Assembly: GCA_903934015.1 (NCBI GenBank)
Contig: CAIZMI010000003.1
Span: forward strand, 1-61,438
Source: an uncultured bacterium
GTDB lineage: Bacteria > Patescibacteriota > Andersenbacteria > UBA10190 > CAIZMI01
DNA: 61,438 bases
Direction: 5' to 3'
The notes under the pieces are model-generated. The model saw only the letters and a program-made list of their open reading frames with translations. It made no database searches and had not been told where the DNA came from. Below, piece by piece: positions 1 through 61,438 of this stretch. Each line of letters starts with the position of its first letter. Position 1 is the first letter of the stretch. The translations under genes and the position numbers were made by a program.

Positions 1-208
1 TTGTTATTGGGCGCGTGTTTAGCATGGTGATGTTCATAATCCCAGACTACGACACGCGCTTTGTTATCCACAGGTTTCAGACCAATTCTGTGGTGGAAAC
101 AGGTGGGACGTTCATACCAATCTTGCGTTGGATAAGACTGGAGGTTGGCGCTAACTCAAAAAAATATTATAATGAAATTATTCAATTATTAATAAATGTA
201 ACATCCTA

Positions 209-976
209 ATGAATAAGAAAATTTTAATTGCCTTAGTAATTATATTGGTATTTATTTGTGTGGCATATGTATTTTCGACAAATAATAAGCAAGCAAAAGG
301 ATTGGTTGCTTCAGGGCATCCGGCATGGTCGCCTATTATGTATCAAGATAATAATCAGATTGTCGGGGCAGGGCCCGAAATCGTTAAGAAGATTTTTTCT
401 GAGTTGGGTATTATTGTCGATTCTCGATATGAGGGAACGTGGGATGTTGTACAAGAGAAGGCACGAAGTGGGGTAGTGGATGTTTTGGTGGCGGCTTATA
501 AAACTGCTGAAAGAGAAAGTTATATGGTTTACTCAAACCCATACACCTTCGACCCGATAGTGTTGGTTGTAAAAAAGGGTAATGCTTTTGTTTACGATAA
601 ATGGGAAGACTTAATAAGCAAAAAAGGGGTCGTCACCATCGGAGACAGCTATGGTCAGGATTTTGATAATTTTGTGAAAGAAAAGCTAACTCCGGTTAAG
701 GTTGCGACGCCGGGTGAGGCTATTGGCCTTCTGAATAAGGGCGAAGCCGACTATTTCGTTTATGCATTATATTCTGCTCAAAATTTCATTTCAGAAAATC
801 AATTATCCGAACAAGTTGAAATAATGCCAAAAAATATCAGTTCGGAAAATTTCTATCTTACGATTTCCAAGAAATCACCATACGTAAACTTAATGCCAAA
901 GGTAAATGATCTTCTAAAAAAATATACAGAAGATGGCACAATTTCAAGAATAATTGAACAATATAACAAAAAATAA
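209..976 (+). CDS. Extracellular solute-binding protein family 3 (ABC-type amino-acid binding-like), N-terminal membrane anchor
   Basis: Signal-anchor MNKKILIALVIILVFICVAYV then SBP_bac_3-like pattern (GAGPEIVKKIFSELG, DVLVAAYKTAERESYMVYSNPYTFDPIVLVVKK). Confidence 0.8.
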   Translation: MNKKILIALVIILVFICVAYVFSTNNKQAKGLVASGHPAWSPIMYQDNNQIVGAGPEIVKKIFSELGIIVDSRYEGTWDVVQEKARSGVVDVLVAAYKTAERESYMVYSNPYTFDPIVLVVKKGNAFVYDKWEDLISKKGVVTIGDSYGQDFDNFVKEKLTPVKVATPGEAIGLLNKGEADYFVYALYSAQNFISENQLSEQVEIMPKNISSENFYLTISKKSPYVNLMPKVNDLLKKYTEDGTISRIIEQYNKK

Positions 977-1132
977 TAATGGGTTGTCGCTTCTCCTCTG
1001 TTTTGATTAATATAAAATGTTGAAATAATAATGAGACTCAACATTTGGAAGCTTTATTTTTTGAATAAAAAGATGAGGTTTTTGAGAAAAAATTGGGGTG
1101 TTGCGATAAGCGTCATTTTCCGCTAGCCTACT

Positions 1133-2389
1133 TTGATGTCTTCCGTTGAACAATTTGATTTGGTGGTAATTGGTGGCGGGCCTTCCGGTATGGTTTCAGC
1201 CGGTCGAGCAGGGAAGCTGGGCCATTCTGTTTTGTTGTTGGAAAAAAACTTATCGCTCGGTAGAAAATTGTTACTTACGGGGGGCGGACGGTGCAATATC
1301 ACCAACCACAAGCCAACACCACAACTAATGATTGAAAAATACAAAGGTAGTGAAAAATATTTGCATTCCGCCTTTGCGCAATTCGGCGTGAACGACACCA
1401 TGGAGTTATTTAATCGTCTTGGGGTGCAAACAAAAGAAGAGGCGGAAGGAAGAATATTTCCAATGTCTGATTCATCGCGTTCAGTTTTACAGGCGCTAAT
1501 GCGTTATATGCGAGAAGGAAACGTAAAAATCAGAACAAACGCAAACGTTGCTGATGTTATTATCAACGGCGAGACAAAACTCTTTCACATTAAATTGAAA
1601 GACGAAAGTGAGATAATCGCGAAATCATGCATTATTTCGACCGGTGGTGTTAGTCACAAGGAAACCGGTTCAACTGGGGATGGTTTTCGGTGGCTTAAAA
1701 AACTTGGCCATAACATTATTAATAACAATATGGCGTTAGTTCCTGTTGCGCTAAAGGATGATTGGGTGAAAAAATTGTCCGGAGTGAAACTGGAAAATAT
1801 TAAATTGACTACATTTCAAAACGGTAAAAAGCAGAAGTCTCAAGAAGGAAAAATTTTGTTTACGCATTTTGGTGTTACCGGTCCGACCATTTTAAATATG
1901 AGCAAGGGGATTGGCGAATTGCTACAGTATGGAGATGTTGTGGTGATGTTGGATCTCTTTCCTGGTACAGATCACTTGGAAGTAAAAAAGAGACTGCAAG
2001 AATTATTAGTTGCAGAAAGCAATAAGCAACTTAAAAATAGCTTGGCACAACTAGTTCCTCTTTCATTTGTTTCTGCTATCTTGGAAATCGGAAAAATTAG
2101 TGGTGATAAAGTTAATAATAGTGTAAGTCATGAAGAAAGAATAAAAATTGTCGCGTTAATTAAAGCGATTCCCCTTAATGTGAGTGGTTTACTTGGTGCC
2201 AGTAAGGCGATTGTTTCTTCCGGTGGTGTTGATCCCAAAGAAGTGAATTTTAGGACTATGGGATCACGCATTGTCCCGAATTTGTTTGTCACCGGTGATG
2301 TATTGAATATTGATCGACCATCCGGGGGATATAGTTTGCAACTTTGCTGGACAACCGGTTTTGTCGCGGGTAGTAACATCAATAAATAG
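1133..2389 (+). CDS. NAD(P)/FAD-dependent oxidoreductase, HI0933/BaiN-like family
   Basis: FAD motif VVIGGGPSGMVSAGRAGKLG; LGRKLLLTGGGRCNITN; C-terminal GGYSLQLCWTTGFVAG. Confidence 0.9.
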   Translation: MMSSVEQFDLVVIGGGPSGMVSAGRAGKLGHSVLLLEKNLSLGRKLLLTGGGRCNITNHKPTPQLMIEKYKGSEKYLHSAFAQFGVNDTMELFNRLGVQTKEEAEGRIFPMSDSSRSVLQALMRYMREGNVKIRTNANVADVIINGETKLFHIKLKDESEIIAKSCIISTGGVSHKETGSTGDGFRWLKKLGHNIINNNMALVPVALKDDWVKKLSGVKLENIKLTTFQNGKKQKSQEGKILFTHFGVTGPTILNMSKGIGELLQYGDVVVMLDLFPGTDHLEVKKRLQELLVAESNKQLKNSLAQLVPLSFVSAILEIGKISGDKVNNSVSHEERIKIVALIKAIPLNVSGLLGASKAIVSSGGVDPKEVNFRTMGSRIVPNLFVTGDVLNIDRPSGGYSLQLCWTTGFVAGSNINK

Positions 2390-2401
2390 TATTGGGCAAA
2401 T

Positions 2402-2926
2402 GTGGTTAGTGATGTATTGGTGTGTTATGCTTTTGCTGTGATTAAATATCAATTTTGTCCAAAGTGTGGTGGTGGTCTTAAGCCAAAAAATGCTTCTTTG
2501 CTTGTGTGTGGAGTTTGTAGTTATCATTTTTATCAAAACTCAAAACCAACAGCAAAAGCATTAATCATTGAAGATGGCAAAATTCTTTTGGGAATACGCG
2601 CAGTTGATCCGTTTAAGGGGCACTGGAATATTCCTGGCGGTTTTCTCGAGTATGGTGAGGACCCAAAAGACTGTGCAAAAAGAGAAGCACAAGAAGAGAC
2701 TGGCCTAGAAGTGCAAATTGGTGAATTGTTGGGAATATTTACTGATTTTTATGGTGTGGAAAAAAATGCGACAATAAATATAGCATATATGGCTTCGAGA
2801 ATTAGCGGGGAGGTTAAGCCAGGTGATGAACTTGTGGAATTAGGTTGGTTTTCGCCTGACAATTTACCTAACACTCTCGCTTCTGAGTGCAATGCCAAAA
2901 TGTTGGAGGCATGGAAAAGATTATAA
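2402..2926 (+). CDS. NUDIX hydrolase with N-terminal zinc ribbon
   Basis: CPKCGG...CGVC zinc ribbon; Nudix box GGFLEYGEDPKDCAKREAQEETGLEV; true start may be an internal GTG. Confidence 0.9.
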   Translation: MVSDVLVCYAFAVIKYQFCPKCGGGLKPKNASLLVCGVCSYHFYQNSKPTAKALIIEDGKILLGIRAVDPFKGHWNIPGGFLEYGEDPKDCAKREAQEETGLEVQIGELLGIFTDFYGVEKNATINIAYMASRISGEVKPGDELVELGWFSPDNLPNTLASECNAKMLEAWKRL

Positions 2927-2942
2927 TAATTAATATAGAAAT

Positions 2943-3344
2943 ATGAACAATACATATGATTGGTATGCGCAGTTGATCAAGCCATCATGGGCACCGCCGT
3001 CGTGGCTTTTCGGGCCGATTTGGTCGGTTTTATATGTTATTATCGCTATTTCCTATGGAATGGTATTTTGGTTAGCAATACAGAAAAAGATTACATGGCT
3101 GGTTGTTTTACCGTTTGCGCTTAATTTGTTGTTTAATGTGATTTTTACACCGCTTCAATTTGGCCTACGAAGCAATATTCTGGCATCGATTGATATTTTA
3201 TTTATTCTTGCCACATTAATTTGGGCGATGATTGCCATCTATCCGCATATGCGCTGGATTACTTACGCGCAAATTCCTTATTTATTGTGGGTTTGTATCG
3301 CGACTGTTTTGCAATTTACGGTAACATATTTGAATTTCAAATAA
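2943..3344 (+). CDS. TspO/MBR family protein
   Basis: WYAQLIKPSWAPPSWLFGPIWSVLYVIIAISYGMVF signature. Confidence 0.93.
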   Translation: MNNTYDWYAQLIKPSWAPPSWLFGPIWSVLYVIIAISYGMVFWLAIQKKITWLVVLPFALNLLFNVIFTPLQFGLRSNILASIDILFILATLIWAMIAIYPHMRWITYAQIPYLLWVCIATVLQFTVTYLNFK

Positions 3345-3354
3345 TTTAGTACAT

Positions 3355-3753
3355 ATGTTTTTAAAACTATATTTTATTGCCTTACCAGTTTTTTTCGCGG
3401 TGGACATGATTTGGTTAGTTTTTGTTGCAAAAAACTTTTATCAAAAACAAATTGGGCTTCTTATGAAGCAGAACATAAATTGGCCCGCGGCCATAATATT
3501 TTATTTATTGTTTATTGCGGGTTTAGTTATTTTTGTTATCGCCCCTTCAGTTGAAAAAAATTCCTGGACCCAGGTGGTTGTCTTGGGAGCGTTATTTGGA
3601 TTAATTACTTACGCAACATATGATCTCACTAATTTGGCGACATTAAAAAATTGGCCATTAACGGTTACAATCATTGATCTTGTTTGGGGTATGGTACTTT
3701 CGGCTTCCGTTTCTACTATTACATTTCTAATTGCGCGTAGAATTGGTTTATGA
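3355..3753 (+). CDS. DUF2177 family membrane protein
   Basis: VDMIWLVFVAKNFYQKQIG and GLITYATYDLTNLATLKNWPLTVTIIDLVWG pattern. Confidence 0.85.
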   Translation: MFLKLYFIALPVFFAVDMIWLVFVAKNFYQKQIGLLMKQNINWPAAIIFYLLFIAGLVIFVIAPSVEKNSWTQVVVLGALFGLITYATYDLTNLATLKNWPLTVTIIDLVWGMVLSASVSTITFLIARRIGL

Positions 3754-4517
3754 GCGATATTACAATTTTGGTGTTGCTTCTTCTTGCATCAAAATCAGCT
3801 TGGTTTGGTATTTCGATTATTAGAAAAAGAAATGATGTTGCCGATGTTGCCTGGGGACTTAGTTTTATTCTTTTGGTATGGGCATCATTTATTCTTTCTG
3901 ATAGCTCCAGTATTCGTAGTTTGATGGTGGTTTTATTGGTGAGTATCTGGGGAATCAGGTTGACGTGGCATATAAATTCCCGGAATCGTGGCAAAGCCGA
4001 AGATTATCGCTATCTTGCTTGGAGAAATGATTGGGGAAAGTGGTTTTATCTTCGTTCTTATTTTCAGGTATATATTTTGCAGGGGTTACTTGCATTAATT
4101 GTAGTGGCACCCGTACTCGTAATTAATCTTAGTAGTAACGATAATATATCTATTCTTGATGTAGTTGGAATAATTTTGTGGCTGATCGGTTTCTTCTTTG
4201 AGTCTGTTGGTGACGCGCAACTTACCAAGTTCATAAAAAATCCAGAAAATAAAGGAAAGTTGATGCAGAGTGGATTATGGAAATACACTAGACATCCAAA
4301 CTATTTTGGCGAGGTGACTCAGTGGTGGGGCATTTGGTTTTTTGCGTTGAGTGTCCCGTGGGGTTTTTGGTCTTTTGTAGGGCCATTAACGATTACTTTT
4401 TTAATATTAAAAGTTTCCGGCATTCCGCTTTTAGAAAAGAAAATGGCCGAGAATCCCGAATTTCAGGACTATAAAAATAAAACAAGCATATTTATTCCGT
4501 GGTTTTCCTTGGGGTAA
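3750..4517 (+). CDS. DUF1295 / steroid 5-alpha-reductase-like membrane protein
   Basis: DVAWGLSFI, RYLAWRNDWGKWF, GLWKYTRHPNYFGEVTQWWGIW motifs. Confidence 0.88.
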   Translation: MSDITILVLLLLASKSAWFGISIIRKRNDVADVAWGLSFILLVWASFILSDSSSIRSLMVVLLVSIWGIRLTWHINSRNRGKAEDYRYLAWRNDWGKWFYLRSYFQVYILQGLLALIVVAPVLVINLSSNDNISILDVVGIILWLIGFFFESVGDAQLTKFIKNPENKGKLMQSGLWKYTRHPNYFGEVTQWWGIWFFALSVPWGFWSFVGPLTITFLILKVSGIPLLEKKMAENPEFQDYKNKTSIFIPWFSLG

Positions 4518-4523
4518 TTTATT

Positions 4524-4865
4524 ATGCGGGTATGGGATATTCATCCAAAACATCTTTGTCGAAAGCATTTGCTTGCGGAGCATCGCGAGTTGCACGGTCT
4601 TTGGAATATATTAACTAAATACCGTGGAAAGGGCGGCTATTCAAGGCACCCTGAGACATTGCGGTGGGTTGGAAAAACCAAGGCTTTGTACATGAGACAC
4701 GAAGCACTGGTAAATGAGTTTGCCCGTCGAGACTACAAACACCATACACCGCTCGATAAAAAACCAGCGAAAGGAAAACAAACGCAGGAAATCTTTATTA
4801 ATACAATAAGAGAGCAAGAAATATTGTTAGGAAATAAAACCTGTGAATGCCTTTTGCATTGGTGA
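4524..4865 (+). CDS. Pyrimidine dimer DNA glycosylase/AP lyase, endonuclease V (DenV)-like
   Basis: MRVWDIHPKHLCRKHLLAEHRELHGLWNIL...GYSRHPETLRW...RHEALVNEFARRDYKHHTPL. Confidence 0.85.
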   Translation: MRVWDIHPKHLCRKHLLAEHRELHGLWNILTKYRGKGGYSRHPETLRWVGKTKALYMRHEALVNEFARRDYKHHTPLDKKPAKGKQTQEIFINTIREQEILLGNKTCECLLHW

Positions 4866-4942
4866 CTAACTACATGGCAACTTCTTGACTATTATGGTTC
4901 AAATCACTAGGTTAACCGTATATAAAATATAATTTCAAACAT

Positions 4943-5350
4943 ATGTCGATATTTAAGGAATTTAAATCATTTTTACTTAGAGGGAATGTTGTGGATCTTG
5001 CTGTCGGCGTGGTGATTGGCGCATCGTTTGGGTCTGTGGTTACCGCGCTTGTGGCGGACATCTTGACGCCACTTATTGCCGCTGTGGCTAAAGTTCCGGA
5101 TTTTGGTGGGCTTGTTTTTACGATAAACGGCAGTAAGTTTATGTATGGGCACTTTATTAATACGTTAATTTCTTTCCTGTTGGTTGCCACGGCGATATTC
5201 TTTTTTGTAATTAAGCCTATCAATTTATTAATTTCACGCGCTCGCAAAGAACCGCCGGCTGATCCCACAACAAAGAAGTGCTTAGAGTGTTTAAGTGAAA
5301 TTCCTGTTCAGGCAAAACGTTGCTATCATTGCGCGCAGGCGGTTGTATAA
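4943..5350 (+). CDS. mscL: Large-conductance mechanosensitive channel with C-terminal zinc ribbon
   Basis: FKSFLLRGNVVDLAVGVVIGASFGSVVTALVADILTPLI; CLECLSEIPVQAKRCYHCAQ tail. Confidence 0.93.
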   Translation: MSIFKEFKSFLLRGNVVDLAVGVVIGASFGSVVTALVADILTPLIAAVAKVPDFGGLVFTINGSKFMYGHFINTLISFLLVATAIFFFVIKPINLLISRARKEPPADPTTKKCLECLSEIPVQAKRCYHCAQAVV

Positions 5351-5425
5351 AGTCGGTAAACTAGACATTCTGGTACTTTTGGTTCATACTCAGGGCTGAT
5401 TTTTATTGTGTAATATCTCTCACAA

Positions 5426-6892
5426 ATGGCTAATGATAATGTAATAATTCGTTTCTCTGATGTAAGCTTCGGGTATCAGGAACATCGTCCGCTTTTGGAT
5501 GAGGTAAGTTTTTCCGTGCGTGAAGGAAACCGCATTGCTTTGATGGGGCAAAATGGTGCCGGAAAGAGTACAATTTTCAAATTAATTACCGGCGAAATTC
5601 AACCGACCGACGGGCGCGTGTTGATGACATCTAATGGTACATCGGTGGCACTGGGGCGCCAGGTGATGCCGGATGAGGCCAAGGAATTAACGGTACGCGA
5701 GTATTTTCAAACTGCTTTTAATGAAGAAAAGTATGATTTGGACAAACACATTAAGGAAGTATTCGAAGTTGTTAATCTTTCACAACCTCTAGATAAAAAA
5801 GTCGGAAAATTTTCCGGCGGACAGCAAGCTCGATTACTGTTGGCACACGCCTTGATTCAAAAACCCGACATACTATTACTTGACGAACCGACAAATAATT
5901 TGGATCAGCAAGGTATCGATCATTTGATGACTTTTTTAATGTTGTATGAAAAGACAGTTATTGTAATTTCTCACGATGCTGACTTTTTAAATGCATTTAC
6001 CGATGGTGTGTTGTATCTGGATGCTTTTACCAAAAAAATTGAACAATACACGGGAAACTATAGTGATGTGGTGGAACAAATTAAGGTGCGTATCGAACGC
6101 GAAAATCAATTGAATGCGCGGATGTTATTGCAAATAAAAGAGAAGCGCGCTCAATCGGAAGTGTTTGCTCATAAGGGAGGAAAAATGCGTGGTGTTGCCA
6201 AAAGGATGCGTGAGGCGGCATCAGAGGCGGAAGAAAATATTGTTGAAGTGCGGGAGGAAGATCGCGCGATTCGGCCGTTTAAAATACCGACGCAGGAATT
6301 TGAAATTACATTTAAGGGGGCAATTATTGATTTCAATTCTGTTGTAGTGGTGAAAAACCACGAGGCCGTTGAGCGTGATATTAATATTATAGTGAATCGT
6401 AAAACCCACGTTTTGGTTACAGGTCCAAACGGGATTGGTAAAAGTACTTTGTTGGAAAAATTAAGCAAGGGAGATTCGGATTCTGCGGAAATACATCCCG
6501 ACGTCCGTATTGGTTACTATAAACAAGATTTCGGAAATTTAAATTATGAACAAGTTGCCTATGACGCACTCGAAGAAGTGATGGAAGATAAAGATGAACA
6601 CCTCTTGCGTTCATCTGCCGCCGGATTTCTTTTGGATGGGAAAGTCTTAGCGAGCAAGATTAGAGCGCTCTCGGAGGGGCAAAAGGGCTTACTGTCGTTT
6701 TGTCGTTTGGTGTTGATGCGACCGGGGCTTTTGATTTTAGACGAACCGACCAACCACATAAATTTTCGCCATTTGCCGATTATTTCTGAGGCGCTTCATA
6801 ACTATGAAGGAGCAATGGTTTTGGTGTCGCATATTCCGTCGTTCGTCGAACAAATTCGTATTGACGAAACAATTGATCTCGGAAGAATTTAA
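5426..6892 (+). CDS. ABC-F family ATPase (duplicated ATP-binding cassettes)
   Basis: Two Walker A (GQNGAGKST, GPNGIGKST), signatures SGGQQ and LSEGQKG, LLLDEPTNNLD/LILDEPTNHI. Confidence 0.92.
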   Translation: MANDNVIIRFSDVSFGYQEHRPLLDEVSFSVREGNRIALMGQNGAGKSTIFKLITGEIQPTDGRVLMTSNGTSVALGRQVMPDEAKELTVREYFQTAFNEEKYDLDKHIKEVFEVVNLSQPLDKKVGKFSGGQQARLLLAHALIQKPDILLLDEPTNNLDQQGIDHLMTFLMLYEKTVIVISHDADFLNAFTDGVLYLDAFTKKIEQYTGNYSDVVEQIKVRIERENQLNARMLLQIKEKRAQSEVFAHKGGKMRGVAKRMREAASEAEENIVEVREEDRAIRPFKIPTQEFEITFKGAIIDFNSVVVVKNHEAVERDINIIVNRKTHVLVTGPNGIGKSTLLEKLSKGDSDSAEIHPDVRIGYYKQDFGNLNYEQVAYDALEEVMEDKDEHLLRSSAAGFLLDGKVLASKIRALSEGQKGLLSFCRLVLMRPGLLILDEPTNHINFRHLPIISEALHNYEGAMVLVSHIPSFVEQIRIDETIDLGRI

Positions 6893-6968
6893 AATTAAGA
6901 GAAGAAATACACATAGTATAAAAGTGTGTTGTGTTATAATAACTAATATAATAATTAATATTAAATAA

Positions 6969-7532
6969 ATGATCACGATTGGAGAAAAAGTTGCAAATTT
7001 TACGTGTGATGCTTTTGTTGGCGGTAAAATTAAGTCGATCTCATTGAAAGATTATGAAGGCAAGTGGGTCGTATTGCTTTTTTATCCGGCCGATTTTACG
7101 TTTGTTTGTCCAACTGAACTGCAAGAGGCGGGGGAGTTTTATGATGAATTCAAGAAAAACGGGGCGGAGATAATGAGTGTCAGCACCGATACGGCATTTG
7201 CGCACAAAGCTTGGCATGACACATCGGAAGCGATTGGCAAAGTTCAGTATCCTATGTTGGCCGATCCCACCGGCGACGTTTGCCGACAGTTTGGAACATA
7301 TATTCCCAGAGAAGGTTTATCATTGCGGGCGACATTCATTATTGATCCTAAGGGCGTCTTGAAAGCGGTGGATATGCATGACAATAGTATTGGTCGCAGT
7401 ACGGCGGAGATTTTGCGAAAACTTCAAGCCTCAATTTTTGTCTCTAAGCATAACGGTTTGGTTTGTCCGGCTAGCTGGCACCCTGGTGATAAGACATTAA
7501 AAACAACAGTCGATCAGGTAGGGAAGATATAA
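6969..7532 (+). CDS. Peroxiredoxin, AhpC/2-Cys type
   Basis: FYPADFTFVCPTEL peroxidatic Cys motif; C-terminal VCPASWHPGDKTLK. Confidence 0.95.
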   Translation: MITIGEKVANFTCDAFVGGKIKSISLKDYEGKWVVLLFYPADFTFVCPTELQEAGEFYDEFKKNGAEIMSVSTDTAFAHKAWHDTSEAIGKVQYPMLADPTGDVCRQFGTYIPREGLSLRATFIIDPKGVLKAVDMHDNSIGRSTAEILRKLQASIFVSKHNGLVCPASWHPGDKTLKTTVDQVGKI

Positions 7533-7574
7533 TATAGTTTGAAATAAATTTGTAATAAATAACGTAGTAACAAA

Positions 7575-8195
7575 ATGACAAAGTTTGGTCCGATTACCAA
7601 GTATTTTCAAATAACGGCGGTGGTTGGTGTCTTTGTGGGGCTGGCTTTTTTGCGACAGATTTTGGGTTATAACAACGTGCAAGCTAATATAAATAATCAG
7701 GTGGTTAATAGTGCAACACCAAATTCATTAGTTGTTCCGATGAGTACTCCTTTTACGATCAATAATAGAAGGGGAGAAGATGATGAAGATGATGAAGATT
7801 TTCGTCGCGTTGCGCGCGTAACGCCGGTAGTAACTGCGTTGCCTGTTTCAAGTGCTACTCCAGCGACAGTGGCGGTTATTCCTCCGACAGCGTCAGCGCA
7901 AAGTGGTCAATATAGGGATGGGACATATACTGGGCAAATTGCGGATGCGTATTATGGAAACGTGCAAGTGCAACTAGTAGTTGGCGGTGGAAAAATAACT
8001 AAGGTAAATGTTTTGCAATTTCCGAATGATAATGGCACTTCCAGATCGATAAATAATCAGGCAATGCCAATATTGCAACAGGAAGTTATTCAAGTGCAAA
8101 GTGGAAACATAAATGCCGTTTCCGGTGCTTCCGCCTCCAGTCAAGCATTTTCTCAATCATTAAACTCGGCGATTCAGCAAGCAAAGGTTGTATGA
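7575..8195 (+). CDS. FMN-binding domain protein with N-terminal membrane anchor
   Basis: YRDGTYTGQIADAYYGNVQVQLVVGGGKITKVNV...NAVSGASASSQAFSQSLNSAIQQA (FMN_bind motif). Confidence 0.88.
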   Translation: MTKFGPITKYFQITAVVGVFVGLAFLRQILGYNNVQANINNQVVNSATPNSLVVPMSTPFTINNRRGEDDEDDEDFRRVARVTPVVTALPVSSATPATVAVIPPTASAQSGQYRDGTYTGQIADAYYGNVQVQLVVGGGKITKVNVLQFPNDNGTSRSINNQAMPILQQEVIQVQSGNINAVSGASASSQAFSQSLNSAIQQAKVV

Positions 8196-8935
8196 TGGTA
8201 AACACCTCGATAATGGGGATGCCGGTTGTGGTAGAAATTGCGGATAAATTTGCTGACGTAAAAGACGTTGATGATGTTTTTGAATATTTACGCGCAATTG
8301 ACGAAAGATTCAGTACCTACAAAGAGTTGAGTGAAATTTCACGCATTAATCGTGGTGAAATTTTACCTGATCAATACAGTGTGGAAATGAAAAATATCTT
8401 GTCTTTGTGTGAAAAAACCAAACAAGAAACAGAAGGTTTTTTTGATATTAATTTCAATGGAAAATTAGATCCGTCCGGGTTGGTAAAAGGTTTCGCAATT
8501 AATGAGGCATCGAAATTATTGACAGCTAAGGGGTATAAAAACTTTTATGTTGAAATTGCAGGTGACGTGCAAACAGTGGGTTTGAATTCGGATAATCAAC
8601 CGTGGGCGATTGGAATTCGGAATCCTTTCAATGAAAAAGAAGTGATAAAAATTATTAATGTCAGTAATCGGGGTGTGGCAACATCCGGAACGTATATTCG
8701 CGGTAATCATATTATTAATCCTATTACCAAAAAACCGGCAACGGAGATAATCAGTTTGACGGTGATTGGGCCGGATATTTACGAAGCGGATCGGTTTGCC
8801 ACGCCGGCTTTCGCGATGGGGTTGTCGGGTATTGATTGGTTGGAGAATCGTGTGGGGTTGGAGGGTTATTTGATATCACACGATAAGCACGCTATTTTTA
8901 CAACCGGTTTTTCGCAATATTTAAAAAATATTTAA
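8192..8935 (+). CDS. apbE: FAD:protein FMN transferase (ApbE family)
   Basis: DPSGLVKGFAIN, ATSGTYIRGNHIINPITKKP, ADRFATPAFAMG; 4-nt overlap with upstream CDS. Confidence 0.9.
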   Translation: MMVNTSIMGMPVVVEIADKFADVKDVDDVFEYLRAIDERFSTYKELSEISRINRGEILPDQYSVEMKNILSLCEKTKQETEGFFDINFNGKLDPSGLVKGFAINEASKLLTAKGYKNFYVEIAGDVQTVGLNSDNQPWAIGIRNPFNEKEVIKIINVSNRGVATSGTYIRGNHIINPITKKPATEIISLTVIGPDIYEADRFATPAFAMGLSGIDWLENRVGLEGYLISHDKHAIFTTGFSQYLKNI

Positions 8936-8936
8936 C

Positions 8937-10463
8937 ATGATTACCGACAAGTGGCTTGATAAAATAACAATGTATCGTTTGACCTTGTATTATTTACTGG
9001 GTTTGACTTTTGTCGCATCCTTTTTTGGTGTTTTTGATTTAATTCCATTTACTCCAACGGATATTGGTTTGAGTTTGCTTACGGCTGTTGTGGTGTCCGG
9101 ATTTTCTAATTTTGTTTTTGCCAAATTGTTTAAGGCAATTACCAATATTGAGTCCGTATTTATTACAGCGGTTATTTTGGTATTGATTATTCCGGCACAG
9201 TTTCCGGCCAACTTGCCGTTTATTGCTCTGGCGTCGATATTTGCTATGGCCTCAAAGTATCTGCTGACTATCGATAAACAACACGTCTTTAATCCGGCAG
9301 GAATTGCCGTGATAGCGATTCCGTTGTTATTTCCTAATTTAAACGCTACGTGGTGGGTTGGTTCACCGCTTCTAATGCCATTTGTTTTGATTGGCGGTTA
9401 TTTGCTGGTTAGAAGAATAAGGCGTGAGCAAATGGTGCTGTGGTTTTTTGTTGCTTATTTTACAGCCGTTATCGCGTCGTCGTTTTTACACCCAAATATT
9501 TTTGGCGCCCTGATAAAGACTATGCAAATTAGTGTTTTGAGTTCGCCTGTTTGGTTCTTGGGATTGGTGATGCTCACTGAACCGTTAACGTCGCCGAGTA
9601 ATGAGCGGATGCGCAATATCTTCGGCGTCGTTGTTGGTTTTTTTGCGGCTTCCACTCAACTAAAACCATTTGGAATTGTGATGACTCCGGAAACGGCATT
9701 GGCTGTTGGAAACGTTTTTACTTTAGTTGTGAATCCATGGTATCGGCTAGTATTGTCGCTTAAACAAGTGGTGCGTCTTACACCTGATACATTTGCCTTT
9801 ATCTATAACAAATCGAAAGATTTCATTTTTCAGCCCGGTCAATTTATGGAGTGGACTTTGCCACACGTGAAAGTGGATGAGCGGGGAAACCGTCGTTATT
9901 TTACGATCGCGTCATCACCGACGGAAAACGAATTAATTATTGGGGTAAAATATAATGACCCAAATAGTAGTTTTAAGATTGCATTGTTGAAAGCAAAGAG
10001 TAGTAAAAAAATTATTGCGACACAATTAGCGGGAGATTTTGTATTGCCCAAGAAACGAGAACCGATGGTGTTTGTTGCCGGCGGGATTGGAATAACGCCG
10101 TTTCGCAGTATGGTCAAATATATCGTCGATAAGAAAATCAAAAGTGACATCGTGTTGTTTTATTCAAATAAACGTGAACAAGACATTGTTTTCATGGACG
10201 TTTTTGAAGAGGCAAGACAATTTGGGGTGAACACAATTTATACTTTAACCGATAAGGAATTCGTGCCGGAAAATTGGCAGGGAAGCGTTGGCTATGTTGA
10301 AGAACACATGATCAGGAAAGAGACTCCGGATTATCTAAATCGCAAATTTTATGTTTCCGGCCCACAGTTGATGGTGCAATCATTGGAAAAAACATTAAGT
10401 GTGATGGGTCTGCCAAAAAATAAAATAGTTACAGACTATTTCCCCGGGTTCGGAGGAAAGTGA
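8937..10463 (+). CDS. RnfD/NqrB-like membrane domain fused to ferredoxin-NAD(P) reductase-like domain
   Basis: N-terminal ~10 TM segments with HVFNPAGIAVIAIPLLF; C-terminal FNR fold RRYFTIASSPTE, FVAGGIGITPFRSMV, FYVSGPQLMV. Confidence 0.88.
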   Translation: MITDKWLDKITMYRLTLYYLLGLTFVASFFGVFDLIPFTPTDIGLSLLTAVVVSGFSNFVFAKLFKAITNIESVFITAVILVLIIPAQFPANLPFIALASIFAMASKYLLTIDKQHVFNPAGIAVIAIPLLFPNLNATWWVGSPLLMPFVLIGGYLLVRRIRREQMVLWFFVAYFTAVIASSFLHPNIFGALIKTMQISVLSSPVWFLGLVMLTEPLTSPSNERMRNIFGVVVGFFAASTQLKPFGIVMTPETALAVGNVFTLVVNPWYRLVLSLKQVVRLTPDTFAFIYNKSKDFIFQPGQFMEWTLPHVKVDERGNRRYFTIASSPTENELIIGVKYNDPNSSFKIALLKAKSSKKIIATQLAGDFVLPKKREPMVFVAGGIGITPFRSMVKYIVDKKIKSDIVLFYSNKREQDIVFMDVFEEARQFGVNTIYTLTDKEFVPENWQGSVGYVEEHMIRKETPDYLNRKFYVSGPQLMVQSLEKTLSVMGLPKNKIVTDYFPGFGGK

Positions 10464-10790
10464 CGGCATCAGCCGTCATCCTCGAGCAGCATCGAGGATC
10501 CAGTTGCGATTTCATCCCCAAGCGCAATTGGGGATCCAAAATAATCAGCCTTCATTCTCGAGCGGCATCGAGGATCCAGGTAATTCAGTGTAGGGGCAAT
10601 TCATGAATTGCCCACATGCGTAAAAAAACCAGTCTGATATTGCTAGACTGGTGTTGTGGGCTCGTCTCACGCGACTGCGTCATACACCGTACTGATTGAA
10701 TATGTGGTCCACGAACGGGTGGTTTCACGTTATACTGTTGCTGTTATTAAGCATGTAGCGTGTTTATTATTAATTTGCTAGTCTATCTAC

Positions 10791-11480
10791 ATGAAAAATT
10801 CTATTATCGTAATCATATTGGTGGCAGTGGTGGGGGCTATTCTTATTTGGGGTAAAGCAATCAACAGGAAGATTGCAGAGTTGCCGACGCCCACAGTTGC
10901 TTCTGTTACCGCACCATTGAACACCGAAACGCCAACTGATATAATTTCCAATATGCCCATCACAACACCAGTCCAAAATATTCAAGAAATAAATAAGAAG
11001 GTAAATATTACAATGGAAACCAGCATGGGAACCATTGGGTTAGAATTAGACGGCACAGTTGCGCCGTTAACGGTTGGAAATTTTGTTACATTAGCAAAAA
11101 GCGGATTTTACGACGGAACAGCTTTTCACCGAATTATCTCCAATTTCATGATTCAAGGCGGTGATCCATTATCGAAAGATCCAGGCAAACGATCAATGCA
11201 AGGCACGGGTGATCCCGGTTATAAATTTAAGGATGAATTTAATGCTTTAAAATTGGTGCGCGGTTCATTGGCGATGGCGAATTCCGGTCCCAACACCAAT
11301 GGTAGTCAATTTTTCATTGTTACCGCAGAGTCCACTCCATGGTTGGATGGCAAACATACGAATTTTGGTAAAGTAATTTTGGGGATGGATGTAATTGATA
11401 AAATTTCCGCGGTGGAACGCGATGGTAACGATAATCCATTGGTGCCCGTTGTTGTAAAAAAAGTGTTGGTTATCGAATAG
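10791..11480 (+). CDS. Peptidyl-prolyl cis-trans isomerase, cyclophilin type, membrane-anchored
   Basis: FHRIISNFMIQGGDP, GSLAMANSGPNTNGSQFFIVTA, WLDGKHTNFGKV. Confidence 0.95.
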   Translation: MKNSIIVIILVAVVGAILIWGKAINRKIAELPTPTVASVTAPLNTETPTDIISNMPITTPVQNIQEINKKVNITMETSMGTIGLELDGTVAPLTVGNFVTLAKSGFYDGTAFHRIISNFMIQGGDPLSKDPGKRSMQGTGDPGYKFKDEFNALKLVRGSLAMANSGPNTNGSQFFIVTAESTPWLDGKHTNFGKVILGMDVIDKISAVERDGNDNPLVPVVVKKVLVIE

Positions 11481-11590
11481 AGTATTTAAACCTCGTCCGT
11501 AATTAAAATAACGGTGCCTAAGAAATTGGGCGCCGTTTCTTAATCCTTGACAATGTTTCTAATGCCGAACATAATACGAACAGTGATGAA

Positions 11591-12034
11591 ATGCCACGAA
11601 TTTTCCACACATTTTCGATACTCCCGCTCTTGGGCTTCGGTCTTGAGAGTTGTCACTCGCGTGGTTTTTCCGCGAGTTATAGATCGGCATCGGGTGGTAA
11701 TGGTGGGGTTAGACCAGCGAGTTGGCCCAGTCCCGCCGAAGAAGAATTGCAAGACACGCTTTCGTTTGACGAATGGCTTATGCCTCGAAAAGAATCGAGT
11801 TTTCTTCTTCCCGTCGGGAGCACGGATATGCAAGAAGCGGGAATCCTGCCCGGAGACACCCTTATTGTAGAAAAAGGGTTTCCCGCTCACCCCAATGATG
11901 TTGTTGTAGTGGATTTGCATGGTAGTTGGAAACTGCGTCGTTTAAACCGGCAGGATAAAAATTTATCTTCTCCGGAGAAAGAAGATTGTCGTTTGGTTGG
12001 GGTTGTTACAGCAGTAATTAGAAAGTACCACTAG
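11591..12034 (+). CDS. UmuD/LexA-like S24 family protein, catalytic residues apparently substituted
   Basis: SWPSPAEEELQDTLSFDEWLM...GSTDMQEAGILPGDTLIVEKG...NDVVVVDLHGSWKLRRL aligned by eye to UmuD; directly upstream of a Y-family polymerase. Confidence 0.75.
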   Translation: MPRIFHTFSILPLLGFGLESCHSRGFSASYRSASGGNGGVRPASWPSPAEEELQDTLSFDEWLMPRKESSFLLPVGSTDMQEAGILPGDTLIVEKGFPAHPNDVVVVDLHGSWKLRRLNRQDKNLSSPEKEDCRLVGVVTAVIRKYH

Positions 12035-12036
12035 AA

Positions 12037-13350
12037 ATGTTTAACCAGTCATGGCCACGAGCAATTTTGCTTTTGGATGGTGATGCTTTTTTTGCTTCCT
12101 GTGAACAGGCGGTTGATCCGGCGCTACTTGGCAAACCCGTTGTTACTGGAAAAGAGCGAAATATTGTTTCCGCGGCCAGTTATGAGGCAAGGGCATTGGG
12201 GATCACGCGTGGGGTTACGCTCTGGGACGCAAAAAAACGATGTCCGCAGTTGGTAGTGTTACCATCGGACTATGAGACCTATAGTATCTTTTCCAAGCGT
12301 GTATTCGAGATTATGCGTCGTTATACGCCAACGGTGGAAGAATACTCAATCGATGAGGGTTTTGCCGATTTAACGGGATTAAGAAGATTACATCATCTCA
12401 ACTATCGCGATATAACAAAAAAGATGCAATTGGAAATTCACAAGGAACTTGGCATTACTGTTTCGGCGGGTTTAAGTATCACAAAAACTTTGGCAAAAAT
12501 AGCTGCCAAGAAACAAAAACCAGCCGGTTTTACGGCGATTAGCGGGCGTGATCTTCCAACAGCATTATCTGATTTGTTGGTTGGCGATATTTGGAATATT
12601 GGTCCAAGTACGGCGGAACTGCTTAATCGTTTCGGGATAAAAACTGCGGAGCAGTTTGCCGGGGCATCATTGGAACAAGTGGGTAAAATTCTGACCAAGC
12701 CCGGAGTTGCTGTTTGGAATGAAATTAATGGTCGGATGGTTTATCCGGTGGCTGTTCAACAGGGCGCGCCGGTTCAGTCAATTAGTAAGATGAAAACTTT
12801 TACACCTCCATCTAATAATAAGAGTTATGTGTATTCTCAATTGATGAAAAATCTGGATAATGCCTGCGCTAAAGCAAGACGTCATCTACTACTGGCAAAA
12901 AAAATTATCATTGTTTTACGCAAAAATGATTTTCGCACTTACGGCTTAGAAGCAAAACTTTCACGGCCGTCCGCTTTTCCGTTAGAACTTTCAAGTGTGG
13001 TCGAAGAATTATTTATGAAAACTTATGAAAAAGATATTTTTTATCGTGCCACCGGGGTTCTTTTGGTTGATTTAATGGGGAATACTGTTTTTCAACCAAG
13101 TCTTTTTGATGACACCGTGAAAATTGAAAAAATATTATTTGCTTATCGAGCAATAGATGAGTTGCGTGAAAAATATGGTAAATATGTAATTTGTCAAGGG
13201 AGCGCCTTGTCTTCAGTTGTTTCTCCTGCTCACAGTGGTGGGGAAAATTCGGGAGGAAGATGTGCTGAGCCTGATCGTAAAAAAAGGTTACTAAAAGGAG
13301 AAACTAAACGTCGCCATTTGCCATTGCCTCTTTTTCGTGGAACGGTATGA
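12037..13350 (+). CDS. Y-family DNA polymerase (UmuC/DinB-like)
   Basis: LLLDGDAFFASCEQAVDPALLGKPVVTG, YSIDEGFADLTG, VSAGLSITKTLAKIAAKKQKP. Confidence 0.93.
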   Translation: MFNQSWPRAILLLDGDAFFASCEQAVDPALLGKPVVTGKERNIVSAASYEARALGITRGVTLWDAKKRCPQLVVLPSDYETYSIFSKRVFEIMRRYTPTVEEYSIDEGFADLTGLRRLHHLNYRDITKKMQLEIHKELGITVSAGLSITKTLAKIAAKKQKPAGFTAISGRDLPTALSDLLVGDIWNIGPSTAELLNRFGIKTAEQFAGASLEQVGKILTKPGVAVWNEINGRMVYPVAVQQGAPVQSISKMKTFTPPSNNKSYVYSQLMKNLDNACAKARRHLLLAKKIIIVLRKNDFRTYGLEAKLSRPSAFPLELSSVVEELFMKTYEKDIFYRATGVLLVDLMGNTVFQPSLFDDTVKIEKILFAYRAIDELREKYGKYVICQGSALSSVVSPAHSGGENSGGRCAEPDRKKRLLKGETKRRHLPLPLFRGTV

Positions 13351-13422
13351 AAAGAGGTCTTGGAATAGAATAAAGCAGGAGTTATACTGTTAATAGTCTT
13401 AATTACTAATTCGAAAGGTTAT

Positions 13423-14325
13423 ATGCGTATTTTAGTAACTGGCGGTACGGGCTTTGTCGGATCCAATATTGTTAAAGAGCTTAGCGGAAAAGGCGATGAG
13501 ATAATTATCACGGGGTCTGATGCTGAACAGGAGGTCGGTAAGTATGTAAATAAATATTTGCAACCCAGTTTTTTAGGAATTGATTGGAATTCCTTGGGTA
13601 AATTAGATTTGGTTTTTCATGAAGCGGCCATAAATAATACTCTTTTGGCGGACCGGACAGAAATGTTACGTAGTAATTTGGAGTCTTCTAAAGAGTTATT
13701 CAGAAATGTTACGGCAAACGGTTGCAAGAGGATAGTTTACGCTTCCTCAACGGCAGTTTATGGCAACGCGCCTGCTCCACTTAAAGAAAATGGTCCAATT
13801 GAACCATTAAACGTTTATGGTGAATCAAAGAAGTTGCTGGATGAATTTACGATGGATTTTGCGAAGAACAATCCGGACAAAATAATTGTTGGATTGAGAT
13901 ATTGCAATGTTTATGGCCAAGGGGAAACACATAAGGGAAAAAGAGCCAGTATGATTTATCAATTGGCTCAGCAAATGAAAAAAGGCAGGCCACGTTTATT
14001 TAAATATGGAGAACAGAAGCGCGATTTTATTTATGTTAAAGATGTTGTGCAAGCAAATTTAAAAGCTTCACAAGCGGATAAAAGTTGCGTAGTTAACTGC
14101 GGATCAGGAAATTCGTACTCGTTTAATAATATTGTTGCAATTCTTAATAGTGAACTTGGTACAAAATACGATCCTGAATATATGGAAAACCCATATGAAG
14201 CAACTTATCAAACAAATACTTACTGCGATATGAATTACGCGAAAGAAATGATTAATTTTGAACCGAAATATAATTTAGAACAGGGGATTGCTGATTACGT
14301 TAAAAATGGTTTATTTAATTCCTAA
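13423..14325 (+). CDS. NAD-dependent epimerase/dehydratase (heptose-6-epimerase-like)
   Basis: MRILVTGGTGFVGSNIVKEL, YASSTAVYG, NVYGESKKLLDE, RYCNVYGQGE. Confidence 0.9.
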   Translation: MRILVTGGTGFVGSNIVKELSGKGDEIIITGSDAEQEVGKYVNKYLQPSFLGIDWNSLGKLDLVFHEAAINNTLLADRTEMLRSNLESSKELFRNVTANGCKRIVYASSTAVYGNAPAPLKENGPIEPLNVYGESKKLLDEFTMDFAKNNPDKIIVGLRYCNVYGQGETHKGKRASMIYQLAQQMKKGRPRLFKYGEQKRDFIYVKDVVQANLKASQADKSCVVNCGSGNSYSFNNIVAILNSELGTKYDPEYMENPYEATYQTNTYCDMNYAKEMINFEPKYNLEQGIADYVKNGLFNS

Positions 14326-14335
14326 TATATTCTTT

Positions 14336-14731
14336 ATGCCAAAAGTAAATGCGAAAAAAGGAAAAATTGAATTAGAGCAAAAGGAGTTTCAAATAGTCTT
14401 TCACCATGCCCCTGAAGGGCCAACGCGCAATTATCGTCTTGAACAACTGAATGAGATTCTTCAAAAATATGCGCAAAAAATAGATAAGCGCGATCCGATT
14501 GAGCGAATTGAGTTGACTATCGATCAACCAAAAAATCCGGTTGGAAAAATAATCGGGTATGGCGTGAAATTGCACATTTTGTTGATGTGTGGCGAGTCGT
14601 ATGTGGCGAATTCTGATTCATATGTGGCACGTGCGCAACATCTCGGTTTGGAAAAAAATGTCCGTAAAGCGGCAAAAGAAATTATTACTCAAATTGAAAA
14701 ACATCAATCAAAAAAGCTTGGACACAACTAA
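14336..14731 (+). CDS. Small protein, possibly HPF/RaiA (S30EA)-like
   Basis: ATG at 14336 within the longer ORF; IERIELTIDQPKNP...GYGVKLHILLMCGESYVANSDSYV...VRKAAKEIITQIEKHQSKKLG resembles the beta-alpha pattern of hibernation factors. Confidence 0.4.
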   Translation: MPKVNAKKGKIELEQKEFQIVFHHAPEGPTRNYRLEQLNEILQKYAQKIDKRDPIERIELTIDQPKNPVGKIIGYGVKLHILLMCGESYVANSDSYVARAQHLGLEKNVRKAAKEIITQIEKHQSKKLGHN

Positions 14732-15495
14732 TTGATTGTGATTGGGAGAGGTATTTGTTCTGTCTTTTGAAAAACCCAGTTTACTAAAGATAGGCCACCA
14801 TCAATTGTAATGATTTCACCGGTAATATAGGAAGCGTTATCGGACGAAAGAAAGAGAACCGCATTTGCAATATCTTTTGTGCGACCACGGCATTCACCCA
14901 AAGGTACGGAGGTAAACTTGGCTGGAACATTGCGATTATTTCTAATTGCTCCCGGGGCTACCCCATTAACGCGAATGTTTTTGTCCGCCATGGAAAGGGC
15001 AAATTCTAAAATTAACATCTTAAGCGCCGCTTTTGACATCGCATATGTTGCGTCACCAAGGGGTTTGTCTTGGTGCACAGAAGTCGTAAACACAATATTG
15101 CCACGGCGCATGTTTTTTGCGATCGCTTGAGAAAGAAAAAAAGGCCCGCGAATATTGGTATTTAAAACCGAATCAAAATCATCAGGTTCAGTTTCAAATA
15201 GAGATTTTGAAGAGCCAATGCCTGTGTGGTTAATTAATACTTCAATTGGGCCATGCGCTTTCTCAATTTGGTCAATAATTTGTCGGTGCGTAATTATTTC
15301 AGTAATATCCGCGACTATTGCCATGGCCTTTTTGTGGTCGTTATTAACAGCCCATTTTCGAAATTTTTTACAACCATTTTTATCAACATCAAGAATTGTA
15401 ACGGCATCGCCATTTTTCAAAAAAGCTTTGGCAATGGCTAAACCAATACCGTTAGCTCCGCCTGTTACTAGGACAGATCTATTTTTTCTTATCAT
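14728..15495 (-). CDS. SDR-family oxidoreductase
   Basis: SVLVTGGANGIGLAIAKAFLKNGDAV, NHTGIG, YAMSKAALKML, YITGEIITIDGGLS; start set at internal ATG. Confidence 0.9.
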   Translation of the reverse strand: MIRKNRSVLVTGGANGIGLAIAKAFLKNGDAVTILDVDKNGCKKFRKWAVNNDHKKAMAIVADITEIITHRQIIDQIEKAHGPIEVLINHTGIGSSKSLFETEPDDFDSVLNTNIRGPFFLSQAIAKNMRRGNIVFTTSVHQDKPLGDATYAMSKAALKMLILEFALSMADKNIRVNGVAPGAIRNNRNVPAKFTSVPLGECRGRTKDIANAVLFLSSDNASYITGEIITIDGGLSLVNWVFQKTEQIPLPITIN

Positions 15496-15672
15496 ATAAT
15501 TTTTATTACTATCAAAAACTAACCATAGATTGCGCCATATGTTAAATTTTGTCAATAGAATTTCAGTATAATAACCATAAACCTTCAATTCGACATGAGA
15601 TGAATACCTTTAAGAAACTAAATAATATCGAAATATATTGTAGCCAATGTGATATAGTTAATAATAAATACA

Positions 15673-16029
15673 ATGAACAATCATAAAATTGAATTTGACT
15701 CGCTAATTAGGTTAACTTGTTCGCTGTCTCTGGTTTTAAGCGTCCTTTTTGCGGTTCCAGGATTTCAAAATAGAACAATTGGTGATATTTTCTCGTGGCT
15801 TACATTGTCTTTAGGGCTTGTTGGTTTAGTTGGATCATTTATGGGAAAAAGATCATGGTATAGTCTGTTGTTTATTTTGGCTGCATACTTGCACATGATT
15901 TCACTTTATTCGAATCGAACGGTCCAATTTGTTGTAATATTAGGCGTATTGTTGGTTGCTATTGGTGGGCTTGCGGGAAATTTTGTAACTAATAAGTTTT
16001 CAAAAAAACTATTTACTAAATTAAAATAA
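15673..16029 (+). CDS. Hypothetical membrane protein
   Basis: Four hydrophobic segments; stop overlaps next ATG. Confidence 0.5.
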   Translation: MNNHKIEFDSLIRLTCSLSLVLSVLFAVPGFQNRTIGDIFSWLTLSLGLVGLVGSFMGKRSWYSLLFILAAYLHMISLYSNRTVQFVVILGVLLVAIGGLAGNFVTNKFSKKLFTKLK

Positions 16030-16484
16030 TGAAAATATATTTAGGGGCTGATCATGAAGGCAATCAACTTAAGGAAGCAATAAAAATGGAGTTGGTCCGA
16101 GAAGGCTATAATATTATCGATTTAAGTCCGGAAAAACCGGAAGGAGGGGATGATTATCCTGATTATGCTTTTGCCGTAGGTGAGGCCGTGGCGAAAGATG
16201 CGGAGGCAAGAGGAATTTTGATTTGTGATACGGGAATTGGAATGTCTATTGCGGCTAATAAGATAAAAGGGGTGAGAGCGGCGCTGGTTATGGATATTTT
16301 TTCCACCAGACGGTCCCGAGAACATAATGATGCAAACATTATTATTTTTGGTTCTCATTTTATCAAAAAAAACATTGCAATTGAATGTGTAAAATATTTT
16401 CTTGATACGGTTTTTAGTTCCGCCGATAGACACAATCGACGGAAGGGTAAGATTGTTTTTAGAGAGCAATTCTCTAAAGAATAA
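16029..16484 (+). CDS. rpiB: RpiB/LacA/LacB sugar-phosphate isomerase
   Basis: MKIYLGADHEGNQLKEAIK, GILICDTGIGMSIAANKIKGVRAAL, REHNDANIIIFGS. Confidence 0.93.
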   Translation: MKIYLGADHEGNQLKEAIKMELVREGYNIIDLSPEKPEGGDDYPDYAFAVGEAVAKDAEARGILICDTGIGMSIAANKIKGVRAALVMDIFSTRRSREHNDANIIIFGSHFIKKNIAIECVKYFLDTVFSSADRHNRRKGKIVFREQFSKE

Positions 16485-16509
16485 TTAATATTTCGTCGTA
16501 TAAATTAAT

Positions 16510-17145
16510 ATGTCTTGCATAATTGAACCAGCAATAAACGTATACACAAAAGAGGAGTATTTAGAGAGGATTATTAGTGTTAGAAATTTTGCAGAGATTA
16601 TTCAATTTGATGTAATTGATGGAATTTTTGCTCGTCCTGGAAATTATAATGATCCTGATATAGTAAAAAATAATTTAGAAACTGAAAAAATTGATCTGCA
16701 TTTTATGGTGATGGATATTGACAAGGAAATTGATCGTTGGTTAAAGGTAAAACCGAAGAGAATAATTATTCATGTTGAGCAAACGAGTGGTATTGAAGGT
16801 CATTTAAAAAAAATGCAAATCAATAAGATAAAAAAGGGTCTCGCTATCGCACCATTTACTGCATTGGAAAAAATTACTCCTTTTGTGGATTTAATTGATT
16901 ATTTACTTGTGCTGAGTGTCGTTCCTGGTGGAAATGGTCAGGAATTTATATCCAGTACCATAGATAGAATAAAAACGGTTGGTTTAAAATATCCATTTTT
17001 GCAAATCGGCGTCGATGGTGGTGTTCAAGATAGGCATCTGTTAAGTTTAAAAAAAGCTGGGGTTAAAAATATTGTTATTGGATCATCTTTGTTTAACGGA
17101 GTGGTGGGTGAGAATTTTAAAAAATTTGACCATATTGTTCGTTAA
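16510..17145 (+). CDS. rpe: Ribulose-phosphate 3-epimerase-like protein
   Basis: IIQFDVIDGIFARP, LHFMVMDIDKEI, LVLSVVPGGNGQEF, QIGVDGGVQD. Confidence 0.82.
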   Translation: MSCIIEPAINVYTKEEYLERIISVRNFAEIIQFDVIDGIFARPGNYNDPDIVKNNLETEKIDLHFMVMDIDKEIDRWLKVKPKRIIIHVEQTSGIEGHLKKMQINKIKKGLAIAPFTALEKITPFVDLIDYLLVLSVVPGGNGQEFISSTIDRIKTVGLKYPFLQIGVDGGVQDRHLLSLKKAGVKNIVIGSSLFNGVVGENFKKFDHIVR

Positions 17146-17193
17146 GTCAGTCGTCTAATAATTCAAATTAATTTACTATTAATTGCAATAATC

Positions 17194-17799
17194 ATGAAAT
17201 ACGAATTACCAAAATTAACATACCCTCACGATGCTCTTGAACCTTATTTGGATGAGCAAACAATGCATATTCATCATGAGAAGCATCATTTGGCGTATGT
17301 TGATAAATTGAATGCCACAATATCTGGACGTTCTGATTTTGATGGCGTAGAAATAGAAACGGTTTTAAGGAACATTAAAAGTGTCGATGAACGCATTCGT
17401 CAAGCGGTTATTAATTTTGGTGGCGGACACAGTAACCACAGTATATTCTGGACGAATCTTTCTCCCGATAGTGGAGGTGAACCAACGGGGGCTATTAATA
17501 ATGGAATCAGAGAAAAATTTAATAATTTTGAAGATTTTAAGACTAAATTTACTGAAATAGCATTAGGTACCTTTGGAAGCGGGTGGACATGGTTGGCAAG
17601 CAAAGACGGTGACTTGTCAATTTTGTCCCTTCCAAATCAGAACAGTCCTTTGTTGGAGGGTTACGAGCCTTTGTTGAGTCTTGATTTATGGGAACACGCG
17701 TATTACTTGCGGTATCAAAATAGGCGCGCCGAATATTTAGAAAATTGGTGGAATGTCATCAACTGGGATAACGTAAATGATCGATTGAACAATATTTAG
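17194..17799 (+). CDS. Superoxide dismutase (Fe/Mn)
   Basis: YELPKLTYPHDALEPYLDEQTMHIHHEKHH, GGGHSNHSIFW, GSGWTWL, LDLWEHAYYLRYQN. Confidence 0.96.
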   Translation: MKYELPKLTYPHDALEPYLDEQTMHIHHEKHHLAYVDKLNATISGRSDFDGVEIETVLRNIKSVDERIRQAVINFGGGHSNHSIFWTNLSPDSGGEPTGAINNGIREKFNNFEDFKTKFTEIALGTFGSGWTWLASKDGDLSILSLPNQNSPLLEGYEPLLSLDLWEHAYYLRYQNRRAEYLENWWNVINWDNVNDRLNNI

Positions 17800-17858
17800 T
17801 CGTCTGGAAGATTGTGTCTGGTCAGTTTTCATGGTTGGCGGTAAAATTTAAAAGATAA

Positions 17859-18416
17859 ATGAATTATAAAAATCTTAATATATCAAAAAAATATATTTAT
17901 AGCATTGCGACAGTCGCTGTCGTAGGGGTACTTTTTGGAGCCTTTTTTGCTTCTCGGGGAGGGTTACCGTCTGGGAACGAAACACCGGCCCCGGTTATCG
18001 AGTCGAGCGGTAATAATGAAACGTTTGGAAGTACTTTTAGCAATTTTATTATTGGCAGATCGGCAGACGGTTCCGCCGTTAAAAGTAATACTCCTTTAGT
18101 CAGAGCCACTAAATTTAGTACCGGAGAAAAGGTAGGGCTTAGAATCCAAACAAATAGCGAAGTCACGGTTGCGTTTCCAATCGAATTGAGATTTCTAAAG
18201 AAGGAAACCGGCGAAGAAACTCCCGCGCTCCAATCTTTTCGTCTCAAACTAACGATCAAGCCGGGTCTAAAAACGTATTGCTGTCTTTCAATCCCAAAAG
18301 AAGCCGGTAATTACACCCTTGGAATTTTAAGAAATAATTCTTTCATCGGTACGATCGGTGGAATAGTTGTTATTCCGGCCAAGGAGCAACAAGATCAATC
18401 GATTTTCGGGTTGTAA
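17859..18416 (+). CDS. Hypothetical membrane-anchored exported protein
   Basis: N-terminal TM then beta-rich extracellular-like region. Confidence 0.5.
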   Translation: MNYKNLNISKKYIYSIATVAVVGVLFGAFFASRGGLPSGNETPAPVIESSGNNETFGSTFSNFIIGRSADGSAVKSNTPLVRATKFSTGEKVGLRIQTNSEVTVAFPIELRFLKKETGEETPALQSFRLKLTIKPGLKTYCCLSIPKEAGNYTLGILRNNSFIGTIGGIVVIPAKEQQDQSIFGL

Positions 18417-18428
18417 CCCAAAAAGAAA

Positions 18429-19394
18429 CTAAACCAGGCCCGAAATTAAAATTTCATTATTACCCCGAAGATAATCTCTGGCAGACATTATATTCTTGTT
18501 TTGTGGTTGTATTGTTATTAGGTGAAGAGCTTTGTTGTCACCGCAACAAACTAGAAAATTATTGTCTGAATCAATAAAAACTCCCCCTGGTCTTTTCCCT
18601 ATTGTTTCTTTGTCTGATAGTTGAGCTTTATGAATTCTAATTGACTGAAGCTTATTTTTTAGCATTGTCCATGCAATGGGCCATGGGTAAAAAGCACGTA
18701 CCAGCCTTTCAATGGTTTGTGACGAATCGTTCCAGTTAACACGGGCATCATCCTTAGAGATTTTTTTGCAAATACTAATATTGTTTAATGATTGTGGAAT
18801 GGGCGTTATTTTTCCTAAAAATAAATCAGAAAGTGTTCTGACGAGTAATGAGGCACCAAGCATGGCAATTTTTTCACTAAGGGATCCCGCAGTAGCGGTT
18901 GGTAAAATTTCAATCTCTTTTTGGTCTAAAATTAATCCCGTGTCCATGCCCTTATCCATTTTCATAATAGTTACGCCGGTAAAATTATCTCCGGACAAAA
19001 TTGCCGATTGAACGGGGGATGCGCCCCGGTATCGGGGAAGAAGTGAGCCGTGAACATTCACCGCTCCAAATTTTGGTAAATCAAGAAGAAATTGAGGTAA
19101 AATTTTTCCATAGGCAACTACTACAAAAAAATCAGCGCGCAGTTCAGCCAAATTTCGACTGAAAGTATTATCAGATAGTCTTTCGGGCTGAAACACGTTA
19201 ATGTTGTGATTGATTGCCCATTGATTAATTGTGTTTGTTAAAACCTTTTTTCCTCTTCCGGATGCTTTATTTGGTTGAGTAACAATTGCCACAATATCAA
19301 AGGGTGGGTTAAATAAAAAATCAAGTGAGGGAATTGAAAATTCCGCAGAACCAAAAAATACAATTCGTATTTTTTGGTTAGAAATTTCGTTCAT
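18429..19394 (-). CDS. fmt: Methionyl-tRNA formyltransferase
   Basis: IRIVFFGSAEFSIPSLDFL, AVNVHGSLLPRYRGASPVQSAILSGDNFTGVTIMKMDKGMDTG. Confidence 0.95.
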   Translation of the reverse strand: MNEISNQKIRIVFFGSAEFSIPSLDFLFNPPFDIVAIVTQPNKASGRGKKVLTNTINQWAINHNINVFQPERLSDNTFSRNLAELRADFFVVVAYGKILPQFLLDLPKFGAVNVHGSLLPRYRGASPVQSAILSGDNFTGVTIMKMDKGMDTGLILDQKEIEILPTATAGSLSEKIAMLGASLLVRTLSDLFLGKITPIPQSLNNISICKKISKDDARVNWNDSSQTIERLVRAFYPWPIAWTMLKNKLQSIRIHKAQLSDKETIGKRPGGVFIDSDNNFLVCCGDNKALHLITIQPQNKNIMSARDYLRGNNEILISGLV

Positions 19395-19402
19395 TAAGAT
19401 AG

Positions 19403-19861
19403 TTAAAAAAGGATTTTACTCTTAAGATAATCTGTTATTAGAATTCCGTTTATGTGATCAATTTCGTGTTGAAAAATTTTTGCCTGCATGTCATTTGCTT
19501 TGATTTCTACAGGGGTTCCTTCCTCATTAATTCCCGCAACGATAATTTTTTTTGGTCTAGTAATTTTTATAAAATACTCAGGAACAGAAAGACAACCTTC
19601 CTCAAGGGTGGAAGTTACCCCGGATTGCCATGTTATTTTGGGGTTAATGATGGCATAGGGTTCATTTTCGTAATTGATAACGATAATACGTAATGGCACT
19701 CCGATTTGTGGCGCAGCCAACCCAACCCCCGTTGAGGCGATAACGGTATCTTTCATGTCAATCACTATTCTTTTAATTTCCGCGCTCGTTGGATCTAATA
19801 CCGCCTCGCTGGGGGTAGAAAGTATGTTGTTTGGGGCGTGGATAATGGGTCTTATTGACAT
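19403..19861 (-). CDS. def: Peptide deformylase
   Basis: GVGLAAPQIG, EEGCLSVPE, FQHEIDHINGILITD. Confidence 0.95.
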   Translation of the reverse strand: MSIRPIIHAPNNILSTPSEAVLDPTSAEIKRIVIDMKDTVIASTGVGLAAPQIGVPLRIIVINYENEPYAIINPKITWQSGVTSTLEEGCLSVPEYFIKITRPKKIIVAGINEEGTPVEIKANDMQAKIFQHEIDHINGILITDYLKSKILF

Positions 19862-19978
19862 AGATGTTAATATACATTGTAATACTAATTATTCATTTTG
19901 CAATAGGGGAGATATTTTTTGCCAGAATTTGTTTTAGTAGATAGTGTGTAAGTAAGGTAATTATATTTTAAAAAATAA

Positions 19979-21097
19979 ATGAAAATATTGATTGTAACGC
20001 CATATTTTTACCCGGCATACGTATATGGAGGTCCTATTGAAGTTTCATATCAAACCGGAAAGGCCTGGGTTGAGCAAGGTCATGAAGTATTTGTTGTAAC
20101 AACAAACGCAAATGGCACAGTTAATTTGGATGTTGAAACAAAAATACCAATTGTGATTGATGGTATGGAAGTATTTTATTGCAAACGGATGTTTTCCTCC
20201 GCGATATCATTACAAATTATGCATCTATTGGTTTCAAGGATTAAAAATGCGGATATCGTTGTTTTGCATTTTGTGTATTCGTTTACAACAATCCCAACGA
20301 TTTTATTGTGTAGAATATACAAAAAAAAATTAATTTGGCGACCGCACGGAGCATTGCAAAATTGGGTCGGAAAAAATAAGCCGAGAATCAAGAAATTTTG
20401 GAACATAATTTGTAAAATTTTACTTCCTCCAAGTGCTCATCTTGTGTTTGCTTCACAAAAGGAACGGGAGGAGTGTGGAACCATTTTTCAGCGTTTTAAT
20501 ACTGCAGTTGTACCAAATGGCGCAATTGTGCCGGCCGTATTAATTACAAAAACCGCTTCCAAAAAGATACGATTAATGTTTCTTGGAAGAATAAATAGAA
20601 TAAAAGGTTTAGAAAACTTAATAACCGCAATGATGATGGTTGACTCGAAAACTTTTACGTTGGACATATATGGAACTGGCGAGAAAAAATACGTTGAAAG
20701 CCTGAATGTCTTTATTGGGAAGCACCAACTCAGTGATCGAGTATTTATGAGGGGTGGTATTTCACATTCGTCTTTGTTGAATATATTCGCAAATACCGAT
20801 TGTTTGGTGTTGCCTTCACATTTAGAAAGTTTTGGCCAAGTTGTAGTTGAATCGTTGGCTCACGGTGTACCGGTGATTGTTTCTACCGGTGCGCCATGGA
20901 AACAAATAGACTTGGTTGGTTGCGGGTTGTGGGTTAAAAATGATTCAAAAAGTTTAGCATCAGCAATTATCAAAATGAGTAAACTGGATATGGTAAAAAT
21001 GGGCATAAGGGGTAGAAATTGGATAAAATCAGATTTTGATTGGTCGCTTGGAGCGCAAAAAATTATCGCTTTATCTGCAGTAGAAGAGAGGACTTAA
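19979..21097 (+). CDS. Glycosyltransferase family 4 (GT-B)
   Basis: MKILIVTPYFYPAYVYGGPIEVSYQTGKAW, RLMFLGRINRIKGLENLI, LPSHLESFGQVVVESLAHGVPVI. Confidence 0.9.
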   Translation: MKILIVTPYFYPAYVYGGPIEVSYQTGKAWVEQGHEVFVVTTNANGTVNLDVETKIPIVIDGMEVFYCKRMFSSAISLQIMHLLVSRIKNADIVVLHFVYSFTTIPTILLCRIYKKKLIWRPHGALQNWVGKNKPRIKKFWNIICKILLPPSAHLVFASQKEREECGTIFQRFNTAVVPNGAIVPAVLITKTASKKIRLMFLGRINRIKGLENLITAMMMVDSKTFTLDIYGTGEKKYVESLNVFIGKHQLSDRVFMRGGISHSSLLNIFANTDCLVLPSHLESFGQVVVESLAHGVPVIVSTGAPWKQIDLVGCGLWVKNDSKSLASAIIKMSKLDMVKMGIRGRNWIKSDFDWSLGAQKIIALSAVEERT

Positions 21098-21158
21098 TAT
21101 CTGCTATCAGAAAAGCAAATATGTTTTCGTGATAAATGATAGATAACAAATAGCTTAA

Positions 21159-22955
21159 TCAGTGCGCGAATAAATTGCTCCATGAAAATGGAACGTCTAT
21201 TGACCATGAATTAGGAATTGCTTTACATAAAACACTGATGTTTTTTTCATTGGTGCGAATAATAATCTGCCCAACATATTTTGATTGTCTTTTAAAAATT
21301 ATGATATTAATTTGCCCCCTGCTTTCACTATTTGAAATTTTACTTCTTAATATTCTTGTTTCTTTTTGAGCCAAAATTTCAGTTGCGAATTCTTTTTCAC
21401 ATGTGAGCATGCGCCCGAAAGGGGGGAATAGGAGCTGTTTGCGGTCTTCTGTGTCATTTTCTATTAATTCATTAATTGTGCGGTTCTTAATATGTTTTAA
21501 TATTCCAGAATCATTGTTTCGTTCATTGATGTAAATTGTCGGGTCGGTGTTTTTTCGAATAAGCTTGTTTAGTCTTTGTAGGATAATGAGCGACTTTTCA
21601 AGCGAATCAAAGTGCGTAATGCCTGTAACTGTAGAAAAGTCGGGGACAATGCAACAATCAAAAAATGCTTTATTGACTATTGAAAATAGTATTTGTGTGG
21701 TAATTACGATATTTGCATCAGTTAGGGATGAAATTAATGAGTCAGTTATTTTTACACCTTTGTCTATTCTAATGATATTCAGTTCAGGGAACGCTTTTTT
21801 TAATAATTGCTCGATTGAGCGCGTACCTGTTTTAAGGGCGTTTATTTTGGGGCTACCGCACTTTCCGCAAAACGCTTGTAGAGTGCCGGTTATGGCTTTG
21901 CATGCTTTGCAAAATAAATCTTTATTTTGTCTCTGAAGAATTGAACCGCACTGTTCACACCGCAGAGTGTTTCCGCAGTCCTTGCATACATAAAAACTTT
22001 CATAACCAATGGCATCGTGGTAAATAAGAATTTTGTTTTGCTGACTAATTTTTCGTTTAATTAGGTTTAATATTTCATCAGAAAAAAAACCTTGTTCGTT
22101 CCAATTTTTATTAATAACCGTAATTTTTTCAAAAGTCTGATATTTATTTTTGACGTTGGATAGTGAGTATGTTGCAAAAGTTTGGATAGAGACAAGAAAG
22201 GTGAGTGGTATTTGATAAATTATGGATTTTAAATAAGCCCCAACACGAGCGTCATAAAACGGGTGCATGTTCCATTGGCGGTGAGAAGGCAAGGCAGGTT
22301 CTATTAAAATAATTGCAGTTAAATTACTAAAAGGGAGAAATATTCCGCTGTGGGTAGCAATAACTACGCAAAATTGATTCTCATATATTTCGTTTGTGAC
22401 GTCATTTTTTTCCTTTTGAGATAACTGATTGTTGTAGAAGACACATTTTCTTCCAGCTAATTTGCAAATGTTTGAAATATCATCTCCAAAAATAATTTCT
22501 GGAATAAGGATTAAAATTTGTCCAGCGCCTTTTGTCTTTAATATTTTTTCCAGTTCTTTTTCTGTAAACTTAATTACAATCGAACCGTGTCTTTTTGATA
22601 TTTCAGGATTATTGAAACGCTTTTCGGTGAACGATTTTCTATTTGATACTAAAGCCTTTGTTAATAAAGATAGGGATTCGAGAGAATAGTCAGAAAACAT
22701 TTCCAGCCATCTTAAGTCGTGTTTTGTGGCAATGTTTTTTCTTTCAATCTCAATTATGTTTTTTAGATATATATTTTTTTTCTTTGTTTTGCTCCACACC
22801 ACTCCATTAATAATGCGATTTGAGAATGGAATTCTTACCAAATCGCCAGGCACAGCATTCATATTGTTTGGAACGATGTAAGAATATTTTTGATTACCCT
22901 GCGGGGGCAGAGCAACGAGGGGGACAACTTCAATCACTTGATCGGTATTTTTCAT
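21159..22955 (-). CDS. priA: PriA-like primosomal protein N', helicase motifs degenerate, zinc-binding cysteines retained
   Basis: N-terminal 3'BD-like VPGDLVRIPFSNRIINGVVW; CKDCGNTLRCEQCGSILQ...FCKACK...CGKCGS; no Walker A or DEEH. Confidence 0.78.
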   Translation of the reverse strand: MKNTDQVIEVVPLVALPPQGNQKYSYIVPNNMNAVPGDLVRIPFSNRIINGVVWSKTKKKNIYLKNIIEIERKNIATKHDLRWLEMFSDYSLESLSLLTKALVSNRKSFTEKRFNNPEISKRHGSIVIKFTEKELEKILKTKGAGQILILIPEIIFGDDISNICKLAGRKCVFYNNQLSQKEKNDVTNEIYENQFCVVIATHSGIFLPFSNLTAIILIEPALPSHRQWNMHPFYDARVGAYLKSIIYQIPLTFLVSIQTFATYSLSNVKNKYQTFEKITVINKNWNEQGFFSDEILNLIKRKISQQNKILIYHDAIGYESFYVCKDCGNTLRCEQCGSILQRQNKDLFCKACKAITGTLQAFCGKCGSPKINALKTGTRSIEQLLKKAFPELNIIRIDKGVKITDSLISSLTDANIVITTQILFSIVNKAFFDCCIVPDFSTVTGITHFDSLEKSLIILQRLNKLIRKNTDPTIYINERNNDSGILKHIKNRTINELIENDTEDRKQLLFPPFGRMLTCEKEFATEILAQKETRILRSKISNSESRGQINIIIFKRQSKYVGQIIIRTNEKNISVLCKAIPNSWSIDVPFSWSNLFAH

Positions 22956-23165
22956 TTATTTAATCATCTTCAAAAAATTGTTGAACTTGGAAAATTCCTA
23001 TTGTCATGCTTTTGATAAGTCATGGGTCTTTAAGCACATTAGTTGAACAAATTTAACACAATTTTCATAAAAAAAGACTGGCATACCTTGATCCTAGCAT
23101 AGTGTTCATATTATCAATAAAATTTAGGCATATCTCTATTTTTACATATTGCCTATAATCAAAAC

Positions 23166-24026
23166 ATGAATATTTACGCTAAAATGACTAATATTTTTGA
23201 TGTGCCTGTTGTTTTTGCGACAAAACGAGATATCGTATTATGGTGCGAGGAGAGAATATTAACCAATGTCTCAACTAATATTGTTACAGTAAATCCGGAA
23301 ATTCTTCTTATGGCTCGCAGGGACGCATGGTATAAAACAATTCTTCAAAAAGCTGATTTGATTACTCCGGACGGGGCCGGAATATGCTGGGCCTTAAGAT
23401 TTACGGAATTAGCCGATCAATCAACAAGTATTGTGGGAATAATTAAGTTGTTTATTGGTTCTTTGTGGCAAGTGGTTTTTGGTCGAACGGTTAATGTTGG
23501 TTATCCTGAGAGAGTTTCAGGAGCTGATTTGTTCTGGGATATTATTCAAATTGCGGAACAACAAAACAAAAAAGTTTACTTAATTGGCGGTGAACGCAAA
23601 ACGGCGCAAAGAGCTGCTAAAAGAATTATTAGTCGGTATAAAAAAATAAATATTTGGGCATATGGTCCAGACCATACCGCCACACCATATTCGCCACAAA
23701 TATTACACAATGAAATTATTGAAATACGACCGGAAATTATCTTCGTTGCTTATGGTTCCCCAAAGCAAGAGGAGTGGATCAATCAAAATATGCACAGATA
23801 TCCTTTTGTGAGGTTTGCAATGGGGGTTGGAGGAACATTGGACTTCATAGCGGGAAACGCAGTTAGGGCGCCATTGCGTTTGCAAAAACATGCATTAGAA
23901 TGGTTTTGGCGGTTATATCAGCGTCCATCAAGGATTATTAGGGTATTTAGAGCTACAATGGTTTTCCCTTCGATTATTCTTATTTCGCAACTAAATAAAT
24001 TTTATGCAAGAAAATTCAGAAAATAA
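23166..24026 (+). CDS. WecG/TagA/CpsF family glycosyltransferase
   Basis: VTVNPEILLMARRDAWYKTILQKADLITPDGAGICWA, VYLIGGERKTAQRAA, VAYGSPKQEEWI, GVGGTLDFIAGNAVRAP. Confidence 0.95.
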   Translation: MNIYAKMTNIFDVPVVFATKRDIVLWCEERILTNVSTNIVTVNPEILLMARRDAWYKTILQKADLITPDGAGICWALRFTELADQSTSIVGIIKLFIGSLWQVVFGRTVNVGYPERVSGADLFWDIIQIAEQQNKKVYLIGGERKTAQRAAKRIISRYKKINIWAYGPDHTATPYSPQILHNEIIEIRPEIIFVAYGSPKQEEWINQNMHRYPFVRFAMGVGGTLDFIAGNAVRAPLRLQKHALEWFWRLYQRPSRIIRVFRATMVFPSIILISQLNKFYARKFRK

Positions 24027-25482
24027 GCCAAAGGTGCGAGTTCGGTTTCCACCATCACCGACTGGTTTTTTACATGTTGGGCACGCGCGTACTGCTCTTT
24101 ATAATTATTTGTTTGCTCATATAAACAATGGAGACCTGGTTCTTAGAATTGAGGATACAGATGTTGCACGCTACAGTTCTGAAGGTGAGAAAGATATTTT
24201 TGAGAGCCTAAAATGGCTTGGATTGAGTTGGAATGAAGGCCCCGATATTGGCGGTCCGAATGCGCCATATAAACAATCCGAAAGAACCAGCAAGTATTCT
24301 GAAAAAATTAAACAACTTCTGCAAGATGGTAAGGCATATCGATGTTTTTGTTCACAAGAACGGCTTGATAAAATGCGTGAAATTGCTGAAATGGAAAAGA
24401 AATCGTTTAAATATGATAAAACGTGTCGTGTTTTGACTTTGGAGGAGAGTGACATGCGAGCAGAAAAAGAAAACTTTGTTGTAAGACTAAAGGTTGATCT
24501 GGGCGAGACGATAGTATTTGATGATTTGGTTCGGGGAAACGTTAAGTTTTCTTCTGATATGGTGGACGATTTTGTGATTTCAAAGGGGGATAATCAGGCA
24601 CTATATCATCTCGCTGTTGTAATTGATGACGCAGAGATGGGTATTACACACATTATTCGTGGCGAGGATGGATTAAGTAATACTCCGAAACACATCAGTT
24701 TACAGAAAGCATTGGGATATGTAACGCCCAGATATGCTCACTTGCCGTTAATTCTTGATGAAAAGAAAAAGAAGTTGTCTAAACGATCCGGAGATGTGGT
24801 TCTTACTCTTAAATCTCTTAGGGAGGATCAGGGGTATTTACCGGAAACACTTCTTAACGCAGTTGCACTCTTGGGTTGGAATCCCAAAACAGAACAAGTG
24901 GTTTTTACGTTGGAAGAACTAAAAGCTGCCTTTAAATTGGAAAATGTACAAAAGGCGGGGGCAGTTTTTTCGCTTGATCGACTTAACTGGTTAAATAAAC
25001 AACATATAAAAAGACTTTCTGCGGAGGATTTAATGGAAAGATCCAAGCCATTTATTAATAAAAGCGGAATAGAAATTGATAGAGGTTTTCTGTTAAAGAT
25101 AATTAGAGTCGAAAAAGAAAGAATTACTCTTCTAAAAGAAATTCCGCAATTAGTGCTGGATATAACGAACGAGCCTGTTTTGGACACGGAAAAAATTCCA
25201 TGGAAAAACGACGGCAAGGATCGAGCAAAAGATGCTCTCGCAGTATTAATTGAAGAAATTGGGATTTTGCCTATGGAAGTCTGGTCTGATCTTTTGGTCC
25301 TTCAAACCAAAATAATGGAAATTGTAGATAAAACCGAAATGGGAAGAGCAACAACATTGTGGCCAATGCGTTACGCGCTTTCAGGGAAGGAGAATAGTGC
25401 TGGACCTCATGAATTGGCTTGGTTGCTGGGAAAGCCGGAGACTATTAAGCGAATGCGAGAAGCTGTTGTACAATTAGGTTGA
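24004..25482 (+). CDS. gltX: Glutamyl-tRNA synthetase
   Basis: VRVRFPPSPTGFLHVGHARTALYNYLFA, LRIEDTDVARYS, KKLSKRSGDV. Confidence 0.96.
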   Translation: MQENSENKPKVRVRFPPSPTGFLHVGHARTALYNYLFAHINNGDLVLRIEDTDVARYSSEGEKDIFESLKWLGLSWNEGPDIGGPNAPYKQSERTSKYSEKIKQLLQDGKAYRCFCSQERLDKMREIAEMEKKSFKYDKTCRVLTLEESDMRAEKENFVVRLKVDLGETIVFDDLVRGNVKFSSDMVDDFVISKGDNQALYHLAVVIDDAEMGITHIIRGEDGLSNTPKHISLQKALGYVTPRYAHLPLILDEKKKKLSKRSGDVVLTLKSLREDQGYLPETLLNAVALLGWNPKTEQVVFTLEELKAAFKLENVQKAGAVFSLDRLNWLNKQHIKRLSAEDLMERSKPFINKSGIEIDRGFLLKIIRVEKERITLLKEIPQLVLDITNEPVLDTEKIPWKNDGKDRAKDALAVLIEEIGILPMEVWSDLLVLQTKIMEIVDKTEMGRATTLWPMRYALSGKENSAGPHELAWLLGKPETIKRMREAVVQLG

Positions 25483-26705
25483 TGGGTAAAACTAAATCTC
25501 AACAAATATTTGGGACTTTAATATTGGTAACCTTTTTTATGGGGGTGACGCCTTTCGCGCGGGGCGATGTTTTAGATGATCTGCGTCAGCAGATGGCTGA
25601 AAAAAGAAAAGTAATTGATGGGATTGAACAAAAAATTAATGAGTTTAAGACCTCAATTGCAAAACAACAATCACAGGCACTCACGTTGTCCGGTCAAATT
25701 AAAATAATAGATAACGGAGTAACAAGTTTAACGTTGGAAATTGATAAAACAAATGCTCAGATTTCTGAATTACAAACCGAAAGTGAAGCGTTAAAAGAGG
25801 AAATTGAAACTGTTGATAGACAAATTGAAAATCAAAAAGTGATATTGAAAGAGTATCTTAGAACATTGCAGGCGCTGGATACAATGGGGAGTGTGCAGTC
25901 TTTCTTTAAATATGCCACCTTATCAGACGCGATAAGAGAAATTCGCTCGGTTTATCGTGCCGAGCAAAATAGTCAGATCACTCTTGATCGTATTCGAGAA
26001 TTGCAGGAAACCTTGAAGGCACGAGAAGTAACTTTTAATGATTTCAAAAGGGAACTGGATGGTTTGCAGGCAAGACAAATAAGTCAAAAAAATATTTTAG
26101 GTCAACAGCAAGAAGCAAAAACTCGCTTATTGGAATTAACGCGCGCGCAGGAATATGAATATGGAAAATTATTGAACCAGACCGTCGCAGAGCAAAAAAA
26201 GCAGGATGCTGAGATATCTCGTTTAGACACTGCTATTCGCCAGGAATTGGAGAGACAGGGTTATCGAAAATTAAGTGGGGTTGGTAAACTTGATTGGCCA
26301 ATAGATCCAATTTTTGGAATTTCATGTGGCTTTCATTGTTCCGGTTATCCGTACGCATCCTTGATTGGTGCTCATACCGGGACTGATATGCCAATTGATA
26401 TGGGGACACCAATTAGGGCGACTGCGGATGGTTATGTCGGTAAAATTCATCTTTCTTCGGGTACGGGGTATTCATACATATTACTAATTCATGGAGATAA
26501 TATTTCAACGGTATATGGACACGTTATAAATGCCAGTGTTAATGAAGGGACGTATGTTACACGTGGGCAGATAATAGGGCACACAGGTGGTGCCCCAGGA
26601 AGTCGTGGTTCGGGCCTTTCTACCGGTCCTCACTTGCATTTTGAAGTGAGAAAAAACGGAATTCCAGTCGATGCACAAAATTATTTACCTTCTCTAGGGG
26701 GTTGA
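25479..26705 (+). CDS. EnvC-like coiled-coil M23 family peptidase
   Basis: Long coiled coil after signal peptide; GAHTGTDMPIDMGTPIRATADG, TGPHLHFEVRKNG. Confidence 0.92.
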   Translation: MMGKTKSQQIFGTLILVTFFMGVTPFARGDVLDDLRQQMAEKRKVIDGIEQKINEFKTSIAKQQSQALTLSGQIKIIDNGVTSLTLEIDKTNAQISELQTESEALKEEIETVDRQIENQKVILKEYLRTLQALDTMGSVQSFFKYATLSDAIREIRSVYRAEQNSQITLDRIRELQETLKAREVTFNDFKRELDGLQARQISQKNILGQQQEAKTRLLELTRAQEYEYGKLLNQTVAEQKKQDAEISRLDTAIRQELERQGYRKLSGVGKLDWPIDPIFGISCGFHCSGYPYASLIGAHTGTDMPIDMGTPIRATADGYVGKIHLSSGTGYSYILLIHGDNISTVYGHVINASVNEGTYVTRGQIIGHTGGAPGSRGSGLSTGPHLHFEVRKNGIPVDAQNYLPSLGG

Positions 26706-26706
26706 T

Positions 26707-27600
26707 ATGTATAAACCTAAATTTGTTGTAATTATTACAACCTATTTAAGAGCGGAAGCATTGGGGCGTTGTTTAAATATTATGGAGAACCAGACTAGAT
26801 TGCCTGATGAACTAGTAATTGTTGTACGCGACACTGATCTAAAAACAAGAGAATTTATTGAAAAATATCGAGACGATAATAATTTATTTAGAATAACTGT
26901 ACTTTTTGTTTCTATCCCTGGGTATTTACCTCCCTTAAAGGAAGGGTTAAGGGTCGCGGAAGGGGATTACGTGGGAATCTTGGACGACGATGTTTTGGTA
27001 AAATCAAACTGGGTTGAAAAAGCGTTATTGGCTTTTTATGAGAGTGGGCCACGTATTGGTGCTGTTGTCGGGGCACAATTTTGTAGTAATACCAAAAAAG
27101 GCAATGTATTTCCGGCGAAACTTAGTTGGTTTGGTCGTTTTGCTGTGATAAAAAATTTATCAGTTAGAACTGATAATATTAATGCTTTTTGCGAGGGCAA
27201 CATGGTTTTTCGTGGAGAAATAAGTAGAAAGTTGGAAGTTGATTTTCGATTAAATAATGGTCGAATTGCGCATCATGGTCTTGATCTTGGTTTACAAGTT
27301 ATTGGCAGTGGTTGGAAGATTTTATATGAACCCCTGTTAAACGCAGAGCATTTGGCATTACAAGAGCAGTGGAATATCGATAAGGTTCAAAACATACAAA
27401 GTTATGTTGCAAATTTGGCAATTATCATTAAAAAGCATTTTGGAAAGAAAAGATTGTTCTTCTTTGCAATTTACAATATAGCGATGGGCCAATATAGTAT
27501 GCCTGGTTTGCTGTATTTTTTGTTTAAGAATAAGGTTCAATATAAAAATGTTTCCTTGACGCGTATCGAATTACTTACGGCGCTTTTTCAGAGCACATGA
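26707..27600 (+). CDS. Glycosyltransferase family 2
   Basis: VVIITTYLRAEALGRCLNIMENQTRLPDELVIVV, GDYVGILDDDVLV. Confidence 0.88.
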   Translation: MYKPKFVVIITTYLRAEALGRCLNIMENQTRLPDELVIVVRDTDLKTREFIEKYRDDNNLFRITVLFVSIPGYLPPLKEGLRVAEGDYVGILDDDVLVKSNWVEKALLAFYESGPRIGAVVGAQFCSNTKKGNVFPAKLSWFGRFAVIKNLSVRTDNINAFCEGNMVFRGEISRKLEVDFRLNNGRIAHHGLDLGLQVIGSGWKILYEPLLNAEHLALQEQWNIDKVQNIQSYVANLAIIIKKHFGKKRLFFFAIYNIAMGQYSMPGLLYFLFKNKVQYKNVSLTRIELLTALFQST

Positions 27601-29057
27601 ATCTTTCGATATTTGTATACGAAATAATTAAATCATTTTTTTCGTTTTTGCCTATACTGATACCACTGGGCGCTCTTATTTTTTTATTTATTCCGTCTCG
27701 TAAAGTACTCTTTCTTTTTATATTTTTTCTCGGTTTTCAAGCAATATTTATCGACATAGGGGTTATGGTAAATATTCCCCGCGCATTACTATTCATTACA
27801 TTATTGACAATCCCTATATATTTTACGCGGGAATTAATAATTGCTTTAAAAGGCTACCCCGCAAAAAAAATGTTAATTGTAGTAATATTTTTTTTAGCAA
27901 TATCGGCGTTACTGAATATTCCCAGTTTTCCGATAAAAAATATCCTTACCGCCTATGGCCCGATAGGAGATAGTTTATTTCGCGACCGTGCCACTAAACA
28001 GGCATCCCAGATTTTGATGTTTATTCTTAAGGCTTCAATTCCTCTGGTAATTTTAACGATATGTCGCACGAGAAAAGAAGTTGTTGTAATGTTAAAAGTT
28101 TTAATGGCGGGTACGTCATTTCTTTGTCTCTATGGCATTTATCAGTTTTTTGCTTATCTGTTTAATTTACCGGCAATTTATATATACCGAGGCGCGTTTA
28201 ATCCAACCGGTGCTGTGGGTATTTTCAGTACGCCATTTGGAAATTTTTTTAGAGTATCATCATTGGCTGGTGAACCAAAGGATTTGGCGGGAATTTTATT
28301 ACCAGTTTCAATATTATTAGCGGTGATTACTTGGCGAGTGGTAAAAGAAAAACATTATAATCTAAACCTAAAGTTGGTATTGTTGGGTCTGTTTTTTCTG
28401 AATACTTGTGTTTTTGTTGCGACTTTTTCAACTGCGGGATGGTTAGGTGCTCTTGTCGGGATTGGTGGAATTTTTATATTTAGTATGAATTTTCAACCTA
28501 AAATTAGAACAGTTTGGATTTTTTGCAGTATTTGTTTGGGACTTATGGCTATGTATGTTGTTATTCCATCGGTAAATGATGTAGTAAACAAAAGAATAAT
28601 TGAAAGATTAAATTATGAATATTTACTAAATAATAATGAATACGGGGTCCCTCAGTTGTTACATATGTATAAAACACACCCGGAAACAATTATTTATGGG
28701 GCGTCTTTGGGTGGAGCGGTTTTTTATGAACAATACAATGAGCAACCGGAAAGCATAGTATATTACCTATTTGATTATGGTGTTATCGGAATTATTTTGC
28801 TTTTCTCCTTCTTTTTATTGGTGTTAAGAAAAATACTCAATATTTCAAAATCTGATAATTTTAAAAAGGACATTTTATTAAGTGGTCTTGTTTATACGAT
28901 GGTGGGGAGTATTGTGGCCACACTCGTTTTTCCTAAAGTGGACTCTATGCTTGGCTTATGGGTTATTATTGGATTAACGACGGCGTTGACAATTTCCTCA
29001 AAAGAAGGAATTGAGAGCACGAAAGACGATCGCAGTTTTAGCGCAGAGTCATATTAA
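27597..29057 (+). CDS. O-antigen ligase/polymerase-like membrane protein
   Basis: Multiple TM helices, Wzy/WaaL-like arrangement, between GT2 and Wzz/BY-kinase genes. Confidence 0.7.
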   Translation: MNLSIFVYEIIKSFFSFLPILIPLGALIFLFIPSRKVLFLFIFFLGFQAIFIDIGVMVNIPRALLFITLLTIPIYFTRELIIALKGYPAKKMLIVVIFFLAISALLNIPSFPIKNILTAYGPIGDSLFRDRATKQASQILMFILKASIPLVILTICRTRKEVVVMLKVLMAGTSFLCLYGIYQFFAYLFNLPAIYIYRGAFNPTGAVGIFSTPFGNFFRVSSLAGEPKDLAGILLPVSILLAVITWRVVKEKHYNLNLKLVLLGLFFLNTCVFVATFSTAGWLGALVGIGGIFIFSMNFQPKIRTVWIFCSICLGLMAMYVVIPSVNDVVNKRIIERLNYEYLLNNNEYGVPQLLHMYKTHPETIIYGASLGGAVFYEQYNEQPESIVYYLFDYGVIGIILLFSFFLLVLRKILNISKSDNFKKDILLSGLVYTMVGSIVATLVFPKVDSMLGLWVIIGLTTALTISSKEGIESTKDDRSFSAESY

Positions 29058-29102
29058 TACGGTATGTTCCATGATTATATATAAGGTGGTAAAATATGAA
29101 AA

Positions 29103-30395
29103 ATGAACAAAAACGATAATTCAACAGGACATTTATTGAAAACGATGAAGGAGCGGTGGGTGGTTGTTTTTGGTGTATTTGCGGTGGTTTCATTGCTGGG
29201 AATATATTTAATTTGGGTAGCGGCACGAACATATTCCGCTACGGCTGTTTTGCTAGTCCACTCTCAACAAAAAACCGTAATTGATATCCAATCATTACAG
29301 ACGGTTGAGAGAATCAATTCTACTATCGCCCAATTGGCTACGCAGAAGAGTGTCGTTAGTCGTGTTCAAAACATTACGGGAAATTTTGAGGGTGATGTTT
29401 TTGCGAAACCCGTTCAAGGAACCGAGTTTATTAATATTACGGCGACAGATTCAACGCCTGAATCGGCGCAACGTTTGGCAAATACTACGGTTGATGTGCT
29501 TCTTGAAAGAGTAAATTGGTTACAAGAAAAACAGCCATTAGGAATTACCGTGGAAGTTGTTGAATTGGCCATTGCGCCACCAATACCATCATCCACATCA
29601 AAAAAAATTCAGGTTGTCGGGATGATCATATTTGCCGTATTTTGTAGTATTTTTATGGCGAGTATTACGGAATCATTAGACAGAAGAGTGAGAGAAGAAG
29701 ACGTGGAAATGGAATTACAATTAGCGGTAATAGGAAAAACGAATAAATTTCACCGTAGCCACATTGGATCTTTACGATCAAGGGATTCGTTTAAGCAACT
29801 ACAGTCTACGATGTTGTTTCTCGGATTAGAAGAACCGAAAAATGCAATTGCCTTTACGGGAACATCCCCCGGAGAGGGCAAGTCATCAACTATAGCTAAT
29901 TTGGCATTGGCTTTTCATGATGTTGGTCAAGATGTAATTATTGCCGATCTGGATTTCAGGAGACCGACAATGCATAAATTATTTAATATTCCTAATAATT
30001 CAAAAAGCGGTATCAGTAATATAATGTTAAGTACAAATAATTTTCCTGATCCCATTCAAACAAAGTATAAGCATATTTCAGTTTATCCCGCTGGTATCGC
30101 AGCACCAGATGACGCTTCTCGGATTTATCAATCACCACGATTAAGGGAACTGATGGAAAAAATGCGCGATAGTTGGTTATTTATTGATTTGCCACCGCTT
30201 CTTTTGGTACCCGGATCGGCAACAGTTGCTGCTACGTGTAAAAATACTGTTTTCATCGTCGAACCTGGAAAAACTAAATTAAAAACGGCAAAGGAGTGCT
30301 TAATAACGCTGAGACGCGCAAACATAAATATCTTAGGCGCAGTTTTAACAAAAGTGAGAGGAGCAAACACATATTATCCCAATGAAGAATATTAG
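29103..30395 (+). CDS. Wzz-like chain-length determinant fused to BY-kinase (CpsD/CapB-like)
   Basis: Two TM flanking extracellular domain; GTSPGEGKSSTIANLALAF, VIIADLDFRRPTMHKLF; C-terminal YYPNEEY tyrosines. Confidence 0.88.
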   Translation: MNKNDNSTGHLLKTMKERWVVVFGVFAVVSLLGIYLIWVAARTYSATAVLLVHSQQKTVIDIQSLQTVERINSTIAQLATQKSVVSRVQNITGNFEGDVFAKPVQGTEFINITATDSTPESAQRLANTTVDVLLERVNWLQEKQPLGITVEVVELAIAPPIPSSTSKKIQVVGMIIFAVFCSIFMASITESLDRRVREEDVEMELQLAVIGKTNKFHRSHIGSLRSRDSFKQLQSTMLFLGLEEPKNAIAFTGTSPGEGKSSTIANLALAFHDVGQDVIIADLDFRRPTMHKLFNIPNNSKSGISNIMLSTNNFPDPIQTKYKHISVYPAGIAAPDDASRIYQSPRLRELMEKMRDSWLFIDLPPLLLVPGSATVAATCKNTVFIVEPGKTKLKTAKECLITLRRANINILGAVLTKVRGANTYYPNEEY

Positions 30396-31639
30396 TTTGT
30401 TTGAGTGATTTGTTTGTGATAGAACTCCAGTAGTTGTTTTGTGACTGATGACCACGAATATTTACTGATAATTATTTGGTGTTGTTTTTGAGAGTCTTGA
30501 AAATTGCGGGGCTGACTAGCAACTTGAATAACCGTATTGGCCAAGCAGTCGCTATCGCCAGGAAAGCAACCATTTGTTTGGCCAATAAATCTTATCAAAT
30601 CAGGCATAGCGCCAGTGTTGGTACCAATGACTGGTTTTCCGCAAGAAGATGCTTCTAGAAATGTTAGACAAAATCCTTCTTCGATTGAAGGTTGTACATA
30701 CAGATCGCACTTGTTGTAATAATCAACTAAATCATCAATGCATAATTTTTTAGTTATAAAGGTCCAATTTGCTTCAAGGGAATATTTTTTTATGGTTTCA
30801 TCCAATCTTTTTTTATATCTTTCTTCAACTATCGATCCAATTATAGTAATTAATACATCGGGATAAAGGCGCTTTATTTTTAAAGTCGCCGATAATAATA
30901 CATGCAATCCTTTGTGTTCGGAAATTTTGGCTACCGATAAAATTTTAGGAAAAATGCTTGTAGTAGTTATCCTTCCATTAGAATCCGAAACAGGACGAAA
31001 AATATTATCGTCGACTCCATTGGGTATTATGATAATTTTAGTGGATGAAATTCTTTTATTAATTAATGCTTTTTTTACATACTCGCTAGAGACAATAAAG
31101 GTTGTGAATTTGTATTTCTTGAATCTAATTATTGTCACCAATTCCACAATACTAAAATATATTTTTGTAACTAAAAGATTGAGTAGTGGAACTTGAAATG
31201 GAGAAATTGGCGAATATTCGGCGGGTGGCATATTTTGCACAGTCCAGAAAACAGGGATCTTTAATGGTAATTTATTGAAAAGTCCTGCCACGTAGTGACC
31301 ATACATAACGTGTATAACATCAACGTTTAGTGTTGAGATTAAGTTTAAAAGAATTGATTTTACCTCGTGGCAATAGTATTTTCGACCAGCTCGAGTATCA
31401 ATGGGGATATTTAAAGGTAATCCCACGTTAAAGACATGATATCCATTAATTGTTGTCCACTTTTTTGGAGGAAAAGACACATTGTCGGTGGTGTAAGTTA
31501 CTAAATAAACATTCTGTCCTAATTTAGCAAGATTTTCGCAACTGTTTTCCACATATGTAACAGTGCCTCCAATAATCGGAGGATAATGTTCACTTAAACA
31601 CAACACGTTTAGACGTCCGGATTTGCCAAAATCATTCAT
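30392..31639 (-). CDS. Glycosyltransferase family 4
   Basis: LNVLCLSEHYPPIIGGTVTYVENSCENLAKLG, ILSVAKISEHKGLHVLL, QPSIEEGFCLTFLEASSCGKPVIGTNTG. Confidence 0.92.
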   Translation of the reverse strand: MNDFGKSGRLNVLCLSEHYPPIIGGTVTYVENSCENLAKLGQNVYLVTYTTDNVSFPPKKWTTINGYHVFNVGLPLNIPIDTRAGRKYYCHEVKSILLNLISTLNVDVIHVMYGHYVAGLFNKLPLKIPVFWTVQNMPPAEYSPISPFQVPLLNLLVTKIYFSIVELVTIIRFKKYKFTTFIVSSEYVKKALINKRISSTKIIIIPNGVDDNIFRPVSDSNGRITTTSIFPKILSVAKISEHKGLHVLLSATLKIKRLYPDVLITIIGSIVEERYKKRLDETIKKYSLEANWTFITKKLCIDDLVDYYNKCDLYVQPSIEEGFCLTFLEASSCGKPVIGTNTGAMPDLIRFIGQTNGCFPGDSDCLANTVIQVASQPRNFQDSQKQHQIIISKYSWSSVTKQLLEFYHKQITQTN

Positions 31640-31677
31640 AATTGCCTTTTTTTAAGTTTATAAGGCATTCTTTAATG

Positions 31678-33351
31678 ATGCTAGTACTTGGAATTAATGC
31701 GTTTCATGGAGATGCTTCAGCTTGTTTAATCGATGATGGAAAGATAGTTTCCGCCGTCGCTGAGGAAAGGTTTACGCGTCATAAACATGAGGGCGGATTA
31801 CCGGCACACGCAATTGCGTGGTGTTTGAGTCAAACAAGTAAATCAGTAGATCATGTGGCCATTAGTCGAAATCCAGCCTTGTTTCGATTGCGAAAAATAA
31901 TTACTGTTATTAATAATCCTTTACTACTAAAACAAATTGATCATAGGATAAATAATGCCAATAGAATTACTTCTGCTAAAAATCAGATTCAAAAAATAAT
32001 TGGACACAGAATAATATTCCATCAAGTAGAACACCACCGTGCCCATCTTGCATATTCCTACGCAACAAGCAATTTTGATCAATGCAATTTATTGTCAGTA
32101 GATGGTTTTGGAGATTTTGTCAGTACTGCTTGGGGTTTTTCAGGCGACGACGGTATTAATATTGCAAAGAGGGTATTTTTCCCTCACTCAATTGGGATAT
32201 TTTATACGGCTTTAACTCAATTTTTAGGATTTTCAGGGTATGGAGAAGAATACAAGGTAATGGCGTTAGCCTCATATGGCACTCCAAGGTATTTAGAATT
32301 ATTTAGTAAAATAATCAAAAAAACCAATGACGGATTTAGGCTTTCGACGAAATATTTTACTCACACAAAAGGTAGAGCAGAAATGACTTATGGTGCCGGT
32401 ACGCCGGTGGTTGGAAAATTATATTCTACACAGCTTGAAAAGATATTGGGGCCGGCAAGAAAACGTGAGCAAGCATTAACTGAGAGACATTTTGATCTTG
32501 CCTCAACTCTTCAGGCCATGACGACGGATATCATTTTACACCTCGCAATGTTGGCAAAAAATAATTCAAACTCACGCAATTTAGCTGTTAGTGGGGGAGT
32601 GGCGCAAAATAGTGTAACTAATGGAGCACTTGAAAGAAGCGGATTGTTTGAAAATTATTGGTTTCCAAGTGCGCCTGCCGATGATGGTACCGCCATAGGA
32701 TCTGCCGTTGTTGTCGCATTGGCAAATGGCGACAGGTTTCAAGGGAAAGGTAATAATACCGCATTCTTAGGTCCAATGTTTAACTCAGAAAAAAATGAAA
32801 ATAAAAAAATGATCGATAATTCAAAATTAATTTCATCAGTCGTGGATTTATTGAGAAATGGAAAAATTGTGGGTTGGTTTGAAGATGGGGCGGAGTTTGG
32901 TCCGCGCGCGTTAGGACATAGGTCAATTTTGGCAGATCCAAGACAGGTTGGTATTAGAGAAAAAATTAACGCAGTCATAAAAAAAAGAGAAAACTTTCGT
33001 CCTTTTGCTCCCATGGTGTTGTTGGAGGATAGCCAGAAGTATTTTGAAATGACAAAAGCTTCACCAAACATGATGATCGTTGCTTCGGTAAAAACGGAAT
33101 GGAGAAATAAAATGGCTGCAATAACACATATCGATGGAACAGCTCGCGTTCAAACAGTTACTAAAGAATTATTGCCAAACATTGCTACCTTACTAGAGAA
33201 ATGGCGTGAGGTAACAGGAATTAGTGTTTTATTAAACACATCGTTTAATGAAAATGAGCCGATTGTGAATACTCCCGATGAAGCGTTGGATTGCTTTCAA
33301 CGAACAAGCATGGATGCGCTGGCGATTAATGGGGAATTATTCGTTAAATAA
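31678..33351 (+). CDS. Carbamoyltransferase (NodU/CmcH/HypF-like)
   Basis: LVLGINAFHGDASACLIDDGKIVSAVAEERFTRHKH, GWFEDGAEFGPRALGHRSILADPR, LNTSFNENEPIVNTPDEAL. Confidence 0.94.
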   Translation: MLVLGINAFHGDASACLIDDGKIVSAVAEERFTRHKHEGGLPAHAIAWCLSQTSKSVDHVAISRNPALFRLRKIITVINNPLLLKQIDHRINNANRITSAKNQIQKIIGHRIIFHQVEHHRAHLAYSYATSNFDQCNLLSVDGFGDFVSTAWGFSGDDGINIAKRVFFPHSIGIFYTALTQFLGFSGYGEEYKVMALASYGTPRYLELFSKIIKKTNDGFRLSTKYFTHTKGRAEMTYGAGTPVVGKLYSTQLEKILGPARKREQALTERHFDLASTLQAMTTDIILHLAMLAKNNSNSRNLAVSGGVAQNSVTNGALERSGLFENYWFPSAPADDGTAIGSAVVVALANGDRFQGKGNNTAFLGPMFNSEKNENKKMIDNSKLISSVVDLLRNGKIVGWFEDGAEFGPRALGHRSILADPRQVGIREKINAVIKKRENFRPFAPMVLLEDSQKYFEMTKASPNMMIVASVKTEWRNKMAAITHIDGTARVQTVTKELLPNIATLLEKWREVTGISVLLNTSFNENEPIVNTPDEALDCFQRTSMDALAINGELFVK

Positions 33352-33381
33352 GTAATTTATTGTTATATTGATATTTCTATT

Positions 33382-34875
33382 ATGAAAATTATATTTGTTA
33401 ATCCACCAGTTTGGCCGGGAACAAGACCTGTGGATAGGGTTTATGGCTGTACGTACGCGTTGTATCCGATTCCCAATATTTTTGCTCTAGGATATGCGGC
33501 CACCCTTGAGAGAGCCGGATATGTTGCCGGTTTTCTGGATGCGCCAAATGAGAAAATTTCAGTAAAAAAATTTGAATCATTAATTATCAATGATTCTGCA
33601 AATGCTTATATATTTCATTCCGTAAATCTTTCTCAGGAGATTGATTTGCGGGCACATGCATTAATACGAAAAATTAAGCCGGATGCGTGGATAATTTTTT
33701 CTGGTCCGGCCCCAACGGATCGCCCTGATGATTTTTTGGTAGACGAAGGAACAATTGTGGCCAGGGGAGAACCGGATCTAATAATTGTTGAAATAATGAA
33801 GGTTTTGGGGGAGGGAGCAGGTCAAAATGAACTTAAAACGATCCCCGGAATATCGTTTAAAACATCTAAAGAAAATATTCACAATGTTACTGCCGGTATC
33901 ATTGATGATTTAGACTCTCTTCCTTTTCCGGCAAGACATTTGACCAAAGCTAACATTTACCACAATCCAAAATTACCAAGAGAGCCAATGACCGCAATGA
34001 TAACATCAAGGCAATGTGCTTTTCAGTGTATATTTTGCGTACCAAACTCAATAGGTTTTGCGCGTGAAATTGAGTACAAGCGATATGTTAATAATGGGGA
34101 AGTCGTGGCAGGAAATCTACCTAAGGGATATGGAAAATTTATTAAACCGGCAGTGAGAAAACGAAGTGCCGAGAATGTAATCGAAGAATTTAAGTTATTA
34201 AAGAAACAAGGCTATAGGTCGGTCTCTATTGTTGACGATCAATTTCTATGGGAAGAAGAACGAACGTTAAAAATTTGTGATGGTATTAAGGATTTAGGAA
34301 TTCAGTGGGGTTGTTTGGCTCGCGCAGATCGTGTTTCAAAAGAAACAGCGGAAGCCATGGCAAAAGCGGGTTGTCGATATGTTGATTTGGGAATTGAATC
34401 TTTGAACCCAAAAACTTTGGCTTATGTAAATAAAAACGCGACTGTTGAAAAGATGTATGAGGGAACAAAATTACTTCAAAACGCCGGAATACAGGTAAAA
34501 GTAAATATGTTGATAGGGGCTAATCCAGATGAGACGAAGCAAGAAATTTGGGATAGCATCAAAAAAGTCATAGCGTTAAAACCGGAAATAATTATGTTTA
34601 GTATCGTAAGCCCTTTTCCTGGGACAAAATACTATGAAATCGCAAAGAAAGAGGGTTTTATGGATTCAGGTGAATATCATCCAACTAGTGTTCAACATCG
34701 CGCAATTACGTCTTACAAAAATTTTTCAAGGCGTGATCTTGATAGATTACTTTGGCAAGCTAATGCCTCATTTTATTTTAGACCAGATGTCATTCTGCGT
34801 AATTCATGGCGTCTATTGCACCCACGAAGTGCATATGCGGCCCTGATGGCGCTCAAGGAAAAGATGTTGCGATAA
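33382..34875 (+). CDS. B12-binding-domain radical SAM protein
   Basis: TSRQCAFQCIFC (CxxxCxxC cluster); FALGYAATLERAGY; VDDQFLWEEERTLKIC; GIESLNPKTLAYVNK. Confidence 0.9.
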   Translation: MKIIFVNPPVWPGTRPVDRVYGCTYALYPIPNIFALGYAATLERAGYVAGFLDAPNEKISVKKFESLIINDSANAYIFHSVNLSQEIDLRAHALIRKIKPDAWIIFSGPAPTDRPDDFLVDEGTIVARGEPDLIIVEIMKVLGEGAGQNELKTIPGISFKTSKENIHNVTAGIIDDLDSLPFPARHLTKANIYHNPKLPREPMTAMITSRQCAFQCIFCVPNSIGFAREIEYKRYVNNGEVVAGNLPKGYGKFIKPAVRKRSAENVIEEFKLLKKQGYRSVSIVDDQFLWEEERTLKICDGIKDLGIQWGCLARADRVSKETAEAMAKAGCRYVDLGIESLNPKTLAYVNKNATVEKMYEGTKLLQNAGIQVKVNMLIGANPDETKQEIWDSIKKVIALKPEIIMFSIVSPFPGTKYYEIAKKEGFMDSGEYHPTSVQHRAITSYKNFSRRDLDRLLWQANASFYFRPDVILRNSWRLLHPRSAYAALMALKEKMLR

Positions 34876-34887
34876 TTACAACGGTTC

Positions 34888-36084
34888 GTGAATATTCTAT
34901 TTATCACATCAAGATTACCATTCCCGCCTTACAGGGGTGATAAGTCGCGGACATTTAACTTAATAAAAGCATTATCAAAAGATCACAGGATTGTACTCGT
35001 TTCTTTTTATGAAAATCGGCAGGAGTTGATTTATAAAGAAAAATTAATGGAATATTGCACCGCAGTACATCTGGTATATTTGCCAAAATGGTTTTCGTGG
35101 GCAAAAGCAATTATTTTGTATTTTCAATGTGACCCTTCGCAAAGTTATTATTATTGGTCTTATCGAATGAGCAATTTGATTTCTCGCATCACCAGAGGCG
35201 AAAAATTCGATATCGCATACATCCATCTATTTCGTATGTTTAATTATGCAAAGAGTATTTCACCGAAAGTATATATAGTGACAGACTTAACAGATGTTGT
35301 TTCGAAGGAATTATTTCGCTCAATCGGTTTTGGTCATAAGTGGAAAGACTATTTTGTAAAAAGGGAGGCTGTAAAAATAAGAAACTACGAAAGAGTAGTT
35401 ACTGAAAATTCTGATGAAGTATGGGTTGTATCGGAACAAGAAAAAAACGACCTTATGTCTGCCACATTTAAGGGGAATATACACGTAGTAAAAATTGGGG
35501 TTGTCGCAAATGAAATAATAAGAAAACCGGTCGATAATACATTATTATTTTTTGGATATTCAAGTACCGGCCACAATCGAGACGCGTTAATTTATTTACG
35601 AAAAGAAATATTACCTAGGTTAAAAAATTATATTCCCGATGTCGTATTAAATGTATTTGGAGCAGGGAAGTGGCAAAATCGTAAAATCGGTAAAGACGAG
35701 TTCCCTGTTGTTCATTACGGTTTTATCAAAAATCCCGAGGACCTATTTTCAAAAAATTTAGTTATGGTCGCACCTATTGTTTATTCGGCCGGCACACAAA
35801 CAAAAATTCTCGAAGCAATGAATAATGGCATACCTGTGGTAACCAGTGATTTTGGAAATGAAGGAATAGGAGCGATTCACGAAAAGCAGATAATTGTTTG
35901 TAGCTCCGCAGATGAATACGTAACCGAAATTAGACGTTTGCTTACGGATAGGATATTTAATGAATATATCGGCTTAAACGGCCAAAAATATGTCCGAGAT
36001 AATTTTTCATGGGATTATGTGACCGAGAGGGCAAGTGAGATAGAAAAAACGCTTAAATCGCAGAATTTGAAGCCAGTTTTATGA
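34888..36084 (+). CDS. Glycosyltransferase, PEP-CTERM/XrtA-associated GT-like (TIGR03087-like)
   Basis: NILFITSRLPFPPYRGDKSRTFNLIKALSKDHRIVLVSF; VMVAPIVYSAGTQTKILEAMNNGIPVVTS. Confidence 0.85.
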   Translation: MNILFITSRLPFPPYRGDKSRTFNLIKALSKDHRIVLVSFYENRQELIYKEKLMEYCTAVHLVYLPKWFSWAKAIILYFQCDPSQSYYYWSYRMSNLISRITRGEKFDIAYIHLFRMFNYAKSISPKVYIVTDLTDVVSKELFRSIGFGHKWKDYFVKREAVKIRNYERVVTENSDEVWVVSEQEKNDLMSATFKGNIHVVKIGVVANEIIRKPVDNTLLFFGYSSTGHNRDALIYLRKEILPRLKNYIPDVVLNVFGAGKWQNRKIGKDEFPVVHYGFIKNPEDLFSKNLVMVAPIVYSAGTQTKILEAMNNGIPVVTSDFGNEGIGAIHEKQIIVCSSADEYVTEIRRLLTDRIFNEYIGLNGQKYVRDNFSWDYVTERASEIEKTLKSQNLKPVL

Positions 36085-36158
36085 GGGAAAAATTAATCTT
36101 GTTTGGTAGTGGGGTAGTTCCTAATTTAGTATTTGCGCTTCATAGTGAGTTATATTAA

Positions 36159-36186
36159 TATGAGTATAATCACTATTATACTCAGT
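36159..36186. promoter_or_regulatory. 28-bp dif-like palindrome / possible operator upstream of Xer gene
   Basis: TATGAGTATAA-TCACTA-TTATACTCAGT; perfect core TGAGTATAAT-CACT-ATTATACTCA. Confidence 0.55.
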
Positions 36187-36199
36187 TAAATACATACCC

Positions 36200-37159
36200 A
36201 TGGACACAAAACAAAAATCCGCTCTTCCCCATCTGGATAAATATATTTTGCATTTAATAACGCATAACTATTCAAAAGAAACAATTTACAATTACGAAAG
36301 AGATTTACTTATGTTGGAAAATTTTTTGAAAAATGATTTACAAATCCCCTTCCAAAAATTTGATAAGCAGGCACTGGAATTGTATAAAGCCGAGTTAGTG
36401 TCGATTGATCGCAAAACGGCAAACGGTGTTAATGCGGGGACCTCTACCCTATCGTCTCGTTCTATTAATCGAGCGCTTTCCGCATTTCGTTCATATTTGT
36501 CTTTTTTAATTGCAAATGATATTTCCTGTCCTATTCCGCGCGAGGCGGTCACTTTAATTAGGATGGAAAGACGTCACGCGCGCGTGGCGGAGTTGGAGGA
36601 ACTGATTCGCTTGATTGAGGCACCGACAACAATGGAAAAAAATAAGGAGGTGGCGATAAGAAATCGCGCGATACTGGAAACACTCTTTGCGACAGGGATG
36701 AGAATTTCAGAACTTGTGTCGTTGAATTGCGACCAGTTGGATGGAAAAGGAAAAATATTTGTAAAAGGAAAAGGAAAAAAAGAGCGTTTTGTTTATATGA
36801 CGCCCCGAGCCACGGAATATGTTAATCGATATGTATCTTTACATAAAGAAAAAAAAGGCGCGCTGTTTACCCCACTTCGTGGCAGAAACGCAAAATCACA
36901 AAAAGCAAGAATTTCTACAAATTATCTTCAAGATAAAATTAAAAAATATCGCGAGGCGCTTGGAATTGTCGTGCCAACATCAGCCCATTCCCTAAGACAC
37001 GGGTTTGCCACCTATCTTGCCGAGTCGGGTGCCAACCCCGCGGCAATTCAAATTTTACTCGGTCACGAATCTCTTGAGACTACAACGAGATATGTGCATC
37101 CCTCCGACAAGTTTGCCGAAACGACGCATAAAAAATTTCATCCGTTGCAAAACGCATAA
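36200..37159 (+). CDS. Tyrosine recombinase XerC/XerD-like
   Basis: ATGMRISELVSL, VKGKGKKERFV, HSLRHGFATYLAESGANPAAIQILLGHESLETTTRYVH. Confidence 0.95.
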   Translation: MDTKQKSALPHLDKYILHLITHNYSKETIYNYERDLLMLENFLKNDLQIPFQKFDKQALELYKAELVSIDRKTANGVNAGTSTLSSRSINRALSAFRSYLSFLIANDISCPIPREAVTLIRMERRHARVAELEELIRLIEAPTTMEKNKEVAIRNRAILETLFATGMRISELVSLNCDQLDGKGKIFVKGKGKKERFVYMTPRATEYVNRYVSLHKEKKGALFTPLRGRNAKSQKARISTNYLQDKIKKYREALGIVVPTSAHSLRHGFATYLAESGANPAAIQILLGHESLETTTRYVHPSDKFAETTHKKFHPLQNA

Positions 37160-37191
37160 CGTTTTTTACTTTATCTTTTAGAGATGAAGTA

Positions 37192-37620
37192 TTAATTCCC
37201 TTTTGTCACACAAACACTCGGTTCGTAGCCGGCATCAATCGCTTCTTGTTCCGTTTTAAAGAAAACTTGATTTTCTTCTTTGATACGTTTAACTTCCGCG
37301 CAACTTGTAAAATAGTATTTTGTGCCATTAATTGACGCCACATATTCGCTATTAACATCCATTTTTCCGGCAACGCGTGGAATAATACTCGCAACGGGAG
37401 TGGCCTTAATCGCATCGGTCAATACTGTGATATCGGCATCCGAAAGTACTGTAGGAACAGCTGAAATACCCTGAAAAACGATCGGAGACGCTTTTTTTGT
37501 CTCTGATGACCAATAACCCACCAAATAACCCAAAATGATCAGTAATACGCATAAGACCCACATAAAAACCTTATCCTCACGTTTGGCGGTCAATTTTTGC
37601 CATTGGTCAGTTACGCTCAT
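37192..37620 (-). CDS. Membrane-anchored protein with Ada-like metal-binding C-terminal domain
   Basis: TM then SINGTKYYFTSCAEVKRIKEENQVFFKTEQEAIDAGYEPSVC. Confidence 0.6.
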   Translation of the reverse strand: MSVTDQWQKLTAKREDKVFMWVLCVLLIILGYLVGYWSSETKKASPIVFQGISAVPTVLSDADITVLTDAIKATPVASIIPRVAGKMDVNSEYVASINGTKYYFTSCAEVKRIKEENQVFFKTEQEAIDAGYEPSVCVTKGN

Positions 37621-37651
37621 CCTGATTATATGTTACAACTATTGCTGATAT

Positions 37652-38908
37652 ATGGAATACGCCTTTTTTCTCGGAAGTAACCCCGGCCTATCGGCCGTTG
37701 AGGTTCATGACTATTTTAAGCGCACAAAAATTGTGGCGGATTTTGATTTGTCACGTCTACCAAAATATTTAATTGTAAAAACCAATGAAAACTTAAAGTG
37801 TCAGGCGATTATCGATGGCTTGGGGGGTACGCCAATGATTGCGCAAATAATCGGGGAATTATCAGAGTTGTCCGCCGAAGCCATTCTTGAAATAGCCGGT
37901 TTAGATAATCGGTTCTCGGAAAATCAAAAACCAATTTTCTCAATCTCCTTTGAAACTTTTACCACTTCCCTATCCGATTCAAAAAGTCCGCGTGATATTA
38001 GAACATTGGGAATTCAAATTAAGAAATTATTGAACAAAAAAGGTTGTCGCGTAATTGTTCCGCAAACCGGAACCGTATTAAGCACTGCTCAATTATTTAA
38101 TTCGGGCGTGCCATTTAAGGCGATTGGGATCCACATAGTAGAGTTAGAAAAAGCTCGTTATTCTGCGATGATTGTTTCCGCTGTTCAAGATATTGATTTT
38201 TACACTCGTCGTGATCGTGAGCGTCCGGAAGCCGATCCCGGAAAAGGAATGTTGCCGGTAAAACTAGCGCAAATTTTTATTAATTTCACAAAAGCGGAAA
38301 TCGGCTCAAAAATTTATGATCCGTTTTGTGGTGCGGGTACAATTGTCGCCGAAGCGATGTTGCAGGGTTTTAATGTAGTGGCAACGGATATTTCTTTAAG
38401 GCAAGTTGAACGAACAAAAATTAATACCGATTGGTTAAAAAACACATTTCCTAATTTAATTGATCCGAGAAAAAATGTCCTTGTTATGGCGCAAGACATC
38501 GAAAAACCCTTAAGAGAGATTGAAAATAATTCACTTGACGCGGTTGCGTCCGAAGGTTGGCTTGGTCCGGCTACTAATCATGAGTTATCGGCCTTTGAAA
38601 TTGAGAATGTGTTTGTAAGAACGCAACAGTTGCTTTATGCCCTCCTCAACAACATCAACAATGTACTCAAAAGTGGAGCGACGGTGGTTGTGGCCCTCCC
38701 TGCTTTTCGTGTGGATAAACGTATCGTCAGGGCGCCGTTTATGCAGGAAGAATTAAGAAAATTTTTGCCAAAAGGTTACAGTGTTGAAAATTTAGTGCCC
38801 GAAGGCTGGGTAAATCCCGCTTTTCGCGACGCCGGTCAAGGAATGATGCTATATGGTCGTCCGGACGCAGTGATACTTAGAGACATTGTCAGATTGCGAA
38901 AAAACTAA
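37652..38908 (+). CDS. Trm11-like/RlmL-like RNA methyltransferase
   Basis: KIYDPFCGAGTIVAEAMLQGFNVVATDIS AdoMet motif; N-terminal EYAFFLGSNPGLSAVEV. Confidence 0.85.
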   Translation: MEYAFFLGSNPGLSAVEVHDYFKRTKIVADFDLSRLPKYLIVKTNENLKCQAIIDGLGGTPMIAQIIGELSELSAEAILEIAGLDNRFSENQKPIFSISFETFTTSLSDSKSPRDIRTLGIQIKKLLNKKGCRVIVPQTGTVLSTAQLFNSGVPFKAIGIHIVELEKARYSAMIVSAVQDIDFYTRRDRERPEADPGKGMLPVKLAQIFINFTKAEIGSKIYDPFCGAGTIVAEAMLQGFNVVATDISLRQVERTKINTDWLKNTFPNLIDPRKNVLVMAQDIEKPLREIENNSLDAVASEGWLGPATNHELSAFEIENVFVRTQQLLYALLNNINNVLKSGATVVVALPAFRVDKRIVRAPFMQEELRKFLPKGYSVENLVPEGWVNPAFRDAGQGMMLYGRPDAVILRDIVRLRKN

Positions 38909-39028
38909 TTTTGTCTGTAGGACACTACCTCCTACACCCTATTTCCTGCCCCCTCATAATGCTCTGGACAAAATTTCTATTATCGTTTAATCTGCTTAAG
39001 TCAATTAAAGTAATCATTTCTCACCTAT

Positions 39029-39307
39029 ATGGCACATAAAAAAGCTGGAGGTTCAACCGCGTTAGGACGCGATTCACAAGGACAACGTCTTGGTGTTAAA
39101 ATTTATGGCGGTTCTAAAGTAACGGCCGGGTCGATCATTGTTCGTCAGCGTGGTTCTGGCTATCGCGCCGGTACCAACGTCAAAATCGGAAAAGATGACA
39201 CGCTTTACGCTCGCGTGGCCGGAATTGTTAAGTTTCAACAAAAGAAATTACGTTCGTTCCACGGCAAGACGATAATCCGCAGTTTGGTGCACGTACTAGT
39301 CAAATAA
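39029..39307 (+). CDS. rpmA: 50S ribosomal protein L27
   Basis: [42 protein letters not shown]. Confidence 0.98.
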
Positions 39308-39315
39308 TCAAATCA

Positions 39316-39345
39316 AAAAAACGGCCCATGTGGTCGTTTTTTAGT
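39316..39345 (+). terminator. Rho-independent terminator after rpmA
   Basis: AAAAAACGGCCcatgtGGTCGTTTTTTAG hairpin plus T-run. Confidence 0.75.
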
Positions 39346-39388
39346 TAACGCTTTAGGATCCGACATGAGCAAGGGTCGGACCTTAAAC

Positions 39389-39640
39389 GGATCATGCGCA
39401 ATAGTGGGTCATTTAGCATAGTCGTAGCGCTTCCTCCCTTTATTCAAAGGAGGCGAGGAGGGATTATGAAAATGGAACAATCTTTGCTTCTTAAATATAT
39501 CCACCCTCGCCCTTTAACCCATCATAGTAACACCGCCGAAGCGTGTGTAACTTTGAATAAAAAAGGGTAACGACGACGTCTTGATATGAAGTATTGTAGT
39601 AATTCTGTTTATGCTGGTATCCCACTATTGCGCATGATCC
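39389..39640. mobile_element. 252-bp MITE-like element
   Basis: Perfect 20-bp TIRs GGATCATGCGCAATAGTGGG (39389-39408) / CCCACTATTGCGCATGATCC (39621-39640), flanked by 8-bp direct repeats CCTTAAAC (39381-39388 and 39641-39648). Confidence 0.85.
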
Positions 39641-39676
39641 CCTTAAACTACTCTCCTTGGTTTTGTTTTAAAAATA

Positions 39677-41356
39677 TCAGCTTCTATCTTTTATTGTAGC
39701 CTTCACAAACCCATCAAATAACGGGTGTGGCACATTTGGTCGACTGTTGAATTCCGGATGAAATTGAGAGGCAATAAAAAACGGGTGATCGGGGATTTCA
39801 ATCATTTCCACTAGTTTATTGTCAGGTGTAGTTCCAGATATAAGTAAACCCTTTGCCTCAAGCGTTTCTCGGTAGAAATTATTGAATTCAAAGCGATGAC
39901 GATGGCGTTCTGTGATATCCTTCTTTCCGTACAATTCACGCGCCCTAGAGCCGTTTTTGAGGGTACAAGGCCAAGCACCAAGTCTCATTGTGCCACCTTT
40001 GCGATCAATTCCCTTTTGGCTTTCCATGATATGAATTACATGGTTTGTAGATTTCGGATTAAATTCCTCACTTGCCGCATCCGCAATGCAGGCAACATTT
40101 CGCGCAAATTCGATTGTTGCCAATTGCATGCCGAGACATAGGCCAAGATATGGAATATTGTTCTCACGGGCGAAACGAATAGCCGTAATCTTTCCTTCTG
40201 TACCGCGTTTTCCAAAACCCCCGGGCACAACAATCCCCGCGACCTTTTTTAACGTTGTAACCGAAAGTTTTTTCTTTTCAATTTCTTCCGCATCCACCCA
40301 AATAATTTCCAAATCACGTCCGTTGTTCCAGCAGGCCGATTTTAAGGCCTCGGTTAAACTCATGTAGGTATCTTTCATGTCAAGATACTTCCCCACTATC
40401 GCAATTTTTAATTTCGGTTTTACTTGTTTTATTGTTTTAACTAATTTTTCCCAATGACCATTATTAAATTTGGCTTTTTGTTCTATGCCAAAATGTTTTA
40501 AAATTAATTTATCAAGACCATATTTCTGCATTACAAGGGGCGCTTCATAAACAGATTCCAGTGTTGGCATGGGCACAATCGCGTCCGGGGTTACGTTGGT
40601 AAATTGAGCCAATTTGACTACCACTTTTTCCGGAATTGGGTAATCACTCCGTACGACTAAAACGTCAGGTTGAATTCCTATGTTGCGTAGATCACGAACA
40701 CTGTTTTGTGCCGGTTTTGATTTAACTTCTCCACTGGCTTCCAGATACGGTAAAAATACTAAATGGACATAGAGCACGTTTTCTCGTCCCACATCAAGGT
40801 GTAATTGACGCATGGCTTCATGAAACACAACACCCTCATAATCACCAACAGTGCCTCCAATTTCGACAATATGAATATCATAATTCACACTTTGTGCCGC
40901 CTTCCACAGCAGACTTTTTATCATGTCCGTCACTTGTGGAATAACTTGTACCGTTTTGCCTAAATATAACCCCTTACGTTCGTTCTCAATGACGGCGGCA
41001 TAAATGCGACCGGCCATTACCGAAGAATCGCGAGTGAGTTTTTCATTCAAGAAACGTTCATAGTGCCCAAGATCCAAATCTGTTTCACCACCGTCGTCTG
41101 TAACGAAACATTCCCCGTGTTCACCGGGATTAAGTGTTCCGGCATCACTATTTAAATATGGATCAAATTTTTGAATATTTACTTTAAAACCCTGCCTTTT
41201 TAGGATATTACCCATTGACGCGCACGCAATTCCCTTACCGAGACCAGACAGCACACCGCCTGTTACAACGATAATTTTTGGTTTTTTAATATCGGTCGAA
41301 GAACCGCGAGCTTTATTTTCGGCTTGCGGGTTGGTTTCTTTTGTATTTTGGGACAT
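39677..41356 (-). CDS. pyrG: CTP synthase
   Basis: KIIVVTGGVLSGLGKGIACASMGNIL, KFDPYLNSDAGTLNPGEHGECFVTDDGGETDLDLGHYERF, LGLCLGMQLA. Confidence 0.97.
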   Translation of the reverse strand: MSQNTKETNPQAENKARGSSTDIKKPKIIVVTGGVLSGLGKGIACASMGNILKRQGFKVNIQKFDPYLNSDAGTLNPGEHGECFVTDDGGETDLDLGHYERFLNEKLTRDSSVMAGRIYAAVIENERKGLYLGKTVQVIPQVTDMIKSLLWKAAQSVNYDIHIVEIGGTVGDYEGVVFHEAMRQLHLDVGRENVLYVHLVFLPYLEASGEVKSKPAQNSVRDLRNIGIQPDVLVVRSDYPIPEKVVVKLAQFTNVTPDAIVPMPTLESVYEAPLVMQKYGLDKLILKHFGIEQKAKFNNGHWEKLVKTIKQVKPKLKIAIVGKYLDMKDTYMSLTEALKSACWNNGRDLEIIWVDAEEIEKKKLSVTTLKKVAGIVVPGGFGKRGTEGKITAIRFARENNIPYLGLCLGMQLATIEFARNVACIADAASEEFNPKSTNHVIHIMESQKGIDRKGGTMRLGAWPCTLKNGSRARELYGKKDITERHRHRFEFNNFYRETLEAKGLLISGTTPDNKLVEMIEIPDHPFFIASQFHPEFNSRPNVPHPLFDGFVKATIKDRS

Positions 41357-41376
41357 TGGTTGTAGTTTAGATTTTA

Positions 41377-41850
41377 TTACTTGGTCGTTTTGTCATCTTC
41401 ACCTTCGACAACGACAATCACATCGGCTTCCAAGGCATGAGGAAATTCTAAATGGACTGGGGTTTCACCAATTTGTTTGATTGGGTTCTTTAAGCGCACT
41501 GTGCCCTTTGGCAGTGTCACATTTAGCGCCTTTTCAATTTCTACCACTATGTCTTTGGCTGAGATAGAGCCAAATACTTGTCCTTCTGGACCGACCTTTA
41601 ACCTCATGGAAATTGTTTTTCCATCTATCATATCAACATGTTTTTGAACTTCCTCTAATATCATCTTTTGTTCTTCTTTCTTTTTGGTTGCTTTTTTTTC
41701 CAATTCCTTGACTCGACCGGCGGTGGCTTGTGCCGCAAGACCGTTGGAAAATAAAAAATTACGCGCATATCCCTCACTAACCGTTACTACATCGCCGGCT
41801 TGGCCGATGCCTTTTACGTTCTCCAGTAAAACTACATTAATATCAGTCAT
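41377..41850 (-). CDS. rplI: 50S ribosomal protein L9
   Basis: INVVLLENVKGIGQAGDVVTVSEGYARNFLFSNGLAAQAT. Confidence 0.95.
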   Translation of the reverse strand: MTDINVVLLENVKGIGQAGDVVTVSEGYARNFLFSNGLAAQATAGRVKELEKKATKKKEEQKMILEEVQKHVDMIDGKTISMRLKVGPEGQVFGSISAKDIVVEIEKALNVTLPKGTVRLKNPIKQIGETPVHLEFPHALEADVIVVVEGEDDKTTK

Positions 41851-41924
41851 GGGAAAAATATAACATTATGGGCATACACAATGCAATATCTAGTCAAGAA
41901 AGAATATTTTTGTTTTATAATCCA

Positions 41925-42065
41925 AATTTTCAATGTTCAATTGCCAATTTTCAAATAATTTCCAATACTCAATTTTCAAACAACGACGTAGTTATTGAAC
42001 ATTAAAAATTGAAAATTATTTGAAAATTGCATCCGCCAGCTGGCGGATTGATAATTGAAAATTAT
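41925..42065. repeat. Long AT-rich imperfect inverted repeat, copy A
   Basis: TTTTCAAATAATTTCCAAT...ACGACGTAG...AATTGAAAATTATTTGAAAATTG; contains GC palindrome CCGCCAGCTGGCGG. Confidence 0.75.
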
Positions 42066-42084
42066 TAGCATTAATTAATACGTC

Positions 42085-43311
42085 CTAACGCGTATTACTA
42101 ATTTCCGCCTGTAACACCGCTATCGCCTTATCTAGTTGGACGTCAATTTTGTCTGTTGAATCTTCATCGGTGATAGTTATGTCCGGGGCGATTCCTTTTT
42201 CCGCTATTTCTCCCCCTTTAGGCATAAACCACTTCGCAATTGTTACGCGCAAGCTTGATCCATCGCTTAGGTTAATCATTTCTTGCACTGAGCCCTTCCC
42301 AAAAGATTTTTCACCGATAATTTTTATTCCACGAATATCACGTAATGCGCCGGCAAGAATTTCGGAGGCTGACGCAGACCCTCCATTCAACAAAACTACG
42401 GTCGGGATATTACTTAATTCACCGGGTCCTTCTGAGTAGTGAGTGACGGTTTTGTTTGGGTCTCTTGGAATTTCGCGAACAACTATCTCTCCCTCTTTGA
42501 TAAAATGTCCGGCAATTTCAACAGCGCCGAATAAAACACCTCCGGGATCATTTCGCATGTCTAGTACAATTCCCTTAACTCGTGCCTGTGTTAGTTGTTT
42601 TACAATTTGCTTAAATTTTCCCGCCGTATCTTCATGAAAAACAGAGAGACTGATAATACCAATACCATCCTTAATGTCCAAGGTTACGCTTTTTAGTTCA
42701 ATATTGTCCCGTTTTATCGTGATATCGATTGCCTTATCAAGTTTTTCGCGAATAATTTTTAATTTTACTTCCGTATTGATCGGTCCGCGAATCTTATTGG
42801 CAATTTCCGTGATTGATTCATCTTGTTTTATTGCCTTATCGTCAATACTGATAATAAAATCACCTGCTTTAATTCCTGCCTTTTCTGCCGGTGAATCTTT
42901 AAGTGGAGCGACTATTGTTACTAAATCATTTTTTATCGCTATTTCTACTCCAATACCGGAAAATTTACCACTAATTTCCTCCGCAAACTGTTTTGTTTCT
43001 TGCTTGTTGGCATACGCGGAGAAAGGGTCCCCCAATCCGGCTACTAATCCACCAATAATCCCTTCGGATATTTTTTCCTCATTTATCGTGCTGACGTATT
43101 TTTTTTGCACTATATCCCATACCTCATTAATTAATCCGCTATCGATCGATTTCGGTAAGGTTTTTGCGGATCCGTTTAATTGCTGAAACGCAGAACCGTT
43201 AATAATGTTATTCGATATTTTGTTATTATTGACTGTCGCGCCAATAAAATATGCGGCGATTACCAATAAAACATAACCAACTCGGTTGAGTTTTTGAGAA
43301 TTATTTATCAT
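42085..43311 (-). CDS. S41 family C-terminal processing peptidase (PDZ)
   Basis: GIGVEIAIKNDLVTIVAPLKDSPAEKAGIKAGDFI; LNGGSASASEILAGALRDI, GEKSFGKGSVQ. Confidence 0.95.
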   Translation of the reverse strand: MINNSQKLNRVGYVLLVIAAYFIGATVNNNKISNNIINGSAFQQLNGSAKTLPKSIDSGLINEVWDIVQKKYVSTINEEKISEGIIGGLVAGLGDPFSAYANKQETKQFAEEISGKFSGIGVEIAIKNDLVTIVAPLKDSPAEKAGIKAGDFIISIDDKAIKQDESITEIANKIRGPINTEVKLKIIREKLDKAIDITIKRDNIELKSVTLDIKDGIGIISLSVFHEDTAGKFKQIVKQLTQARVKGIVLDMRNDPGGVLFGAVEIAGHFIKEGEIVVREIPRDPNKTVTHYSEGPGELSNIPTVVLLNGGSASASEILAGALRDIRGIKIIGEKSFGKGSVQEMINLSDGSSLRVTIAKWFMPKGGEIAEKGIAPDITITDEDSTDKIDVQLDKAIAVLQAEISNTR

Positions 43312-45097
43312 TAATTTTTGGCAATGTAACGGCAATGTGTAATTCCTTTAGTTGTTTTTCGGAAACTTCCGATGGTGCATTCATCATCGCGTCTTGTGCT
43401 TTGCCGTTTTTGGGAAACGCGTAAATATCGCGAATACTTATCATGTCCCAGAGGACCATCATTAGTCGATCGATACCGGGCGCGCAACCACCGTGTGGAG
43501 GGGCGCCAAATTTAAAGGCCGAAATCATTCCTCCAAAACGTTTATCTACTTCTTCATGGGAGTATCCTGCAATTTCAAAAGCTTTGTACATAATTTCTGG
43601 TTCGTGATTTCGGATGGCGCCGGAACTTATCTCAAATCCGTTTAATACAAAATCATATTGGTACGCCAAGATTTTTAGTGGATTCATTTCCACAAGAGCC
43701 TTCATGCCACCCTGTGGCATTGAGAATGGATTATGAGAAAAATCGATCTTATTTTCTTCCTTGTTAAATTCATACATTGGGAAATCGATCACCCAGCACC
43801 AGGCGGCTTTTTTAGGATCTTTAAGGCCTAGTAAATCGGCCGATGCGATTCTTACCTGCCCCAATGAACTGCATGTTTTCAACCATTCACCCGCGCCAAA
43901 GAATAATGCGTCACCATCTTTTGCGCCGACAGTTGCCACCAACTTGTTGGTAAGTTCCTCTCCCAGGTATTTATCAATTGGTGAAGCGGGTTTTCCGTCT
44001 TTTATTAAAATATATGCCAGACCGTTGGCACCGGAAGCTCTCGCTTTTTCGGTTAAGCCATCAATTTCACTGCGCGTAAACTTTGCACCGCCCGTAACAT
44101 GCAACATCTTTACGACCCCGTTATTATTTATTGCATCTGCAAACACCTTAAAACCGCATCCGGCCACCATTTCTGAAACATCTGAAATTTTCAGGTCATA
44201 TCTAAGGTCGGGCTTATCGATTCCATACGTATTCATCGCGTCATGCCAAGTAATTCGCGGAAATGGCGCTTGTAGTATGGTTTTGTCGCTAAATTCCTTA
44301 GTGAGTTCAATCATTAACGGCTCAATCATCTGGAAAACGTCTTCTTGTTCTACGAAGCTCATCTCCAAATCAAGTTGATAAAATTCGCCGGGGTGTCGGT
44401 CGGAACGCGGGTCCTCATCTCGGAAACAAGGTGCGATTTGGAAATAACGGTCAAAACCGGAGACCATTAATAATTGCTTGAATTGCTGAGGTGCCTGAGG
44501 TAAAGCATAAAATTTGCCCGGATAAAGTCGACTTGGAACCAAGAAATCACGCGCACCCTCCGGCGAGGAATTAGTCAAAATAGGTGTTTGTACCTCCGTG
44601 AAGTCGTTCTTGTGCATATATTGACGAATATATGTAATCAATTCATCACGACGCTTTAATAGATCCTGCAAACGGCGATGACGTAAATCCAAAAAACGGT
44701 ATTTGAGGCGAATTTCTTCATTCGCATTGCTCTCGCCGGCAATTTCAAATGGTAAATTTTCGCAAGTGCTTAAAATTTCCGCCGATTTTACTTCAATTTC
44801 AATTTCTCCTGTCACCAGGTTTTTATTCACCATATCAGCGGGACGCGCCGTAACTGTGCCGGAAATTTTGATTACGTATTCGTTTCTTAATTTATTGCCA
44901 AGCTCAAAAATCTCATTACCAACTTCTTGGCGAAATGTTAGTTGTGTTATACCATAGCGATCACGCAAATCAATAAAAATAACCCCGCCGTGATCACGAC
45001 GCGTATTTACCCAACCGGCTAAATTTACTGTTTCGCCGACTTGTTCTTTTCTTAACGCCCCACAATCGTGGGTTCGAATTGATGTTTTTGTGGTCAT
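43301..45097 (-). CDS. aspS: Aspartyl-tRNA synthetase
   Basis: GWVNTRRDHGGVIFIDLRDRYGITQLTF, FTEVQTPILTNSSPEGARDFLVPSR, PQAPQQFKQLLMVSGFDRYFQIAPCFRDEDPRSDRHPGEFYQLDLEMSF. Confidence 0.97.
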   Translation of the reverse strand: MTTKTSIRTHDCGALRKEQVGETVNLAGWVNTRRDHGGVIFIDLRDRYGITQLTFRQEVGNEIFELGNKLRNEYVIKISGTVTARPADMVNKNLVTGEIEIEVKSAEILSTCENLPFEIAGESNANEEIRLKYRFLDLRHRRLQDLLKRRDELITYIRQYMHKNDFTEVQTPILTNSSPEGARDFLVPSRLYPGKFYALPQAPQQFKQLLMVSGFDRYFQIAPCFRDEDPRSDRHPGEFYQLDLEMSFVEQEDVFQMIEPLMIELTKEFSDKTILQAPFPRITWHDAMNTYGIDKPDLRYDLKISDVSEMVAGCGFKVFADAINNNGVVKMLHVTGGAKFTRSEIDGLTEKARASGANGLAYILIKDGKPASPIDKYLGEELTNKLVATVGAKDGDALFFGAGEWLKTCSSLGQVRIASADLLGLKDPKKAAWCWVIDFPMYEFNKEENKIDFSHNPFSMPQGGMKALVEMNPLKILAYQYDFVLNGFEISSGAIRNHEPEIMYKAFEIAGYSHEEVDKRFGGMISAFKFGAPPHGGCAPGIDRLMMVLWDMISIRDIYAFPKNGKAQDAMMNAPSEVSEKQLKELHIAVTLPKINDK

Positions 45098-45152
45098 TGC
45101 TTCAAAGGATAGCGCAAGTTAAATGACCGCACAAGGAATATATTTATGCCTC

Positions 45153-45752
45153 AAAAAAGAAAAAACCGTACGCTGATCTCGTGAGGCTTTTTGGGATGCG
45201 GGTGTGGGTGGACACCTTTACCCTAAAGACCTCGGAGATAACGTACGGCTAGAAAAGTTCCAAAACCCATTTTAGGGAAGACGCGCCAATTTTAGGCTGA
45301 TTCCCCCTTGTTGTCTCCCGAAGGAGAACGGGGTGTTGCTTCCCTCATGATTCTGAAACTCTAATATTTAATATATCGAACAAAGTGGCACCCAGGCAAG
45401 GCACGATTCTTTCACGCGCAATCACTCGCGCGGATCCTCTAGTATTTTTAAGTGAGGCACAAGAATGGCGCAACACTTGCCTGGGTTACCACCCGCAACA
45501 GATAGACAGAAATTGTTTCTTGTCCTCTGTTGCGTCTAAAATACCATCAGATTTGATGAGGAAATCAATTTCATAAAAAGGATAATATTCCCTTTTCAAA
45601 TCCAACGGTATTTCGATATATTGTTTGAAATGAGCAATCGATATGTCCTTATTGCATCGTCAAACCCTCCTGACATGTTGGACAGTGGCGGTACTGTGGA
45701 GGGACAGCACCGCCGCCGTCAAACGCCTCTAAAAAGGCCTTTTACGAAGCAA
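45153..45752 (-). ncRNA. Candidate ~600-nt structured non-coding RNA (or very long structured leader of aspS)
   Basis: Minus-strand promoter at 45759-45787; multiple strong hairpins including CUCC-UUCG-GGAG tetraloop; 3' hairpin 45166-45248 followed by TTTTTTCTTTTTT; no long ORF. Confidence 0.65.
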
Positions 45753-45758
45753 CATAGA

Positions 45759-45787
45759 AGCATAGTATAAGGGCCAATTATTGTCAA
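45759..45787 (-). promoter_or_regulatory. Sigma70-like promoter
   Basis: Minus strand TTGACA-N17-TATGCT. Confidence 0.75.
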
Positions 45788-45866
45788 TAGTGGTTGAATG
45801 TTGCTCATGGTTCGAGAAAATTTGTTTGTATCAGCAAAATTTTGCCGTCGTGTTGTGAACTTCGCG

Positions 45867-45902
45867 CTTTAGGTCCTACCTTTGCAAAGGTTGGACCTAA
45901 AG
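45867..45902. repeat. Palindromic repeat CTTTAGGTCCTACC...GGTTGGACCTAAAG
   Basis: Inverted repeat read directly; related to palindromes at 39351-39386 and 55779-55821. Confidence 0.7.
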
Positions 45903-46007
45903 ACATCACAAAAAAACGTATAACATTAAACAGTTTTGTCTGATGTTTATTAGATTCTTTTACTGTGCTTTAAACATCAATATTGATTTTAATCCTGGCA
46001 ACTTTTA

Positions 46008-47045
46008 TTAATTATGCTCTTTTCTGATTGATAGATAGATGTCTAAAAGCGCAAAAAGAAGACTAACCACTAATGGTCCAAGGACAAAGCCGAGTGGTCC
46101 AAAAAAACCAATTCCGCCCAATATGGAGAGCAAAATAATAAACGGATGAATATTGACGCCTTTTTCAATAAATTTTGGACCTAAAAAATTATCGATTAAC
46201 CCAACCGCCAATATTGCCCAAAAAAGTAACCCAACCGATGCCCATAATTGCCCCGTTAAGAAGAGAAACAATATTGCCGGCACTAAAACCATCGCGGTTC
46301 CGACTCCCGGAATGAGGGCGGATACCGCTGCTGTGCTACCCCATAGCGTTGGGTTTGGTATGCCAAAAATTGCAAAGCCAATTGAGGTTAAAATACCTTG
46401 AATCACGGCTACGACAAGTGTTCCACGCACTACCGAATTTACTGCTTGAATCAACTTTTTTGCGATTGTTTCGTCGTGTGCGTCATGAAGTGGGCTGATT
46501 GAAATTATTGCGCTCTTAAGTTTTTGTCCGTCTTTGAATGAATAATAAAGCGCTACAAGGAAAATAAATGAACTTAGAAGCAAATTTGCGATATTTGAAA
46601 ACACCGGACCCAGGTGTTGCAGTATCCAAGTTAATCCTTGTTTTAAATATTGGTTAAAATCGATATTAAGATCAATGCTAAAAGAAAAGTAATTCTTAAC
46701 AACATCAATAGTTTTCTCGGCGATAGTTGAAAGAATGGTGGTATTATTTCCTGTAACAAGGGTGGAATAAAGTCCTGATGCTTCATAGACGATATTGATT
46801 CCCACAAAAATAAGTGGTGCCACCGCTATTACCAACACGAATAAAGTTGTAATAAATGCCGCTATTCCCGCCTTATTGCGTGTGGTTCTTAGTATTGCTC
46901 GATGTACGGGAGCAAAGACAATTGCAAAAATAATCGCCAAAATTACAGCGGGGAAAAAAGGCTTAAAAATAAAGAAACTAATCGCCGTGGCAATTACAAC
47001 AAGTGCCAGTAGAAAATAGAGTTCAGATTTTTTATGCGTAGTCAT
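46008..47045 (-). CDS. AI-2E family transporter
   Basis: FFPAVILAIIFAIVFAPVHRAI; GIPNPTLWGSTAAVSALIPGVGTAMVLVPA; IDNFLGPKFI. Confidence 0.93.
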   Translation of the reverse strand: MTTHKKSELYFLLALVVIATAISFFIFKPFFPAVILAIIFAIVFAPVHRAILRTTRNKAGIAAFITTLFVLVIAVAPLIFVGINIVYEASGLYSTLVTGNNTTILSTIAEKTIDVVKNYFSFSIDLNIDFNQYLKQGLTWILQHLGPVFSNIANLLLSSFIFLVALYYSFKDGQKLKSAIISISPLHDAHDETIAKKLIQAVNSVVRGTLVVAVIQGILTSIGFAIFGIPNPTLWGSTAAVSALIPGVGTAMVLVPAILFLFLTGQLWASVGLLFWAILAVGLIDNFLGPKFIEKGVNIHPFIILLSILGGIGFFGPLGFVLGPLVVSLLFALLDIYLSIRKEHN

Positions 47046-47121
47046 GTGATGTAATCTATTAGTATTTTATAGTACTTTTTAATCAAAGACAATAAGCTGA
47101 GTTGTTTTAGAAAAGCACTAA

Positions 47122-48378
47122 TCAATTATTATTAATTATTGCGCGTGCCAATATTTTTTGTTTTGCTACTAAACCAAGTGCTGGTTTTACATTTTGCTCA
47201 AATCTTTGTCTTACAACATCATCAGGAATACCTCTTTTAGTCGTGTCGCGTACCAATTTGCGTCCTAAAATAGTCGCTTCTGACGCATCCATATACCACT
47301 TAAATGGTGTGTTAATTTGCGAGAGTAAATTAAGCGCATAAACCCCGGTAATAATAATTCTTCGCTTTACCCTAACTGGTTCTTGACCAACGCGACGACT
47401 CGTTTTCATGTCATAAACAGGCGCCATAATCTCCTCACCTTCTTGTGCTTTCAGGAGAGCCTCTAAATCAGATAAAATCCTAGCCTGATCTAACGCTTTT
47501 GGCACACTAAAATTCACTTCCCCATCTTCTCTTTGTTGTAATTCTGCACCACGATAATAGCAATCGAGACTTAAATGGGTGGTTGCGTCTTCTGCAAAAT
47601 TTAACTGATCAACCATTTTATCCTTTCCTGAACCGGTTGGGCCGGCAATTATAATAAAACAACGCTGAGTGGGATTGTTCAACTCCCATGCGATAATTTC
47701 ATTTGATAATTCCGCAACCGCATTGTCTATGGATTGATAGTGTTCGGTTGGTTTACCCCCTATTCGTTCTGGATTTAATCCAACAAATTCGTTTTGTGAA
47801 TATATTCCTATTCCTCTTTGCATATTATTTGAGTCGCTACTCTTAGCACAAAGAGTAATGTGTGGTGGTGGGGCTTCGAGATTTGTACCAAGAAGAGTGT
47901 TTAGTTTTTTATAAAACTGATTCATTCCAGGTAAAATAACCATTTGTATACAAGACACTCTTTCCTCTCCAACTGTCGTCTCCGATCCTTCTGGATCTGC
48001 GACATTTTCATATTTTTTTGAAACAAAATATCGGTCTTGATCAAAAACAAAATGCCAGTCAGTGCTATCAACAAGAAAGCGAATTTCGGAAAACATTTTT
48101 TGTCTTTCCTTGTTTGATAAGCTTTCCAGTGTTTTCCTTATTTCTCCCCCATTTTTCAGCCCCAAAACAGTGATATGGAATTCGTTTTTTAACTCAAGTT
48201 CATTTGCTTTAGAAAAATCATTAATGAAATCTAAATCAACCGCATCATTATCAATTTTAAGGATTAAACTAAAAGCATTTTCATCAAAAAGTATTTGTTC
48301 CGGAATCTTATAATCTTCTTGGTCAGTTGAATCTGATTCCTGTTGAAGATAATTGTTCGGCGAATATTCAGTGGTCAT
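47122..48378 (-). CDS. 2H phosphoesterase-like domain fused to uridine-kinase-like P-loop kinase
   Basis: Two HxT motifs (FHITVLG, PHITLCA); GPTGSGKDK, LSLDCYYRGAE, VNFSVPKALDQARILSDLEALL, APVYDMKTSRRVGQEPVRVKRRIIITGVYAL. Confidence 0.75.
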   Translation of the reverse strand: MTTEYSPNNYLQQESDSTDQEDYKIPEQILFDENAFSLILKIDNDAVDLDFINDFSKANELELKNEFHITVLGLKNGGEIRKTLESLSNKERQKMFSEIRFLVDSTDWHFVFDQDRYFVSKKYENVADPEGSETTVGEERVSCIQMVILPGMNQFYKKLNTLLGTNLEAPPPHITLCAKSSDSNNMQRGIGIYSQNEFVGLNPERIGGKPTEHYQSIDNAVAELSNEIIAWELNNPTQRCFIIIAGPTGSGKDKMVDQLNFAEDATTHLSLDCYYRGAELQQREDGEVNFSVPKALDQARILSDLEALLKAQEGEEIMAPVYDMKTSRRVGQEPVRVKRRIIITGVYALNLLSQINTPFKWYMDASEATILGRKLVRDTTKRGIPDDVVRQRFEQNVKPALGLVAKQKILARAIINNN

Positions 48379-48465
48379 GTGTAATAGTTTATTCTGCCTA
48401 TCAGCAGTCGGCAACAATATAAATACTGGGAGTACAAATTTTCATAAAATAATTAGAGTGATGAT

Positions 48466-48768
48466 CCCACCAAGAATCGGCCTCAAAATATGCAATTTAA
48501 ATTGCATATTTCTGGCCACCGAAAAGCGGTTTCGCATCGGCGAAACAACGCTTTTCGTTCGATTCTTGATACGAGCCAATAAATTGGCTCGCTGTGGGTG
48601 CTATTTAAATATATCAAACCCGTAAAGCGAAGTTTGGTTGCTCCGAGACTCCGCGTCATTGGACGCGCAAGTCTCGGAGTTCTTCGATTCTTGTGCAAAA
48701 CGACTCAACATCCCGTTGAGTCGTTTTGTGTACATTATGTAGTTTCGCAAAGCGAAACAAATCTCGAG
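48466..48768. repeat. Dense array of unrelated palindromes/hairpins beside tRNA-Lys
   Basis: AAATATGCAATTTAAATTGCATATTT; CGAAAAGCG..CGCTTTTCG; CGAGCCAATaaATTGGCTCG; CTCCGAGACT..AGTCTCGGAG; CAAAACGACTCAAC..GTTGAGTCGTTTTG; GTTTCGCaaaGCGAAAC. Confidence 0.85.
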
Positions 48769-48841
48769 TGCGCCCACCAAGAATCGAACTTGGAACCGTT
48801 GGCTTAAAAGGCCACTGCTCTACCAATTGAGCTATAGGCGC
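48769..48841 (-). tRNA. tRNA-Lys(TTT)
   Basis: GCGCCTATAGCTCAATTGGTAGAGCAGTGGCCTTTTAAGCCAACGGTTCCAAGTTCGATTCTTGGTGGGCGCA: full cloverleaf, anticodon loop CTTTTAA; one G-A mismatch at top of anticodon stem. Confidence 0.92.
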
Positions 48842-48863
48842 ATGCTTGGTAATTATTATACTA

Positions 48864-49028
48864 CTTGGAATCGCCCGCTATGTCAGCGGGCGCCCGCCGC
48901 GCTGGCGGGCGAACTTGGAACCCCAGAAGTAGAATTGCTGAAGCAATACACTTCTGGGCAGGCGTTGGCTTAAAAGGTTTGCCCGCTGTGTTAGCGGGCC
49001 ACTGCTCTACCAATTGAGCTATAGGCGC
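48864..49028 (-). pseudogene. Disrupted tRNA-Lys copy with three palindromic insertions
   Basis: Segments identical to the intact tRNA (48999-49028, 48964-48977, 48912-48922, 48869-48873) separated by inserts 48978-48998, 48923-48963, 48874-48911; 3' acceptor half missing. Confidence 0.85.
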
Positions 49029-49106
49029 GAACCTATTGAGATACTACAAAATATTTGTAAATCTCACTCCGTATTTAACACCAGATTATCGAAATTGGCA
49101 ATAAAA

Positions 49107-50129
49107 CTACCGATATCTTCCAACTATTGGTCCTGTTCGCGTACTTTTAGGCAGTGAATCAGGAAGTGTTTCAAGTAGTATTTTTTCTACGTCATCAAGT
49201 TGCAGGCTGGTCGGCGGAACACTATCGGATGCCGCTGCGCCACCATTTTGCAAGGTATTGGCAGCAGTATCGTAATACCACTCTTTAACAGCGTCGAGAC
49301 GACCGGTTTTTTCCAATTCCTGCTCAGTTGCTTCTAGTTCAATCCCCTTTTTAAGTGCTTCATCTTCACGAATTCGACGAATTGTAGCCCGAAAATCAAC
49401 GCGTGGCTTACGATCCTTGGTAATAACATTGATGTGGCCTGTCGAACGACGAACAACAACAATATCTGCTCTCACATCCTCAACAGCTCGCAAAAAACCT
49501 GCCATTGTAACGGAATCAGTTTCAATCATCACAACGTTTAAATCCTCACTGCCGGCACACATTTTCTTCACTGTCGCTTTCCCGGTTTTTTTCAATTCTT
49601 CGAATTCCATTGGCATCAAAACAGTACGCGTGTATTGCTCAAAATAATGTGCCTGAAACAATCGCTTAACGATATCAATTACGTAATCTGGGTGACCTGG
49701 ATAAGCTTTTACGAGATTCAATATCAAGGCAGGCAAACCAAACATACGATCGATAACATCTTTTGAAACAATTCCTCGACCCTCTAGGTCATCACGCTTG
49801 ACAAATGTTAGGAGTTTCTTCAGTGCTGGCATCTCGTCAATCTTCAAATATTTTGCAACAAGCGTAGAAGCGCAATCTGTTTTAACCGCGTCATGATTAT
49901 CATGGTGATGATGATCAAACTTCCCTTCACCCATATCAACTAGCAAAAAACCTTCTTTTTCCATCTCATCCGCCGTTTTCCCTTCCGGTTCCCTATCCCA
50001 TAATTCTATTTTTGCATCTTTTATGCCCGGAAAAAATTCTTCGCCAAATTCCTGCAACAAAAAAACCGCGCAAATATTGTCGGTGTGTAATCTTCGATAA
50101 ATGGCGATTGTGTGTATTGGTGTTGGCAT
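49107..50129 (-). CDS. DHH/MYG1-like phosphoesterase family protein
   Basis: IYRRLHTDNICAVFLLQEF, LLVDMGEGKFDHHHHDNHDAVKTDCASTLVAKYL; C-terminal TLQNGGAAASDSVPPTSL. Confidence 0.6.
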   Translation of the reverse strand: MPTPIHTIAIYRRLHTDNICAVFLLQEFGEEFFPGIKDAKIELWDREPEGKTADEMEKEGFLLVDMGEGKFDHHHHDNHDAVKTDCASTLVAKYLKIDEMPALKKLLTFVKRDDLEGRGIVSKDVIDRMFGLPALILNLVKAYPGHPDYVIDIVKRLFQAHYFEQYTRTVLMPMEFEELKKTGKATVKKMCAGSEDLNVVMIETDSVTMAGFLRAVEDVRADIVVVRRSTGHINVITKDRKPRVDFRATIRRIREDEALKKGIELEATEQELEKTGRLDAVKEWYYDTAANTLQNGGAAASDSVPPTSLQLDDVEKILLETLPDSLPKSTRTGPIVGRYR

Positions 50130-50190
50130 GGACTAATAATAAGCTTCAATTGGAAATAATAGAAATCGATCACAATAAAAATTGTGGTCG

Positions 50191-50296
50191 TTGCGAGCCA
50201 TCGACAATTCGTGAGAATTGGCGAGGCGCGGCAACCCCCTCAGTATTCAGATACTGGAGATTGCTTCGCCTCCGCCCACTGGCGGATGGCTCGCAA
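50191..50296. repeat. REP-like palindrome TTGCGAGCCATC...GATGGCTCGCAA
   Basis: 12-bp terminal inverted repeats read directly; intergenic. Confidence 0.8.
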
Positions 50297-50317
50297 TGAC
50301 GTACTTTTTTCGCAAAA

Positions 50318-50370
50318 AAAATCGCCCGAGAAGTGATCGAGTGGAACATCCACTGACACTTCTCGGGCTA
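50318..50370 (-). terminator. Terminator after GC-rich gene
   Basis: Minus strand GCCCGAGAAGTG...CACTTCTCGGGCGATTTTTTTT. Confidence 0.8.
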
Positions 50371-50399
50371 GGTTAAAGAACGGGGTAAAGCGCTGCGGC

Positions 50400-51413
50400 C
50401 TAGCGCTGGCTTTCGGGGAGCCAGTGCTTGTAATTCTGCTGGATGAGATCCAGCAGTTCCGATTCGCGGATCCGCGTCGGAGCCACGGCCCGACTCGCCG
50501 AGCCGTTGTGGATCTGCGGACTCGACGGTCGCTGGTCCAGGAACCACAAATTCGGTTCTCGAGCCACCAAAGCTCCCTGGAGCTTTTCGAAGCTTTGCGG
50601 CCCGTTGCACTGGATCGTCACGTTTCCCTTGCGATTACGGATCACAAGGACTCCAACGCGACGATTCTGTTTCCAGTAGGCACGCGCAACTTCGACATCG
50701 TCCGTGACGATCAGGTGACACGCCATCGTCTTGCCAGACTCGACGACGCCAACGAAGAATATTCGATTTGGCCGAATTTTTCCTGCCTTCTCGAACACCG
50801 CCTGCCGGTGTCTTTTGACTTTCTTGAACTGGTCGTCGAGAACATCGATGAGCTCTTCATCACTGACACCCGCCAGCTCGAGCATCCGCTCGAAGCTAGT
50901 CATGGAAAACGGGTTTTCCATGGCCTCGACTTGATTCAGCGCCTTGGCGCAGGCGTCGAAATACGTTTCGACACACTGCATGAGCAAGGTGACGACCCAG
51001 ATTCGATACTCGCGCGGCGGCAGATTCCGCGGGACCTCGTACAACCCACGGATGAGATCAACGATACTGCGGTTACCATCTTTCAGGCAACCGGTTCGAT
51101 TGTTCACTTCCAGCAGGTGAACAAGGAGTTCGATGCCGGGCAGGTTTTCATTTGTGAGACCTGCGTCCCGGGCCACGCGCTCCGTCGCGCTACCGAGATC
51201 CTCGATGCGGTTGTACGGTGACCGAACGTCGACGTCAATAGCGTCCTTCGGGACGCCATCCTCGTCTTCGAAGCAGATCCGATAGTCATCGGACGAAACT
51301 TCCGGGCCGAACTTGACGTAGATTGCGCACCACAGGGCGCACAACTTGTCCCACGTCAAGGTTTTCGGAACTAGAAACGAAACAACTGTGCTAACGGCGG
51401 TGGCTGCGGACAT
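50400..51413 (-). CDS. GC-rich divergent paralog of the neighbouring DHH-like protein, DHH motif missing
   Basis: RBS-like GAGGA before ATG; C-terminus QIHNGSASRAVAPTRIRESELLDLIQ parallels neighbour; base composition far above flanks. Confidence 0.6.
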   Translation of the reverse strand: MSAATAVSTVVSFLVPKTLTWDKLCALWCAIYVKFGPEVSSDDYRICFEDEDGVPKDAIDVDVRSPYNRIEDLGSATERVARDAGLTNENLPGIELLVHLLEVNNRTGCLKDGNRSIVDLIRGLYEVPRNLPPREYRIWVVTLLMQCVETYFDACAKALNQVEAMENPFSMTSFERMLELAGVSDEELIDVLDDQFKKVKRHRQAVFEKAGKIRPNRIFFVGVVESGKTMACHLIVTDDVEVARAYWKQNRRVGVLVIRNRKGNVTIQCNGPQSFEKLQGALVAREPNLWFLDQRPSSPQIHNGSASRAVAPTRIRESELLDLIQQNYKHWLPESQR

Positions 51414-51615
51414 GGTAAAATCCTCATTTCTACCCCCTTAAAAGGGGGTTTCTGTTGGTAAGGAACAAAAGCGAGACAAAAACGTCGCGCTCTTTCCGGG
51501 TAATCCTGCCAGTGTGGTAGAATCGCCTGGAAAGGGCTTTGGGCTTCCCACTTCGCCTATTGGCTACGCGGGACAAGCTATAAAATGGCTACAAAAAGAT
51601 CAAAATCAAGAGATA

Positions 51616-51644
51616 AGTATACTCCCGTTGACGGATTTTGTCAA
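51616..51644 (-). promoter_or_regulatory. Sigma70-like promoter for the GC-rich gene
   Basis: Minus strand TTGACA-N17-TATACT. Confidence 0.75.
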
Positions 51645-51745
51645 TGGTGCCGGTTTGTGGGATAATTAACACATATAAGGGTGTTTGTGACGCCGCGAGG
51701 GCGATTCATGAATCGCCCCTACACGACCAATATTAATAAACCAAC

Positions 51746-52393
51746 ATGCAACAAAAAACTAAGCGCTTCGCTTTATTCACCACTATCTTGTCGGCAATTA
51801 TTGTCGCGGTTTTTTGTCTGGCTTACCTTACTGCCAACGCGTCTAATCGCTATAATTTTTCCGGACAAGGAATCGTGAGTGAAAATAATTTAAACGAAAA
51901 ATATATTCGTATCTCGTTTAAACAAATTTCCAAGCAAGCTGTAAGTTTGGCCGGCACGGAACCGGTTACAATCCGTGTGAATCAGGCGAAGGTATATATG
52001 CCAAATGCTGCGGGTGTATTATTAAAGTTCAATCAAGACAAAATTGGGGTCGGCACACTGGTTACAGTTTACGGTGCCGTTAAGTCGGACAACACTTTTT
52101 CCGCCAGCAAAGTGACAATTGTCCCGCGTAAATTTAAAATTCGTGGCAAATTAATTGCCATGCGAAAAGACTCCCATGTTTTTACCGTTGATGTTTCCGC
52201 AAGCACCTATCAACCGACAAAATATGCTGGCAAATCTCTCGAAATTTTATATACGGATAAAACGACAGTGACCCAATCGGGTGGAAAAAAAGATATCGCA
52301 AAAGTTGAGCCTTTGAATCAGCGTGTGATTATTAATGGAAATATTGTGGGAGACGATGTGTTTGAGGCAGTTCAACTCAATGATCCACTGTGA
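51746..52393 (+). CDS. Hypothetical exported protein (DUF5666-like beta-barrel repeats)
   Basis: Signal peptide then FSGQGIVSENNLNEKYIRISFKQIS...VTVYGAVKSDNTFSASKVTIVPRKFKIRGKLIAM. Confidence 0.55.
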   Translation: MQQKTKRFALFTTILSAIIVAVFCLAYLTANASNRYNFSGQGIVSENNLNEKYIRISFKQISKQAVSLAGTEPVTIRVNQAKVYMPNAAGVLLKFNQDKIGVGTLVTVYGAVKSDNTFSASKVTIVPRKFKIRGKLIAMRKDSHVFTVDVSASTYQPTKYAGKSLEILYTDKTTVTQSGGKKDIAKVEPLNQRVIINGNIVGDDVFEAVQLNDPL

Positions 52394-52409
52394 TAAAAAA
52401 TATTGTCCT

Positions 52410-52545
52410 AAAAATTTTCAATTATCAATTTTGCAATTTTCAAATAATTTTCAATGTTTAATGTTCAATAACGACGTCGCTTTTGAAAATTAAGAATTGA
52501 TAATTATTTGAAAATTGGTTATTGGAAATTGAAAATTAATGGCTA
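52410..52545. repeat. Long AT-rich imperfect inverted repeat, copy B
   Basis: CAATTTTCAAATAATTTTCAAT...ACGACGTCG...GATAATTATTTGAAAATTGG; same layout as copy A at 41925-42065. Confidence 0.75.
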
Positions 52546-52593
52546 AAAAATACAACTGATTTCTGTTTATGTAGGAACAATGTTTATAAAATT

Positions 52594-53712
52594 TTACCCA
52601 AAGAAGCCTTTTTTCTTCCCTGCTTCCTCAAACTCTCTAAGCAACTCTTCTTGTCTCTTGGAGACTTTTTTGGGCACATCTACAAGGACTTTCAGTATTT
52701 GATCACCACGACGATCTGTCGCCCCGTGCTTGATTCCTTTTTCAATGATTCTGAATTCCGCTCCGGGTTGAGTTCCTTTTGGAATTTCAAATTCAGTCTC
52801 TCCATCAACAGTATTAACATTAGTTATTCCACCCAAGACAGCGGTAACAAACGGAACGTGTGTTTCAGTATGAATATTGAAACCTTGTCGCGCGAATTGC
52901 TTATCTTCTTTTACTGATACGGCAATATATAAATCACCAACTGAACCACCAAATTTAGGCGCGTCACCTTCACCGGCAATCCTAATTCTTGTGCCATTTT
53001 CTATTCCGGCGGGAATTTTAATTACTAAAGTTTCCAGTTGACGAGTACGTCCTTCGCCATGACATTCTTTACATTTCGCTTCCGCTTTCTTTCCCTCACC
53101 GTGACAATCCGAACATTCCGCTTCCTGCACCATGGTGCCGAGAATCGTTCGTACTTGTTGGCGCACAACACCGGAACCCTTACATGTGCCGCAGGTAACA
53201 ATTTTTGTACCTGGTTCCGCGAGATTTCCTTTACAACGCGTACAAGTGCGATTGCGATTTAGAGAGACTTCCCTTTTTGCACCAAAAACCATTTCTTTAA
53301 AACTGATTAACATGTCAATTTGTAAATCCGAACCGCGATTTCGTTCACGGGCGCTTGTTCGACTACGTCCACCCCCACCGCCACCAAAAAACTGTGAGAA
53401 GATATCACCAAAACCACCCAGGTCTTCAAAGTTTACGTCAAATCCTTGATTACCAAATGGATTACCGCCAAAACCACCAGCACCGCCACCATTTCGCCCC
53501 GCATCCTCGAATGTTTGTCCATATTGGTCATATTGTTGCTTCTTTTCCCTGTTACCTAAAACCTGGTAAGCCTCGTTTACTTCCTTAAATTTCTCCTGAT
53601 CACCACCTTTATCGGGGTGGTGTTGATGAGCAGCCTTACGATAGGCCTTTTTAATATCTTCCTCGGATGCTCCTTTTTGAACTCCGAGAACTGAGTAGTA
53701 GTCTTTGGGCAT
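52594..53712 (-). CDS. dnaJ: Chaperone DnaJ
   Basis: J domain [22 protein letters not shown]; four CxxCxGxG-type repeats. Confidence 0.97.
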
Positions 53713-53717
53713 TTTTA

Positions 53718-53806
53718 TAGTATTGAGTATTTAGTATGTTGTATGCGGTATGAAGTATCGAACGAAAATCGCATACAACATACCGCATACTTAATACAAC
53801 ATACTA
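53718..53806. repeat. Inverted repeat of GTATGTTGTATGCGGTATG type between dnaJ and dnaK
   Basis: TAGTATGTTGTATGCGGTATG...GCATACAACATACCGCATAC...ATACAACATACTA. Confidence 0.75.
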
Positions 53807-53807
53807 A

Positions 53808-55724
53808 TTATTTCTTCTCCGCTTCTCCTTCTACTGTTTTTCCTTCACCGGGTTTTTCAGCTGTACCATCTTGCGTTTTTGTCGCATCTTCCGGTTTTGG
53901 AGCTTGTTGTTGCTGTTGATACATTGCCGCGCCGGCTTTTTGCACTGTTTGATCTAATTCATCGCAGGCTTTCTTTAGAGCCGTAAAATCAATTTTATCC
54001 ATTTCCACTTGTGCTGTCTTTTTTACAGCCTCAAGTTTTTCTGTAATTTCCTTTTTGACATCTTCGGTTAATTTTTCACCGGTATCCTTAAGGAATTTTT
54101 CAGTCGAATAGATCATTGTTTCAGCCTTATTTTTTTCTTCGACTTTATCCTTGCGGGCTTTATCTTCAGTGGCGTGCGCCTCGGCTTCTTTCTGCATCCG
54201 TTCCACTTCCGATTTGGAAACGCCGGATGAACCCTGAATCGTAATTTTTTGTTCACGGTTCGTGGCTTTATCTTTTGCCGATACTGTTAAAATACCGTTT
54301 GCATCAATATCAAAAGTTACTTCAATTTGTGGAATACCGCGTGGTGCCGGTGGAATTCCATCCAATATAAAACGCCCAAGTGATTTATTATCCACAGCCA
54401 TTTCACGTTCACCTTGTAGAACATGAATTTCTACTTGTGGTTGACTGTCGGCCGCTGTTGAGAACACTTGGTTCTTCTTCGTTGGAACAGTCGTGTTTTT
54501 AGTAATCAATGGTGTACGAATACCACCCATTGTTTCGATTCCAAGCGTTAATGGTGTGACGTCGAGCAATAAAACGTCTTTTACGTCGCCTTGTAAAATT
54601 CCACCTTGAATGGCTGCGCCGATCGCTACCACTTCATCCGGATTCACATCTTTGTGGGCTTTTTTGCCAAAGAATTTTTCAACCAATTCTACCACGCGTG
54701 GCATTCTGGTCATTCCTCCCACTAAAACCACCTCATCAATATCGGAAGCGGTAAATTTAGCTTCAGAAATTGCCTTACCCATAATTTCAATCGATTTATC
54801 GATGTAATCTCCGACCAGTTCTTCCATTTTGGCGCGGGTCAATTTCAACAATAAATGCTTTGGGCCGGACGCATCGGTAGTGATAAACGGTTGATTAATT
54901 TCCGTCTCCATTGTCGTAGAAAGCTCAATTTTGGCCTTTTCCGCGGCTTCCTTGAGACGTTGCAGTGCGACTTGGTCCTTTGTTAAATCAATCCCATATT
55001 GTTTTAGAAATTCATCGGCAATCCAATCGATAATTTTTTGATCAAAATCATCACCACCCAAATGTGTGTCGCCATGGGTCGACTTAACCTCAATCGTTTC
55101 CGCTGAAACTTCCAATACAGAAACATCGAATGTTCCGCCACCCAAATCATAGACGACAATTTGTTCTTCTTTCTTTTTATCAAGACCATAAGCCAGCGCG
55201 GCAGCTGTGGGTTCATTAATAATGCGTTGCACTTTAAAACCTGCCACGGTTCCCGCGTCTATTGTCGCTTTGCGTTGCGAGTCGTCGAAATAAGCCGGTA
55301 CGGTAATCACGGCATCCGTAATTTTTTCGCCCAATCTTTCTTCCGCATCAACTTTTAGTTTTTGCAATACCATCGCGGAAATTTCCAACGGTTTATACCA
55401 TTTGTCGCCCATTTTGACTTCGGCGTAACCATCCGCACCTTCTTTTACCTCATAAGGCAAAAGTTCTTTGTCTTTTTGCACTTCGGGATCGCTGAATTTA
55501 CGCCCCATCAAACGCTTTATAGAATAAAGCGTATTTTCGGCATTGGTAACAGCTTGACGTTTGGCGGTAACTCCAACCAAGCGTTCGTTGTTGCGTGACA
55601 TTGCCACAACTGATGGTGTGGTTCGCGCGCCCTCATGATTTTCCAAAACTCGTGGCTTACCGCCTTCGATTACTGACATGCATGAATTGGTTGTTCCTAA
55701 ATCGATTCCTAATATTTTTGACAT
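53808..55724 (-). CDS. dnaK: Chaperone DnaK
   Basis: [57 protein letters not shown]. Confidence 0.98.
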
Positions 55725-55761
55725 ATTTTTTTGATTAATAATTTAATAAATAATTAACATC

Positions 55762-56376
55762 TTAAATTCCGCCTTGATCAGGGTCCGACCCTGGACAGGC
55801 TTGCTCCAGGGTCGGACCCTGGTTGGCAACGTCGGCCGGTGGAGATTCTGCTGTTGGCACATCACTCGGATTATCCGACACTTTCACCTTCGCCGGTCGC
55901 AGAACCTTGTTTCCCAGCTGATACCCCTTACTCACTACCGCGATAACCGTTCCGGGCGGTTTCGTTTTGTCGATAACATGCTCTACAGCTTCGTAAAATT
56001 TTGGATCAAAGGGTACGGCTATCGCATCAATCGGCTCTACTCCTTGAGTTTGCAACGCATTAAGGAATGCTTTTTGAATGTTCGTCATCCCAATCACCCA
56101 CTCATTCTTGCTTATCTCCTCCGGAATAGCGGAAAATGCGGCGTCAAAGTAATCCAGAACTTGCAACATTGATCTTAAGGCCTCTTCCGTCCCGTTCATT
56201 CGCGCCTTAATATTCTCTTCCCCCATTCTTCGGTGCAGATTTTCATAATCCGCCATTGCCCGCTTCCATCCCGCTAAATTTGTTTCTGCTTCTTCTTTTA
56301 ATATCATCTCTTCTTCGTTAGGAGTTATGTGACTGTGAATTTTTTGCGCTTTATCGCCCCTCCTGAGAATATTCAT
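55762..56376 (-). CDS. grpE: Nucleotide exchange factor GrpE
   Basis: GWKRAMADYENLHRRMGEENIKARMNGTEEALRSMLQVLDYFDAAF; VISKGYQLG-like VVSKGYQLGNKVLRPAKVKV. Confidence 0.93.
   Translation of the reverse strand: MNILRRGDKAQKIHSHITPNEEEMILKEEAETNLAGWKRAMADYENLHRRMGEENIKARMNGTEEALRSMLQVLDYFDAAFSAIPEEISKNEWVIGMTNIQKAFLNALQTQGVEPIDAIAVPFDPKFYEAVEHVIDKTKPPGTVIAVVSKGYQLGNKVLRPAKVKVSDNPSDVPTAESPPADVANQGPTLEQACPGSDPDQGGI
55779..55821. repeat. Palindromic element inside the 3' end of grpE
   Basis: Perfect 17-bp inverted repeat CAGGGTCCGACCCTGGA / TCCAGGGTCGGACCCTG. Confidence 0.9.
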
Positions 56377-57095
56377 TCTTCTCTCCCCTCATTTTCGATT
56401 ATGTTTGCAAAGGCATTTAGAAGCTGGATGTTGTGCTCATAGCGCATTCTGGTTGGTCCAATAATTGCCAGTAGACCTCGTTCACCGCTTGGCAAATCAC
56501 AGGCGGCTAAAATCATGCTGACATGCTTTACGTCCGCAAATGGATTTTCACCACCGATATATACTTGCGGAATCTTATTTAATTTTGAAACAAGATCATC
56601 ATAATTATCTTCCAAAACATCCAATATCCTTGAAACATCCAATAAACATTCGGCATCAGCGAATTCCGGTTCCCTGATTAGTTCCGGAAGTCCTGCCTCG
56701 TGAAACTCATCGCGGTCTATTAATCCAGCAATCGCCATATTTTGTGATAATCCAGCCAAAAGCTTTGCTGTTCCTCTCGCAAGACGATTATGCTGGGCGC
56801 GAGTACTCAAAAGCTCTGATTTTAGGCGGTTAATTTCATTTTTAGTGAGATATTCATCTTTTATAGTTTCATCGACAAAATAACGGTATCCTTTATCTGT
56901 CGGAGTGCGACCGGCCGAAGTGTGTGGTTGCATCAAATATCCGGCATCTTCTAACCATGACAGTTCAGCACGGACAGTAGCCGAGCTGTACGGAAAATTA
57001 TAATTTTCCGTTAACGATTCCGAACCGATAGGTTCGGCGGTTTTAATATATTCCCTAACCAGGGCTTTTAATATTTTATCTTGTCTTTCGGTCAT
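56373..57095 (-). CDS. hrcA: Heat-inducible transcription repressor HrcA
   Basis: MTERQDKILKALVREYIKTAEPIGSESLTENYNFPYSSATVRAELSWLEDAGYLMQPHTSAGRTPTDKGYRYFVD. Confidence 0.97.
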   Translation of the reverse strand: MTERQDKILKALVREYIKTAEPIGSESLTENYNFPYSSATVRAELSWLEDAGYLMQPHTSAGRTPTDKGYRYFVDETIKDEYLTKNEINRLKSELLSTRAQHNRLARGTAKLLAGLSQNMAIAGLIDRDEFHEAGLPELIREPEFADAECLLDVSRILDVLEDNYDDLVSKLNKIPQVYIGGENPFADVKHVSMILAACDLPSGERGLLAIIGPTRMRYEHNIQLLNAFANIIENEGREE

Positions 57096-57127
57096 TAGTT
57101 TCTTGATGATTTATATAATAATCCATT

Positions 57128-57154
57128 TTAGCACTCTCGGCAATAGACTGCTAA
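57128..57154. promoter_or_regulatory. CIRCE operator upstream of hrcA
   Basis: TTAGCACTC-N9-GACTGCTAA, one mismatch to canonical TTAGCACTC-N9-GAGTGCTAA. Confidence 0.9.
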
Positions 57155-57191
57155 TTATGCTAATGTTTTTTAAAATCATGTCAAGAGAATA

Positions 57192-57216
57192 AAAAAACCA
57201 CCCCTGACTGGGCGGT
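57192..57216 (-). terminator. Terminator upstream of hrcA promoter
   Basis: Minus strand ACCGCCCagtcaGGGGTGGTTTTTTT. Confidence 0.7.
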
Positions 57217-57242
57217 TGACCGGTTTTATTCCGATGGCCTAT

Positions 57243-57491
57243 TTAGCCATCGCGCTTGCGTATTGGATGTAGTGTACCATATGGATTTCCTTGATAAATT
57301 CCAAGATAATCCCTGTGGCAAAAAAGGGTAAATCTCTCGTCTGTGCCACACTCAACCAAGAATGGGGCAATATCTCGCGACCATGGCCCGGATTCCCAAA
57401 ACTCGATATTTCCATTTCCCTCCAGGGCACATTGGAAGCAACGATTCATACTTCCATCTGGGTGTACAATGGCTTTGTAAAGAATGAGCAT
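57243..57491 (-). CDS. Hypothetical small protein
   Basis: MLILYKAIVHPDGSMNRCFQCALEGNGNIEFWESGPW...; followed by terminator. Confidence 0.5.
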   Translation of the reverse strand: MLILYKAIVHPDGSMNRCFQCALEGNGNIEFWESGPWSRDIAPFLVECGTDERFTLFCHRDYLGIYQGNPYGTLHPIRKRDG

Positions 57492-57881
57492 TTCCTCTCC
57501 TTCTCCTTGTTGAATCAATATTAATAAACCCGACTGAACGAAACATAAACATACATTGATTTGATTGTCAATATTCTCGTATTCTATTTCTTAATTGCTC
57601 ACTCATGTGAAAGTTAGAAGATTGCAATAAATACCTGAAAAACCACCACCCCCGAGACATTGGGAGTCCATACGCTGTCATTGCGTGGATTCTCGCTTTC
57701 GCGGGAAAGGATGCTTTTATAGAATTTTGTGTGTAATTAGATCAACTTTCAAACCGTTTAGGAGTTACACGGCATCCGTTCACAAAATTGTTCCCACAAA
57801 TTCACAATAAACACCATAGACAAGATCTGCATTAAGTGTTATGTAGGAGGCAATAAGTCTTCACTCTTCTCTCGTATTTCA

Positions 57882-58508
57882 ATGCAAAAACAACTTTTAA
57901 CTATCGCATTTATTGGAATCATCATAATAGGCGCGGTCACCGCCGGTGGGTATTATTTAGGTAAAGTCATCCAAAACCCAAAAACCACACCATCTCCTTC
58001 GGACTTACCACTTATTAATGAGTCAGTTGAATTGCCGAAATCATCTCTTTCCCCAACCCCAACTGAACCAGCACTACTCCCGACAGCTCCACCTAAAACA
58101 ACAACAATAAATCAACAACAAGTACAAGGTTCCGCGACGGTAAAAAAATCAACTCCCATTACAGCAGGAACTGGTCCAACAACAACAAAAGATGTATCAA
58201 TTCGTTTTATAGACGCACCAGCACAAATTAAATCTGGACAATCCTTTGTCGTAAGCTGGTTTGTTGATGGACCTGTTGGCATGATGGGCGACATTACGCG
58301 TCTTTCGTCAGATTTCAATTCAAATGGTTCATCCGGTTCTTCAAGTTCAACATCCTCGTCACAATCATTTGGCGCGTTTCAAATTCCGCAAAAATTTCAG
58401 TCTAACGTGACATTTAGCGGTAATTCCGGACTGATTTTGCTTAAAGTAACCGCGGAAGTAAACGGAAAAACCTATACTGCCACAAAATCTGCCCAATTGA
58501 TTAAATAA
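57882..58508 (+). CDS. Hypothetical exported protein with Thr/Pro-rich linker
   Basis: N-terminal TM, low-complexity TPTEPALLPTAPPKTTT, then Ig-like region ending TATKSAQLIK. Confidence 0.6.
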   Translation: MQKQLLTIAFIGIIIIGAVTAGGYYLGKVIQNPKTTPSPSDLPLINESVELPKSSLSPTPTEPALLPTAPPKTTTINQQQVQGSATVKKSTPITAGTGPTTTKDVSIRFIDAPAQIKSGQSFVVSWFVDGPVGMMGDITRLSSDFNSNGSSGSSSSTSSSQSFGAFQIPQKFQSNVTFSGNSGLILLKVTAEVNGKTYTATKSAQLIK

Positions 58509-58632
58509 TCGGTTTTGCGTCGTTCCATAACACCTGCCACCCAGTGGCTATAACAGAGGATGAGTATTGAGAATTTATGAGTAGTAATTGCTTTGGCCAC
58601 ACAAAGGTAGCCTCGCAAGACGAGTTTTTTAA

Positions 58633-59730
58633 TTATGCAGGATTAAACACCGCGTATACCGTATTTGCGTCTCTTGGATCAGTTAGCAGGAATCTAATCG
58701 CGTTTGTAAGCGGAAATTGGTACACCTTCCACTTAACTCCGCCATCCAAAGACGTATATAAGACATAATTCGCGCCCGCGTAAACCGTCTTCCCCACACC
58801 TGCCGCTATTGCATTGATTGAAACTGACTGCTTTTCACTGACTGGTAACGGCACAACCGACCATTTTTTACCATTATCAATTGAATTAAATATGCCCCGA
58901 TCCGTTCCCGCAAGGATATTTTTTGTTAAATTTCCTTCCGAAACAAATTGAATGGCTAGTAATGACTTTGCAGTAGTATCACCACTTTTAATTTCAACAA
59001 CGTCAAATGATTTACCGGCATCGCTTGAACTATAAATTTGACCATTTACAAGCAACACATACCATTGCCCTGTTGCGGGAGCAACCCGAACTCCGGCAAT
59101 ACCATAACTAAATGAGTGAGCGTTGCTCCAGGTGGCGCCACCGTCACTTGAAACAAGCAGGGCGCCGGAATTTGAACCGGTCAACAAGATTTCCGGTCGA
59201 GTTGGATCTACTTCCATCGCGGTTATTATGCCCGGGGCGATTTTCTTATTAAAAATCCCACCGGTTTGGACGACCGGATCAACATATAGCTCAACCCAGT
59301 TTTTTCCATCATCAAACGATTTCCAAATTTTATAGCGTAACGGATCGGTAACCGAATTGCCAAAAATAAATAAAATATTTTGATTACGCGGATGTACAGC
59401 CACCCCCAAAACGGATTGTGCGGGAGTTTTTACTTGATCCCATTCCACTAAAGCATTGTCAAAGTGTAATAATCCACTCGGACCGCCTGCCATATAAAGT
59501 TTTGCTGTATTGTACGGATCAAAAACAACCTTATAAGGAGCCACCTTTGTTATATCCAACCCGCCCTTGAATTTCGACATTTGTAGCCAATTTTGCCCAC
59601 CATCCTTAGAAACATAAACTCCACCGGGAGGAACAGCGACTGTTTTTGTTGTACTGCCACACCCGGCACCGAATAAAGCGACTGAACTAAGCAAGACAGC
59701 TAATTTTATGTTTATAGTGTTCATAAACAT
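58633..59730 (-). CDS. Ycf48/HCF136- or BNR-repeat-like lipoprotein
   Basis: Lipobox ALFGAGCGS; repeated DGGxxW motifs (SKDGGQNWLQM, SFDDGKNWVEL, SSDGGATWSN, SIDNGKKWSVV, SLDGGVKWKVY). Confidence 0.88.
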   Translation of the reverse strand: MFMNTINIKLAVLLSSVALFGAGCGSTTKTVAVPPGGVYVSKDGGQNWLQMSKFKGGLDITKVAPYKVVFDPYNTAKLYMAGGPSGLLHFDNALVEWDQVKTPAQSVLGVAVHPRNQNILFIFGNSVTDPLRYKIWKSFDDGKNWVELYVDPVVQTGGIFNKKIAPGIITAMEVDPTRPEILLTGSNSGALLVSSDGGATWSNAHSFSYGIAGVRVAPATGQWYVLLVNGQIYSSSDAGKSFDVVEIKSGDTTAKSLLAIQFVSEGNLTKNILAGTDRGIFNSIDNGKKWSVVPLPVSEKQSVSINAIAAGVGKTVYAGANYVLYTSLDGGVKWKVYQFPLTNAIRFLLTDPRDANTVYAVFNPA

Positions 59731-59847
59731 ATTTTACCACTCAATTGGTTAAATACAACTTAATTATCAAAATATATTGCTCAATTGAATCACGAATAAT
59801 AATTTGAACTATTTAACAAAGTTTAAGCATCTTGCTATACTAATGTT

Positions 59848-60753
59848 GTGTTAAGACAAATAAAAACAAAAGAGTTAACTTGGATAGACATTATAGATCT
59901 TGAAAAAAAAGATCTTGATTTTTTGGAAAGCGAATTTCATTTTCACGCGATTGATTTACAGGAAATCACTCATCGTTCAACGCGCCCGAAACTGGAAGAA
60001 TATCCCGGATATTTGTTCGCAATTGTTCACTCCCCAGTTTTTGACGCCAAATCGCGCAGTACAACTCCGGCGGAGGTGGATATATTTATTACAGAGGGAC
60101 ACATTATCACAGTTCACATGGGAAGAGTACATTTGCTAGATCAATTTTTCAAACAGATAAACGAAAGCACGGTATTACAAGAACGTTATGTGGGTCGTAG
60201 TTCCGCCTATCTTTTGTATAGCATCATGGGAGTGCTGATTGACTCATCGTTTCCCAAAATTGATCATATTTACGAAAAAATTGAACTTGCCGAACATAAA
60301 ATTTTTAATGGCGAGGAACGCGCAATGGTGTATGAATTAAGCGCTATTAGTCGTGATCTATCCGGTTTTCGACAAATCATTCGACCGCAAGTGCATTTAT
60401 ATAATCCCGATATGCTACACGGTGATTTTTCAACCCCCGCCTATAAAGCGATTTTTAAAAGCATTCAGTCGAGGTTGCAACGAGTTTGGGATGCACTAGA
60501 TAATCAATATGAAAAAATTTCCTCATTATCAGAAACTAACTCCAATCTGCTATCTCACAAATTAAATGAATTTATTAAGACCCTAACACTTCTTAGTGCC
60601 ATATTTATACCATTAGGCGTTATTTGTCAGGTTTTACCGACGATATCTGACGCTCCAAGATTAAATTTTGTTCTTTTCTGGATAATAATCGGCTTTATGC
60701 TTACTATCGATTTTGTAATTCTTTGGTACTATCGGACACGCCGAATGATTTAA
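59848..60753 (+). CDS. corA: CorA family divalent cation transporter
   Basis: Cytoplasmic domain plus two C-terminal TMs; TLLSAIFIPLGVICQVLPTISDAP; GMN motif not seen. Confidence 0.75.
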   Translation: MLRQIKTKELTWIDIIDLEKKDLDFLESEFHFHAIDLQEITHRSTRPKLEEYPGYLFAIVHSPVFDAKSRSTTPAEVDIFITEGHIITVHMGRVHLLDQFFKQINESTVLQERYVGRSSAYLLYSIMGVLIDSSFPKIDHIYEKIELAEHKIFNGEERAMVYELSAISRDLSGFRQIIRPQVHLYNPDMLHGDFSTPAYKAIFKSIQSRLQRVWDALDNQYEKISSLSETNSNLLSHKLNEFIKTLTLLSAIFIPLGVICQVLPTISDAPRLNFVLFWIIIGFMLTIDFVILWYYRTRRMI

Positions 60754-61328
60754 TGAATATAGCGCCATTATTAATAAAACTTATTCCTCGAGGTATATCA
60801 CCTAATCACATCACAGGGTTAAGGTTTTTTTTAATAGCACCTATTATCTACTGCATTTGGCAACAGCAGTGGTTGTATTTTGTCATTTTGTACATATTGG
60901 CATTATTTTCCGACTATCTTGATGGAATTTTGGCCCGACAACGCGGATTAACTACCAAATTTGGCGCGACACTTGATCCGGTAGTTGATAAATTATTGCA
61001 CATTGCTATATTTTGTTTTCTTATTCCCTTCGCTCCGATACTGATTAGCACAATTATTTTGCTCGATATTGTTGTTTTGTTTGGCGGGTGGATGGTAATT
61101 CACAACTTTAATAAAAATAATAAGAATCTTTACATTAAGGGCGCCAATATCTTCGGCAAACTTAAGGTAATTTTTCAGGGACTGGTAATTATTGTGTTGT
61201 ATTGCTACCAAATTTTTCCACAGACGATATTTTCATGGCCAATATCAATTATTTTAATTATATTTACCATTATTTTTTCCGCTTTATCAATTTTTCAATA
61301 CGCTAACGACTTAATGCGTGAGAAATAA
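60723..61328 (+). CDS. CDP-alcohol phosphatidyltransferase family protein
   Basis: SDYLDGILARQRGLTTKFGATLDPVVDKLLH matches DG(x)2AR(x)8G(x)3D(x)3D. Confidence 0.93.
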   Translation: MVLSDTPNDLMNIAPLLIKLIPRGISPNHITGLRFFLIAPIIYCIWQQQWLYFVILYILALFSDYLDGILARQRGLTTKFGATLDPVVDKLLHIAIFCFLIPFAPILISTIILLDIVVLFGGWMVIHNFNKNNKNLYIKGANIFGKLKVIFQGLVIIVLYCYQIFPQTIFSWPISIILIIFTIIFSALSIFQYANDLMREK

Positions 61329-61350
61329 AAATTATTAACGCAAAAAATGC

Positions 61351-61379
61351 TTGACAGTGTTAAATATTTCTCGTATAAA
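61351..61379 (+). promoter_or_regulatory. Sigma70-like promoter reading out of the window
   Basis: TTGACA-N17-TATAAA. Confidence 0.75.
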
Positions 61380-61438
61380 TTAATTAGATGCGAATTTAAA
61401 TAATTTTCGTCTAAAAAATAAGTTTAATATAATACAAA

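Follow-up and report, generated by a model that had tools for sequence, protein, structure and literature searches.

The window, by which we mean the whole 61,438-nt stretch of DNA that was analysed, carries an intact tRNA-Lys(TTT) gene on its minus strand and, 5' of it, a second tRNA-Lys copy (49028 to 48868, minus strand) broken by three hairpin inserts (Table 1). As a preliminary description had proposed, this copy is identical to the intact gene outside its inserts, at 61 of 61 positions (nt 1-61). The insert sizes of 21, 41 and 38 nt given there also hold, as does the T-loop site of the 38-nt insert; the 21-nt hairpin, reported from the anticodon loop, actually lies in the 5' strand of the anticodon stem, and the 41-nt hairpin, reported from before the T-stem, belongs to the variable region. 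The interrupted copy is real, but it is not complete: its match to the gene ends after nt 61, nt 62-73 are missing, and a 3' piece of the tRNA (nt 57-69) had been overlooked. This outer 3' piece, here called B, stands about 290 nt past the intact gene, behind a double hairpin of its own. From the outer 5' half, A, the order is therefore A, double hairpin, spacer with a -10-like box, intact tRNA, spacer, double hairpin, B, and the locus is to all appearances a tRNA gene opened at C56/G57 of its T-loop, with a complete tRNA-Lys lying within the gap.

Table 1. Layout of the tRNA-Lys locus, listed 5' to 3' along the minus strand (positions of the window)
Feature	Position	Strand	Remarks
Broken tRNA-Lys, nt 1-30 (outer 5' half, A)	48999..49028	-	identity to intact gene
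Insert 1: single 21-nt hairpin that interrupts the anticodon stem at nt 30/31	48978..48998	-	
Broken tRNA-Lys, nt 31-45	48963..48977	-	
Insert 2: 41-nt hairpin within the variable region, at nt 45/46	48922..48962	-	
Broken tRNA-Lys, nt 46-56 (T-stem 5' strand to C56)	48911..48921	-	
T-loop double hairpin, 38 nt, at C56/G57; left end of the inserted unit	48873..48910	-	recurs at this tRNA position in Lys, Glu, Gly, Ala and others, with compensatory changes
Broken tRNA-Lys, nt 57-61 (GATTC), last of the homology	48868..48872	-	
Spacer X1, short	48842..48867	-	-10-like TAGTATAAT at 48855-48863
Intact tRNA-Lys(TTT), working copy within the split gene	48768..48841	-	ARAGORN; Rfam, 70.5 bits
Repeat unit (TCGAGATTTG...)	48641..48767	-	common after tRNAs of the genus; hairpins 48696-48728 and 48641-48679
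3' unit, left arm	48557..48598	-	CCCAC 48594-48598; hairpin 48572-48592; anti-T-arm CAAGAATCGAAC 48557-48568; pairs with the next tRNA 3' piece
3' unit, double hairpin	48479..48556	-	hairpin 1 48521-48556; hairpin 2 (GGTGGCCAG...GAGGCC) 48479-48520; conserved across Patescibacteria and covarying
Outer 3' piece of tRNA-Lys, nt 57-69 (B)	48466..48478	-	conserved in the sister genome

The stem of insert 1 is the same as that of hairpin 2 of the T-loop insert, and such hairpins are few in the genome. We infer that the two hairpins outside the T-loop are later insertions into a dead copy. The position of X1 is occupied in related units by a GIY-YIG open reading frame (ORF), and the unit at the Lys locus has no ORF. 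The repeat unit that follows the intact gene, with the start TCGAGATTTGTTTCG, is found downstream of many tRNA 3' ends in the genus, and units of this type are sometimes placed after an outer 3' piece.

Part-copies of tRNA genes in the genus

A genome-wide search for hairpin-interrupted tRNAs, the check that had been proposed, recovered the double hairpin at C56/G57 of numerous tRNA genes, both here and in relatives. At tRNA-Glu, -Gly, -Ala and others, a truncated 5' copy carries it in the T-loop and the intact tRNA comes after. Recurrence in independent genomes and at many tRNAs makes an assembly artefact very unlikely. Removal of the inserts from RNA, which had been suggested as an alternative, lacks support and is not needed, because an intact copy always adjoins the broken one.

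When tRNAs were scanned for parts of themselves in their own flanks, the upstream parts comprised nt 1-12, nt 1 to 54-57, or nt 1-71 in the case of tRNA-Ser, and the downstream parts ran from nt 54-57 to the tRNA end. In this genome an own copy was present at 9 of 38 tRNAs on the 5' side and 12 of 41 on the 3' side, as against 1 of 1338 and 1 of 1382 in the cross control of mismatched tRNA and flank pairs; the sister genome gave 11 of 31 against 3 of 808 (5' side) and 10 of 32 against 2 of 777 (3' side). With a control rate of about 0.1-0.4%, this excess shows that the part-copies are not due to chance. The affected isoacceptors number 18 of 41 here and 18 of 32 in the sister genome, and own part-copies occur at a low rate in other genera (1/48 and 2/47 of loci).

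Other arrangements were also observed. The T-loop of a broken tRNA-Arg(CCG) copy holds three near-identical structured units in tandem. At several tRNAs a distinct three-hairpin element of about 105 nt lies between a copy of nt 1-12 and the whole tRNA, at a spacing fixed at 117-118 nt, and at tRNA-Arg(CCT) two such elements are stacked with three copies of nt 1-12.

Empty sites and exchanged alleles

Filled and empty sites can be compared between two species of one genus, this genome and its sister. At tRNA-Trp, -Tyr and -Gln, the native flank abuts an intact tRNA in the genome free of the unit, and the same flank abuts a partial copy in the filled genome. The flank TCGAGATTTG... directly follows tRNA-Trp here, whereas in the sister it is separated from the gene by a 159-nt insert and then a second nt 55-72 copy; the filled and empty states of tRNA-Tyr and tRNA-Glu(TTC) are similar. 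For tRNA-Gln, the upstream flank abuts the intact gene in the sister and a broken 5' copy here. The differences at Trp, Tyr and Gln are evidently clean insertions that duplicated a tRNA half and kept one copy intact. With its recurrent double hairpin at C56/G57, precise target duplications and empty sites, the pattern bears out in outline the earlier idea of a palindrome-mobilising process acting on tRNA genes.

At two further loci the outer halves appear to be native and the inner working gene another allele. The broken outer half of tRNA-Gly(CCC) here is identical at 54 of 54 positions to the working gene of the sister, whereas the working inner gene is only 80% identical to it; the locus is syntenic with that of the sister on one side, an 83-aa GIY-YIG ORF separates the outer half from the inner gene, and the native 3' half was not found at the locus. 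At tRNA-Ala(CGC) both outer halves belong to one allele, P, and when joined at C56/G57 they give a full tRNA-Ala (ARAGORN); they enclose a 329-bp cassette with another tRNA-Ala allele, Q. In the sister it is Q that is broken and an allele of the P type that works, and from this exchange of roles it follows that breakage and replacement of tRNA genes have occurred in succession. At tRNA-Lys the inner copy is identical to the outer one, so replacement is not visible there.

GIY-YIG genes beside tRNA and tmRNA genes

Small GIY-YIG ORFs of 78-100 aa, with the active-site positions conserved, lie inside units at Lys, Gly, Glu, Tyr (twice) and Asn tRNAs, and others follow the 3' ends of Ala and Tyr tRNAs. 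Most units of this genome are without one; units that replace a 3' half rarely hold the gene, and where it follows a tRNA 3' end in genomes outside the taxonomic order, a 3' duplication is usually not seen. An HMM profile built from five unit ORFs matched 146 of 240 sampled Patescibacteria genomes. Among the 29 best-scoring loci, which are not a random draw, 21 have a tRNA or tmRNA gene no more than 400 nt away, and so do 18 of the 25 that come from outside the order, as against roughly 5% expected by an estimate from tRNA density (binomial P about 1e-18). New cases include a tRNA-Leu whose anticodon loop is split by a double hairpin and ORF, with a copy of nt 1-36, together with a tRNA-Ser (copy of nt 1-23) and a tRNA-Cys (nt 4-33). 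Related elements, many with a GIY-YIG gene, have by all indications hit many tRNA and tmRNA genes across the Patescibacteria.

In four genomes of three genera, the tmRNA gene has a small GIY-YIG ORF and hairpins behind it, and in one of them several degraded copies of the tmRNA 3' end come next. Elsewhere, a tRNA-like 3' exon with a match to group I introns (RF00028) has a GIY-YIG ORF a short way downstream.

Origin of the units and related systems

The unit at the Lys locus is probably what remains of an intron-less, GIY-YIG-linked mobile element of homing type, which breaks a tRNA gene in a loop and replaces the part that is lost. Elements of this kind insert most often at C56/G57 of the T-loop and sometimes in the D- or anticodon loop, have structured double hairpins at their ends, and carry, or copy on insertion, the displaced tRNA half or a whole substitute tRNA. 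The host thus keeps one working tRNA gene, with the original left as the outer halves A and B; since the gene is rebuilt, splicing is not needed. Autonomous versions encode a GIY-YIG nuclease of about 80-90 aa, which would make the cut in the tRNA loop; an element-bearing copy would then serve as template for repair and so install the element, as in homing. The comparisons show the insertion sites, duplications, empty sites, allele replacement and association with GIY-YIG genes, from which we infer that this protein cleaves, that repair brings about homing and that the hairpins may have a role. The Lys unit, which lacks the ORF, is probably a non-autonomous remnant whose broken copy gained two further hairpins.

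On a broader scale, we lean towards regarding these elements as a phylum-wide and hitherto undescribed class of disrupt-and-replace drives on tRNA and tmRNA genes, in which a tiny GIY-YIG nuclease would cut in a loop, the element would install a substitute, and repeated rounds would turn over the tRNA set of Patescibacteria; hairpin-only units like those at the Lys locus would be non-autonomous offspring. Searches of the open PMC literature on GIY-YIG genes with tRNA or tmRNA, on palindromes and on Patescibacteria yielded no description of them. Transfer RNA genes are generally taken to be stable loci, where islands integrate at the 3' end. Here, up to half of the tRNA genes of a genome are scarred by elements that break and rebuild them, and at two loci so far the cell's own tRNA has been swapped for another allele. 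The proposal would give a role to the abundant and unexplained small GIY-YIG genes of the phylum and explain misleading partial tRNA calls, and the natural pairs of broken and replacement genes would allow the study of how selfish DNA persists in essential genes without splicing.

Alternatively, a recombinase acting in trans, of the tyrosine type or similar, could integrate small hairpin elements that bear an attP-like tRNA segment, with the GIY-YIG genes as passengers. The clean empty sites are in keeping with this, as are the 3' duplications: these start in the T-loop and stop precisely where the tRNA does, and integrases that target tRNAs usually have this stretch as their identity block. 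However, the 5' duplicated blocks vary with tRNA structure (nt 1-12, 1-54..57, 1-71) and have no fixed core, similar cores occur together with many different tRNA segments, no integrase ORF occurs in the Lys-locus unit or in the X1 and X2 segments read, and GIY-YIG genes recur at such sites phylum-wide. We consider a recombinase unlikely.

The structure of the units raises the further question of whether they are functional RNAs that act on the adjacent tRNA transcript, in its regulation or processing, and that have been retained on this account however they arose. The 3' unit folds into a three-way junction whose closing stem consists of the 3' half of the tRNA T-arm and an inverted copy of it; the stem differs from one tRNA to another, as a target-derived sequence would. 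Across 26 3' units, 95.7% of cells pair, compared with 23-49% when partners are slid, and covariation is 0.488 against 0.154 +/- 0.015 in shuffled data. Unpaired motifs are conserved across Patescibacteria, and the unit is on the tRNA strand in every case seen. Likewise, the 5' unit of tRNA-Glu(CTC), common to both species, has preserved the two-hairpin form, along with the 4-bp bases of the stems, but elsewhere its hairpins have changed in sequence. Against a retained RNA function, units differ in presence at the same tRNA between the two species of the genus, many tRNAs have none, and paired ends are equally expected of a mobile element, which together make it very improbable.

A signature search with the 3' unit in GTDB genomes found one layout in 16 of 16 matches near tRNAs, and all named sources of these are Patescibacteria (Uhrbacteria, Magasanikbacteria, Yanofskybacteria, Gribaldobacteria, Moraniibacteriota and others); matches outside the phylum have no tRNA nearby and look like chance. 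As 3 of 380 phylum genomes matched, the hairpin sequence is lineage-limited, though several named Patescibacteria carry it. Rfam searches with the 3' units of eight loci, at E up to 5, gave no credible match besides tRNA. An omega-RNA-like guide was another reading considered for the 3' unit, and remains speculative.

Tandem tRNA duplication followed by random insertion of REP-like palindromes into the redundant copy, that is, pseudogene decay, could fit the anticodon-stem and variable-region hairpins of tRNA-Lys, a copy with three hairpins at three sites, and related broken copies gather hairpins too. As a general account it is very improbable, and for the T-loop unit it is rejected, because the breakpoints (C56/G57 and tRNA ends) are the same at many tRNAs and flanks beyond the tRNA are not duplicated; at Gly and Ala, moreover, the inner allele is not that of the outer halves. 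An origin by reverse transcription of mature tRNA, which copies ending at tRNA ends might suggest, was also set aside: the duplicated 3' ends follow the gene (C74 without CCA in this genus) and not the CCA end of a mature tRNA.

For the homing-type element that we favour, the closest precedent is the mobile endonuclease ORFs (mORFs) of fungal mitochondria, known from atp6 of Allomyces and from atp6, atp9, cox2 and nad3 of Glomus (PMC3630166). There, an endonuclease gene (LAGLIDADG, or GIY-YIG in atp9) enters a gene and brings a foreign copy of the C-terminal part, displacing the native one, which is closer to relatives than the inserted part is (PMC3630166). The units described here resemble mORFs in their insertion into a gene along with a substitute for the displaced part, as seen at the empty sites and in the outer Ala halves around the 329-bp cassette, and in the displacement of a native part by a foreign one at tRNA-Gly and tRNA-Ala. 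Unlike mORFs, they target bacterial tRNA and tmRNA genes, insert in a tRNA loop, have double-hairpin ends and supply a 5' half, a 3' half or a whole gene. With the group I introns of tRNA genes that carry GIY-YIG homing endonucleases they share the nuclease family and the tRNA-loop targets, but they rebuild the gene and do not rely on splicing; an Rfam search of the window returned tRNA only and no group I intron. Integrative elements that target tRNAs by tyrosine recombinases likewise duplicate the T-loop to the 3' end and restore the tRNA, whereas the present units, in the segments read, are without an integrase, also replace 5' sides and whole genes, and measure only 100-570 bp.

REP/RAYT and Rickettsia palindromic elements are similar in being small palindromes in genes. 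They differ in that here the target gene is rebuilt, and the palindromes at RAYT genes have other sequences; the REP transposase that had been suggested as a possible source is thus not supported, the RAYT genes of these genomes being flanked by unrelated palindromes of their own. Several of the RAYT-like transposase genes examined have long flanking palindromes, which are unlike the tRNA hairpins.
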